Positions 1-45,619 of a stretch of DNA of 45,619 nt are shown here, one piece after another (position 1 is the first letter of the stretch; the number at the start of each line of letters is the position of its first letter). The position numbers and the translations under genes are program-made. The stretch covers positions 1-45,619 of the forward strand of contig NZ_AVSQ01000019.1 of NCBI RefSeq assembly GCF_000685395.1. The letters run 5' to 3'. The DNA comes from Candidatus Nitrosotenuis chungbukensis. GTDB lineage: Archaea > Thermoproteota > Nitrososphaeria > Nitrososphaerales > Nitrosopumilaceae. A model generated the notes under the pieces. The model was not told where the DNA came from and made no database searches. It saw only the letters and a program-made list of their open reading frames with translations.

Positions 1-1
1 G

Positions 2-88
2 ACACAGATTGAAAAGGACAAAATCGAAAAAATCCATCAGTTATACAAAAAAAGTGAACACAAGAGAATAATGCCATCAAGATTATGA
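2..88 (+). CDS. C-terminal end of an unidentified protein (truncated by window start)
   Basis: An open frame enters from the left edge and stops at TGA 86-88, giving 28 residues rich in Lys, Glu and Ile (it begins TQIEKDKIEKIHQLYKK). The charged, helical character looks like a real protein tail. It ends 12 bp before cysS on the same strand, so the two are probably co-transcribed. No family can be named from so short a piece. Confidence 0.5.
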   Translation, partial: TQIEKDKIEKIHQLYKKSEHKRIMPSRL

Positions 89-100
89 GGGTAGTAGAAA

Positions 101-1492
101 ATGAAAATTCTCGACACATTAAGCACAAAGGAGCAGGAAATTTCGGCAAAAAACATTCGGATTTATCTTTGCGGTGTTACCGTGTATGACGAGTCCCACA
201 TAGGGCATGCTCGAACAATCATAGTGTTTGATACGCTTAGGCGATACCTAGAATCCAAAGGCAAGTCTGTGAATTTTGTCCAGAACTTTACAGATGTTGA
301 TGACAAGATAATCAACCGCGCAAGCACTGAGGGAGTATCCGCACTTGAGATCAGCACCAGATACATTGATCATTACTTTGAGGATTTTGATAAACTAAAC
401 ATCAAGCGGGCAACTGCATACCCAAAGGCAACAGAGCACATACCAGACATGATAAAACTGGTGCAAAACTTGGTCGATTTGGGATTTGCGTATGTTTCAA
501 AAAACGGTGTATACTATAGCGTGTCCAAATTTTCAGAATACGGCAAGCTGTCAAAAAAGAAGACAGATGATCTGATATCTGGTGCCAGAATAGGAATAGA
601 TGAGACAAAAAACGATCCGCTCGACTTTGCGCTATGGAAGTTTGCAGATACAGAGCCAATGTGGCCAAGCCCCTGGGGCAATGGCAGGCCTGGCTGGCAC
701 ATAGAATGCTCTGCGATGAGCCTCAGATACCTGGGAGAGGAGTTTGAGATTCATGGAGGAGGAAGAGATCTGATATTTCCACACCATGAAAACGAGATTG
801 CCCAGTCAGAGGCATTTACAAAAAAACCCCTTGCAAAAACATGGATGCACGTAGGGATGGTTACAATAGGCGGAGAAAAGATGTCAAAGTCGCTTGGAAA
901 CATAAAATCGGTAAGGCATGTTCTGGAAAACTGGGGCCCAAACGTGATTCGGTTATTCTGCCTCTCAGGACATTATTCAAAACCAATTGATTACTCAGAG
1001 GATCTCCTAAAGGAGAACCTCATCAAGTGGCGCCAAGTCGAAACTGCGTACTATGAGATGATAATGGTAGACGGAACTGGCAATACTATAGAGATTTCAC
1101 AGCTAGTCAGAGAGTGCAGCCAAGAATTTGACTCTGCACTTGAAAGTGACTTTAACACGTCTTTGGCAGTTGGCGCCTTTTTCAAACTAGTCAAGGGAAT
1201 AAACAGAATCGCAGCGTCAGAATCCATGACAAGATCAATTGCAGATATCGGCCTGCCGGAATTTGAGAGGATGTCCGAGATTCTCGGGCTATCAGTACAA
1301 AAGGTAACAGAGCAAGAAAAGCAATCAATTACGGATTTGCTAAAAAAACGCGAAACTCTCCGAGAACAAAAAAAATACCAGGAGGCAGACCAAATCCGGG
1401 ATCAGGTTTCACAGATGAACATAGTTCTTTTGGATCACAAAAACAAAACAGTCTGGATGAAAAAAGAAAAAATTCTATCGGATACTAGCTAG
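101..1492 (+). CDS. cysS: Cysteinyl-tRNA synthetase
   Basis: Class I aminoacyl-tRNA synthetase that charges tRNA-Cys in the cytoplasm. The HIGH signature is at residues 33-36 and KMSKS at 260-264. The zinc ligands of the family are in place: C24, C203, H228 and E232, with the same 25-residue C-to-H spacing as the bacterial enzyme. At 463 aa the length is normal for CysS. ATG at 101 follows a GAGGGTAG purine stretch. The 3' end overlaps the convergent GTPase gene by 8 bp. Its presence means this lineage charges Cys directly rather than depending on the SepRS/SepCysS route. Confidence 0.97.
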   Translation: MKILDTLSTKEQEISAKNIRIYLCGVTVYDESHIGHARTIIVFDTLRRYLESKGKSVNFVQNFTDVDDKIINRASTEGVSALEISTRYIDHYFEDFDKLNIKRATAYPKATEHIPDMIKLVQNLVDLGFAYVSKNGVYYSVSKFSEYGKLSKKKTDDLISGARIGIDETKNDPLDFALWKFADTEPMWPSPWGNGRPGWHIECSAMSLRYLGEEFEIHGGGRDLIFPHHENEIAQSEAFTKKPLAKTWMHVGMVTIGGEKMSKSLGNIKSVRHVLENWGPNVIRLFCLSGHYSKPIDYSEDLLKENLIKWRQVETAYYEMIMVDGTGNTIEISQLVRECSQEFDSALESDFNTSLAVGAFFKLVKGINRIAASESMTRSIADIGLPEFERMSEILGLSVQKVTEQEKQSITDLLKKRETLREQKKYQEADQIRDQVSQMNIVLLDHKNKTVWMKKEKILSDTS

Positions 1493-2705
1493 ACTTTTTT
1501 GTCGATGCCGAAACCAACGATATGACGTCGCGATCCCTTAGCTGGTATGTGGTAGGAAGGCGCAAATTATACCGAATGTCCTTTGCATACAGCAAGCCCT
1601 TTGTCAGATCACTGTGAATTTCCTTTGCAAGGTCTGCAACGGTAGCACCGTCCTTTAGCAAAATCAGGTCAGGCAGTACCCTGCCCTTTCTGTCTGAGAG
1701 CTTTTCCTCGTCAGCCACAGGATAGATTGCGTTCATTTTTAGCAATTTGAACACAGTAACGTTGATTGCAAACTGGACTCCGGTCCTCATGTATTCACCC
1801 ATAATTTCCCTCGTGATAAAATCAAGTGCGGTTTTTTGTTTCTGGCTCAGCTCGTCTGGCTTTACTATATTGAACTGCTCAGAGCCCGGTGAATATTTTA
1901 TGAGTCCCTTTTGCTCTGCTCGTCGCAGCGATAGTTCGCTGTCTGCGCTTGCAGGCACCACTATGGTGTCATTATAGCGCTCTCGCAGTCTTGCAAAATT
2001 CTTGTCTGCCCCCTCCACGTCTATTTTGTTTGCTACAATCAGGGTAGGTTTTGATATTTTACGCAAGATTGTTGCAAATTTTTTGCTGTCCTGAAAGTCA
2101 ATGTCATCAAACTCATTGTCCTCGATTCCTGCCACGTGCAGTGCCTCCTTTACGTGCGAGTTGTTCACGCCAATTCCACGATACAAATCGGCAATCGCCA
2201 CAATTTTGTCAGTACCAGTATGAATCACCTTTGAGACCTTGTCACGGTTTCCTTCAAGTATTTTCAGATACCACATGATTAGCTCCTCTTCGATGTCTGC
2301 AAAGTCAGATATCGGGTCACCTGTTCCGGCCTCTGAGATTTTGCCAGACGAGTCTATCCCGCCAGACACATCAACTACGTGCAGTATTGCGTCTGCTTGT
2401 GCTGCGACTGAGAGAAACTGGTTGCCAAGCCCCTTGCCCTGCCACGCATCCTTGATCAATCCTGGAAGATCAATTAGCTCAATTGGAATGTATCTCCACC
2501 CGTCGATGCACTTTGAGTTCTTGGGGTTGTCAAAGACGTTAAACTCAGGATGAACGCATAATGAAATTGCATTGGTAAGGCTTGATTCGGGTTTTTTTGT
2601 CGTAAACGGATAAGTGGAAATTTCAGAAGACGAAAGCGTTGCAGAATTAAAAAAAGTTGTCTTGCCAGTGTTTGTCTTGCCGATAATTCCAATTTTTATT
2701 GGCAC
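1485..2705 (-). CDS. YchF/OBG-type GTP-binding protein with C-terminal TGS domain
   Basis: Translation-factor-class P-loop protein. The Walker A motif GKTNTGKT is at residues 9-16, the DLPG switch at about 79-82, and an NKID base-recognition motif near 225. The last 80 residues form a TGS domain. The archaeal YchF-like branch carries an insertion-rich G domain and is usually near 400 aa, which matches 406 aa. In bacteria YchF binds ribosomes and prefers ATP. The archaeal role is less clear, and since NKxD is intact here GTP use is expected. The start is ATG at 2705; the 3' end overlaps cysS convergently. Confidence 0.9.
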   Translation of the reverse strand: MPIKIGIIGKTNTGKTTFFNSATLSSSEISTYPFTTKKPESSLTNAISLCVHPEFNVFDNPKNSKCIDGWRYIPIELIDLPGLIKDAWQGKGLGNQFLSVAAQADAILHVVDVSGGIDSSGKISEAGTGDPISDFADIEEELIMWYLKILEGNRDKVSKVIHTGTDKIVAIADLYRGIGVNNSHVKEALHVAGIEDNEFDDIDFQDSKKFATILRKISKPTLIVANKIDVEGADKNFARLRERYNDTIVVPASADSELSLRRAEQKGLIKYSPGSEQFNIVKPDELSQKQKTALDFITREIMGEYMRTGVQFAINVTVFKLLKMNAIYPVADEEKLSDRKGRVLPDLILLKDGATVADLAKEIHSDLTKGLLYAKDIRYNLRLPTTYQLRDRDVISLVSASTKKSS

Positions 2706-2740
2706 AGATACAAATTGCGTTTTTAGCTATTTATCTCTGC

Positions 2741-3118
2741 CTAATGGATGTGATCATTTTGCGGTCTTGCTTTGAGTTTTTCACAAGTGTTTTTGAGCTC
2801 GTCAATTGACCAAGAGATTTCATTCAGTTCTTCTTGTGTGAGCTCACCGTCCCACTTGTCAAGTGTTATCTTTGATATTTGACATGCATGATACAAAACG
2901 TTCCAGTACGGGTGATGCTCTGCAGTAGTGCACGCCAGCTCATAGACATCGTCCAGTCCGCTTTGCGCCCTGGACAGTGAGCTCATCTGCTCTCCAAAGA
3001 GACGCACTATGTTTGACTCCACGTCAGACTGTGTTTTTATCATGAGGTTTTTTTTCTCATATGATTTGATTAGTTCCTGTAATGATTTGAAAAAATCATC
3101 AAAAGTTGCATCGGCCAT
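2741..3118 (-). CDS. Hypothetical helical protein of 125 aa, coupled to the CoA-binding protein gene
   Basis: No family recognised. The protein is soluble, acidic and mostly helical by composition, with two Cys, several His near residues 67-68 and a C-terminal His-rich end (DHIH). Its ATG (3116-3118) overlaps the stop of the upstream CoA-binding gene in a TAATG junction, so translation is very likely coupled and the two proteins may be needed in proportion. The role is unknown. Confidence 0.75.
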   Translation of the reverse strand: MADATFDDFFKSLQELIKSYEKKNLMIKTQSDVESNIVRLFGEQMSSLSRAQSGLDDVYELACTTAEHHPYWNVLYHACQISKITLDKWDGELTQEELNEISWSIDELKNTCEKLKARPQNDHIH

Positions 3119-3543
3119 TAGAACAACCGCTGATGCTCAGCAAGCATGCACCTGTTAAACACTATTTTGATTCCAGCCTTCCTTGCCATGTCTTCAGCTT
3201 CAGGATTGTGTATCCCCTCTTGGAGCCAGATGACTTTGGGCTTCTTTTTTATTGCCTCCTGTACTACGGGTACGACTTGGTCTGATGGCCTAAACACATC
3301 AACTATATCGATATACTGATCAACGTCTTGCAGAGACGAAAAGCATTTTCTCTCAAGTATCTCGTCTGCAGTCGGGTTTACAGGCATCACGTTGTATCCT
3401 TGTGCGAGCAGGTATTTTGGCACGTAATGCGCCGCCTTGTCGGCATTTTTTGACATTCCAACTACTGCCACGTTCTTCAATGACAAGATTTGCCTGATCT
3501 CATCGTCTGAATACGAGTCTACTTCCATGATACCAGTATGCAC
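3118..3543 (-). CDS. CoA-binding domain protein (YccU/CoA_binding_2 type)
   Basis: A single Rossmann-like CoA_binding_2 domain: the strand-turn motif VAVVGMSKNADKAAH after residue 25, the VMPVNP segment, and the DIVDVFRPSD and VIWLQEGI blocks are all family hallmarks. Such proteins bind CoA or acyl-CoA, but their physiological role is not settled. At 141 aa the length is standard. An internal ATG (MEVDSY, start 3528) could be the real start, because the first five residues look unlike the family. It heads a two-gene operon with the 125-aa hypothetical. Confidence 0.88.
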   Translation of the reverse strand: MHTGIMEVDSYSDDEIRQILSLKNVAVVGMSKNADKAAHYVPKYLLAQGYNVMPVNPTADEILERKCFSSLQDVDQYIDIVDVFRPSDQVVPVVQEAIKKKPKVIWLQEGIHNPEAEDMARKAGIKIVFNRCMLAEHQRLF

Positions 3544-3677
3544 AAAACAGATTATAATTTATCGGACAACACATAATTTTGACAGTATTTTTGTTCGGGA
3601 TTTAGGAGTATGATCGATGTTCCTCAGATTCACAGAGTCAGTTTGCCTCCTTAATTTTATTTAATGCGTGTGACAAT

Positions 3678-3853
3678 TTGAACCAAAAATACGCGCTGCG
3701 ACAAATAATCGTTCCAAGTAAAGCGATTGGTTAAAAGGTTTGAACTTTCCAGACAGCGACTTCAGAATTTACACAGAAATAACTCGACAATTTAGAGATT
3801 TTGAAGAAATTAAAAAAGAATTGTCAGAAGATAAGATCAACACCAAGCCATGA
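3678..3853 (+). pseudogene. Possible frameshifted ORF remnant in the 3544-3874 intergenic region
   Basis: The 331-bp gap holds no intact gene. Two plus-strand frames read on from one another: LNQKYALRQIIVPSKAIG, then after a frame change near 3720 a clean stretch from 3722 to the TGA at 3851 that includes FRDFEEIKKELSEDK. The second part has protein-like amphipathic character. This is consistent with a decayed gene at the edge of the A+T-rich island. No function can be given, and chance open frame remains possible. Confidence 0.25.
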
Positions 3854-3874
3854 ATAAACAACAAGTCACTATAA

Positions 3875-5158
3875 TTATTTACAATTACGTGTATGTATTG
3901 GACAGTCAGGTGGAACTATGCTTATGCTTTTCCATACTTTAAGCGGCATGCCGTTATCTTTTACATCACAGGTCACTAGATAATTTTTGGTAACATTGGC
4001 ATATCCATAAACATGTTCAACAAAAGGTTCATTTGTTTTGCCGGTAGAATTATCACCAAAATCCCACACGTAGTATCTATTTCTATGATTCACGCCGTCT
4101 AGTGTTGACTCCACATGGGAGTTAGCAGCACTTTCACATGAAAACTTTATGGGTTTGTTCGCGTGCCAAGTATCCCAATCATGATTACCATATCCAGATT
4201 CAATGGCAGTAATTTTCCAAGTCGTCATCGTTTTAGGCACAACCAAAACTGCAAATTTCCAATACTCCGACAGATAATCTGGGTCAGGGTGATTAATATC
4301 TGGCCAAACAGTAACATTCCCATTTATTATTCCCACTTTATTGTATTTGTAATGTTCAGCTAATCGATATGGTTGTGATTGGATGGATTGTTCTTCAAAA
4401 GTCCATTTTGTTTTAGATTTTATATTTTTAGTTGATATAGAAAAGCCGACAGAATCGCCTTGAACCACAACTGCCTGTAGTTGGTTAACATTAGAAATAA
4501 TTTCATTTGGATTTTTTAATACAGTGACATTAAACCGTTGAATAATCGGATCCAGACGATTTGGATCATAATAAGGATCTGTCACATTCACGTGTCCATG
4601 AAATGTGTAACGGTCATACGGCTTTCCATCAAAATCGTGATCATATTGATGATTTTCAATAATATTATAGACACTGCCTCTTTTTTGCCCATCACCAAAA
4701 TCCCAATGTTTCATGCAGCGATTATCAGTACCATTTAGAAAAAAGCCTATTGTGAGTCGGCCAATACCGTCCAAAGAACTCATCTTAAGATCTATGTGCT
4801 TCTTGCATAAACTTTTGTCACGCATTGCCCCAAATCCTTCAAATTTTTGTATGTTTTCGGATAGGATGCAAGCTACTCTGTTTTTGCCGAAATCTCTCAC
4901 AACTAGTACATAGCCATCTTCGCATTCAACATCCTCAGGATTGACTCCGGATTCGATCTGCAGTATTGGAGACAAGATCTTGTTTTGCACAATGTTTGTT
5001 TCCTGATCTGATGTTTTGTTAAAATCAGAATCATCCTCATATGAGGTGGGCAGTGGATGCCAGAAAATTCCAAAAACAAGGGGAACCATAAGGACTACAA
5101 TCCTATTGAACGACGGGTTCACGGGTTTTACATAATAGTTATTATTAAAAAAGATCAT
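3875..5158 (-). CDS. Secreted or membrane-anchored protein with PKD-type domains
   Basis: 427 aa with an N-terminal hydrophobic segment (about residues 18-33), probably a signal anchor. It is followed by an extracellular-type sequence rich in N-x-S/T. Two PKD hallmark strands are visible: HWDFGDGQ near residue 150 and VWDFGDNS near 370, each followed by a His/Tyr-rich strand as in PKD beta-sandwiches. PKD domains mediate protein or glycan contact at cell surfaces. The gene is visibly richer in A+T than its neighbours and sits beside the tyrosinase gene on the same strand, which suggests an acquired surface module. Ligand unknown. Confidence 0.8.
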   Translation of the reverse strand: MIFFNNNYYVKPVNPSFNRIVVLMVPLVFGIFWHPLPTSYEDDSDFNKTSDQETNIVQNKILSPILQIESGVNPEDVECEDGYVLVVRDFGKNRVACILSENIQKFEGFGAMRDKSLCKKHIDLKMSSLDGIGRLTIGFFLNGTDNRCMKHWDFGDGQKRGSVYNIIENHQYDHDFDGKPYDRYTFHGHVNVTDPYYDPNRLDPIIQRFNVTVLKNPNEIISNVNQLQAVVVQGDSVGFSISTKNIKSKTKWTFEEQSIQSQPYRLAEHYKYNKVGIINGNVTVWPDINHPDPDYLSEYWKFAVLVVPKTMTTWKITAIESGYGNHDWDTWHANKPIKFSCESAANSHVESTLDGVNHRNRYYVWDFGDNSTGKTNEPFVEHVYGYANVTKNYLVTCDVKDNGMPLKVWKSISIVPPDCPIHTRNCK

Positions 5159-5314
5159 GGTTCGTTTTGTATTAGATACCAGAATCGAGAAATTAGACTC
5201 GTTATTAATCCAATTCGAGATATTTTCAATCCGGATGATAAAATTAGTATGCGGTCTTTAGTAATGCACGATGAGCAGATAATGCATCTTAGATGTCGCA
5301 TTGATGATTTAGAG

Positions 5315-6169
5315 TCACGATCTTGATTTTCTCACAATAAATGGATTAATCAAAAATGCAACGGTTCTAGCCAAGACGACAAAAGGCAATACAATTGAAT
5401 ATTTCATTATGTGCTTAAACGCATTATTATGATACATGGCATCTGCAATAGGTGGACTAAAAGAATAGTATACGTTTAGAATTGTGTTAAATGGTTTTTG
5501 AAATCGGGATTGCAGAACAACGTTATCTCTAAAGTTCCTCAAAAATCTAACAGGGGGCTCCAGATCAGAACCATATGCAGCAGTAGCAATGAAACAACGG
5601 CTCTTCCCATTTGGGGAATTTTGCCAGTCACTCCATAAATCATCCAAAAATGCATGCCAGGGATAGAATATTGGGTCTTGTGGAGATCTAAACGAGTTCA
5701 TGTCTCCGCCAATAGTCATGTGAACCAAGCCATGAAAGTCAGATCCCAGCGCCCTCCCCAATTCATCGGAGCTCTTGAATTGACCCAACGAAGTGTAGCC
5801 AAATACAGGATCACCGATAGATCCACCTGCCAGAGTGATCCACGAGGGAGGTGAGATTCCAGGATTATTCGTACTTCTACCAGGATGTGAAAATTCTGCA
5901 GGAATTGGATCCGCAGGATTCCATTTCGGTAATGGAACATATTGATTTTTTCCACGATTTATGAGGGCATTCTCTAAATTTTTAATAAAATTTCGATGAA
6001 AATCTAAAAAATGTTCCCCACTTCCAGGCCCAATCATACCGCCAGAACCGTGCATTTGATGCCATGCCTCATGAGCATCAAGAACGGCTTGTGTGACATG
6101 TCCTCGTATCAAATTTGCTAATTCTGTTAATTCGGAGGATGAAAGAGTTTTGAGATCTCTTCTATGCAC
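5315..6169 (-). CDS. Tyrosinase-family type 3 copper protein with CFI-box-CTERM tail
   Basis: Residues 1-185 match the tyrosinase fold. CuA ligand candidates are H33/H37/H40, H53 and H58 (GEHFLDFHRNF). CuB ligands are H146 and H150 (FHGLVH) plus H172 in SPQDPIFYPWHAFLDDLW, the classic block. The enzyme class oxidises phenols to catechols and quinones. Residues 192-201 read CFIATAAYGS, the CFI-box, followed by a C-terminal hydrophobic helix near 258-276 and basic residues; this tail resembles a sorting or anchoring module. No N-terminal signal peptide is visible. A tyrosinase from Ca. Nitrosopumilus koreensis has been studied as a monophenol monooxygenase (recalled, not checked). The region is A+T-rich, as is the PKD neighbour. 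Confidence 0.85.
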   Translation of the reverse strand: MHRRDLKTLSSSELTELANLIRGHVTQAVLDAHEAWHQMHGSGGMIGPGSGEHFLDFHRNFIKNLENALINRGKNQYVPLPKWNPADPIPAEFSHPGRSTNNPGISPPSWITLAGGSIGDPVFGYTSLGQFKSSDELGRALGSDFHGLVHMTIGGDMNSFRSPQDPIFYPWHAFLDDLWSDWQNSPNGKSRCFIATAAYGSDLEPPVRFLRNFRDNVVLQSRFQKPFNTILNVYYSFSPPIADAMYHNNAFKHIMKYSIVLPFVVLARTVAFLINPFIVRKSRS

Positions 6170-6238
6170 GAAACCATAAAGACGCAGTATCTAATAAGCT
6201 ATTTTCATTTTTGGTAATTACTTATTTAATACTATATT

Positions 6239-6448
6239 TTGAACTTGTTATTATCAAAAATAAATTCTGCCCATAAAGAAAAACTTGAAGAAAAAATCAA
6301 AAATAAAGGAAATTGTCAGACATGTATTTTATGAATGAGTTAAAGGAATCGTGTAAGCCATAACCTCAAAATAGAATCACAATCAGGACACATTCGCAAC
6401 GACTACATGATCATAGTAGGCACTAAAACACTCAAGAAATATTTTTGA
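6239..6448 (+). pseudogene. Possible decayed small gene in the 6170-6540 gap
   Basis: The 371-bp gap carries three short plus-strand frames in succession with protein-like sequence: a TTG-started 31-codon frame with KLEEKIKNKGNCQTC (6239-6334), a short MNELKESCK piece, and a third frame ending IRNDYMIIVGTKTLKKYF at TGA 6446-6448. Read with two frame changes they could form one ancestral protein of about 70 aa. An A/T-rich promoter-like box lies at about 6222-6236. The first piece could also be a genuine CxxC micro-protein. Low confidence. Confidence 0.25.
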
Positions 6449-6540
6449 TAAGAATCTCTTAGAAATAGTTACAGAGACAACGATTAACAAAAAACAGGAA
6501 ACGCGGTGATGAATACCGACCAAACGGAAAATTCTTTATA

Positions 6541-7107
6541 GTGACAATATCAACCCGTATCGTGGAAGAAGAGCCAAAAGACGTCATCGTGCTAGGCGCA
6601 ATTAAGAAAGGTGCCAAGAAATTCGACAAAATAAAAAACAAGACTGGAATCGAGCCGGAGGAGCTAAACAAGATTTTAGAGAAGCTCGAAGAGCGCGGCA
6701 TGATCAAAGTCGACAAGAAAAAGGGGCTTTTTGGCGGAGAAAAAATCGAGCTTCAAATCACAGACAAGGGCTCAAACGAGCTGGACCAAAGAATACACGA
6801 GATGAGACAAAACTGGGATCAAATGGTTCAGTTGTACAAATCAGGCGACAAGAAAAAGCTGGAAGGATTCATGGAGTCCACCAAGTCAATGCTTCCAATG
6901 ATGATGTTCTTTGGGATAATGGACATGATGATGTTTTCAATGATGTTTTCAATGATGGGCTCTCAAATGCACGACTATGTTCCGCAGGATCAGGTTCCCC
7001 CAGGTGCAGAAAACCAGCCAAGTGACGTTGGAGACGGTGGCGCAGATGCAGGCGGCGACATGGGCGGAGACGGCGGCGGCGGATTTGACATCGATATCGG
7101 CTTCTAG
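6541..7107 (+). CDS. Winged-helix protein with Met-rich segment and Gly/Asp-rich tail
   Basis: 188 aa, GTG start, with no better ATG in frame. Residues 10-85 look like a winged helix (IVLGAIKKGAKKFDKI, then KILEKLEERGMIKVD and a beta wing). Residues 95-115 are a helical linker. At about 118-142 there is a striking Met cluster (MMMFF, MDMMMFSMMFSMM), and the protein ends in a Gly/Asp-rich tail (GGGGFDIDIGF). The Met run could be a hydrophobic helix or a soft-metal (Cu+) site; the sequence does not decide. The protein may be a membrane-associated or copper-responsive regulator (inference). Confidence 0.7.
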   Translation: MTISTRIVEEEPKDVIVLGAIKKGAKKFDKIKNKTGIEPEELNKILEKLEERGMIKVDKKKGLFGGEKIELQITDKGSNELDQRIHEMRQNWDQMVQLYKSGDKKKLEGFMESTKSMLPMMMFFGIMDMMMFSMMFSMMGSQMHDYVPQDQVPPGAENQPSDVGDGGADAGGDMGGDGGGGFDIDIGF

Positions 7108-7170
7108 TTTCCCAAGAATTGTAAATTTTAAAAATTTTAAATCATCCTAGAATCCAAGCTTTGTTGTTCT

Positions 7171-8169
7171 ATGTCATATTCGTCTCATGAGAACCGCGGG
7201 CTGATCAAGGTTTTGCAGTTTCTCAAGGCCCATCATTCAGAATACCTCTCAGGAGAAGACCTAAGCGAGGTACTAAAAATAAGCCGAGTCGCAGTCTGGA
7301 AGCACATAAAAAAAATCCAATCACTAGGATACGAGATAGAGTCGAAACAAAACCTAGGATACAGGCTTACAAAAATTACCGACCTTATGCTGCCATGGGA
7401 GATAACAGACGGCCTCAAGACAAAAAGCATTGGAAGAAAAATATATTATTTTGACAAGATAGACTCGACGCAGAGTTTTGCATCAACAATAGCAGGCAAC
7501 AAAGCAGACGACGGGGCAATCATCATATCTGAAACGCAGGACTCTGGGAAGGGAAGGCTGGGACGCGCCTGGGTATCGCCAAGGGGTGGGATTTGGCTTT
7601 CTGTGATACTGCATCCAAGATTTGATGTCGCAAAGATAACGCTTGTCCCACTTGTGGCATCGATAGCACTGTCAGTGGCGATTCAAAAAACGCTTGGTGT
7701 GAAAACAGAACTAAAGTGGCCAAACGACGTGACGCTCAGGGGAAAAAAAATCGCAGGCATGATAATTGACGCATCAATAGAGTCAAGCAACATAGAGAGC
7801 CTGATTCTCGGGGTCGGGATAAACTTCAGAGTAGACCCAGAGGAGATTGAAAAAAAGATAAAGAAAAAAGAAAACTTTTACGGAGTTGCAACGCTTGTGA
7901 GCCAAAGCGACAAGACAAAGCCCGCAAAGCTCGTGCAGGCGTTTTTGGAAGAATTTGAAAAAACCCTGAATCTGTTAAATGAAGGAAAAATAAGCAAAGT
8001 AATCAAAGACTGGACTGCAAATTCCTCAACGATAGGCAAAACAGTCACATTGTCCACGTCAAATGGAAAGATAACTGGAAAGGCGGTAAAACTAGATACT
8101 GATGGCGGCCTGATAATAATGCACAAGTCAAAACCGACCAAAGTCATGGCCGGCGACATCTCGTACTAG
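7171..8169 (+). CDS. birA: Biotin-[acetyl-CoA carboxylase] ligase with N-terminal DNA-binding domain
   Basis: Residues 1-75 form a winged helix (SGEDLSEVLKISRVAVWKHI) like that of bifunctional BirA. The catalytic domain follows with the biotinyl-AMP loop GRLGRAW, the KWPNDV motif, KIAGMI and a C-terminal SH3-like domain. It biotinylates the carrier protein of acetyl/propionyl-CoA carboxylase, the CO2-fixing enzyme of the hydroxypropionate/hydroxybutyrate cycle, and with its DNA-binding domain may also repress biotin genes. At 332 aa the length is typical of the bifunctional form. No biotin synthesis genes lie nearby. Confidence 0.95.
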   Translation: MSYSSHENRGLIKVLQFLKAHHSEYLSGEDLSEVLKISRVAVWKHIKKIQSLGYEIESKQNLGYRLTKITDLMLPWEITDGLKTKSIGRKIYYFDKIDSTQSFASTIAGNKADDGAIIISETQDSGKGRLGRAWVSPRGGIWLSVILHPRFDVAKITLVPLVASIALSVAIQKTLGVKTELKWPNDVTLRGKKIAGMIIDASIESSNIESLILGVGINFRVDPEEIEKKIKKKENFYGVATLVSQSDKTKPAKLVQAFLEEFEKTLNLLNEGKISKVIKDWTANSSTIGKTVTLSTSNGKITGKAVKLDTDGGLIIMHKSKPTKVMAGDISY

Positions 8170-8508
8170 TTATTTCTTGGATTTTGCTCGTGTCTTTTTT
8201 TCAGTCTTGCCAGAGTCGTGTGCGTCAATTATTGATGCCTCTGCCTTGAGGATGTCCTTTAGGTCCGCCTGAATCGAGAGCAGTGACGATATGATCTGCT
8301 CAAGTTGCCTAGTATAATCAGCATATGCTGCATTTAGCGCGGTCTTTTTCTCGTCAGACTTTGTCAGGTACTCGTTTAAGCGAAGCGTGTTTGTCATGTT
8401 TATCATTTCTGGCATCACTGGTTCGGGGGAGCCAAGCTGGGATATTTCGTCTTGAATCTGCAGGATCCTCATCTTTAGTTCGTTCAAATTATTACCAAGT
8501 CCGAGCAT
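8170..8508 (-). CDS. Small coiled-coil hypothetical protein
   Basis: About 112 aa from the ATG at 8506-8508 (MLGLGNNLNELKMRIL); a frame extends further upstream, and another ATG at 8518-8520 is possible. Most of the protein is heptad-like helix, ending in a very basic Lys-rich tail (KTEKKTRAKSKK). It begins about 10 bp from the divergent metzincin gene start, so each promoter must lie inside the other gene. It abuts birA convergently. Function unknown; the basic tail could bind nucleic acid. Confidence 0.65.
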   Translation of the reverse strand: MLGLGNNLNELKMRILQIQDEISQLGSPEPVMPEMINMTNTLRLNEYLTKSDEKKTALNAAYADYTRQLEQIISSLLSIQADLKDILKAEASIIDAHDSGKTEKKTRAKSKK

Positions 8509-8518
8509 ACCAGATATC

Positions 8519-9628
8519 ATGAAAATATGCGTTATAATCATTTTTGTGGCTTTTATGTTGTTTGTACAGGCAACTCCAATCTTTGCAGACGAGAAATCAG
8601 ACAAGGCAAACGCCATGTATGCAGACGCTGCAAAATATTTTGCAAAGGGCAAATACAAAGAGGCGATATCACTATACGACAAGATACTGAAAAGCTACCC
8701 AAACAACATAGCGGTCCTAAAAATGAAGGCAGTTGCAGAAAGCAATCTCGGCTACCATCAAAAATCGCTTGTTAACTTTTACAAAGTATATCAGAAGGAT
8801 CCAAAGGATCTGGTCTCATTACTTGGCCTAGGCGTAGGGTTTGGCAACTTTGGCGAATATTTGGAAGCAAAAAAGTATTTTGATGCGGCATACGGCATTT
8901 ATCCAAATTCCACTGTCGCAAAAAACTACAAGGATCTTGCGGACAAGACAATCAAGAAATACCCATACAAGCCAACTGAAAAGCCAAAAAAGACAGAAAT
9001 GGACACAAAGACATTTGATGGATACGTCAGAAAGGTGTCTTCAACAGTATCAAAGGAAAAACGTTACATCGAGTATCCAAATCCAAGCTTTGACGTAATC
9101 AAAAAGTTTCTCAGAGATTACGAGAAATGGAACTTTGAGCAGCAGATAAAGACAGGCTCTAGCGTATTTCCAGATCCAGTGGTGACCCAGAATAACGACA
9201 CGTATGTCTTAAACTACAAGATTTTTGTAAACAAACAGCCAATGGGCTTGCCGCTAGATCATGTCGGCACGCTAAACAACTCCACCAAATACTGGGAATC
9301 CCAGGCGTTTAACTCAAACAAAGGAAAGGCGGCAGTAAAGATCACCCCCACAGACACAAAGGCAGAGGCAAGCATTTGGGTCACATGGACAGTACGAAAA
9401 CTTGGAGAGGGAGTCCTAGGCCATGCACACGTCGGAAAGGGCGCAGTCGAAGTCGCGCTTGGGGACTACAACTGTGATGGGAGTTTTCAACTGTACGACG
9501 TGAAAAGCGTTGAGAAAATAATGCGGCACGAGTTGGGCCATTCAATAGGACTGAGTCATTCATCAGATACGAGTAGCATCATGTATCCGTCCATGAAGCC
9601 AAGATACGCGTATTGCCTACTGAACTAG
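8519..9628 (+). CDS. Secreted TPR-containing metzincin-type zinc protease
   Basis: The N-terminus is a clear signal peptide (MKICVIIIFVAFMLFVQ, cleavage after about residue 23, PIFA). Residues 25-150 are TPR-like repeats with YFAKGKYKEAISLYDK. The C-terminal domain ends with the zinc motif HELGHSIGLSH at 337-347 and a Met-turn SIMYPSM at about 353-359, the arrangement of matrixin/M10-like metzincins. The three His bind zinc and the Glu is catalytic. It is exported and probably acts on extracellular or pseudoperiplasmic proteins. The Met-turn lies only 14 residues from the C-terminus, so the lower subdomain is minimal. The gene overlaps the next, convergent gene by 12 bp. Confidence 0.88.
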   Translation: MKICVIIIFVAFMLFVQATPIFADEKSDKANAMYADAAKYFAKGKYKEAISLYDKILKSYPNNIAVLKMKAVAESNLGYHQKSLVNFYKVYQKDPKDLVSLLGLGVGFGNFGEYLEAKKYFDAAYGIYPNSTVAKNYKDLADKTIKKYPYKPTEKPKKTEMDTKTFDGYVRKVSSTVSKEKRYIEYPNPSFDVIKKFLRDYEKWNFEQQIKTGSSVFPDPVVTQNNDTYVLNYKIFVNKQPMGLPLDHVGTLNNSTKYWESQAFNSNKGKAAVKITPTDTKAEASIWVTWTVRKLGEGVLGHAHVGKGAVEVALGDYNCDGSFQLYDVKSVEKIMRHELGHSIGLSHSSDTSSIMYPSMKPRYAYCLLN

Positions 9629-9892
9629 GCTGTCATTTCGCAGTTCTTCGACTAGAGTTTTTGTCTTTGTCGCTGCCCGCGTAATCATCTCAAAATACGA
9701 TCTTGTTTCGGCGTCCAGAAATTTTCCAAGCCTTTTTGAGAGGATTTCATTTGCATTTGAAATCACGCAGATTGGGTCCACAAGATCGTTTACCAAGGCA
9801 GTTTTTCTCTTTTGGTACAGAGTTCGCCTTGCAGATGAAGCATTGTCGACCCGGGACAGATTTTCACAGTGAATTCCCGTATACCCCATCAT
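9617..9892 (-). CDS. Degenerate histidine-kinase DHp-like protein, coupled to the TrmB regulator
   Basis: Starts at ATG 9892 (or the adjacent ATG at 9889), overlapping the TGA of the TrmB gene, so it is translationally coupled. Residues about 33-85 resemble a HisKA dimerisation helix pair (NDLVDPICVISNANEIL, then YFEMITRAATKTKTLVEEL). Where true kinases have H-D-x-R-N-P, this protein has N-D-L-V-D-P, so the phospho-accepting His is replaced by Asn. No ATPase domain follows; the protein ends at about 91 aa. It may be a dimerisation partner or pseudokinase fragment acting with TrmB. Confidence 0.6.
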   Translation of the reverse strand: MMGYTGIHCENLSRVDNASSARRTLYQKRKTALVNDLVDPICVISNANEILSKRLGKFLDAETRSYFEMITRAATKTKTLVEELRNDSLVQ

Positions 9893-10719
9893 TGGCTCTT
9901 CACTCTTTTGACTCGCTGCGGAATCACGACTTCGATTTCCTTTGATTTGTTCCACAAAAGTGTACAAAGGCTGTACATGTTGTTGACCATCTCAATGGAG
10001 TTTGTGTGCATTACAGAATCACCGTCATCGTTCAAGTCCATGGAGCCGTTAAGAGAGCCAGACATTATCAGCTGCTTGTTTTCCTCGACAACCATTCTGC
10101 TCTTTGACGGGAGTTTTCCCGTTCTGATCTCAGACGGGTTCAGTCTGCTGATAAACGACAGTTCTTTCTCGCTTACAGATTCGGTAAGAATTCTGACCTC
10201 GACTCCATTTTCTTTGATCAGTTGTATTCTTTCTGGAATTGTCGTGTGATACATCCTCATCAGGTCTTCTTGAGGCGCCACAATGTACACCGTTCCCGAT
10301 GCTTTTTGCAGAATTTTTCCAATTCTAGAATAGATGTTAGAGCGTCCCTGAATTATGAGAAATGATGATATTTCCTGCACGTCGCAGTTCTTAACAATTT
10401 CACTAATATCTTGAGATATTTTCTCAGACAAGCTCTTCATTGTTACGATTTCGTCCTGCTTTCGCTCCAGAATTGTGGTTAATGCTTCAATTGGTTCTAT
10501 TGCAGAGCACAGTGTTGGATTTGAGAACGTGGTCGATACGACTCCCAAGTTTCTAAGCTTGCTCAAGGAGCGGTACGTCTTGCCCCTGTCTATTCCAAGC
10601 CTTGACGACAAAGATCCTACAGATACTGGGCCGGTTTGAAGCAGCCCCATGTATACTTTGGAGTCGATGTCTTCAAAACCAAAGTATGCCAGCGATTCAA
10701 TAATTTGTTGTGTGTTCAT
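9889..10719 (-). CDS. TrmB-family transcriptional regulator
   Basis: The start is taken at ATG 10719 (MNTQQIIESLAYFGF), which places the domain correctly; an in-frame extension to 10800 looks non-coding. Residues 1-75 form a TrmB winged helix (DSKVYMGLLQTGPVSVGSLSSRLGIDRGKTYRSLSKL). A coiled linker follows, then a phospholipase-D-like C-terminal half of the kind that binds sugars or other effectors in TrmB relatives. Its ligand cannot be read from sequence. It forms an operon with the kinase-like gene downstream. Confidence 0.85.
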   Translation of the reverse strand: MNTQQIIESLAYFGFEDIDSKVYMGLLQTGPVSVGSLSSRLGIDRGKTYRSLSKLRNLGVVSTTFSNPTLCSAIEPIEALTTILERKQDEIVTMKSLSEKISQDISEIVKNCDVQEISSFLIIQGRSNIYSRIGKILQKASGTVYIVAPQEDLMRMYHTTIPERIQLIKENGVEVRILTESVSEKELSFISRLNPSEIRTGKLPSKSRMVVEENKQLIMSGSLNGSMDLNDDGDSVMHTNSIEMVNNMYSLCTLLWNKSKEIEVVIPQRVKRVKSQ

Positions 10720-10830
10720 TTTAATCCCCGAATCCAAGATTAATGAATGAAATAATAGATATTGTTTGTTCAAAATAGACAGACAATCACCTAATACCAA
10801 TTTTAGATCGCGTTCAAAATTCCTTGAAAG

Positions 10831-10840
10831 TTATATAATC
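10831..10840 (+). promoter_or_regulatory. TATA-like promoter box of the 121-aa gene
   Basis: TTATATAATC lies about 27 nt before the TTG start at 10864, the spacing expected between an archaeal TATA box and a leaderless transcription/translation start. Confidence 0.5.
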
Positions 10841-10863
10841 ACCGTTTCTGAAAGGTATGCGAT

Positions 10864-11229
10864 TTGGAAATCACAATCGAGCCATGGAAAAAGCTGGTCA
10901 TACACGAAGTAATAGAATACAACTTTGATGACTGGGTAACACAGATTGCCTTTGGAAGTAAGACAGGTGGCGGCGCAATCCCAAGCATAAACTGGGTCAA
11001 CGGAATTGTTTTTCAGTCATTTAATTTTCCCGATACGAACATCATAGTAGAAGAAAAACTCAAAGGCGTTTTGCACTGGTCATCCGTGATGTTTGCAGTC
11101 AAGGAAAAATATGAAAAACAAATCATAAAGGACAATGCCACGATAAATTTAGTGGACGTCAGCGTCAACGGAATTTTCAAAGAGCTTTCAGAGCAGCTAA
11201 AAAACCACTCAAAGTACGCAAAAAATTAA
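10864..11229 (+). CDS. Hypothetical protein, 121 aa, leaderless TTG start
   Basis: No family recognised; the composition is of a compact soluble alpha/beta protein with aromatic residues (EPWKKLVIHEVIEYNFDDW). The TTG at 10864 is the only sensible in-frame start. A TATA-like box (TTATATAATC, about 10831-10840) is centred some 27 nt upstream, which supports a leaderless TTG transcript. It is divergent from the trmB gene, so the TrmB protein is a plausible regulator (inference). Confidence 0.65.
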   Translation: MEITIEPWKKLVIHEVIEYNFDDWVTQIAFGSKTGGGAIPSINWVNGIVFQSFNFPDTNIIVEEKLKGVLHWSSVMFAVKEKYEKQIIKDNATINLVDVSVNGIFKELSEQLKNHSKYAKN

Positions 11230-11394
11230 ACCTCAGTTGCGCCGGGAGTTTGCAGCTAAATTTCTGATTCTTGGCACATCATCATCAATGCAATAAAACA
11301 CCAAGATACGGATTTTGTATTTTAAATGACAGAACGGTTCATTTTTGTAGTCATGAAAATTTGTGAAAAAGAATCATTATAGAAACATTTGCAG

Positions 11395-11429
11395 ATCAGG
11401 CAATGTGATCATCGCAAACAATGCCTGAT
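11395..11429. repeat. Imperfect hairpin in the 11230-11541 intergenic region
   Basis: The 312-bp gap before tfb has no convincing gene. It contains an inverted repeat with arms ATCAGGCAATG and CAATGCCTGAT (one mismatch in 11 bp) around a 13-nt loop, followed by T-rich sequence on the plus strand. It could be a transcription terminator for the upstream gene, whose stop is 165 bp away, or a regulatory structure upstream of tfb. Confidence 0.35.
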
Positions 11430-11541
11430 TATTTGTTTTAGTTCTATGAGGTGAGAATTAAGGTTAGCTTGACCTACATACAAACAATCATGGAAATTAA
11501 GCAGAACCCATAATAAGCAAAAGCACGTAACTATACCCGTA

Positions 11542-12441
11542 ATGTCCTCTTCATCACAAATCAGATGTCCCTCGTGCGCAAAAAACGCAATGCAGACAGA
11601 CGTGACTACCGGCGAGATGTTTTGCCGGAACTGTGGTTACGTAGTTGCAGAAAAGATCGAAGAATCAGGGCCAGAGTGGAGAGCGTTTTCAAACGACGAG
11701 TCGGACAGAAGTCGCGTCGGTGCCGGAACGTCGCTTACGATGCACGACATGGGCTTGTCAACTGTGATCGGATCAGCGGACAAGGACGCAACAGGAAAGC
11801 CGCTTTCTGCATCAATGAAGAGCTCAATTGAAAGACTTCGAACGTGGGACAGCAGGACCCAGACCCATTCGTCTGCAGACAGGAACCTAAGGCAGGCCCT
11901 AAGCGAGCTTGACAAAATGAAGGACAAGATGGCACTTGCAGAGTCAGTTGTTGAAAAGGCGGCATACATCTACAGAAAAGCTATGGAGAAAAAGCTCGTA
12001 AGAGGCAGGTCAATCCACGGATTAATCGCAGCGTGCCTATACGCAGCATGCAGGAACACGGAAACTCCAAGAACGCTTGACGACGTGGCAGAAAGCATCA
12101 ACATTAGAAGAAAGGACGTCGCAAGGTGCTACAGGCTAATCTACAAAGAGCTTGATCTCAAAATGCCTGTCGCAGACCCAACGAAGGGAATATCAAGAAT
12201 TGCAAGCACTGCAAACCTAAGTGAGAAAACAAAGAGAAGGGCAATGGAAATACTAAACAAGGCTAAAAAAATAGGAATGGTCGCAGGAAAGGATCCAATG
12301 GGAATTGCAGCAGCAGCGCTATACCTAGCATGCATTTCAAACGGCGAGATCAGATCACAGAAAGACATCTCGATTGCAGCAGGCGTTACCGAGGTCACGA
12401 TTAGAAACAGATGCGTCGGGCTCAAAACATTGCTGGACTAG
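11542..12441 (+). CDS. tfb: Transcription initiation factor IIB (TFB)
   Basis: General archaeal transcription factor that bridges TBP-DNA and RNA polymerase. The zinc ribbon has C9, C12, C28 and C31 (CPSC...CRNC). The B-reader/linker follows, then two cyclin-fold repeats at about 105-195 and 200-299, with typical sequences GRSIHGLIAACLYAACR and DPMGIAAAALYLAC. At 299 aa it is full length. Thaumarchaea commonly carry several TFB paralogues; whether this is the housekeeping copy cannot be told from one gene. Confidence 0.96.
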   Translation: MSSSSQIRCPSCAKNAMQTDVTTGEMFCRNCGYVVAEKIEESGPEWRAFSNDESDRSRVGAGTSLTMHDMGLSTVIGSADKDATGKPLSASMKSSIERLRTWDSRTQTHSSADRNLRQALSELDKMKDKMALAESVVEKAAYIYRKAMEKKLVRGRSIHGLIAACLYAACRNTETPRTLDDVAESINIRRKDVARCYRLIYKELDLKMPVADPTKGISRIASTANLSEKTKRRAMEILNKAKKIGMVAGKDPMGIAAAALYLACISNGEIRSQKDISIAAGVTEVTIRNRCVGLKTLLD

Positions 12442-12498
12442 TAGAGTTTTTCAGTCTGCATCGTGTAAAAATTTAAGGGCGATACAGACAAGCCAACT

Positions 12499-12548
12499 TT
12501 TGTAACCCGTCCAATGTACAGAATATTATCCGTTGTACGGAATTTCTA
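12499..12548. repeat. Tandem TGTAC-containing motif downstream of tfb
   Basis: Two imperfect direct copies, CCAATGTACAGAAT and CCGTTGTACGGAAT, lie about 20 bp apart between tfb and the repeat-protein gene. Upstream at about 12465-12477 there is a promoter-like GTAAAAATTTAAGGG, nearly identical to the box of the GIY-YIG gene, but no gene follows it. An orphan promoter or a small RNA is possible. Confidence 0.3.
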
Positions 12549-12615
12549 TATTTGAGAAGTGCAGATTTTAATTTCGTTGGATTCAGATACAATATTATTA
12601 AAAAAAGTGAAGAAT

Positions 12616-13254
12616 TTAGTTTTTGTCTGACAGTGTGACTATATTTTCATCAGAATTACCAGTGCCATCATTACCTACTGTAATTTTGTTGGCGTCTGCT
12701 GTTTTTTCAGCTAGTTTCTTGATGTCAGATGTGGTCTTGTCAGCTAGTTTCTTGGCATCTGTTGCTTTCTTGTCAGCTATTTTCATGGCGTCAGCTACTT
12801 TCTTGTCAGCTAGTTTCATGTTGTTTGCTGCTTTCTTGTCAGCTAATGCTTTGAAGTCGGTTGCTTTCTTGTCAGCTAATGCTTTGAAGTCAGTTGCTTT
12901 CTTGTCAGCTATTTTCATGGCGTCAGCTACTTTCTTGTCAGCTAGTTTCATGATGTTTGCTGCTTTCTTGTCAGATAATGCTTTGAAGTCGGTTGCTTTC
13001 TTGTCAGCTAGTGTCTGAAAAAATGCCGCTTTTCTGTCAGCTAGCTTCATGGCATTAGATACTTTCTTGTCAGCTAGTTTCTTGGCGTCAGCTACTTTCT
13101 TGTCAGCTAGTTTCTTGTCAGCTAGTTTCTTGGCGTCAGATGTCTTGTCAGATATCCCATAATCTGCAGCGTATGCAGACTGCATCATAGAGGTGCTAAT
13201 GACTCCAGTTAACAATGAAAAAACTGCAATACTTGCAAGTAATTTAGTGTTCAT
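12616..13254 (-). CDS. Secreted 11-residue-repeat, Lys/Ala/Asp-rich coiled-coil (LEA-like) protein
   Basis: About 212 aa. The signal peptide ends near AYA-ADYG (residues about 29-31). The rest is a run of 11-residue units on the theme K-x-x-A-D-K-K-x-x-D-x, for example KLADKKVADAM, KIADKKATDFK and ALADKKAANNM, making at least eight consecutive copies and a 33-bp DNA periodicity. An 11-residue period with A/K/D composition is the hallmark of group 3 LEA and right-handed coiled-coil proteins. The tail is acidic and Asn-rich. It is probably an extracytoplasmic protective or structural protein. The ATG at 13254 is preferred to the GTG one codon upstream. Confidence 0.75.
   Translation of the reverse strand: MNTKLLASIAVFSLLTGVISTSMMQSAYAADYGISDKTSDAKKLADKKLADKKVADAKKLADKKVSNAMKLADRKAAFFQTLADKKATDFKALSDKKAANIMKLADKKVADAMKIADKKATDFKALADKKATDFKALADKKAANNMKLADKKVADAMKIADKKATDAKKLADKTTSDIKKLAEKTADANKITVGNDGTGNSDENIVTLSDKN
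12725..13135. repeat. 33-bp tandem coding repeats in the LEA-like gene
   Basis: On the plus strand the word TTCTTGTCAGCTA recurs at mostly 33-bp intervals, with variable inserts (TTTCATGGCGTCAGCTAC, ATGCTTTGAAGTC). Some blocks are nearly identical, for example those around 12780-12830 and 12910-12960. Copy number is likely to vary between strains by slippage. Confidence 0.85.
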
Positions 13255-13319
13255 CACAGAGATAACGCGGTGAATCTATTAAGCCGCGCTTACGTTTGTG
13301 TTAGTCTTGTGGATGGACT

Positions 13320-13357
13320 TGTCAGTATAATGGACTGATCTGTCAGTGTTATGGACT
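13320..13357. promoter_or_regulatory. Two 17-bp direct repeats at 21-bp spacing upstream of the LEA-like gene
   Basis: TGTCAGTATAATGGACT (13320-13336) and TGTCAGTGTTATGGACT (13341-13357) differ at two positions and are offset by 21 bp, about two helical turns. A weaker third unit (TGTTAGT...ATGGACT, 13299-13319) precedes them. They lie between the winged-helix gene and the start of the repeat-protein gene, on the promoter side of the latter, so they are candidate operators. Confidence 0.5.
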
Positions 13358-13574
13358 ATATCAGATAATTTTTGAAATTGTTGAAGCAAATACTGCCATT
13401 TTTAGTCAAAGCAACATCAATCTCGGAAGATTCAATTTTAGATTCAATGAGTCCTTTTTTCTCTAACCAAACAACATGTTTTGCAAGTCTTGCATAGTTC
13501 AGATTGGCATCAAGTGATAATAGTTTGCCCTCGATGCCTTTTTCGGTCATGGTTTTCATGATACGAGTAGACAT
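13356..13574 (-). CDS. Small winged-helix DNA-binding protein
   Basis: 72 aa. The pattern ANLNYARLAKHVVWLEKKGLIES followed by a beta wing (IDVALTKNGSICF) is that of the small single-domain winged-helix regulators common in archaea. It has no sensor domain. It lies just upstream of the LEA-like gene on the same strand and next to the 21-bp repeats, and is divergent from the GIY-YIG gene, so it may control either (inference). ATG start at 13574. Confidence 0.75.
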   Translation of the reverse strand: MSTRIMKTMTEKGIEGKLLSLDANLNYARLAKHVVWLEKKGLIESKIESSEIDVALTKNGSICFNNFKNYLI

Positions 13575-13654
13575 TTACACTTGTTTATGCATTAAAGTTT
13601 GGTAATTGTTTTCGTAAGTGGTAATATGGGCTACAAAACTTGCGCTGTCTATAT

Positions 13655-13674
13655 CCCCGTAAAAATTTAAGGGG
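13655..13674 (+). promoter_or_regulatory. Palindrome embedded in the TATA region of the GIY-YIG gene
   Basis: CCCCGTAAAAATTTAAGGGG reads as CCCC-g-TAAA-AA-TTTA-a-GGGG, a near-perfect palindrome whose centre serves as the A/T-rich promoter box 28 nt before the ATG at 13693 (leaderless spacing). A dimeric regulator bound here would block TBP/TFB. Confidence 0.5.
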
Positions 13675-13692
13675 CATAAACTGAGCTAAGAC

Positions 13693-13980
13693 ATGTCAGA
13701 GGAAATCAAGTGGTCAGACTGGCTGGACTACAGTCAGGAGCAAATTGCAAAGACACCCGAATCACCAGGCGTTTACATGATGCATGCCGCAATGAAAATT
13801 CTGTACATCGGGAATACAGACAACCTAAAGAAAAGCATCACCGAGTCGTCATCTGCAAGCTGCGTATGTGATGCAAAAAGATTCCGTTATTTTCTAACCC
13901 AGTCACATAACGACATCAAAGAAAAGTTGCTTGAGGAGTACAAGAAAAAACACGACGGCAAAATGCCATTGTGCATGTAG
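13693..13980 (+). CDS. Stand-alone GIY-YIG-like domain protein, probably catalytically degenerate
   Basis: 95 aa. SPGVYMM at about 25-31 and ILYIGNTDNLKKSI at 36-49 match the GVY and YIG strands of GIY-YIG nucleases. The Arg that normally follows (as in KKRL) is Ser here, and the terminal P-x-x-N is replaced by PLCM, so key catalytic positions look lost. The last 30 residues form the usual basic helix (KEKLLEEYKKKH). It may bind DNA without cutting, or act with a partner. Leaderless ATG. Confidence 0.65.
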   Translation: MSEEIKWSDWLDYSQEQIAKTPESPGVYMMHAAMKILYIGNTDNLKKSITESSSASCVCDAKRFRYFLTQSHNDIKEKLLEEYKKKHDGKMPLCM

Positions 13981-14073
13981 TCATCAAGACAATGGAAAAT
14001 AGTAATTTTTTGTCATTATAGAACGGCGTACGATGTTTGTGTTATTTATACACACATAAGAATAGTAACTGTT

Positions 14074-14199
14074 TTAGACATACAAAAACAGGTCTGTTGG
14101 ACCAGTGCCATAATTTATCTCCCTTGCCAGACCGATGGTATCCCAGGGTCCTTCAGCACCATTTAAAAATTCAGTTACAAGTCATTTCAGGCGTGCCAT
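14074..14199 (-). pseudogene. 41-codon ORF with one in-frame TGA and an intact promoter
   Basis: From ATG 14199 the minus strand reads MARLK, then TGA (14182-14184), then continues in the same frame with LVTEFLNGAEGPWDTIGLA and TGPTDLFLYV to TAA at 14074-14076. The sequence after the stop has no start codon of its own yet is clearly protein-like. The palindrome centred at 14225 lies 26 nt upstream, just where a TATA box should be. A CGA-to-TGA mutation (Arg lost) would explain it; this reads as a recent pseudogene or, less likely, recoding. It occupies most of the 13981-14259 gap. Confidence 0.45.
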
Positions 14200-14215
14200 C
14201 AAGCCAAAAATAACA

Positions 14216-14233
14216 TGTACAAAAATTTGTACA
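14216..14233. promoter_or_regulatory. Perfect 18-bp palindrome TGTACAAAAATTTGTACA
   Basis: Arms TGTACAAA and TTTGTACA match perfectly around AA. It lies between the divergent interrupted small ORF (start 14199) and the histidine kinase gene (start 14260 or 14314), at promoter distance from both, so it is a good candidate operator controlling the pair. Confidence 0.6.
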
Positions 14234-14259
14234 AATAGATGAGTTTTGGCTAACTAGCC

Positions 14260-15000
14260 TTGATTATAACAAAAAAGCAAAAAACATATGCGATTGGAAC
14301 AAAAGTGCTCAAAATGAGAAATACAAAACACGGTGAATCAGACAAGATACATGACAAGCTTTTGCACATAGGTGAACTTACATCAAGAATCACCCACGAC
14401 ATGAGAAACCCACTCACGGTGATCATAAACTATGCAACCATGATTCAAAAAAATTCAAAAAACAAGCTTGACAAAAAATCACTTGATCAGCTTGCGTTAA
14501 TTGAAAGTGAGGCAAGAAAGATGTATCACCAAATCGAGGACGTCCTAAACTACGTCAAGCTGCCCCCGCTAAAACTACAGGATTATTCGCTGCATGACAT
14601 TCTAAAAAAGGTAATAGAAAGCGTTCAAACTACCGACGATGTCGAGATACACCTGCCAAAAAACAACCCACAGATAATATGCGACATAGACAAGCTTGAA
14701 ATCGTTTTTGTCAATCTAATCACAAATGCAATTGAAGCAATAAACGGCGTAGGATCAATTAACATCAATGCAAAGACCACGCCAAGTCACATAATTATCG
14801 AAGTTGAGGACTCTGGCCCAGGCATCACAGAAGAGGATCTGGGCAAAGTATTTGAGCCGTTATTTACAACAAAACAAAGCGGGACGGGGCTAGGCCTGTC
14901 AAGCTGCAAAAACATCATAGAAAGGCACAGGGGGGAGATTTCCGTAAAAAACAACCCGACCACATTTACAATAAAGTTGCCAAGGGGAACAGACGCCTAG
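14260..15000 (+). CDS. Soluble sensor-like histidine kinase (HisKA + HATPase_c)
   Basis: 246 aa from TTG 14260, which suits a leaderless start; ATG 14314 would give 228 aa and is equally reasonable. The H-box is THDMRNPLTVI, with the phospho-accepting His at about residue 46. The ATPase domain has NLITNAIEA (N box), EDSGPGI (G1), a phenylalanine box at VFEPLFTTK and GTGLGLSS (G2). There is no transmembrane segment and no PAS or GAF domain, so input must come from a partner protein. No response regulator is adjacent. Confidence 0.92.
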   Translation: MIITKKQKTYAIGTKVLKMRNTKHGESDKIHDKLLHIGELTSRITHDMRNPLTVIINYATMIQKNSKNKLDKKSLDQLALIESEARKMYHQIEDVLNYVKLPPLKLQDYSLHDILKKVIESVQTTDDVEIHLPKNNPQIICDIDKLEIVFVNLITNAIEAINGVGSININAKTTPSHIIIEVEDSGPGITEEDLGKVFEPLFTTKQSGTGLGLSSCKNIIERHRGEISVKNNPTTFTIKLPRGTDA

Positions 15001-16073
15001 TTTTTGCGTTTGTAGAGGTAAACCCCAACTGCGACAGCCACGATTATTGGAATAACATAGAGGTAAGTCAACGTGCCATAACTTTGAACCGATTCGGTTT
15101 TTCCTTCTGGGTTCTCAAACCCAGATATCAAAATAGTGTTTTGTGTTGATGGGCTTATATCAAATGCTACATGCCAGTTGCCGTCCTCGTCTACGCTTTG
15201 GATAAATTTGACGGGTTTGCCGTCTACTAAAACATCGAACTTTTCGCCATCAGATGTCTTTGGGAACTCAAAGTTCACATACGTTTGAATCTTAAACGAG
15301 TTTATTCCAGAGATGGACAGTTTTGTTCCTGTTTCGTCAAACCCATCTGCGGTAAACGAAGCCGTAGAATCATACCTAAAGTTGAATCGCTCCCCATTTC
15401 TAATGGCATATAGCGGAACAACTGTCTCATCGCCAATTGCAAAGCAGCTGTAATAGTTCACGTCGGATGCCACCAGCGGATCTGGATAAATGGAAAACTC
15501 GATGATTTGTCCGGGCTCGATTTTTTCTATTTTTTCCACGTTGATGCCAGTGTCCATGAATCTGTTATTTGGTCCGTGAATCGCAGCATACACCTTGACA
15601 TCATATTCAGTGTGATTTCCAATGTTTGTTATTCTGCCAGTCAAATGGCCGTCGTCGTGACGAATCAGAGTATTATCATACATCACCTGAATGTCTGACG
15701 GCGGAAGAGCGGTACTTTGCCTGAATGTTACAGTTGGCTTTTCCAAGACAGCGTTTCGGTCAGTTACTTGAGGAATTCGAATTTTAAACGGAATGTCCTT
15801 GTTTGGCGCAACAGACGGCAGATCTTGGCTGACTGAAATTGTTTTACCATCACTGATCACAATCAGACTCAGATGTGATTCTATTGGATATGTCTCCATA
15901 TTTTTCACCACGCCTACAACTGTGTAAATGCCATTAGAGTCAAAATAACCAGCAAACTCGCTCTCAGGTACAAGAACTTCTCCCGATGCCACAGCAGGTA
16001 TGATTCCAGATAGCATCATAAACAACAGCAAAGTAACCCGCACGTTATATCTCATGTTTGAAGTAAACGACAT
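14997..16073 (-). CDS. Surface protein with signal peptide and C-terminal membrane anchor
   Basis: 358 aa. The N-terminal signal peptide runs to about residue 30 (VTLLLFMMLSGIIPAVASG). Immunoglobulin-like beta-rich domains follow, with the FxGYFDSNGIYTVVGVVKN pattern common in thaumarchaeal surface proteins and a CARDB-like middle (HLTGRITNIGNHTEYDVKVY). The C-terminal transmembrane helix (YLYVIPIIVAVAVGVYLY) ends in KRKN. It is probably anchored in the cytoplasmic membrane facing the S-layer space. Start alternatives are M1 and M7. The ligand is unknown. The stop overlaps the kinase gene by 4 bp. Confidence 0.8.
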   Translation of the reverse strand: MSFTSNMRYNVRVTLLLFMMLSGIIPAVASGEVLVPESEFAGYFDSNGIYTVVGVVKNMETYPIESHLSLIVISDGKTISVSQDLPSVAPNKDIPFKIRIPQVTDRNAVLEKPTVTFRQSTALPPSDIQVMYDNTLIRHDDGHLTGRITNIGNHTEYDVKVYAAIHGPNNRFMDTGINVEKIEKIEPGQIIEFSIYPDPLVASDVNYYSCFAIGDETVVPLYAIRNGERFNFRYDSTASFTADGFDETGTKLSISGINSFKIQTYVNFEFPKTSDGEKFDVLVDGKPVKFIQSVDEDGNWHVAFDISPSTQNTILISGFENPEGKTESVQSYGTLTYLYVIPIIVAVAVGVYLYKRKN

Positions 16074-16074
16074 C

Positions 16075-16431
16075 CTATGAATATTCTTTGATTATTTTCA
16101 GTACTGAAAAAGGAAATTTCGAAAAATCAAGATCCTTTTCTGCTGAAACAAGCAAGACTTCCCTAGCCATTGGAAAGCTCATGACAAGCACCTTGTCTCT
16201 GTACGACATTGCAAACCTGACTGGGCCGAGTTCCTCATCAAATTCCTGTCGCATCTTTACCCTCAGCGCAAGCTCAAGATACAGCATTTCGTCCTTTTTC
16301 TTGTCCTCAAGGGTGTCCTTGCCTTCTACCATCCCCCCTGCAATAAGGTGCCCTTTGTCGTTTATCAGCCCCACAAAACGCACCTTGGGGTCAAGTTTTC
16401 GAATTGTTTCGCACATTATTTCTTTATTCAT
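16075..16431 (-). CDS. Roadblock-like small protein, thaumarchaeal family (DUF6659-like)
   Basis: 118 aa. The VRFVGLINDKGHLIAGGMVEG segment resembles the first strand pair of Roadblock/LC7 or profilin-like folds. It is followed by a conserved ELALRVKMRQEFDEELGPVRFA and DKVLVMSFPM. The protein at 23530-23922 is a clear paralogue with the same blocks (VRFAGIIDENGKLVAGG, RLTLRKEFDKTLGPINYLA, DKLVLVSFP). This is a lineage-expanded family of unknown role; roadblock folds often bind small GTPases or sense membrane state. The family name is from memory. Confidence 0.7.
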   Translation of the reverse strand: MNKEIMCETIRKLDPKVRFVGLINDKGHLIAGGMVEGKDTLEDKKKDEMLYLELALRVKMRQEFDEELGPVRFAMSYRDKVLVMSFPMAREVLLVSAEKDLDFSKFPFSVLKIIKEYS

Positions 16432-16503
16432 GATTAATCTCAGCTACGACCGTTACGCGCTGTGGTTTATTAGTAAATCGATCTATTTATTGCGATCTTT
16501 TGT

Positions 16504-17079
16504 ATGCAGTTATTATTGTCACAAGACCCAAAATCCCCCCTGGAGCACTACAAGCACGTTTCGTTGTTTTGGACCGATCTGCTACACCTGATGTCAGGCA
16601 AGCCAATTGCCCTATCATCGGTAGGCCCAATGCGAAACTATGCAAATGACCTAAAAAAGGTCGTAACAGAGGTAATCGACTCGTATGACGACATGGTGGA
16701 ATTCAACCAAAGGCTGGCAGAATACTACAAGCAGTTAAGCGAAACATGGGTAGATGCGCAAAAAAAAGTCGACGCCAAGTCCCCAAGCATACCGCAGGAC
16801 GTAGAAAACATCGAGGCATACAAAAGGGTCTGGATTGATATTTTTGAAAACGACTTTACCGGTCTGTTCGACTCTGAGAAATTCGCGCAGAACTACGGCA
16901 AGATGGTCTCAGCAGAATTAGAATTAACAAAACACTGGGAAAACATCCTAAATGTCATGCTACAATCAATGAAGCTCCCAACTAGAAAGGAAATTGACGA
17001 AGTTTACAAGGAAATGCACGAGCTTAGAAGGCGAGTGTCCAAGCTAGAAAAAAAGGAGAATGAAAAAAATGCAGCATGA
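16504..17079 (+). CDS. phaE: PHA synthase subunit PhaE (class III)
   Basis: 191 aa, mostly helical, with a C-terminal coiled coil (PTRKEIDEVYKEMHELRRRV) that matches the PhaE tail needed for complex formation with PhaC. Class III PHA synthases are PhaC-PhaE heteromers that polymerise hydroxyacyl-CoA at the granule surface. The gene directly precedes and overlaps phaC. It is shorter than bacterial PhaE (about 350 aa) but near archaeal versions. Start ATG at 16504, divergent from the DUF6659-like gene. Confidence 0.88.
   Translation: MQLLLSQDPKSPLEHYKHVSLFWTDLLHLMSGKPIALSSVGPMRNYANDLKKVVTEVIDSYDDMVEFNQRLAEYYKQLSETWVDAQKKVDAKSPSIPQDVENIEAYKRVWIDIFENDFTGLFDSEKFAQNYGKMVSAELELTKHWENILNVMLQSMKLPTRKEIDEVYKEMHELRRRVSKLEKKENEKNAA
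17053..17058 (+). promoter_or_regulatory. Shine-Dalgarno site inside phaE, deciding the phaC start
   Basis: AAGGAG at 17053-17058 sits only 1 nt before the ATG at 17060 but 10 nt before the ATG at 17069. The spacing favours 17069 as the phaC start and is consistent with internal initiation in an operon. Confidence 0.5.
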
Positions 17080-18133
17080 GTCAATAGACCCAAGATTGGT
17101 AGAAGAGTTTTTGAGCTTTACAAAAAACGTCACAGATGCGCCAAAGTTCGTGCCTGCCCCAGACGAAATAACATTAGAGTCCACCCCGTTTGACGTCGTG
17201 TATGAGGAAGACAAGGTTCGTCTTTTGCACTTTAGGCCACTTGTTGAAAAACAGGTCAAGATCCCCTTGGTGATCAGCTATGCAATCATAAACAGATACC
17301 ACATACTAGACATTCAGTCAAAGAAAAGCTGGGTAAGAAAACTTCTCGAGGAAGGCATCAACGTATACATGATTGACTGGGGATCCCCGACTAACATCGA
17401 CAAGTACCTGGACTTTGATGATTATGTAAACTCGTACATGGACAACTGCATAGACTTTGTAAGAAAAGAGTCCGGAGTAGACAATGTTTCTTTGCAAGGC
17501 TACTGTACCGGCGGAACGCTTGCCACCATTTATGCATCGCTTCACCCACACAAGGTGAAAAATCTAATTGCAACAGCGCCAGTAATTGACGGTTGGAAGG
17601 ACACTACTGTTGTAAGCAACGTAACAAAGCAAATCGATGTTGACAAAATTGTCGACACAATAGGCAACATGCCGCCAGAATTCATGTATTACTGCTTTTC
17701 AATCCTAAAGCCCTTTGAGCAGGGGCTGGAAAAATACTACAGATTTTTCAAAAACATCAACGACAAGGAGTTTGTGGATAATTTCCTCAGGGTAGAAAAG
17801 TGGCTAAACGATACGCCTCCAATCCCAGGCGAATTATTCAGGCAGTGGATAAAAGACGTCTATCAAGAGAACCTTTTGATACAAAACAAAATGTTCGTGG
17901 GCGGGAGGCAGATAGACCTCAAAAAGATAACAATGCCGCTATTCATACAGATTGCTGTAGGAGACCACCTAGTTTCGCCAGAATGCAGTATGCCCCTGTA
18001 TTACGCAGTTGGCAGCGAGGACAAGTCGCTTAGGATTTATCCGACAGGCCACGTAGGCATGATTGCAAGCTCGTTTTCGCAGAAAAAGGTCCTGCCCGAA
18101 ATGTGCGAGTGGTTAAAAGAAAGATCAAAATAA
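17069..18133 (+). CDS. phaC: Poly(3-hydroxyalkanoate) synthase subunit PhaC (class III)
   Basis: 354 aa from the preferred ATG (an in-frame ATG 9 bp upstream is possible). Alpha/beta hydrolase fold with the synthase version of the lipase box, LQGYCTGG; the nucleophile is Cys at about residue 146. Asp in VGDHLVSPE (about 299) and His in TGHVGM (about 328) complete the triad. Length matches class III PhaC (about 355 aa) rather than class I/II. It polymerises 3-hydroxybutyryl-CoA-type monomers into storage granules. It overlaps phaE by 11 bp and faces the phasin gene. Confidence 0.95.
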   Translation: MQHESIDPRLVEEFLSFTKNVTDAPKFVPAPDEITLESTPFDVVYEEDKVRLLHFRPLVEKQVKIPLVISYAIINRYHILDIQSKKSWVRKLLEEGINVYMIDWGSPTNIDKYLDFDDYVNSYMDNCIDFVRKESGVDNVSLQGYCTGGTLATIYASLHPHKVKNLIATAPVIDGWKDTTVVSNVTKQIDVDKIVDTIGNMPPEFMYYCFSILKPFEQGLEKYYRFFKNINDKEFVDNFLRVEKWLNDTPPIPGELFRQWIKDVYQENLLIQNKMFVGGRQIDLKKITMPLFIQIAVGDHLVSPECSMPLYYAVGSEDKSLRIYPTGHVGMIASSFSQKKVLPEMCEWLKERSK

Positions 18134-18153
18134 AAAAAGAGAAAGATCAGGTT

Positions 18154-18570
18154 TTAACTTCTTGTTGGTGTGAACGCTGATATCCAGTATCGCATGATAT
18201 TTTTGTTCATATCTGCGAAAGATTTTGCGTTGTCGTTGAATGTTTTGACGTTTTGTTTTGTTGCATCAATTGCTGCTAAGAATACTTGATTCTGAACAGA
18301 GTATGATTTTACAACTTCTTCGTTTGTATCCCTAATTGCTTTAAGTGCTGCTTCTGGAACGGTTGTGTTTATTCCAGCTTTGTTTGCAAACTCTTGCTGC
18401 AATGTTACTACTGATTTGATGTTGTTTTCAAATGCCTGAAGCCATTCTTGCTGAAGGTCAGTAATTGACTGGTGATAACTTGGGATTGTCTTTTCGACTC
18501 CGTTGAAGAATTTGTCTACATTCTGTATGTACAATGCAAAGATATCTTTTGGTTGTTCTGTGCTACTCAT
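18154..18570 (-). CDS. Phasin-like granule protein
   Basis: 138 aa, all helical and amphipathic with many Gln and Asn (SYHQSITDLQQEWLQAFENNIKS) in the style of archaeal and bacterial phasins, which coat PHA granules. It is convergent with phaC and lies 11 bp downstream of the phasin-AbrB fusion gene, so it forms an operon with it. Function is by location and composition. ATG start at 18570, with a GGAGG ribosome site just upstream (AGGAGGTGGAAAT). Confidence 0.8.
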   Translation of the reverse strand: MSSTEQPKDIFALYIQNVDKFFNGVEKTIPSYHQSITDLQQEWLQAFENNIKSVVTLQQEFANKAGINTTVPEAALKAIRDTNEEVVKSYSVQNQVFLAAIDATKQNVKTFNDNAKSFADMNKNIMRYWISAFTPTRS

Positions 18571-18581
18571 ATTTCCACCTC

Positions 18582-18983
18582 CTATTTTTTCTTTTTATCA
18601 ATCGGGAGAACAATCACTTGGACTAGATCCCCCTCATTGAGTTTCAATGCGTCACGTTCTGCTTCTGGAATTGAGATTCTGCCGTTGCTTCCAATTGCTG
18701 TTTTAAATGCGCCCCACCCAATGAAACCTTGCATCATGTTTCCAACATTGAACATTTGCTCCATTGCTGTTTTTTGCATTGAGGCCATGTTGTTGGCAAA
18801 GCTTGTCTGAGTCTCAGACGCTTTTGATGTCATTTCTTTTAGGGTTTGCAGCGGATCGAATTTTTGACTGTTTTCCATCTGTGATGAGAAAGCCTTCATG
18901 AACTCGACTTGGGCCTTACCGCCCTTTTGCATCCAATCTTGAAACATTGTGACATAATCGTATTGGTTACTATTACCACTCAT
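18582..18983 (-). CDS. Phasin-like helical domain fused to C-terminal AbrB/MazE-type domain
   Basis: 133 aa. Residues 1-90 are amphipathic helix rich in Gln, Met and Phe (MFQDWMQKGGKAQVEFMKAF), like a phasin. Residues about 96-128 read IGSNGRISIPEAERDAL and GDLVQVIVLP, a SpoVT/AbrB swapped-hairpin. The haloarchaeal PHA locus encodes PhaR, an AbrB-like repressor that senses granules. This fusion is a natural counterpart: granule-bound when polymer is present, DNA-bound when not (inference). It heads the operon with the phasin. Confidence 0.82.
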   Translation of the reverse strand: MSGNSNQYDYVTMFQDWMQKGGKAQVEFMKAFSSQMENSQKFDPLQTLKEMTSKASETQTSFANNMASMQKTAMEQMFNVGNMMQGFIGWGAFKTAIGSNGRISIPEAERDALKLNEGDLVQVIVLPIDKKKK

Positions 18984-19015
18984 TGGTTTTATGTGGTAAT
19001 CAGAGGTATTTATAG

Positions 19016-19810
19016 TTACGTGTTGGTTTTCATGAAATCGAGCACGAGTTTTGCAAAATTCTCAGGATCCTCAACATATGGGGTGTGTCCACAGTTTTCC
19101 ATCTGATAAAATCTACAGTCACGTATTTCCCGGACGAATTTTTCTGCATATTTTACTGGAATGACAGGATCAAGTTCCCCCCACACGACAAGTGTCGGGA
19201 CCATGATTTTCTCAAGCCTCGTTGTTATTTCTGGTGCGTTTTTCAACCCAAGCAGTGTTGACATGAATGCAAATTTTGCGTTTGGGAGCCTCATTCTTTG
19301 AACAAAGTCATCAACGATGTTTTGATTTACGTCCTTATTGTTTCCAGTCATCATTGTAAATGCATTTTTTGCAGTGTTTTGATCAGGGTACAGCGCAGCC
19401 ATTATGTATGCATCAAGTGCGGGAGTAGACTGCTTCATGGTGCCTGCTGGCGAGACGAGGATCAGTTTGTCCACGGTTTGCTGGTTTGCAGCAGTGTACT
19501 CTATTGCGATTTGGCCGCCAAGTGATGAGCCCATGATCATTGTTCTGTCCAGCCCGAGTGTGTCTACAAAAGACGAGACGAACCTTGCAAAAAAGTCCGC
19601 AGTGTAATCAGTATTTGGCTTGTCGCTGTATCCAAACCCAATCAGGTCTGGAACAACCACATTGTAATGTTTTCCAAAATACGACAGTATTGGCGCCCAT
19701 CTTTCTGCAGATGCGCCAAGACCGTGGATTAGGACAAGATTCTTTTTTGATGAGCCTGTTGTAATGTAACGGATCTTGCTACCATCAATATTGACAAATT
19801 CTTCTCGCAT
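19016..19810 (-). CDS. Alpha/beta hydrolase in the PHA locus
   Basis: 264 aa. The oxyanion-hole motif is LIHGLGAS, the nucleophile elbow GSSLGG (Ser96), the acid in VVWGELDPVIP and the base in CGHTPYVEDP. The fold is the common esterase/C-C hydrolase type with a helical lid. Its position just upstream of the phasin-AbrB and phasin genes on the same strand suggests a polymer- or oligomer-hydrolysing enzyme that mobilises PHA, but sequence alone does not fix substrate. Cytoplasmic, no signal peptide. Confidence 0.85.
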   Translation of the reverse strand: MREEFVNIDGSKIRYITTGSSKKNLVLIHGLGASAERWAPILSYFGKHYNVVVPDLIGFGYSDKPNTDYTADFFARFVSSFVDTLGLDRTMIMGSSLGGQIAIEYTAANQQTVDKLILVSPAGTMKQSTPALDAYIMAALYPDQNTAKNAFTMMTGNNKDVNQNIVDDFVQRMRLPNAKFAFMSTLLGLKNAPEITTRLEKIMVPTLVVWGELDPVIPVKYAEKFVREIRDCRFYQMENCGHTPYVEDPENFAKLVLDFMKTNT

Positions 19811-19918
19811 TGAGTTACCGACAACTCAATTATCGACATAGATAAGTTTTAGCATCGTGTTTGATCGCAGTATACAAGTGAATCAAATATTTGGCACTAC
19901 GCGAAAAAGCAGGCGGAT

Positions 19919-21463
19919 CTAGATCTTTATCATGCCGTTTTTGATCAAATACGCAATTCCGCTCACAAATTCATCATCAGTAAGAGAATCGTCTGACCAC
20001 ATGCAAGAATTTGTTTTGATCCATTTTGGAATGTCTCCGAGCAGTTCGCCAGACGGCTTTTCAGACACTTGGATTACATTTTGGCGTACGAGATACTCAA
20101 TTCCCCTCAAAAACTCATTACCAGATATGGAATCATCACACCACCATTTTGCGGTGTTTTTTATCCAGTGCGGAACTAGAGATTGTTTTGCAATTATCGC
20201 AATTGGGATTTCGGCTCTCGCAAGCTTGTTTCCGCCCAGGTTTTCAAACTTGATCGTGATGTTGCCAGACGCATCATCTGGTATTGAAACTGGAACTTGG
20301 TTCCAATTGTCCCTAAAATCAGTACTGGTTCCGCGGGTTTTGAAAATCGTCTTGCCGTCAGACGCGATGGAAAAATCATACGGCACTGAGACGGTCCTTC
20401 CCTGCAAAAAGACATCGTATATTTTGAAATAAACTTGGACGTCATCGCCTGGGGAAATTTGCTCAGGGTTTGCAGTCAGGGTAATTTTGTATTGTACGTT
20501 TTCAGTTGTTGCGGAAAGCAAAAAATCGTCAGATTTTGGAAACAGCTCAAAGTCAATGGTGTCAGGCTTTTCTCCCTGCATACCATTGAGCCGCAGTAAC
20601 TCAGCGTTGTACAGCAAAATGTGAACCGTGCGGACATCCTTTGAAAAGTCATCAACAGTTATCGTTTGGTTGGAAACAAGTATGCCGTTTACAGATGCCG
20701 AATACTCTGACACCTGGAGCGAGCCAAACGTTTTTGGAATGAACACCTCTTCGTGGATTACGGACGTTTGGTCTATGTTGGAAACAGACCACTCAAAAGG
20801 CATTGAGAATGCAATTGTCTTTGTTTTTGGGTCATATGTCACACGGTCAAGCAGGTCATAATAGGTCACAACTTTGAGTTGTTGTTTTCCAAAATATTTG
20901 TCATTTATTTGGTATACCACAACCTCGGGGAATGATATTCCGGCATCAAAGTGCACCGGCGGGTGCGTTTTTGCAGAATAACCCTCTGCGGAAAGAACAT
21001 CAATTGAGAACTTGTACAGGCCGCCAAGACTGAAAATTTTTCCCTGTGCCTCAACTGTGTTTTTCTGCGTCCCAATGAGGGCATCAAAAAACCCAGCTTT
21101 GTTTTTTTCCTCAGATGTCACAGCGTCCTGTTCTGTCGGGATGAGATCAAATATCAGTGCGCCATTACCAGTCGGATAGTCTCCCTCAAAGACGACGCCA
21201 TTGTTTTTTATGGTCTTAACATGATACACGACGTCCCGTATTGTGATGCCTGTGTTTGCATCAAACATCGAAAAAGTAACTTGCCTACGATTTGTCGCAT
21301 TGTCCACGTTTGAGCTTATTTCCATTGTGACTTTTCTATCACCCATCATTTTTGGAGGAAGCGTTTCAAATCCAACTCCGTGTCCTGATGCATTGTGTGC
21401 AGACATGCTTAGGATAACAACTAGAAATAAAATTCCTGCAAGTAAGCGACCCGGCTTCATCAT
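19919..21463 (-). CDS. Secreted surface protein with two C-terminal W-rich repeats
   Basis: The start is taken at ATG 21463 (MMKPGRLLAGILFLVVIL), which gives a proper signal peptide ending near NASG-HG; the frame extends to 21520 but without sense. A long beta-rich ectodomain of about 400 aa follows. Two copies of the thaumarchaeal repeat close the protein: VPHWIKNTAKWWCDDSIS with FLRGIEYLVRQNVI, and IPKWIKTNSCMWSDDSLT with FVSGIAYLIKNGMI. Such repeats recur on many secreted proteins of this phylum, often with copper or protease domains. Each copy here has a Cys near the tryptophans. Ligand unknown. Confidence 0.82.
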   Translation of the reverse strand: MMKPGRLLAGILFLVVILSMSAHNASGHGVGFETLPPKMMGDRKVTMEISSNVDNATNRRQVTFSMFDANTGITIRDVVYHVKTIKNNGVVFEGDYPTGNGALIFDLIPTEQDAVTSEEKNKAGFFDALIGTQKNTVEAQGKIFSLGGLYKFSIDVLSAEGYSAKTHPPVHFDAGISFPEVVVYQINDKYFGKQQLKVVTYYDLLDRVTYDPKTKTIAFSMPFEWSVSNIDQTSVIHEEVFIPKTFGSLQVSEYSASVNGILVSNQTITVDDFSKDVRTVHILLYNAELLRLNGMQGEKPDTIDFELFPKSDDFLLSATTENVQYKITLTANPEQISPGDDVQVYFKIYDVFLQGRTVSVPYDFSIASDGKTIFKTRGTSTDFRDNWNQVPVSIPDDASGNITIKFENLGGNKLARAEIPIAIIAKQSLVPHWIKNTAKWWCDDSISGNEFLRGIEYLVRQNVIQVSEKPSGELLGDIPKWIKTNSCMWSDDSLTDDEFVSGIAYLIKNGMIKI

Positions 21464-21538
21464 ACCGGGCAATGACGAACAATCATATAAAACAAGTTTC
21501 AGATTCTTCTCCAAATACACAAAATGAAAAAAGAGGAT

Positions 21539-22120
21539 CTAACCTAACGCTCGCGAATGTTTGTGAGTGTGAGGCCTTTCTCCTGGGAACTTTCTCCTCA
21601 TGTGTGCGGAGGGTCTTCCGTAGAGCAGTTCTAAGAACCAAGCTTCGTGTTCGATTTCTTCTCTCAGGATGTCTTTTGCAACGTCGTATGTAGCTGGGTC
21701 TTTGCCGTGCGTCATTTGGCATATTTTGTTCCAGTTCACAATTGCTCCCTGTTCAGCTTTGAGGCATTTTTCAAGTATTGCCTTGATGTCAGTCTTGTTT
21801 GGAGGCAGTTGCAGGAACTCGCAGCCAGACATTTTGACGAATTCCATTGCATCGTTTGGCAGACTTCCGCCAAGCTCGTATATCCTAGAAAGGCAGGATT
21901 CAAAGTGGCTCAGGTCCTCTAGTCGCGCGTCTTCGATTATGCCCTTAATTCCTTCACCCTCCATTCCGGTGCAGTGCATTCGGAGGTTTGTAAAGTAATA
22001 GTAGGCAGTGAATTCCACGGATGCGTTGTAGACTAGGAGTCGTATGAGTTCGTCAATGTCGACACCGTTTTGTTTTAGAACGCTTACGCCAACCACGTTT
22101 GGTTCGGTTTGATTAACCAT
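21539..22120 (-). CDS. Dps-like ferritin-family protein
   Basis: 193 aa, four-helix-bundle pattern. The iron ligands are recognisable: E in NASVEFTAYYYF, EDLSHFE, and EEIEHEAWFLELL at the C-terminal helix. The arrangement fits archaeal DPS-like ferritins, which oxidise Fe(II) with peroxide and store iron in a cage. Cys residues near 89-125 and a His/Arg-rich tail (HMRRKFPGERPHTHKH) are extra features. It lies near thioredoxin reductase, consistent with a role in oxidative stress. Confidence 0.85.
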   Translation of the reverse strand: MVNQTEPNVVGVSVLKQNGVDIDELIRLLVYNASVEFTAYYYFTNLRMHCTGMEGEGIKGIIEDARLEDLSHFESCLSRIYELGGSLPNDAMEFVKMSGCEFLQLPPNKTDIKAILEKCLKAEQGAIVNWNKICQMTHGKDPATYDVAKDILREEIEHEAWFLELLYGRPSAHMRRKFPGERPHTHKHSRALG

Positions 22121-22135
22121 GAAACGTACAAAAGA

Positions 22136-22258
22136 CTAGAAAATAAAAAGCAACTGTTTTGACGATTTTTCATTTGCCTTGGGTTTGTCAGACAAGCCAA
22201 CAAAATGCATGATATATTCGGTGTCTTTTGAGTCAAATAAGATAATCCCAAGTGGCAC
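22136..22258 (-). CDS. Possible 40-aa protein immediately downstream of trxB
   Basis: After the trxB stop the minus strand holds a GTG-started frame (GTG 22256-22258, stop TAG 22136-22138) reading PLGIILFDSKDTEYIMHF, then a Lys/Ser-rich part ending QLLFIF. The alternation of hydrophobic strand and polar turns is protein-like. It begins 12 nt after trxB and is likely co-transcribed. It could be a small gene or the truncated front of a longer one. Confidence 0.35.
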   Translation of the reverse strand: MPLGIILFDSKDTEYIMHFVGLSDKPKANEKSSKQLLFIF

Positions 22259-22270
22259 GTTTTTGATACA

Positions 22271-23245
22271 TCAGTAATGAAACACGGTATCGCCGATTGT
22301 CTTTTTCCAGTCTGCGCGGACTCCAGGCTTTCCCTTTAGTTTTTCAACATAATTAAATGCGGACAGGCCTGCTGACGCTCCGTCGCCACATGCAGCTACA
22401 ATCTGCTTGTACGGGATGTGCGTAGCATCGCCTGCAGCAAATATTGCAGGGTGCGTCGTCTTTCCGCCGACAGATACCTCGATTTCGCCAGAGGCGTTAA
22501 GTTTTACAAGATGTTTGACAAAGTCCAGATTTATTTTTGAGCCCATCTCAATGAAAAGCCCGTCAACGTCGACTGTTTTCTCCACGCCGGAATTATCAAG
22601 AAGCGTAATTTGTTGCAGCGATGTAGTTCCAGAGATTGACTTGATTGACGTGTTTGGGACAAGCTCGACGTTTTCTTTTTTCTTGATGGATTCTATCATG
22701 TCCTTATCTCCGCCCAGTCCGCCGCCTTTGTAAATCACGTACACTTTTGCAGCCATGCGCGAAAGCAAGATTCCAGATTCAAGCAGGTACCCGCCAACAC
22801 CTACAGTGGCAGTGGTCCTTCCCTGATAGTAGGGAGCATCACATTTGGTGCAATAATGCACCCCTTTGTTTGAAAGCACGTTTTCATTTTCAAGGCCCAA
22901 ATTGTTGGGCACCTTTCCAGGTGCAAGCACTACGGATTTTGCAAGATATTCTGAGCGCGTCGTCTTTACTTTCAACCCTGCTTCAGTCTCGTCTATTTTT
23001 TCCACGGTGTCAAATGTTATCTCCCCCTTTAGCATCAGGTATTGGTTTTCCAGTGTTTTTGCAAGAAGTGGTCCGCTTGACATCATCATGCCAGGATAAT
23101 TTTCAAGCTTTGGAATCAGGTTCAGCTGGCCGCCAAGATCTTTTGATATGACAAGGCACGATGCCCTCTGTCTTGCCACAAAAATTCCAGCAGACAGTCC
23201 TGCAGGCCCTGCACCAATAACGATTACATCGTATTCTTGGACCAA
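22271..23245 (-). CDS. trxB: Thioredoxin-disulfide reductase
   Basis: 324 aa flavoprotein. The FAD Rossmann motif is GAGPAGLSAG at 11-20, the redox-active CTKC at 132-135, a degenerate NADPH-site region (VGVGGYLLESGILLS), and the second FAD motif ATHIPYKQIVAACGDG. It reduces thioredoxin-like proteins. Instead of GGGDSA in the NADPH domain it has GVGGYLLES, so cofactor preference may differ from the classic enzyme. The TTG start immediately follows the TAG of the Lrp/AsnC-domain gene, so the two are coupled. Confidence 0.9.
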   Translation of the reverse strand: MVQEYDVIVIGAGPAGLSAGIFVARQRASCLVISKDLGGQLNLIPKLENYPGMMMSSGPLLAKTLENQYLMLKGEITFDTVEKIDETEAGLKVKTTRSEYLAKSVVLAPGKVPNNLGLENENVLSNKGVHYCTKCDAPYYQGRTTATVGVGGYLLESGILLSRMAAKVYVIYKGGGLGGDKDMIESIKKKENVELVPNTSIKSISGTTSLQQITLLDNSGVEKTVDVDGLFIEMGSKINLDFVKHLVKLNASGEIEVSVGGKTTHPAIFAAGDATHIPYKQIVAACGDGASAGLSAFNYVEKLKGKPGVRADWKKTIGDTVFHY

Positions 23246-23476
23246 CTATGTCACAGATATCAGCGACGTCAGGTTGTTTATTCCGTCAATATTGTGCAGG
23301 TGGATATCGATTGTGTTTTTTATTTCCTGCATGTTGTCAGATTCTAGAACAATTAAAACATCATAAATTCCATAAACGGTCCTTACGGATTTGACGGCGG
23401 GAGCTTTTTTTGCCTGATCAATTATGTTTTTCTGCAGTTTGTAGTCTACGTTTAACAAAACGTATGCCTCGTTCAT
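23246..23476 (-). CDS. Stand-alone Lrp/AsnC ligand-binding (RAM) domain
   Basis: 76 aa. The sequence NEAYVLLNVDYKLQKNIIDQ with VKSVRTVYGIYDVLIVLESD is a single RAM domain without a helix-turn-helix. Such stand-alone modules assemble into rings and bind amino acids or metabolites. It directly precedes trxB, with no gap between its stop and the TTG. The ligand is not evident. Confidence 0.88.
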   Translation of the reverse strand: MNEAYVLLNVDYKLQKNIIDQAKKAPAVKSVRTVYGIYDVLIVLESDNMQEIKNTIDIHLHNIDGINNLTSLISVT

Positions 23477-23529
23477 AGGATTCGTATTTGCGCATAATTT
23501 AAAAAGTTTAGTTGTGTTTTGATGTCTTC

Positions 23530-23922
23530 TTACGAAACATCGCTGAAAATTTGGACAACAGTGTTTGCCAGCTTTTCAATGTCGACTGTCGGTTCTGCAG
23601 ATATCAAAAGCACGAACTTGCTTATCGGAAACGGAAAGCTGACAAGTACCAGCTTATCGCGTCTTGCTGCAAGATAGTTGATAGGTCCAAGTGTTTTGTC
23701 AAATTCTTTTCGAAGTGTAAGTCGCGATACAAACTCCATAAAGTCGTGTAATCTGGTTTCGCTTCCCTCCAGTGGCTCTAGGCCTTCTTTGAATCCGCCT
23801 GCAACCAACTTGCCGTTTTCGTCAATTATGCCTGCAAATCTAACGTATTTTTCGCCGGTAAGGCTTTTGCATTTTGATTCATAGAAAGCATATGGTGATG
23901 TCAACGCATACACTGTTTTCAT
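23530..23922 (-). CDS. Roadblock-like small protein, paralogue of the 16075-16431 protein
   Basis: Start taken at ATG 23922 (MKTVYALTSPYAF); an upstream extension to 23973 is possible. Conserved blocks shared with its paralogue: VRFAGIIDENGKLVAGGF, RLTLRKEFDKTLGPINYLA, KLVLVSFPFPISKFVLLISA. About 130 aa. Lineage-specific family of unknown function. Confidence 0.7.
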   Translation of the reverse strand: MKTVYALTSPYAFYESKCKSLTGEKYVRFAGIIDENGKLVAGGFKEGLEPLEGSETRLHDFMEFVSRLTLRKEFDKTLGPINYLAARRDKLVLVSFPFPISKFVLLISAEPTVDIEKLANTVVQIFSDVS

Positions 23923-24149
23923 CCGAAATAAAAAACTTGACATTGCACGTTTCCAAAACACGCACCGGTTCAAAAATTATCAATTGGCCATATTTTGCCA
24001 GATTTCCAAAATATCGGACAAATTCATCTGCACAGAAATTGCGGCAGAAAATAGAATCGTAAAGTCGTGTATTGCAATCAATTTTTCAATTCCACATGTC
24101 ACATCATGACGGAAAATATCAGATGAGGCTTGCCGCATGGTTTTATCAA

Positions 24150-24195
24150 ATTAAAAACTGGTAAAACTTGGAATCAAACCTAGTTTACACTAGGT
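24150..24195 (-). terminator. Possible terminator of the rRNA operon
   Basis: A perfect 7-bp hairpin, ACCTAGT (24178-24184) with TTAC loop and ACTAGGT (24189-24195), lies just beyond the 23S processing stem. On the minus (transcribed) strand it is followed within 30 nt by T-rich sequence CCAGTTTTTAATTTG. Nothing else was seen in the 23974-24210 gap. Confidence 0.35.
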
Positions 24196-24210
24196 GTTGA
24201 TTAAATGAAT

Positions 24211-24227
24211 AATCATCGCGTATAGTC
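24211..24227 (-). other. 3' arm of the 23S rRNA processing stem
   Basis: On the transcript this reads GACTATACGCGATGATT and pairs with the arm at 27263-27278 (ATCATCGTGTATAGTC) in 16 bp with one G-U wobble. This is the precursor helix cut by the splicing endonuclease. Confidence 0.8.
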
Positions 24228-24235
24228 TCTATGTA

Positions 24236-27255
<3,020 letters not shown>

Positions 27256-27262
27256 ATTACAC

Positions 27263-27278
27263 GACTATACACGATGAT
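27263..27278 (-). other. 5' arm of the 23S rRNA processing stem
   Basis: Partner of 24211-24227: in the transcript ATCATCGTGTATAGTC lies just before the mature 23S 5' end. The 144-nt 16S-23S spacer (27256-27399) contains only processing arms and no tRNA. Confidence 0.8.
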
Positions 27279-27356
27279 CATCACGTGTTCCTGGGTGGAA
27301 CCCGCTTCATCCTTCATACGTCACTTTCATGACGCATTGCATCTGATGGTTTTTTT

Positions 27357-27377
27357 TATGTGAAGTTGTGCATTCCG
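27357..27377 (-). other. 3' arm of the 16S rRNA processing stem
   Basis: TATGTGAAGTTGTGCATTCCG is the reverse complement of 28908-28929 apart from one bulged A, giving a 21-bp stem that encloses the whole 16S precursor. Confidence 0.85.
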
Positions 27378-27399
27378 CACACTATTCTTTGTCTTTGTC

Positions 27400-28872
<1,473 letters not shown>

Positions 28873-28907
28873 CATTTTTGGTTTAATTGTGTATTAATGG
28901 AATTGGA

Positions 28908-28929
28908 CGGAATGCACAAACTTCACATA
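28908..28929 (-). other. 5' arm of the 16S rRNA processing stem
   Basis: Pairs with 27357-27377 with one bulged A. Further upstream in the leader there is a small palindrome ATGGTA-TAG-TACCAT (28995-29009) and an imperfect outer stem (GTATGCGTAAC about 28963-28973 against GTTACGTATGC about 29034-29044). Confidence 0.85.
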
Positions 28930-29067
28930 GTCAGATTAGATCTTTGATCAAATCCTCATTTTGTATGCGTAACTGGAGGCCCGTAAATCACAAAATGGTA
29001 TAGTACCATACTTCATCACAAGCGCCGCCATAGCGTTACGTATGCAAAAAAATGACACAGGAAATAG

Positions 29068-29075
29068 CATATAAA
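29068..29075 (-). promoter_or_regulatory. Probable TATA box of the rRNA operon
   Basis: On the minus strand GGTTTATATGC provides a good archaeal TATA element about 195 nt upstream of mature 16S. The divergent aminotransferase gene uses its own box (AAATATATC, about 29117-29126) 27 nt before its TTG. Confidence 0.5.
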
Positions 29076-29149
29076 CCATTCAGAAAATTTTTCAAAAAAC
29101 ATGACATAAATCGATCAAAAATATATCGGTCAATATAAGGTAGTAGCAG

Positions 29150-30451
29150 TTGAGCGAATTAGAAAAGCAGTACAGGAAAAAAACTCGGACATCGTCAAGT
29201 CTTTTTGAGAAATCAAAAAAACTTCATGTGAACGGAGTGAGCCATAACATCAGGTTCTTTGAGCCATACCCATTTGTTACAAAGTCTGCAAGGGGGAAAT
29301 TTCTCATCGATGTCGATTCCAACCAGTATGTGGATTTCTGGATGGGTCATTGGAGTCTCATTTTAGGGCATGCCGCAAAACAAGTCCTTGCAAAAGTAAG
29401 AGGCCAGATTTCAGACGGATGGATGCACGGAGTAGTAAACAAAAACACAATCGAACTATCAGAGATGATTTCAAAGGCAGTCCCAGTAGCGCAGAAAATT
29501 CGCTACGCGTCAACTGGGACAGAGGCCACGATGTATGCAGTGAGACTTGCGCGAGCAGTCACAGGCAAGAAAGTAATTGCAAAAATCGACGGGGGTTGGC
29601 ACGGATACACCACTGATCTTCTAAAAAACGTAAACTGGCCGTTTAACGAGCCTGAGAGCATCGGACTTGTAGATGAGGAGCACATCGTATCTCTCCCATA
29701 CAACGACTTGGAAAAGTCATTAGAAATTTTACAGTCTGCAAAAAAAGAACTAGCAGGGATCATAGTGGAGCCGGTCCTAGGCGGGGGAGGATGCATACCT
29801 GCAACAAAGGAATACCTCATGGGGTTGCAAGAGTACGCCAAGAAAGTAAACGCGCTGTTTATCCTAGACGAGATTGTTACTGGATTCAGATTCAGATACG
29901 GATGTCTGTACGACACCATGAACCTCAAGCCAGACATCGTAACGCTTGGAAAAATTGTCGGCGGAGGATTTCCAGTCGGGGTGATTTGTGGTACAGACGA
30001 GATAATGAGTTATGCAAACACGATGACTCACTCAAAAGCAAAAAGAGCATACATCGGAGGCGGAACGTTTTCTGCAAATCCGATGACAATGAAAGCTGGA
30101 AAGGCCACACTTGATGCGCTAAAGAACGGCAAGAACATCTACACAAAACTAGACGGGCTTGGAGAGAAGACAAGAAAGCAATTAGCCAAGGCGCTTTTGG
30201 GAAACGCGGTGGTGACCGGGAAGGGCTCATTATTCATGACGCATTTTACAAAAGAGAACATGGAAATAAAAAATGCGGCAGACGCTGCAAGGTGCAACTC
30301 CAAGATGCTGCAGAGGTTTCATTTTGAAATGATTGTAAAAGACGGGGTGTTTTTCCTGCCAGGCAAGCTTGGCGCGTTTTCAAACGCACATTCAGACTCG
30401 GACGTAAAAACGCTGGTCAGATCTGCAGAAAGATTTGCGCAAGGCCTGTAG
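29150..30451 (+). CDS. Class III PLP aminotransferase, glutamate-1-semialdehyde aminomutase-like
   Basis: 433 aa fold-type I enzyme. The cofactor lysine is in [13 protein letters not shown], the Asp contacting the pyridine in [11 protein letters not shown], and the phosphate contacts in [15 protein letters not shown]. The overall order matches HemL, which makes 5-aminolevulinate for haem and cobalamin. However, it has [11 protein letters not shown] where HemL has a similar but distinct loop, and it sits alone with no haem genes, so it may be a HemL paralogue acting on another amino-ketone. TTG start with leaderless spacing. It is divergent from the rRNA operon. Confidence 0.82.
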
Positions 30452-30524
30452 AATGTTTTTTTGATCAGTGCCTGAACTGTTTATTTTAAATCATTAAATT
30501 AACATCGATGTAAAATCAAGTGTA

Positions 30525-31331
30525 ATGATCTTTCACGAGAAGAGTCCCAACGACCTAATGCGCCAGGCAGTATCATTTTTGCAAAAAGACCAGCCAAAAA
30601 AGGCAATCGACGTGTTCAACCAGATACTAAAGGCAGAGCCTGAGCACAAAGAAGCGTTATTCAACAAGGGTACTGCGTTAAACCAGATTCGCAAGTATCA
30701 CGACGCCATAACATGTTTTGAGAAAATACTGAAAAAAGAACCAAACAATGAGATAGTCTTAAACAACATGGCAATAGCGCAGGCAGAACTTGGAAACGTT
30801 GACGGTGCGATGGCAAGCTATGACAAGGCCATCAAATCCAAATCAAGCTATGCGCCAAGCCACTACAACAAAGGGGTGCTACTTGACAGACTGTTCCGCC
30901 ACGAGGAGGCACTAGAGTCACTTGAAAACGCAATAAAAATAGACGCGACAAAGCCAAACGCGTTGTTTTACAAAGGAGTTATTCTTGCAAAGCTCAAAAG
31001 GCACGAGGAGGCGCTGAGCTGCTTTTCCAAGGTTCACCAAAATCATCCGGATCACATGGAGGCGTATTTCCACAAAGGGCTCGAGCTTGCAGAGACAGGA
31101 AAGCATCAAGACGCAATAATTATTTTTGAGAAAATTCTTTCCTCAGGCGAGAATATCAATGTCATCTATGCGATGGCCAGAAGCAAAGCTGCTGCGGGCG
31201 AAATTGACGAATCCTGTGATCTCCTAAGGAGGGCAATGAAAAAAGACTCCAAGACGATAAAGAACTGGGCAAGGGCAGAAAGAATTTTCCAGTCAGTAAA
31301 CGACGAACGAATTAACAAAATAATCAGATGA
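30525..31331 (+). CDS. Tetratricopeptide-repeat protein
   Basis: 268 aa with about six TPR units (for example AVSFLQKDQPKKAIDVFNQI, then EALFNKGTALNQIRKYHDAI, then SHYNKGVLLDRLFRHEEALE). No signal peptide or catalytic domain, so it is a cytoplasmic protein-protein scaffold. Leaderless ATG with a TTAAAT-type box about 27 nt upstream. The partner is unknown. Confidence 0.88.
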   Translation: MIFHEKSPNDLMRQAVSFLQKDQPKKAIDVFNQILKAEPEHKEALFNKGTALNQIRKYHDAITCFEKILKKEPNNEIVLNNMAIAQAELGNVDGAMASYDKAIKSKSSYAPSHYNKGVLLDRLFRHEEALESLENAIKIDATKPNALFYKGVILAKLKRHEEALSCFSKVHQNHPDHMEAYFHKGLELAETGKHQDAIIIFEKILSSGENINVIYAMARSKAAAGEIDESCDLLRRAMKKDSKTIKNWARAERIFQSVNDERINKIIR

Positions 31332-31372
31332 TACGCAGATAGAGAAAAATAAAACGCAATTCACCAGAAAAC

Positions 31373-31732
31373 ATGATAATTTCTGATCTAAACAAGTGCC
31401 AACCCATAATCGGATCTGAGGGAACCAAAATAAAACAGATTTTCCATCCGCACAACACAATGCTCGGCATAGGATACAGTGTGTCACAGTGCACTGTTGG
31501 ACCAGGCAAGAGATCAAAGCCTCACAAGCTAAAATCATCAGAGATTTACTTTATTCTAAAGGGTCACGGCATTTTGCACATAGAGGACGAGTCGTCAGAC
31601 ATCACCGAGAATCAGGCGGCATACATACCGCCGTCTTCTCGGCAATTCATTGAAAATACAGGTGATACTGATCTTGAATTTTTGTGCATAGTTGAGCCGG
31701 CATGGAAGCAAGAAGATGAAATAATCGAATAA
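31373..31732 (+). CDS. Cupin-domain protein
   Basis: 119 aa, single cupin barrel. Motif 1 is degenerate (SKPHKLKSSEIYFILKGHGILH, containing H, E and later G) and motif 2 reads AAYIPPSSRQFIENTGD, in which the usual His is Gln. Metal binding may therefore be weak. Many such small cupins bind sugars or act as isomerases; no substrate can be assigned. Leaderless ATG. Confidence 0.82.
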   Translation: MIISDLNKCQPIIGSEGTKIKQIFHPHNTMLGIGYSVSQCTVGPGKRSKPHKLKSSEIYFILKGHGILHIEDESSDITENQAAYIPPSSRQFIENTGDTDLEFLCIVEPAWKQEDEIIE

Positions 31733-31805
31733 AACGCCGCCAAGGACGAGTTATTTTTAAAATCATTCCAGCCCACTTAAATACAAAAAAATACATCATG
31801 CAGTC

Positions 31806-32444
31806 GTGCGCGGTTTAGATGAAATCATAGTAAACGCAATCATGCACACCGTAAAAAAAGAAATCAGCTCAAAAGATCTGGAAGACATGGAACAGCAGCT
31901 GCAAAACTACGGCATGCACATGAATGAAATATTTTACAAGTTCCCAGAGATGAAAAAGTCATTATCTCGCTTCACAGATGATCTAAAAGTCATTGAAGAC
32001 GAGATACTCAAGGACTTTTTGATCGTAGAGCGTGACCCAAAGACGTCAGAGATTTGGCTAGTGATTAAAAACCAATACCTGACAGAATTAATTCTGAAGA
32101 CTTTTGCCGACCCGGATAAAAAAGCAATCATGGATCTTATCCGAGACGAGGCAGAGACAATTCCAAAGATTTTGGAGCGATGCAAGATACCAAACACGTC
32201 AGGATACAGAAAGATGAACCAGCTCATTGACGAGAAAATGGTGACGGCAACCGGCATGGCGGAGACGTTTGAGGGAAAGCGTGCAATACTGTACAAGTCA
32301 GTAGTCCAGGGGATCCAGATAATTATCAATGGAAACGAAATAATTTCCAAGATATCTGTGGATCACGAAGCGCTAAACTCCAGCGACATAATACGCACCA
32401 TCGTTGATATCAATCAAGGCAAGACAAAGCCAGTAGCTAACTAG
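31806..32444 (+). CDS. Thaumarchaeal winged-helix regulator with helical N-terminal domain
   Basis: 212 aa from GTG 31806 (leaderless spacing to a TTAAATAC box). An N-terminal helical section of about 90 aa is followed by a winged helix (DPDKKAIMDLIRDEAETIPKIL, SGYRKMNQLIDEKMVTATG, a beta wing) and a C-terminal alpha/beta tail. ArsR-like in outline. It lies between a cupin gene and dnaJ-fer; the target is unknown. Confidence 0.72.
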   Translation: MRGLDEIIVNAIMHTVKKEISSKDLEDMEQQLQNYGMHMNEIFYKFPEMKKSLSRFTDDLKVIEDEILKDFLIVERDPKTSEIWLVIKNQYLTELILKTFADPDKKAIMDLIRDEAETIPKILERCKIPNTSGYRKMNQLIDEKMVTATGMAETFEGKRAILYKSVVQGIQIIINGNEIISKISVDHEALNSSDIIRTIVDINQGKTKPVAN

Positions 32445-32475
32445 CATATTTTTAAAACAGTTAAGCGTTGATCAA

Positions 32476-33156
32476 GTGTTGAATTCAACTGACGCATACC
32501 AAATTCTAAAGATAAATCCTGGATCGTCTTTTGATGAAATAAAATACGCATACAGAAAACTTGCACTTGAATCGCATCCAGATAAAAACACGGATGAAGT
32601 AGACGGGACAAAATTCAAGAAAGTGACCGAAGCGTACCACATGCTAAAAAAAGACAACAGAGTAACAAACGCAAAGAACAAAGAGTCCGCAAAATACACA
32701 GAGCCGAAAACAAAAAAAGAAAAAAACTTTACCAGTGCGAACTGGGGCGCAAGGCCAAGCGACAGCACACCTGAGGAAGACTGGACAAGATACACAAAAC
32801 AGACAGAGCAGTCAGACCCGTTCTTTTGGAAAAGCTACGTCGCAGAGTTTTGGAAAAACTATGAGTCAAAGAGCAATCAAGCAAAAAAACCCTACGACTT
32901 TAAGATAATACAAGAGCCAGAGCCTGACCTGTCAGTCAATGTGGATCACAGCTTGTGCATAGGATGCTGCAGCTGCGAAATAATTGCGCCACAGGTTTTT
33001 GCAGTGGACAAACTATCCAAGATGAACCCAAAATCCAGTGTGATAAACCAAAAGGGTGCAAAGCCAGATAAGATAATGGACGCGGCGCAAACTTGTCCGA
33101 CCAAGGCAATAAGCGTAGAGGAAGAAGAAACAAAAAAACGACTATACCCATACTAG
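32476..33156 (+). CDS. DnaJ-ferredoxin fusion protein (DnaJ-Fer)
   Basis: 226 aa. Residues 5-60 are a J domain with the invariant HPD at 34-36 that stimulates DnaK. After a charged linker, residues 152-215 are a ferredoxin-like domain with Cys 161, 164 and 167 (CIGCCSC; C165 is extra) and 207 (CPTKAI), enough for one 4Fe-4S cluster. This architecture has been described as shared by thaumarchaea and green-plant chloroplasts and interpreted as a transfer between them. It may link Fe-S or redox state to chaperone recruitment. GTG start at leaderless distance from ATTTTTAAAAC. Confidence 0.93.
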   Translation: MLNSTDAYQILKINPGSSFDEIKYAYRKLALESHPDKNTDEVDGTKFKKVTEAYHMLKKDNRVTNAKNKESAKYTEPKTKKEKNFTSANWGARPSDSTPEEDWTRYTKQTEQSDPFFWKSYVAEFWKNYESKSNQAKKPYDFKIIQEPEPDLSVNVDHSLCIGCCSCEIIAPQVFAVDKLSKMNPKSSVINQKGAKPDKIMDAAQTCPTKAISVEEEETKKRLYPY

Positions 33157-33563
33157 ATTGATTTTATTTTTCTCAAGACGTCATCGAATTGCTCATCTGA
33201 AAATTTTGGCCTCTTTGAAAACATGCTGTGAATTGGACCTGCAGAGTCGCCTGAGCTGCGAGGAACCAGGTGCACATGAACGTGTGGGATTTCCTGCCCG
33301 CTTGCCTTTCCATTATGAACTGCCACCAAGGTGGAGCCTGTGACTTTGTCTACCATCGATACAACTCTGTGAACCAGTCCAAAGAGGTCTGCGTTGTCAT
33401 CAGGTGACATGTCTTGAATTTTCTCATGGTGTTTTTTTGGGATTACCAGTGAGTGTCCAAGTGCCAGCGGAAATGCGTCTAGAAACGCCAGTGATTTTTG
33501 TGTCTCAACTATTGTCCTTGCCTTGATTTCCCCCTTTGCGATTTTACAAAATACACAGTCCAT
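33153..33563 (-). CDS. HIT-family nucleotide hydrolase/transferase
   Basis: 136 aa with the histidine triad HVHVHLVPR and an N-terminal zinc-type CVFCKIAKGE start. It acts on nucleoside phosphoramidates or dinucleotides. The length is normal for HINT/FHIT-like archaeal proteins. Its stop overlaps the end of dnaJ-fer by 4 bp, convergently. Confidence 0.92.
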   Translation of the reverse strand: MDCVFCKIAKGEIKARTIVETQKSLAFLDAFPLALGHSLVIPKKHHEKIQDMSPDDNADLFGLVHRVVSMVDKVTGSTLVAVHNGKASGQEIPHVHVHLVPRSSGDSAGPIHSMFSKRPKFSDEQFDDVLRKIKSI

Positions 33564-33671
33564 GTCTTAAACGCTAATCGTATGCAGTAACCCTGCCATA
33601 TTTTACGGTAATGTATCGGAGCAAAAAACCACGAAATACATTATAATGGATAAATCCAACCAAGAAAACAG

Positions 33672-34811
33672 TTGGCAATAAAAAACATCACAGTTTTGGG
33701 ATCCGGAATAATGGGTCACGGCATTGCACAGGTAAGTGCCATGTCTGGATATAACGTAGTGTTACGGGATATAGAGCAGCAGTTCCTCGACAAGGCGCTT
33801 GAGAAAATCAAGTGGAGCCTTGAAAAACTAGTGTCAAAGGAAAAAATAACAAAAGCACAGTCAGACGAAATTCTTTCAAGAATAAAGACCCAAGTTGACC
33901 TCAAAGAGGCAGTCAAGTCAGCTGATCTGGTGATAGAGGCGGTTCCAGAAATCATGGACCTGAAAAAAAAGGTCTATTCAGAGCTTGACGCAGTGGCAGG
34001 TAAGAACGTGATTTTTGCATCAAACACAAGCACGCTTCCGATTACCGAAATTGCAAACATTGTAAGCAACCCAGAGAGATTCATCGGCATTCACTTTTTC
34101 AACCCACCCCAATTAATGAAACTAGTCGAAGTGATACCGGGACAAAAGACTGCACAAGAAATTCTCAGTCAGACAGTCGAGTTTGTAAAGTCAGTAAAAA
34201 AAGAACCAGTAATATGCAAAAAAGACGTACCGGGGTTCATCGTCAATCGATTGTTCATTCCGCTAGTCCATGAGGCATGCTGGTTAAAGCAGAGAGAAAA
34301 TCTCAAAATGGAGGAAATCGACTCTGCAGTGAAATTCAAGATGGGGTTCCCGATGGGAATTTTTGAGCTTGCAGACTTTACCGGCATGGACGTGATACAC
34401 AAGGCGACAATAGAATTAGAATTGCGCGACAAAAAAGTCATACTGCCCCATCCAGAGGTAGAAAGACTGTTCAATGAAAAAAAACTGGGACAGAAATCAG
34501 GCGAGGGCTTCTACAAGTACTCGGATGAAAAATACGAGCGAGTCCAGCTGGATGAGAATCTGGCTCGGAGGTGCAACCCGATTCAGATGGTTGCAAACAT
34601 TTTGAACAATGCGGCATGGCTTGTAACAAACAAGGCAAGCGACATTGCCGAAATCGAAAAGGCGGCGCAGCTTGGACTTGGGCTCAAAAAGCCACTCTTT
34701 GAGACAGCAAAAGAAATCGGAATCAAAAACATTGTAAGTGAGTTAAACGATCTTGCTAAAAAATATGGCAAATTTTACGAACCAGATCCGCTGCTTGTTT
34801 CTATGCAGTGA
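33672..34811 (+). CDS. 3-hydroxyacyl-CoA dehydrogenase
   Basis: 379 aa. The NAD site is LGSGIMGHGIAQ (about 9-20), the catalytic His lies in GIHFFNPP, and the SNTSTLPITEIA strand and C-terminal helical domain are intact; the last 80 residues repeat part of the C-terminal domain. In this phylum such an enzyme serves the 3-hydroxypropionate/4-hydroxybutyrate cycle, converting (S)-3-hydroxybutyryl-CoA to acetoacetyl-CoA. It is not fused to a crotonase domain, unlike the Sulfolobales version. It also connects to the PHA monomer pool. Leaderless TTG start. Confidence 0.92.
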   Translation: MAIKNITVLGSGIMGHGIAQVSAMSGYNVVLRDIEQQFLDKALEKIKWSLEKLVSKEKITKAQSDEILSRIKTQVDLKEAVKSADLVIEAVPEIMDLKKKVYSELDAVAGKNVIFASNTSTLPITEIANIVSNPERFIGIHFFNPPQLMKLVEVIPGQKTAQEILSQTVEFVKSVKKEPVICKKDVPGFIVNRLFIPLVHEACWLKQRENLKMEEIDSAVKFKMGFPMGIFELADFTGMDVIHKATIELELRDKKVILPHPEVERLFNEKKLGQKSGEGFYKYSDEKYERVQLDENLARRCNPIQMVANILNNAAWLVTNKASDIAEIEKAAQLGLGLKKPLFETAKEIGIKNIVSELNDLAKKYGKFYEPDPLLVSMQ

Positions 34812-35310
34812 TCTGGCTTAGAATGTAATCTATTGCCTCTTTTGGCGTTTCAACGCCAACTATCATTATGCTTTGCCTGTGATCAATGTACTGATCAGCG
34901 TATTTTGCCGCAATGCCGCCAGAATTTTTTAGTGCTACCATTGGTTTTTTGTGCATGTATGCAGCACACATCTCAGATAGTGTCCCAGATCCACCGCCTA
35001 TTATGACGACACCGTCTGCAGACAGGGCGTTTAGGAAGTCCCTTGCCAAACCAAGGCCGCTTGGAATCACAACATCACAGTACTCATTTGCAAATGAGGG
35101 ATCGTCTTGCGGAATTATTCCAATAACGAGGCCGCCTGCATCGTGTGCCCCATGAGATGCCGCCTTCATTACACCTCCAAGACCGCCAGTTATCAGAACC
35201 GAATCCGATCGTGCCACTTCTACCCCAACATCATATGCGATTTTCTCCAGCTCAGGAGTACATCCGTTTTCATTATTTCCAATTACAAGAATTTGGCGCC
35301 TTTTTGCCAT
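34801..35310 (-). CDS. LOG-like / TIGR00725-type Rossmann protein
   Basis: About 169 aa from ATG 35310 (MAKRRQILVIGNNENG); an upstream ATG at 35334 is weaker. The fold is of the lysine decarboxylase-like (LOG) superfamily: VLITGGLGGVMKAASHGAHDAGG and GGGSGTLSEMCAAYMHKKP in place of PGGxGTxxE. LOG proteins are phosphoribohydrolases of nucleoside monophosphates, but the TIGR00725 branch has no proven activity. It overlaps the convergent dehydrogenase gene by 11 bp. Confidence 0.82.
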   Translation of the reverse strand: MAKRRQILVIGNNENGCTPELEKIAYDVGVEVARSDSVLITGGLGGVMKAASHGAHDAGGLVIGIIPQDDPSFANEYCDVVIPSGLGLARDFLNALSADGVVIIGGGSGTLSEMCAAYMHKKPMVALKNSGGIAAKYADQYIDHRQSIMIVGVETPKEAIDYILSQITA

Positions 35311-35359
35311 TTGGTTTTTTGATCCCTGAGTCAAATATCTCTTTCATGGAATGGTGAGA

Positions 35360-35575
35360 TCATTTTGTCGAGTGTAAAGGATGTGAACCACCATCAGAAC
35401 AAGTCCGATAACCTCTTTCTGCTTCAACGACCGAGTTTTTGATCTCTGCAGACGTGAATTCCCGTAGTTCCTACGGTACTATGTCTGAACTCAATCCAGT
35501 TTCGGCTTTACGTGTTGACTGGTAGGAGTTCATATCTTTAGCACGACGTTCTTCCACTTTGCCTGACTCTGACAT
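35360..35575 (-). pseudogene. Small protein gene interrupted by an in-frame TAG
   Basis: From ATG 35575 the minus strand reads 34 codons (MSESGKVEERRAKDMNSY... ending SSDIVP), then TAG (35471-35473), then 36 more in the same frame (ELREFTSAEIKNSVVEAERG... to HSTK), stopping at TGA 35360-35362. Both halves look equally protein-like, charged and helical, and a TTAAATAC box lies 27-30 nt upstream of the ATG. This suggests a recent nonsense mutation, a sequencing error, or a genuine 34-aa protein whose downstream frame is relic. It fills most of the 35311-35703 gap. Confidence 0.45.
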
Positions 35576-35703
35576 TGAGTGGTTTTTGTGAATTTATTGT
35601 ATTTAACAAGATGGTCATCATGTAATTACCAATATTCGTCCACGGACAAGTTTGGTGATCTTTTGTAGTCAAAGTTTATAAAATTAGGAAAGTAATTCTA
35701 AAC

Positions 35704-35829
35704 ATGTCAAAACGCACAATGCCAGTATGCTTCACAGCAGAACAATACGCAAAAATCGAAAAGATTGCCAAAGAGCAAGGCATGGTCAATGCAAGCCAGG
35801 CAATTGAAAAGCTGCTAAAAGAGATCTAA
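35704..35829 (+). CDS. 41-aa ribbon-helix-helix protein
   Basis: An ATG at 35704, with a TTTATAAAATT box at leaderless spacing, opens a frame ending at TAA 35829. The sequence PVCFTAEQYAKIEKIAKEQG followed by NASQAIEKLLKEI is a minimal RHH/CopG fold: one beta strand and two helices. Such proteins bind DNA as dimers. It is probably a real small regulator. It precedes the zinc-finger genes by 78 bp. Confidence 0.72.
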   Translation: MSKRTMPVCFTAEQYAKIEKIAKEQGMVNASQAIEKLLKEI

Positions 35830-35907
35830 ACGCATTTTTTATTCACATTTTGTTTTATTTTCAGTGTCCATGACTACGTTTTTTAAAGAATTAATCGGGC
35901 AGTAGAC

Positions 35908-36318
35908 ATGGGATTATTCAGCAAAAAATCCGCAATTTGTACTGTCTGTAGCAAGGAGACAAAACACAAGCACAAGCCAAAAAAAGAGTGGAATATGCAG
36001 TATCCGCTTTGTGCAGACTGCTACATGAACACCATGAGCCAGTACTATCATGGAACGTTCAAACAAAAATGCGTAAAATGCGGGACTGAGAAAAAGATCA
36101 CCGACCTCTGGGAGCCAAGGTGGCAGTGGGACATGGAGGGATTGCTGTGCAAATCGTGCTTTGATTCAAAGGAAGTCGACTTTAATGCAAAAAAAGAATC
36201 GTGCAGCATTTGTGGTGCAAAGATGAACTTTTTCAGATACAACCCAAAAAGCGAGTGGAAGATAGAAGGCCAGCTGTGCAGAAAGTGCTGGGACTTGCAA
36301 AAGGAAATGCACCGATGA
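35908..36318 (+). CDS. Zinc-ribbon-array protein with four CxxC knuckles
   Basis: 136 aa. Paired CxxC motifs recur: CTVC, CADC, CVKC, CKSC, CSIC and CRKC, in three zinc-ribbon units, each with a conserved W at KxEW and a final Cys pair. Family unknown. It is likely to bind RNA or DNA or to act as a protein adaptor. The stop overlaps the next gene's ATG (ATGA), so the two are coupled. Confidence 0.8.
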   Translation: MGLFSKKSAICTVCSKETKHKHKPKKEWNMQYPLCADCYMNTMSQYYHGTFKQKCVKCGTEKKITDLWEPRWQWDMEGLLCKSCFDSKEVDFNAKKESCSICGAKMNFFRYNPKSEWKIEGQLCRKCWDLQKEMHR

Positions 36319-36518
36319 GGTTTCTAAAACCAAAAATAAAGTGTGACAAGTGCAGCCTTACGTTTTCATCTCAGGAAAAACTCATGCAGCATGAGCAAGT
36401 AGTCCATGGAAAGAACATCCCATATGACTGCAAAGAATGTAATCAGGATTTTTCAAACATGGAAGACATGCGAAGTCACCTGCAAAGATACCACAGCTAC
36501 AAAAAGGACAGAGCCTAA
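36315..36518 (+). CDS. Two-finger C2H2 zinc-finger protein
   Basis: 67 aa from ATG 36315, overlapping the upstream stop. The fingers are CDKCSLTFSSQEKLMQHEQVVH (C-x2-C-x12-H-x4-H, here split across two phrases) and the CKECNQDF...HLQRYH unit. Tandem C2H2 fingers are common in eukaryotes and rare but present in archaea; they suggest DNA or RNA binding. A longer upstream in-frame extension overlaps the previous gene and is rejected. It is convergent with rpo12. Confidence 0.82.
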   Translation: MRFLKPKIKCDKCSLTFSSQEKLMQHEQVVHGKNIPYDCKECNQDFSNMEDMRSHLQRYHSYKKDRA

Positions 36519-36712
36519 ATCGCTTGTACTGATTTGACTACTGGAGGTCTGACTTTGTTAAAGACCCTAAAGCCGCAGATGCATTTTATCTCAGGGAGTC
36601 TGCTCAGTTCTGTGTTTGTAACATTTGTTCCACATCTGAGACATTTGTAAATAACATCAAATTTCTCTTCCACTGGTGCGGACTCGGTTGTTTCAATAGA
36701 AGGCTCAGACAT
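36515..36712 (-). CDS. rpoP: DNA-directed RNA polymerase subunit Rpo12 (P)
   Basis: 65 aa. YKCLRCGTNVT and IKCICGFRVFNKVRPP match the subunit P/Rpb12 zinc knuckle and tail. The second cysteine pair is C-x-C (KCIC) rather than the usual C-x2-C, a one-residue shortening confirmed by reading the codons (TGC ATC TGC). The N-terminal 20 residues are acidic and disordered, an extension relative to Sulfolobus Rpo12. Confidence 0.88.
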   Translation of the reverse strand: MSEPSIETTESAPVEEKFDVIYKCLRCGTNVTNTELSRLPEIKCICGFRVFNKVRPPVVKSVQAI

Positions 36713-36750
36713 GGTATTTTTCAGTCACTCGATAATTTAAGGCTATAATT

Positions 36751-37059
36751 TTATTTTAAGGACAGTTCGATGTAGACGTCGTCTGGAATTTTAAGTCTCA
36801 TTAATTGCCTGATTGCCTTGTCGTCTGCGCTAAGATCGATTATTCGTCGGTGCATTCGCATCTCCCATTTTTCATATGTCTCAGTGCCGTTTCCACAGGG
36901 GGATTTTCGAGTTACAACGTTGAGTCTTTTTACTGGAAGCGGTGTTGGGCCCTTTACCTTGACGCCAGTTTTTGTGCCAATGCCCATGATCTCAGTACAA
37001 ACACCATCTAGTTTTGGGAGGTTTGTGCTGGTGAGCTTGATTCTGGCAGACTGGGTCAT
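36751..37059 (-). CDS. rpsJ: Ribosomal protein S10 (uS10)
   Basis: 102 aa. The full S10 pattern is present: ARIKLTSTNLPKLDGVC, GPTPLPVKRLNVVTRKSPCG and the C-terminal MRMHRRIIDLSADDKAI. It is co-directional with and 5 bp downstream of tuf, the standard archaeal tuf-rpsJ arrangement, and is transcribed from the tuf promoter. Confidence 0.96.
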   Translation of the reverse strand: MTQSARIKLTSTNLPKLDGVCTEIMGIGTKTGVKVKGPTPLPVKRLNVVTRKSPCGNGTETYEKWEMRMHRRIIDLSADDKAIRQLMRLKIPDDVYIELSLK

Positions 37060-37064
37060 CTAGA

Positions 37065-38366
37065 TCAAGCTGGTTTGTATTCTTCTGTAATATCCTTAAT
37101 GATTCCTGCAGCGATGGTTGCGCCCATGTCTCTGAGTGCAAATCGTCCCATTTCTGGAAAGTCTTTGAATGTCTCAACACATGTTGGTCTTACTGGTCGG
37201 ATTTTTACAATTGCAGAATCGCCAACTTTGAGGAATTTTGGATTTTGTTCGTCAATTCCACCGGTTGCTGGATTTATCTTTGCTTCAAATTCTGTAATTG
37301 TTGCTGCAACTTGTGCTGTGTGAGCATGCATAACTGGAGTGTAACCAGGTGCAAGTGCTGTTGGATGATGTATGATTATGATTTGTGCTCTGAATTCTTT
37401 GGCAACTTTTGGTGGATCTGTTGGGTGACCTAAAACATCGCCCCTCTTGATATCTTTCTTTTCAATGCCTCTGAGGTTGAAACCGATGTTATCTCCTGCT
37501 TCGGCAGATTCCAACTGTGTGTGATGAGTTTCAATTGATTTGACTTCTCCTATTGCGCCAGATGGCATTACTATGATTTTATCGCCTGGTTTGAATTTGC
37601 CAGTCTCGACCCTGCCCACTGGGACAGTACCCACACCTGTGATGGTGTAGACGTCTTGGATTGGGAGTCTGAGTGGCTTTCCAACTGGTTTTTCTGGAGC
37701 CTCAAAGTCATCAAATGCTTGCAACAGTGTCTTTCCAGTCCACCATCCCATGTTTTCTGATTTCTTTACGAGGTTGTCTCCTTTCCATCCAGATACTGGA
37801 ATGATTGGAACCTTGTCTAATTTGTAACCTACAGATTTTACTAGTTTTTCTGCTTTCTCCTTTGCAACCTTGTATGCTGCTTCAGAATAATTGCTATCGT
37901 CCATTTTGTTAATTGCTACGATTAATTGGCCTACGCCGAGGGTCTTGAGCAAGAATGCGTGCTCTCTTGCCTGTCCGCCTGGTGCAATCGCAGTATCGGT
38001 TTCGCCTTCTTTTGCAGAAAGGACCAGAATTGCTGCATCTGCCTCAGATGCGCCGGTAATCATGTTTTTGATAAAGTCTCTGTGACCTGGAGCGTCGATT
38101 AATGTGAAGAAGTACTTTGGAGTCTCAAACTTTTGGAATGCCAGGTCGATTGTGATACCCCTTTCTCTTTCGTCTTTAATGTTATCCATAACCCACGCAT
38201 ACTTGAATGTGTCACCTTTTCCGGTCTTTTCAGATTCTGCTGCATGAGATGCAATAGTTCTTTCGTCTACTAAACCCATATCCATGAGGAAGTGTCCCAT
38301 AGTAGTTGATTTACCGTTATCAATGTGTCCAGTAACGATCAAGTTCAAGTGTGGTTTTGTTGCCAT
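37065..38366 (-). CDS. tuf: Translation elongation factor 1A (aEF1A)
   Basis: 433 aa from ATG 38366 (MATKPHLNLIVTGHID); the frame extends upstream to 38426 but the family begins here. The P-loop is GHIDNGKST (HIDHGKST in most archaea), switch DAPGHRDF, and NKMD. Domains II and III are complete. It delivers aminoacyl-tRNA to the ribosome. It heads the tuf-rpsJ operon. Confidence 0.97.
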   Translation of the reverse strand: MATKPHLNLIVTGHIDNGKSTTMGHFLMDMGLVDERTIASHAAESEKTGKGDTFKYAWVMDNIKDERERGITIDLAFQKFETPKYFFTLIDAPGHRDFIKNMITGASEADAAILVLSAKEGETDTAIAPGGQAREHAFLLKTLGVGQLIVAINKMDDSNYSEAAYKVAKEKAEKLVKSVGYKLDKVPIIPVSGWKGDNLVKKSENMGWWTGKTLLQAFDDFEAPEKPVGKPLRLPIQDVYTITGVGTVPVGRVETGKFKPGDKIIVMPSGAIGEVKSIETHHTQLESAEAGDNIGFNLRGIEKKDIKRGDVLGHPTDPPKVAKEFRAQIIIIHHPTALAPGYTPVMHAHTAQVAATITEFEAKINPATGGIDEQNPKFLKVGDSAIVKIRPVRPTCVETFKDFPEMGRFALRDMGATIAAGIIKDITEEYKPA

Positions 38367-38474
38367 GCTGATGTTCTGCGGAGAGGGGTTTATTACCGTT
38401 GCGATTTTTTCAATACTTTTTCTCATTTATTGAATTTTTTTTGATCAGCAAAACTTTGGAATTTTTTGACATAC

Positions 38475-38482
38475 TATAAATC
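38475..38482 (+). promoter_or_regulatory. TATA box of the FBPA gene
   Basis: TATAAATC lies 23-30 nt before the ATG at 38505, the spacing expected for a leaderless transcript, and supports that start over the ATG at 38493. Confidence 0.5.
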
Positions 38483-38504
38483 AAAGTAAGCGATGACAAA
38501 AATT

Positions 38505-39635
38505 ATGAAAGTTACCGTTTCTGCGATAAAAGCTGATGTTGGAGGAATAGGGGGCCATACGAGACCAAGCGACGGCCTACTTGAGGCAGTAAGAAAAACT
38601 GTGAAAGGTGCAAGCAATCTTTTACTTGATTACTATATCGGATATTCTGGCGACGATGTTCACATCATAATGTCCCACACAAAGGGTGTGGACAATGCAG
38701 AAATTCACGGACTTGCGTGGAAGGCATTTGAAGCCGGGACGGAGGTTGCAAAAAATGAGGGGCTGTATGGTGCAGGTCAAGATCTGCTAAAGGATTCTTT
38801 CTCTGGAAACGTAAAAGGAATGGGACCGGGAGTTGCAGAAATGGAGTTTGAGGAAAGACCAAACGAGGCATTCACGGTTCTGGCAGCAGACAAGACAGAG
38901 CCTGGCGCTTTTAATTATCCGTTTTATCGATTATTTGTTGACGCGCTAAGCAACACAGGACTCATTGTAAACAAGTCCCTTGCATCTGGCGTGAAGTTTA
39001 ACATCATGGATGTAGAGGCAGGTGAGATTGCAGAGCTTGAACTGTGGCAAGACAAGCCCACATTGGAGGCTGCCCTGATGTATCCTGGAAGATATGTCGT
39101 TTCTTCCGTTTATACAAAATCTGGCGAGCCAATTCTTGCAGCATCCACTGACAGACTGCACAACATTGCCGGGACTTATGTTGGAAAAGACGATCCAATT
39201 GCAGTGGTAAGAACGCAAAAGAATTTTCCGGCAACAGAAGAACTGGGAAGCGTCTTTAACAATCCGCACTATGTGGCAGGCAACACTCGTGGAAGTCACC
39301 ACATGCCACTAATGCCAGTCAAGCTCAACACAGCTGCATCAATTGATTTCTGCATTCCAATCATCGAGGCATTAGTTTTTTCCATGCACAACGGCAAATT
39401 CACAGGACCCTTTGACGGATTCTCGACACCAGACTGGGATTACATAAGAGAGATTGCAACTAAAAAGGCACTCGCAATGAGAAGCCAGGGATTCATCCAC
39501 CCAGCAACACTTGTCCCAGCAGAGCTTGAATATGCAGAAGGCTACAAGGCGGCACTTGAAGGACTAAAGAAAAAGATGAAGCCTCTCGAAGAGACAAAAT
39601 CATACGGCAACAAAAAATACGAAGATCCAGATTAA
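38505..39635 (+). CDS. Fructose-1,6-bisphosphate aldolase/phosphatase (FBPA)
   Basis: 376 aa from the second ATG (MKVTVSAIKADVGG), the usual family start; four extra residues upstream are possible. The KADVGGIGGHTRPS motif carries the Mg-binding acidic residues and Schiff-base environment. The enzyme condenses triose phosphates and dephosphorylates the bisphosphate, making gluconeogenesis one-way, as needed in autotrophic archaea. Its full length is kept to the C-terminus (NKKYEDPD). Confidence 0.95.
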   Translation: MKVTVSAIKADVGGIGGHTRPSDGLLEAVRKTVKGASNLLLDYYIGYSGDDVHIIMSHTKGVDNAEIHGLAWKAFEAGTEVAKNEGLYGAGQDLLKDSFSGNVKGMGPGVAEMEFEERPNEAFTVLAADKTEPGAFNYPFYRLFVDALSNTGLIVNKSLASGVKFNIMDVEAGEIAELELWQDKPTLEAALMYPGRYVVSSVYTKSGEPILAASTDRLHNIAGTYVGKDDPIAVVRTQKNFPATEELGSVFNNPHYVAGNTRGSHHMPLMPVKLNTAASIDFCIPIIEALVFSMHNGKFTGPFDGFSTPDWDYIREIATKKALAMRSQGFIHPATLVPAELEYAEGYKAALEGLKKKMKPLEETKSYGNKKYEDPD

Positions 39636-39678
39636 TCCTGATAATCTAACAAAAGGTTAAGTGCGATAATTACCAATA

Positions 39679-40089
39679 ATGATTATGAGGTCAGGTCCCC
39701 TCGAGTTCGTAAAGTCAGTCCTGTTTGGATTTGGAATAGTTTCAGTATCTCACATAATATTTACCGTATTTAGCCAGACAATACCAAGCGCCGTCACAGG
39801 GTTTTTCCGAGACGTCAGCGCCGCGTTTATAGTGATAATGGTTTTTGCGTTTGCGTTTACGTGGTTTCTAAAGGCAAGGCCGCACAACAGACCTAAAAAA
39901 TATTCAGTGGTCGTATTTGACATATACGGCAACCAAACGGAAATCGACGGCCTGAGAACCGACTTTAAGAATCATGACGTAGCGTGGAGTTTCATGAAGC
40001 AGTACAAACACGACTACCCGTTGCACAATTTTGCAATGGTAGCAGACGGTGCAAACACTGAAAAGAAAACAATTTTCAGATACATCTAA
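39679..40089 (+). CDS. Membrane protein with two transmembrane helices and a cytoplasmic tail
   Basis: 136 aa. Hydrophobic segments at about 11-31 (VLFGFGIVSVSHIIFTV) and 46-64 (AAFIVIMVFAFAFTWFL) are followed by a basic region and an alpha/beta tail with VVVFDIYGNQTEIDG. No known family recognised. It lies downstream of the FBPA gene with a gap of 43 bp. Confidence 0.65.
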   Translation: MIMRSGPLEFVKSVLFGFGIVSVSHIIFTVFSQTIPSAVTGFFRDVSAAFIVIMVFAFAFTWFLKARPHNRPKKYSVVVFDIYGNQTEIDGLRTDFKNHDVAWSFMKQYKHDYPLHNFAMVADGANTEKKTIFRYI

Positions 40090-40138
40090 TCTCATCAATC
40101 ATAAGCGCTAAATACCAAGCAGACTCAATTTTAATAAA

Positions 40139-40429
40139 ATGCCACTAGACGTCATCCAAGAAAAGAACCTCACAGAAATAATTGATTACGCACTGGAATA
40201 CCCGAGCATGGTTCTTGCGGCATCAAAAAGCAACAACACCGGAGGATCCCTAATTGACTTTTCATATGGGCTCTACATAGGATACATATCAGGAGTGTTT
40301 TTTGACAAGTTTCTGTTACAAAACAGCCGATTCCTAAATGACGATGAGCTTGGCGACTTTTACTCCAAGATAGCAAACAGAAATTCCGAGATCATGCTAA
40401 AAATCAAGACGCACCTGAAACTAAAATAG
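40139..40429 (+). CDS. Hypothetical protein, 96 aa
   Basis: No family recognised. It is mainly helical with a hydrophobic centre (SLIDFSYGLYIGYISGVFF), so it may be peripheral to the membrane. Leaderless ATG with a TAAATACC box about 27 nt upstream, just before the DNA ligase gene. Confidence 0.65.
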   Translation: MPLDVIQEKNLTEIIDYALEYPSMVLAASKSNNTGGSLIDFSYGLYIGYISGVFFDKFLLQNSRFLNDDELGDFYSKIANRNSEIMLKIKTHLKLK

Positions 40430-40527
40430 ACTTTGCGTGCCAACCAACAGAGAGATTTGCCGTAAAAGCCACCAGGACATCAATTACCCTACTCAGACTT
40501 TTATTCAAGAATAATTAAAAAAATCCA

Positions 40528-42294
40528 GTGCAATTTTCTTTAATATCGGATACTTTTGAGAAAATGGAAGCCACCACAAAAAGGCTGGAGCTTACTCAGC
40601 ACCTAGTGGATTTGTTCAAGGCAACGCCAAGAGAGAGCATTTCAAAGATAGTATATTTGATTCAGGGAAAACTACGTCCAGATTTTGAGGGAATTGAACT
40701 TGGCGTAGCTGAAAAACTTGCAATTAGGGCAATTGCAAAATCATCCGGAAGTTCAGTCAAGAAAATCCAGGACATTTTTGTTGAGGATGGGGACTTGGGA
40801 CACGCGGCATCAAAGGCACTTGAGCAGAAAACGCAGACAACTTTCATCAAACAACAGATAACTGCAGAAAGAGTATACGACACTTTGCTTAAAATCGCAA
40901 AACTTGAAGGCGCGAGATCTCAGGACATGAAAATGAAATACATTTCCAGCCTCCTAAACGATGCCACGCCGCAAGAGGCAAAATTCATTCTCAAAATAGC
41001 AATGGGGACGCTGAGGCTCGGCATTGCAGACAACACCGTAATGGACGCACTGGCAATAGCATATACTGGCTCGCGTACAAATCGCGAAAAACTAGAAGCC
41101 GCATACAATGTTTCATCAGACCTTGGAAGAGTGGCAGAGATTGTTGCTGAAAAAAACTTGGACGGATTAAAGGAATTTCACGTTTCGTTGTTTAGCCCAA
41201 TTCGGCCAATGCTTGCAGAGCGTGTCAAGAGTGCAAAAGAGGCAGAAGAGAAACTAGGCAAAGAGTTTGCAGCAGAGTACAAGCTTGACGGCGAGCGAGT
41301 CCAAATTCATTTGGGCGGTGACAAGGTAGTGTTGTTCTCAAGAAGACTCGAGAACATCACCAGCCATTATCCAGACATTGTCGAGAACATCACAAAGGCG
41401 CTAAAAACAGAAGAGATCATTTTAGAGGCAGAGGCAGTTGCGATAAACGAGAACACCGGCGAGTTTCTCCCATTTCAGGAATTAATGCACAGGCGAAGAA
41501 AATACAACATTGACAGAATCGTATCCCAATACCCGATAACGGTCAATCTTTTTGACATAATGTATCTAAACGGAAAAGATCTGCTAAACTCGACATACGA
41601 AGAAAGGAGGAAAAAGCTCGAGGACATTACAGTTGAAAACGAATTTGTCAAACTAGTCCCAAAAATAATTGTCAGATCTGAAAACGAAGTCGAGGACTTT
41701 TTGGAAAACGGAATTAATGCGGGGTGTGAGGGACTGATGTTAAAGGTGCTAGACGCGCCATACAGGGCAGGTGCAAGAGGAAGCAACTGGCTTAAGCTAA
41801 AGCGTGAATACCGGAACGAACTTGGAGATAGTCTTGACCTTGTCGTAATCGGGGCATTTTTTGGAAAGGGTAGAAGGACTGGAAGGTACGGAACGTTGTT
41901 GCTTTCAACATACAACCAGGAAAAGGACACGTTTGAGAGCATCTGCAAGGTCGGCACAGGCTTTACGGATGAGAACCTAGACCAGTTCTATCAGATTCTT
42001 TCCAGCAAGGTGACCCTAAAGAAAAATCCAAGAATTGAGAGTGGGATGGAGCCAGATGTGTGGTTTGAGCCAGAACTGGTAATCGAGATAGTAGCGTCAG
42101 AGATAACGCTAAGCCCGGTACACACATGTGCAAAAGACAGCGTACGGAAGGGGAGCGGACTTGCACTAAGGTTTCCAAAGTTTACAGGCAAGATCAGAGA
42201 CGAAAAGGCGCCAGAGGATGCATCAACAGATCAGGAGGTAGTTACACTTTACAAGAATCAGAAAAAAGTGACACAGGATGTTTCTGAAGTTTGA
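40528..42294 (+). CDS. lig: ATP-dependent DNA ligase
   Basis: 588 aa. The adenylated lysine is K252 in the motif AEYKLDGERVQ; motif III-like FDIMYLNG, motif IV EGLMLK and motif V GSNWLKLK follow, and the OB domain has GTGFTDE and FEPELVIEI. The N-terminal DNA-binding domain (residues 1-220) is complete. This replicative-type archaeal ligase seals nicks in Okazaki fragments. The GTG start (MQFSLISDTFEKME) matches the family N-terminus better than the internal ATG at 40564. Confidence 0.96.
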   Translation: MQFSLISDTFEKMEATTKRLELTQHLVDLFKATPRESISKIVYLIQGKLRPDFEGIELGVAEKLAIRAIAKSSGSSVKKIQDIFVEDGDLGHAASKALEQKTQTTFIKQQITAERVYDTLLKIAKLEGARSQDMKMKYISSLLNDATPQEAKFILKIAMGTLRLGIADNTVMDALAIAYTGSRTNREKLEAAYNVSSDLGRVAEIVAEKNLDGLKEFHVSLFSPIRPMLAERVKSAKEAEEKLGKEFAAEYKLDGERVQIHLGGDKVVLFSRRLENITSHYPDIVENITKALKTEEIILEAEAVAINENTGEFLPFQELMHRRRKYNIDRIVSQYPITVNLFDIMYLNGKDLLNSTYEERRKKLEDITVENEFVKLVPKIIVRSENEVEDFLENGINAGCEGLMLKVLDAPYRAGARGSNWLKLKREYRNELGDSLDLVVIGAFFGKGRRTGRYGTLLLSTYNQEKDTFESICKVGTGFTDENLDQFYQILSSKVTLKKNPRIESGMEPDVWFEPELVIEIVASEITLSPVHTCAKDSVRKGSGLALRFPKFTGKIRDEKAPEDASTDQEVVTLYKNQKKVTQDVSEV

Positions 42295-42337
42295 GTCTGT
42301 GCAAGATTAATTAATACCAAGACAAGTCTAAAAAAGG

Positions 42338-42991
42338 ATGTATAGTGGAGAGCTAGAGGTCCAAGCAAAGCGAAAAGCGATTGCAGTTTTACAAGACGAA
42401 ATAAACAGAATTCTAAACGCGGCAAGAGAACTAGCGACACTGCCTGATCTAATCATGAAAAAAGACAAGGCAGGAGTAAAAGCTGCAAACGAGCAAATCT
42501 CAAGCATTGAAGAAGAAGTCGAAAACCTTCGACGAAAGATAACTCGCGAAGTTGCAGATGTTGGAGGGCTCATCATGAACAGGGAGAACCTGTTGAATAC
42601 AGCATACACGATGGATGAGATTGCAGGCTACATAACAGGAATCGCTTTCAAATTATCAAACATCAAGCCAGCGACACTGAAGAACGCCAAGCTAGACGCA
42701 GACATTTCGGTTCTAATCGAGTTGGTGGTAGACGAAGTATACAAACTCAATGAGATAGTCCGAGGCCTGAACACTAATGCTGCAAATGCAATTGAGCTTG
42801 CACAAGAGACCCAAAAAATCGAACGTGAAATCGACAAAAAATACCGCATTGCAACAGTCAAGGCACTAGAAGAAATCACAAATATCAAAGAACTGATGCT
42901 CGTAAAAGACGTCATTCAGGGAATTGAGGAAATGTCAGACAAGTGCCAGCAGGTATCAGACTCGTTTATCTTACTTGCACTGAGTCTCTAA
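42338..42991 (+). CDS. PhoU-like DUF47 family protein
   Basis: 217 aa, all helical, with acidic residues (IEEEVENLRRKITREV, TMDEIAGYITGIAFKL, VDEVYKLNEIVRGL) matching the DUF47/PhoU-like fold. Family members bind metal clusters and accompany low-affinity phosphate (PIT) transporters. No transporter gene is next to it here. It follows the DNA ligase gene by 43 bp. Confidence 0.78.
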   Translation: MYSGELEVQAKRKAIAVLQDEINRILNAARELATLPDLIMKKDKAGVKAANEQISSIEEEVENLRRKITREVADVGGLIMNRENLLNTAYTMDEIAGYITGIAFKLSNIKPATLKNAKLDADISVLIELVVDEVYKLNEIVRGLNTNAANAIELAQETQKIEREIDKKYRIATVKALEEITNIKELMLVKDVIQGIEEMSDKCQQVSDSFILLALSL

Positions 42992-43075
42992 CTTCATTAT
43001 TTTCTATTTTAACAAAATATCCAAGACGCCTAGCAAATTGCAAGAATTTTTAATCTTGTCAGTTTGCACCACATC

Positions 43076-43609
43076 ATGAAAGGTGATCTTGTAGAAAATA
43101 GGATCATCGTATGGGATTCAAATGATGCGCGCAAACTTTTCACCGACACATATTATGGAAAGCCAATCGGCATGGCAAAGCCAAAACCAGAAGAAATCAA
43201 CGTACCGCTCATCTTGGACTTGATCGAGGGATATTACTTGCAGGAAAAATCAAAGATTGCAATTTTTCAATCAAAAAAGAAACTGACCCCAAACCAGGTG
43301 CTCGAAATTTGCAGAAAAGAGTACCATAATTTCGATAAGAAATATCTCGTCTACAAGGAGTTCAGAGACAAGAAATACATTGTCAATCCCGGAATAAAGT
43401 TTGGATGCGACTTTGCGGTGTATCAGAGGGGGCCGGGAGTGGATCATGCCCCATACCTGGTTCACGTGTACAACAGAAGCGACACCATATCTTCAACAGA
43501 CGTTGTGCTGGCGGGAAGACTGGCGACAAGTGTGAAGAAAAACTTCATACTTGCAATACCACACGGAGATAAAATCGACTACCTTGCGCTAGACTGGTGG
43601 AGAGCCTAA
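43076..43609 (+). CDS. endA: tRNA-splicing endonuclease
   Basis: 177 aa from ATG 43076 at leaderless spacing to ATTTTTAATC; a TTG 12 bp upstream is rejected. The catalytic triad is visible: Y116 (FAVYQRGP), H124 (VDHAPYLVH) and K154/K155 (TSVKKNFIL). It cuts bulge-helix-bulge structures in pre-tRNA and in the rRNA processing stems seen at 24211-27278 and 27357-28929. Confidence 0.95.
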   Translation: MKGDLVENRIIVWDSNDARKLFTDTYYGKPIGMAKPKPEEINVPLILDLIEGYYLQEKSKIAIFQSKKKLTPNQVLEICRKEYHNFDKKYLVYKEFRDKKYIVNPGIKFGCDFAVYQRGPGVDHAPYLVHVYNRSDTISSTDVVLAGRLATSVKKNFILAIPHGDKIDYLALDWWRA

Positions 43610-43977
43610 ATCTTCTTTACGTGTTCTGCAATTTTGTCGTAAATCGCATACATGTCTTTTGTTATTTTGAAATCATAGCTGTTTTCCCACTTGCTGTATA
43701 TTCGAACTCCATTGTCAGACGGATCGACGAGGATGGTTGCAATCTTTACGCTTTGCTTTGCGATGAGATCATTTAGTGAAGTGTCTTTGTTAAGCTCGTC
43801 TGCAAGCAATCCCCCATCCCAGCTAACAGACTCTACTTTCTTTGCGGCAAAATGCCCCTTTGTTTTAAGGATTGTTCGTGCGACATACTTGGATGGGTTT
43901 GCAACACTTACCTTTACAATGAAATGAGCTTGAAATCGGTCTTGTGCGCCCCAGGAGGAAATAGTAGAGTCTTGCAT
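43606..43977 (-). CDS. Hypothetical protein, 123 aa
   Basis: No family recognised. An alpha/beta pattern with HFIVKVSVANPSKYVARTIL and VKIATILVDPSDNGVRIYSKW suggests a small ligand-binding domain. Co-directional with and 3 bp after the next gene upstream (43981-44217); convergent with endA by a 4-bp overlap. Confidence 0.7.
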   Translation of the reverse strand: MQDSTISSWGAQDRFQAHFIVKVSVANPSKYVARTILKTKGHFAAKKVESVSWDGGLLADELNKDTSLNDLIAKQSVKIATILVDPSDNGVRIYSKWENSYDFKITKDMYAIYDKIAEHVKKI

Positions 43978-43980
43978 GTT

Positions 43981-44217
43981 CTATCCTTTTTGAATTATCT
44001 GAATCACGTCAATATTAGAATTTTTTAGTTCAACGCAGCCTTGGTTTGTAATCATCCGCGGCGTCTGTGAGAAACTTCTTCCGTAATAATCGCCTTTTTC
44101 TACAGAATCAGTTCCCCTTTCCTTTGGAATAGAGTCCACTCCGATCTCTTTTAGCATGTGTGAGACCTTTTCTGGCCAAGTATGTGGTACAAAAGTATCA
44201 GATTCTGAGTCGTGCAT
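43981..44217 (-). CDS. Hypothetical protein, 78 aa
   Basis: Hydrophilic, with HTWPEKVSHMLKEIG and GCVELKNSNIDVIQIIQKG. No family recognised. It forms a tight operon with the 123-aa gene and lies 54 bp after the RHH regulator gene. Confidence 0.6.
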   Translation of the reverse strand: MHDSESDTFVPHTWPEKVSHMLKEIGVDSIPKERGTDSVEKGDYYGRSFSQTPRMITNQGCVELKNSNIDVIQIIQKG

Positions 44218-44271
44218 ACGGATATGGATTTTGCACCCACAAATAAAGATTTTACAATATCAGTTACTAAA

Positions 44272-44811
44272 TTAATTCAGACTTTCAATTTCAATAACTA
44301 TAGAGTTTTCAGTATGATCTGCGCGAACTTTTGAGCCCAAGTCAAAAAATACACTCTCATAGTATGTTCTAAAAAATAAGGACCAGTTTTCACCCATATC
44401 ATGATGCATCACCAATCTAGTCTTATTTCCCTCTCGATACTCCTTGATGAAAAAACCAGATGATCTGGCCCGATCCTTTAATATCGATATCCACTCAGCA
44501 ATGCCATATTTTCCCCTCATTGAAAGGGCAATCTCCTTAGCCCCGGACTCTGCAGAATCTTTTGCGATCTCAATGATGGTATCCCTATCTGCTTTTTTGA
44601 TAAGCGCTTTTAGGGCAGACTTTAGCATGATGACCCAGCCTATTTCAGACGCATGAGCGTCCCAATTAACATGCGAATCAAAAATCTGATTCACATAGGT
44701 GTTTAGACTTAATTTTTCTTCCTTTGAGACTGATTTTAAGTTCTCTAAAACGCCTTTGTCGATACGAAAACTTACATGTTCGGTAGGCCGTTTTTTGATT
44801 CCAGTGTGCAT
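44272..44811 (-). CDS. RHH-type regulator with C-terminal sensor-like domain
   Basis: 179 aa. Residues 12-50 form a ribbon-helix-helix (HVSFRIDKGVLENLKSV, then LSLNTYVNQIF). The remainder is a helical section followed by a domain with VMHHDMGENWSLFFRTYY and a final beta strand, a pattern seen repeatedly in thaumarchaeal RHH proteins. The His-rich HHDMG could hold a metal or haem (inference). It is divergent from the SbtA-like gene and may control it. Confidence 0.72.
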   Translation of the reverse strand: MHTGIKKRPTEHVSFRIDKGVLENLKSVSKEEKLSLNTYVNQIFDSHVNWDAHASEIGWVIMLKSALKALIKKADRDTIIEIAKDSAESGAKEIALSMRGKYGIAEWISILKDRARSSGFFIKEYREGNKTRLVMHHDMGENWSLFFRTYYESVFFDLGSKVRADHTENSIVIEIESLN

Positions 44812-45128
44812 TAAATTTCATGACGGTGCCTCACATATCACTTTTTCAACAAGTAAAAAATATTCAAAGGCAGAATGAGATGGCAGATAAAATATGCTTT
44901 TGCGCCGTTCTTGACACGTGACTGGATAGATTTCAAATGTTGTGTCACATTGTGCTACACTGGATACATCCTGATTATATCCCCACTTTACTGATTTTTG
45001 AACATGTACGAGTCAGATTTAATAAAAAATGCACCATATTATGATAAGAATTTTTGTGGAAAGGGATTAGAAAAACGCAATCTCAGGCATAGAAGTCAAC
45101 CATAAGGCAAAACATCGAGATAGGCAAA
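44812..45128. other. Divergent intergenic region between the RHH regulator and the SbtA-like gene
   Basis: 317 bp with no strong gene. A 39-codon plus-strand frame (ATG 44875, stop about 44994, beginning MRWQIKYAFAPFL) could be a micro-protein but lacks support. A box TTTAATAAAAAA at about 45017-45028 may be the promoter of the transporter, implying an 80-nt leader, unlike the mostly leaderless neighbours. Confidence 0.3.
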
Positions 45129-45619
45129 ATGAACGTATTTGAAATAATTCAATCCAATCTTCTAACACCGCTTGTATTATTTTTCGTTTTGGGAATAGTC
45201 GCTGCGCGAGTAAAATCGGACTTGAGAATTCCAGAAGAGGTCTCATCCATGTTGTCAATTTACCTGCTTGCCGCAATCGGTTTGCACGGTGGAATAGAAA
45301 TGAAAAAAATAGGCTTAGAGAACATAATCATTCCAATTTCTGTTGCAATCGGACTATCCGTTGTAATGACATTGAATCATTATCAAATACTGCAGCGTCT
45401 TGGAAAATTCAGCATTTTTGACTCATACGCAATAGCGGCAACATATGGTTCGGTGGGAGCAACTAGTTTCTCAGTCGGATTAGCGTTTTTGAAAACTCAC
45501 AATGTACAATCCGAAGGATTCATGGCTGCAATATTAGCAGTGTTAGAGCCAGTCAGCCTCATTTTGTGCATTTTTTTGGTAAACATCTCAGCATCAAAGA
45601 TTCAAAGAAAATCAGAATC
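45129..45619 (+). CDS. sbtA: SbtA-like sodium-dependent bicarbonate permease (truncated by window end)
   Basis: The frame opens at ATG 45129 and is open to the end of the window (163 codons and 2 nt). It shows the SbtA layout: TM1 (LLTPLVLFFVLGIVAARV), the LRIPEEVSSMLSIYLLAAIGLHGG segment (IGLxGG is typical), then ATYGSVGATSFSVGLAFL and AAILAVLEPVSLILCIFL. SbtA imports bicarbonate with Na+ in cyanobacteria; in an ammonia oxidiser it would supply HCO3- to acetyl/propionyl-CoA carboxylase. The C-terminal half lies outside. Confidence 0.83.
   Translation, partial: MNVFEIIQSNLLTPLVLFFVLGIVAARVKSDLRIPEEVSSMLSIYLLAAIGLHGGIEMKKIGLENIIIPISVAIGLSVVMTLNHYQILQRLGKFSIFDSYAIAATYGSVGATSFSVGLAFLKTHNVQSEGFMAAILAVLEPVSLILCIFLVNISASKIQRKSE

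Follow-up and report, generated by a model that had tools for sequence, protein, structure and literature searches.

A compact tyrosinase-like domain with probably arthropod-like copper ligands, fused to a CFI-box tail in Candidatus Nitrosotenuis chungbukensis

Which type of copper site is carried by an archaeal tyrosinase-like protein that ends in a CFI-box-CTERM tail, and where in the cell should such a protein be expected? Both questions were raised by a gene in the window, i.e. the whole stretch of DNA analysed here, which is one entire 45.6 kb contig of Candidatus Nitrosotenuis chungbukensis (NZ_AVSQ01000019.1, positions 1 to 45,619, 45,619 nt; assembly GCF_000685395.1). The genome measures 1.76 Mb and encodes ten CFI-box proteins. 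An earlier note, made from the bare sequence, had proposed a tyrosinase with complete copper sites, fused to this tail and attached to the membrane or the surface.

The fusion and its relatives

The gene lies on the minus strand (5315..6169) and encodes 284 residues from a GTG start at 6169, a start codon backed by orthologue L071, whose ATG (MHRR...) is aligned at the same position. Residues 1-190 (5600..6169, minus strand) form a compact type-3 copper (tyrosinase-like) domain, as indicated by an AlphaFold2 model and by a match to Pfam family Tyrosinase (PF00264; E 5.5e-18, 66.6 bits, cut-off 22.6). Residues 192-259 matched the NCBIfam model CFI_box_CTERM (NF041770; E 7.8e-21, 73.7 bits, curated cut-off 40), the alignment covering model positions 1-65 of 69. 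Both matches exceeded their cut-offs and the proposed fusion was thereby borne out. It was encountered again in a congeneric genome (L012, the same gene as L071), with 68% identity over the full length. This second, divergent copy answers the survey for further fusions that had been suggested and rules out an assembly error as the source of the first. No N-terminal hydrophobic segment was revealed by hydropathy, and an in-frame stop is located eight codons upstream of the GTG, so that no signal peptide is hidden there; its absence had been correctly observed.

Tyrosinases were detected in 25 of the 400 sampled genomes of the host's class. They are thus uncommon, as had been claimed for archaea, but hardly exceptional, since two archaeal tyrosinases have already been produced and assayed (PMC11608171). 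When the first alignment was used for a survey, compact relatives of the window domain were uncovered in another archaeal genome of the same family and in Bacteroidetes; further ones were parts of multi-domain proteins from Chromatiales, Ardenticatenales, Methylococcaceae and Steroidobacter. No relatives of the window domain were found on viral contigs. A plasmid search with the window domain retrieved distant tyrosinases only, and one with the Bacteroidetes relative retrieved nothing. Two tailless compact relatives, L072 and L073 (from Bacteroidetes and an archaeon), had unusual neighbours, such as a phospholipase D-like gene at L073, and the two loci could possibly represent a shared cassette.

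Genome G025, from the host's genus, encodes two compact paralogues of about 150 residues each (L097 and L100), both devoid of the CFI tail. L097 kept all six histidines. L100 has lost several copper ligands, with NWN at the position of the third CuA histidine and FWQMY at that of the third CuB histidine, and is likely a non-enzymatic copy, as with insect storage hexamerins.

Copper ligands and predicted structure

Six histidines were invariant among the nine members of the compact family. The first part of the CuA motif, H33-E-A-W36-H37 (HxxWH; 6059..6073, minus strand), is situated on helix 27-40 of the model, and the third CuA ligand, H58 (5996..5998, minus strand), terminates the segment GE-H-F-L-D-F-H on helix 50-71. 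The CuB ligands are H146-x3-H150 on helix 134-153 (5720..5734, minus strand) and H172, in the segment DPIFYPWH, on helix 168-183 (5654..5656, minus strand). W36, G51 and F57 were invariant as well, and conservation of the putative ligands across relatives was clear from the alignment.

The canonical CuA motif reads H1-(n)-H2-(8)-H3 (PMC3658974). Its H2 is missing here: residue 49, nine positions before H58, is a glycine in the window protein and in its closest relative, and none of the nine members (archaea and five bacterial lineages) displayed a histidine at this position. A histidine was present at H2 in 11 of the 16 archaeal tyrosinases compared. With Gly49, the window protein falls outside the definition of the alpha-subclass CuA, and the claim of complete CuA and CuB histidines holds for CuB (H146, H150, H172) but not for a canonical CuA. 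Neither H40 nor H53 is conserved (H53 is replaced by arginine in the closest relative and H40 varies in more distant ones), which ruled out either residue as the second ligand of a canonical CuA. The window domain displays instead the feature of the beta-subclass, a second CuA histidine on the first CuA helix (HxxxH), in the form of the invariant H33-x3-H37. Two shorter compact relatives (L074 and L076) lacked HxxWH and kept a loop histidine near H3.

The AlphaFold2 model of the domain (m677caf9e1781; mean pLDDT 91.4, pTM 0.89) placed all six histidines on helices, three for each copper site. The structure prediction called for in the earlier note therefore agreed with two three-histidine sites, although CuA (H33/H37/H58) is not of the canonical type. 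According to a review, both copper sites of insect phenoloxidases are of the CuB type (PMC11608171), and this is the arrangement that the modelled window domain displays. In whole-domain Foldseek searches, Streptomyces and Bacillus tyrosinases ranked at the top (E 2e-4, TM about 0.57) and arthropod enzymes matched weakly, over ~90 columns. Full-length searches gave long alignments with rmsd values of mostly 7-12, the tail being poorly modelled (pLDDT about 40-58); a helix predicted at residues 249-277 lies in this low-confidence region.

Many tyrosinases have an asparagine after the first CuB histidine, and the idea that this residue influences activity comes from plant enzymes. The window protein has a glycine there (Gly147), a weak pointer to diphenolase over monophenolase activity.

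Relation to arthropod enzymes

A profile restricted to CuA, compared with the PDB, retrieved Manduca phenoloxidase (3hhs_B) as its best match (E 0.0012). The histidines of the two are in register, as is the GELF..H segment, and HxxWH of the window protein is aligned with HHWHWH of the insect enzyme. The remaining PDB matches, fungal AsqI included, had E values of 0.07 or worse, and the best canonical tyrosinase reached E 0.2. Reciprocal comparison of HMMs, in which the alpha-type model was built on 16 archaeal tyrosinases, pointed in the same direction: phenoloxidase CuA and CuB segments scored 16-30 bits with the compact family versus at most 14.5 bits with the archaeal alpha-type, and mollusc hemocyanin showed the reverse (47.7 bits with the alpha set, 19.3 with the compact one). 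Pfam family Hemocyanin_M (PF00372) was matched by four of the nine compact members (best E 3.8e-4); the window protein itself gave no match to it at E 10. The ranking from an enriched profile (A7) was set aside, as this profile contains phenoloxidase segments and is hence circular. In all likelihood, the ligand arrangement of the window domain is arthropod-like.

The origin of this likeness is a separate matter. The survey of 2013 that defined the subclasses recognised no bacterial or archaeal members outside the alpha-subclass and traced the beta-subclass back to an origin among early eukaryotes (PMC3658974). No later report of a prokaryotic beta-like family was found, which is weak evidence given that the literature search covered little of the subscription literature. 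In trees of 74-100 columns with long branches, the compact family and four phenoloxidases grouped apart from the archaeal alpha-type with support of 97/100 and 100/99. Common ancestry of the compact family with the arthropod enzymes may be entertained as a possibility, and it is likewise only tentatively suggested that, against the published view, the archaeal and bacterial compact family shares ancestry with the beta-subclass, its domain being tethered to the membrane by the CFI tail in some archaea. A competing account, plausible though doubtful, has the helical CuA arising independently in compact prokaryotic tyrosinases, the likeness to phenoloxidases then being convergence; it concerns origin only and is compatible with the mechanism proposed below. 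Such an independent origin is suggested by L074 and L076, which are compact and have the loop histidine without HxxWH, and it fits the preference of Foldseek for bacterial tyrosinases as well as the small number of columns (~100) and the long branches of the trees, in which alternative placements of the phenoloxidases, inside the compact family or elsewhere, were not excluded (AU test, p 0.21-0.27). Convergence at CuA accounts less well for two results: the grouping stood when the first CuA helix and the loop columns were removed (100/99), and phenoloxidase CuB segments on their own favoured the compact HMM (29.8 versus 14.5 bits).

The arthropod type of dicopper site underlies insect phenoloxidase and arthropod hemocyanin. 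What appears new here is an arthropod-like copper site in prokaryotes, from which the 2013 survey reported it to be absent (PMC3658974). A prokaryotic domain of 190 residues with this probable ligand arrangement would offer a minimal, expressible test case for the origin of the beta-subclass.

The tail, the proposed mechanism and known systems

The tail (residues 192-284; 5318..5596, minus strand) belongs to the rarer of two CFI-box subtypes distinguished in the host's class by tail comparison (CFIATAAYGSDLEPPV...). Its most hydrophobic segment, LPFVVLARTVAFLINPFIV (residues 261-279; 5333..5389, minus strand), is a candidate membrane helix of 19 residues; with a mean Kyte-Doolittle hydropathy of 1.96 and an arginine inside, it is moderately hydrophobic and borderline, and it corresponds to the terminal hydrophobic helix that the earlier note had pointed out after the CFI box. 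The common subtype (GGGCLIATAAYGSELAPQVQ...) has a second hydrophobic stretch, and 19 of its 21 complete examples displayed an N-terminal hydrophobic signal. The subtype of the window (CFIATAAYGS-LEPPV...), found in 14 of the 400 genomes with one copy each, displayed such a signal in none of 13 complete examples (Fisher p 1e-7, indicative only, as the sequences are related). An association of this tail subtype with proteins devoid of a signal was thus evident from the sequences compared. It was carried by two compact proteins, two canonical tyrosinases (L013 and L015), short proteins, six cellulase-like proteins and one protein with a weak trypsin-like match. The cellulase-like proteins (L120, L121, L124, L126, L127 and L128) all come from one genus; the one tested, L120, gave no Pfam match, and none of the five complete ones had a signal peptide. 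The joining of one rare tail to tyrosinases of two different kinds suggests that tyrosinase and tail are functionally paired. A literature search for CFI-box-CTERM by name found no mention, and this rare tail, seen on signal-less proteins and joined to two tyrosinase kinds, could provide a handle on the role of the CFI box.

The reading that we favour, with moderate confidence, is that of a compact dicopper enzyme with a helical CuA (H33, H37, H58) and CuB (H146, H150, H172), probably an o-diphenol oxidase, whose tail would tether it to the membrane. CuA would be formed by the helical HxxWH pair H33/H37 together with H58, and CuB by H146, H150 and H172, so that both coppers would be held wholly by histidines borne on helices, as in arthropod phenoloxidases and hemocyanins. 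Judging from the chemistry of the family, O2 bound side-on between the two coppers would oxidise a bound phenolic, the activity probably being that of a catechol-type (o-diphenol) oxidase; copper binding, activity and substrate are predictions. As there is no signal peptide and the tail subtype was found here only on signal-less proteins, the tail with its single hydrophobic helix would most likely bring the enzyme to the membrane post-translationally, presumably so that the catalytic domain faces the cytoplasm. Membrane association by the tail is accordingly considered likely, and of the membrane or surface attachment claimed earlier, it is the surface part that was weakened (0/13 versus 19/21).

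Two other readings would deprive the protein of its activity or displace it. The gene might encode a bacterial-type tyrosinase, acquired by the archaeon, with a degenerate CuA and one copper or none, hence not an oxidase. The missing canonical H2 (Gly49), the whole-fold and Pfam matches that favour bacterial tyrosinases and the clear loss of ligands in the congeneric paralogue L100 would all fit. We regard this as quite improbable: unlike in L100, all six positions are conserved, HxxWH is invariant across several phyla and the arrangement equals a known working geometry (PMC11608171, PMC3658974). A phenol oxidase of the surface or S-layer, exported without a signal through its CFI tail and modifying neighbours such as the PKD protein, is in turn rather unlikely. 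The same tail does occur on signal-less enzymes of often-secreted types (cellulase-like and weakly trypsin-like) and could itself be an export signal; but within the same genome, the CFI proteins of exported appearance have a signal peptide and the other tail subtype. Linkage speaks against it as well. For the PKD-domain protein (3875-5158, minus strand), which also matched WING-49 (NCBIfam, 35.4 bits), 17 congeneric genomes yielded a single clear orthologue. In its genome, G083, no tyrosinase was found beside it or elsewhere, and no PKD gene was present on the 11.4 kb contig of the second fusion. Functional pairing with the PKD protein was ruled out by this lack of linkage, and the suggestion that its tyrosines are modified was left unsupported.

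Elsewhere in the window, a gene on the plus strand (8519-9628) encodes a protein whose N-terminal segment resembles a signal and which contains the zinc-protease motif HELGHSIGLSHS, and one on the minus strand (12616-13257) encodes a secreted-looking protein with repeated A-D-K-K-L/V/A units.

Among known systems, the bacterial tyrosinases MelC2 of Streptomyces (1wx2/5z0f) and that of Bacillus megaterium (3nm8) share with the window domain the type-3 fold, the CuB site and PF00264, but they have a canonical CuA with a loop H2 nine residues before H3, comprise about 275-290 residues and lack the CFI tail; a caddie protein is found in Streptomyces. The canonical archaeal tyrosinases L013 (genome G122) and L015 (genome G061) bear CFI tails that are 71% and 59% identical to that of the window and, like the window protein, have no signal peptide, whereas their alpha-type domain with loop H2 is clearly distinct. 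NkTYR (mTyr-CNK) and NsTYR (Nitrosopumilus) are archaeal tyrosinases like that of the window (PMC5722948, PMC11608171). NkTYR (415 aa) is extended C-terminally; it was expressed and hydroxylates tyrosine, and removal of the extension improves its behaviour (PMC5722948). Its length suggested an already characterised CFI fusion. This was rejected, as the published R293, H294, P303 and 415 aa fit the L045 type (RHVLDDNLTIP at 292, 414 aa), which, unlike the window protein, has a canonical CuA and a C-terminal extension without CFI box. From these residue numbers and this length we infer that NkTYR is of the L045 type; on that comparison, the tyrosinase-CFI fusion appears not to have been studied before.

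Manduca sexta PPO1 (3hhs_B) resembles the window protein in its CuA HxxWH pair on one helix, in the third CuA ligand within G-E-x-F-x3-H, in the CuB motifs HxxxH and PxF(Y/W)x(W/F)H and in the absence of a signal peptide. In contrast, the window domain is only about 190 residues long, without the additional hemocyanin domains, the C-terminal tail is different and the overall fold search placed the domain nearer to bacterial tyrosinases.
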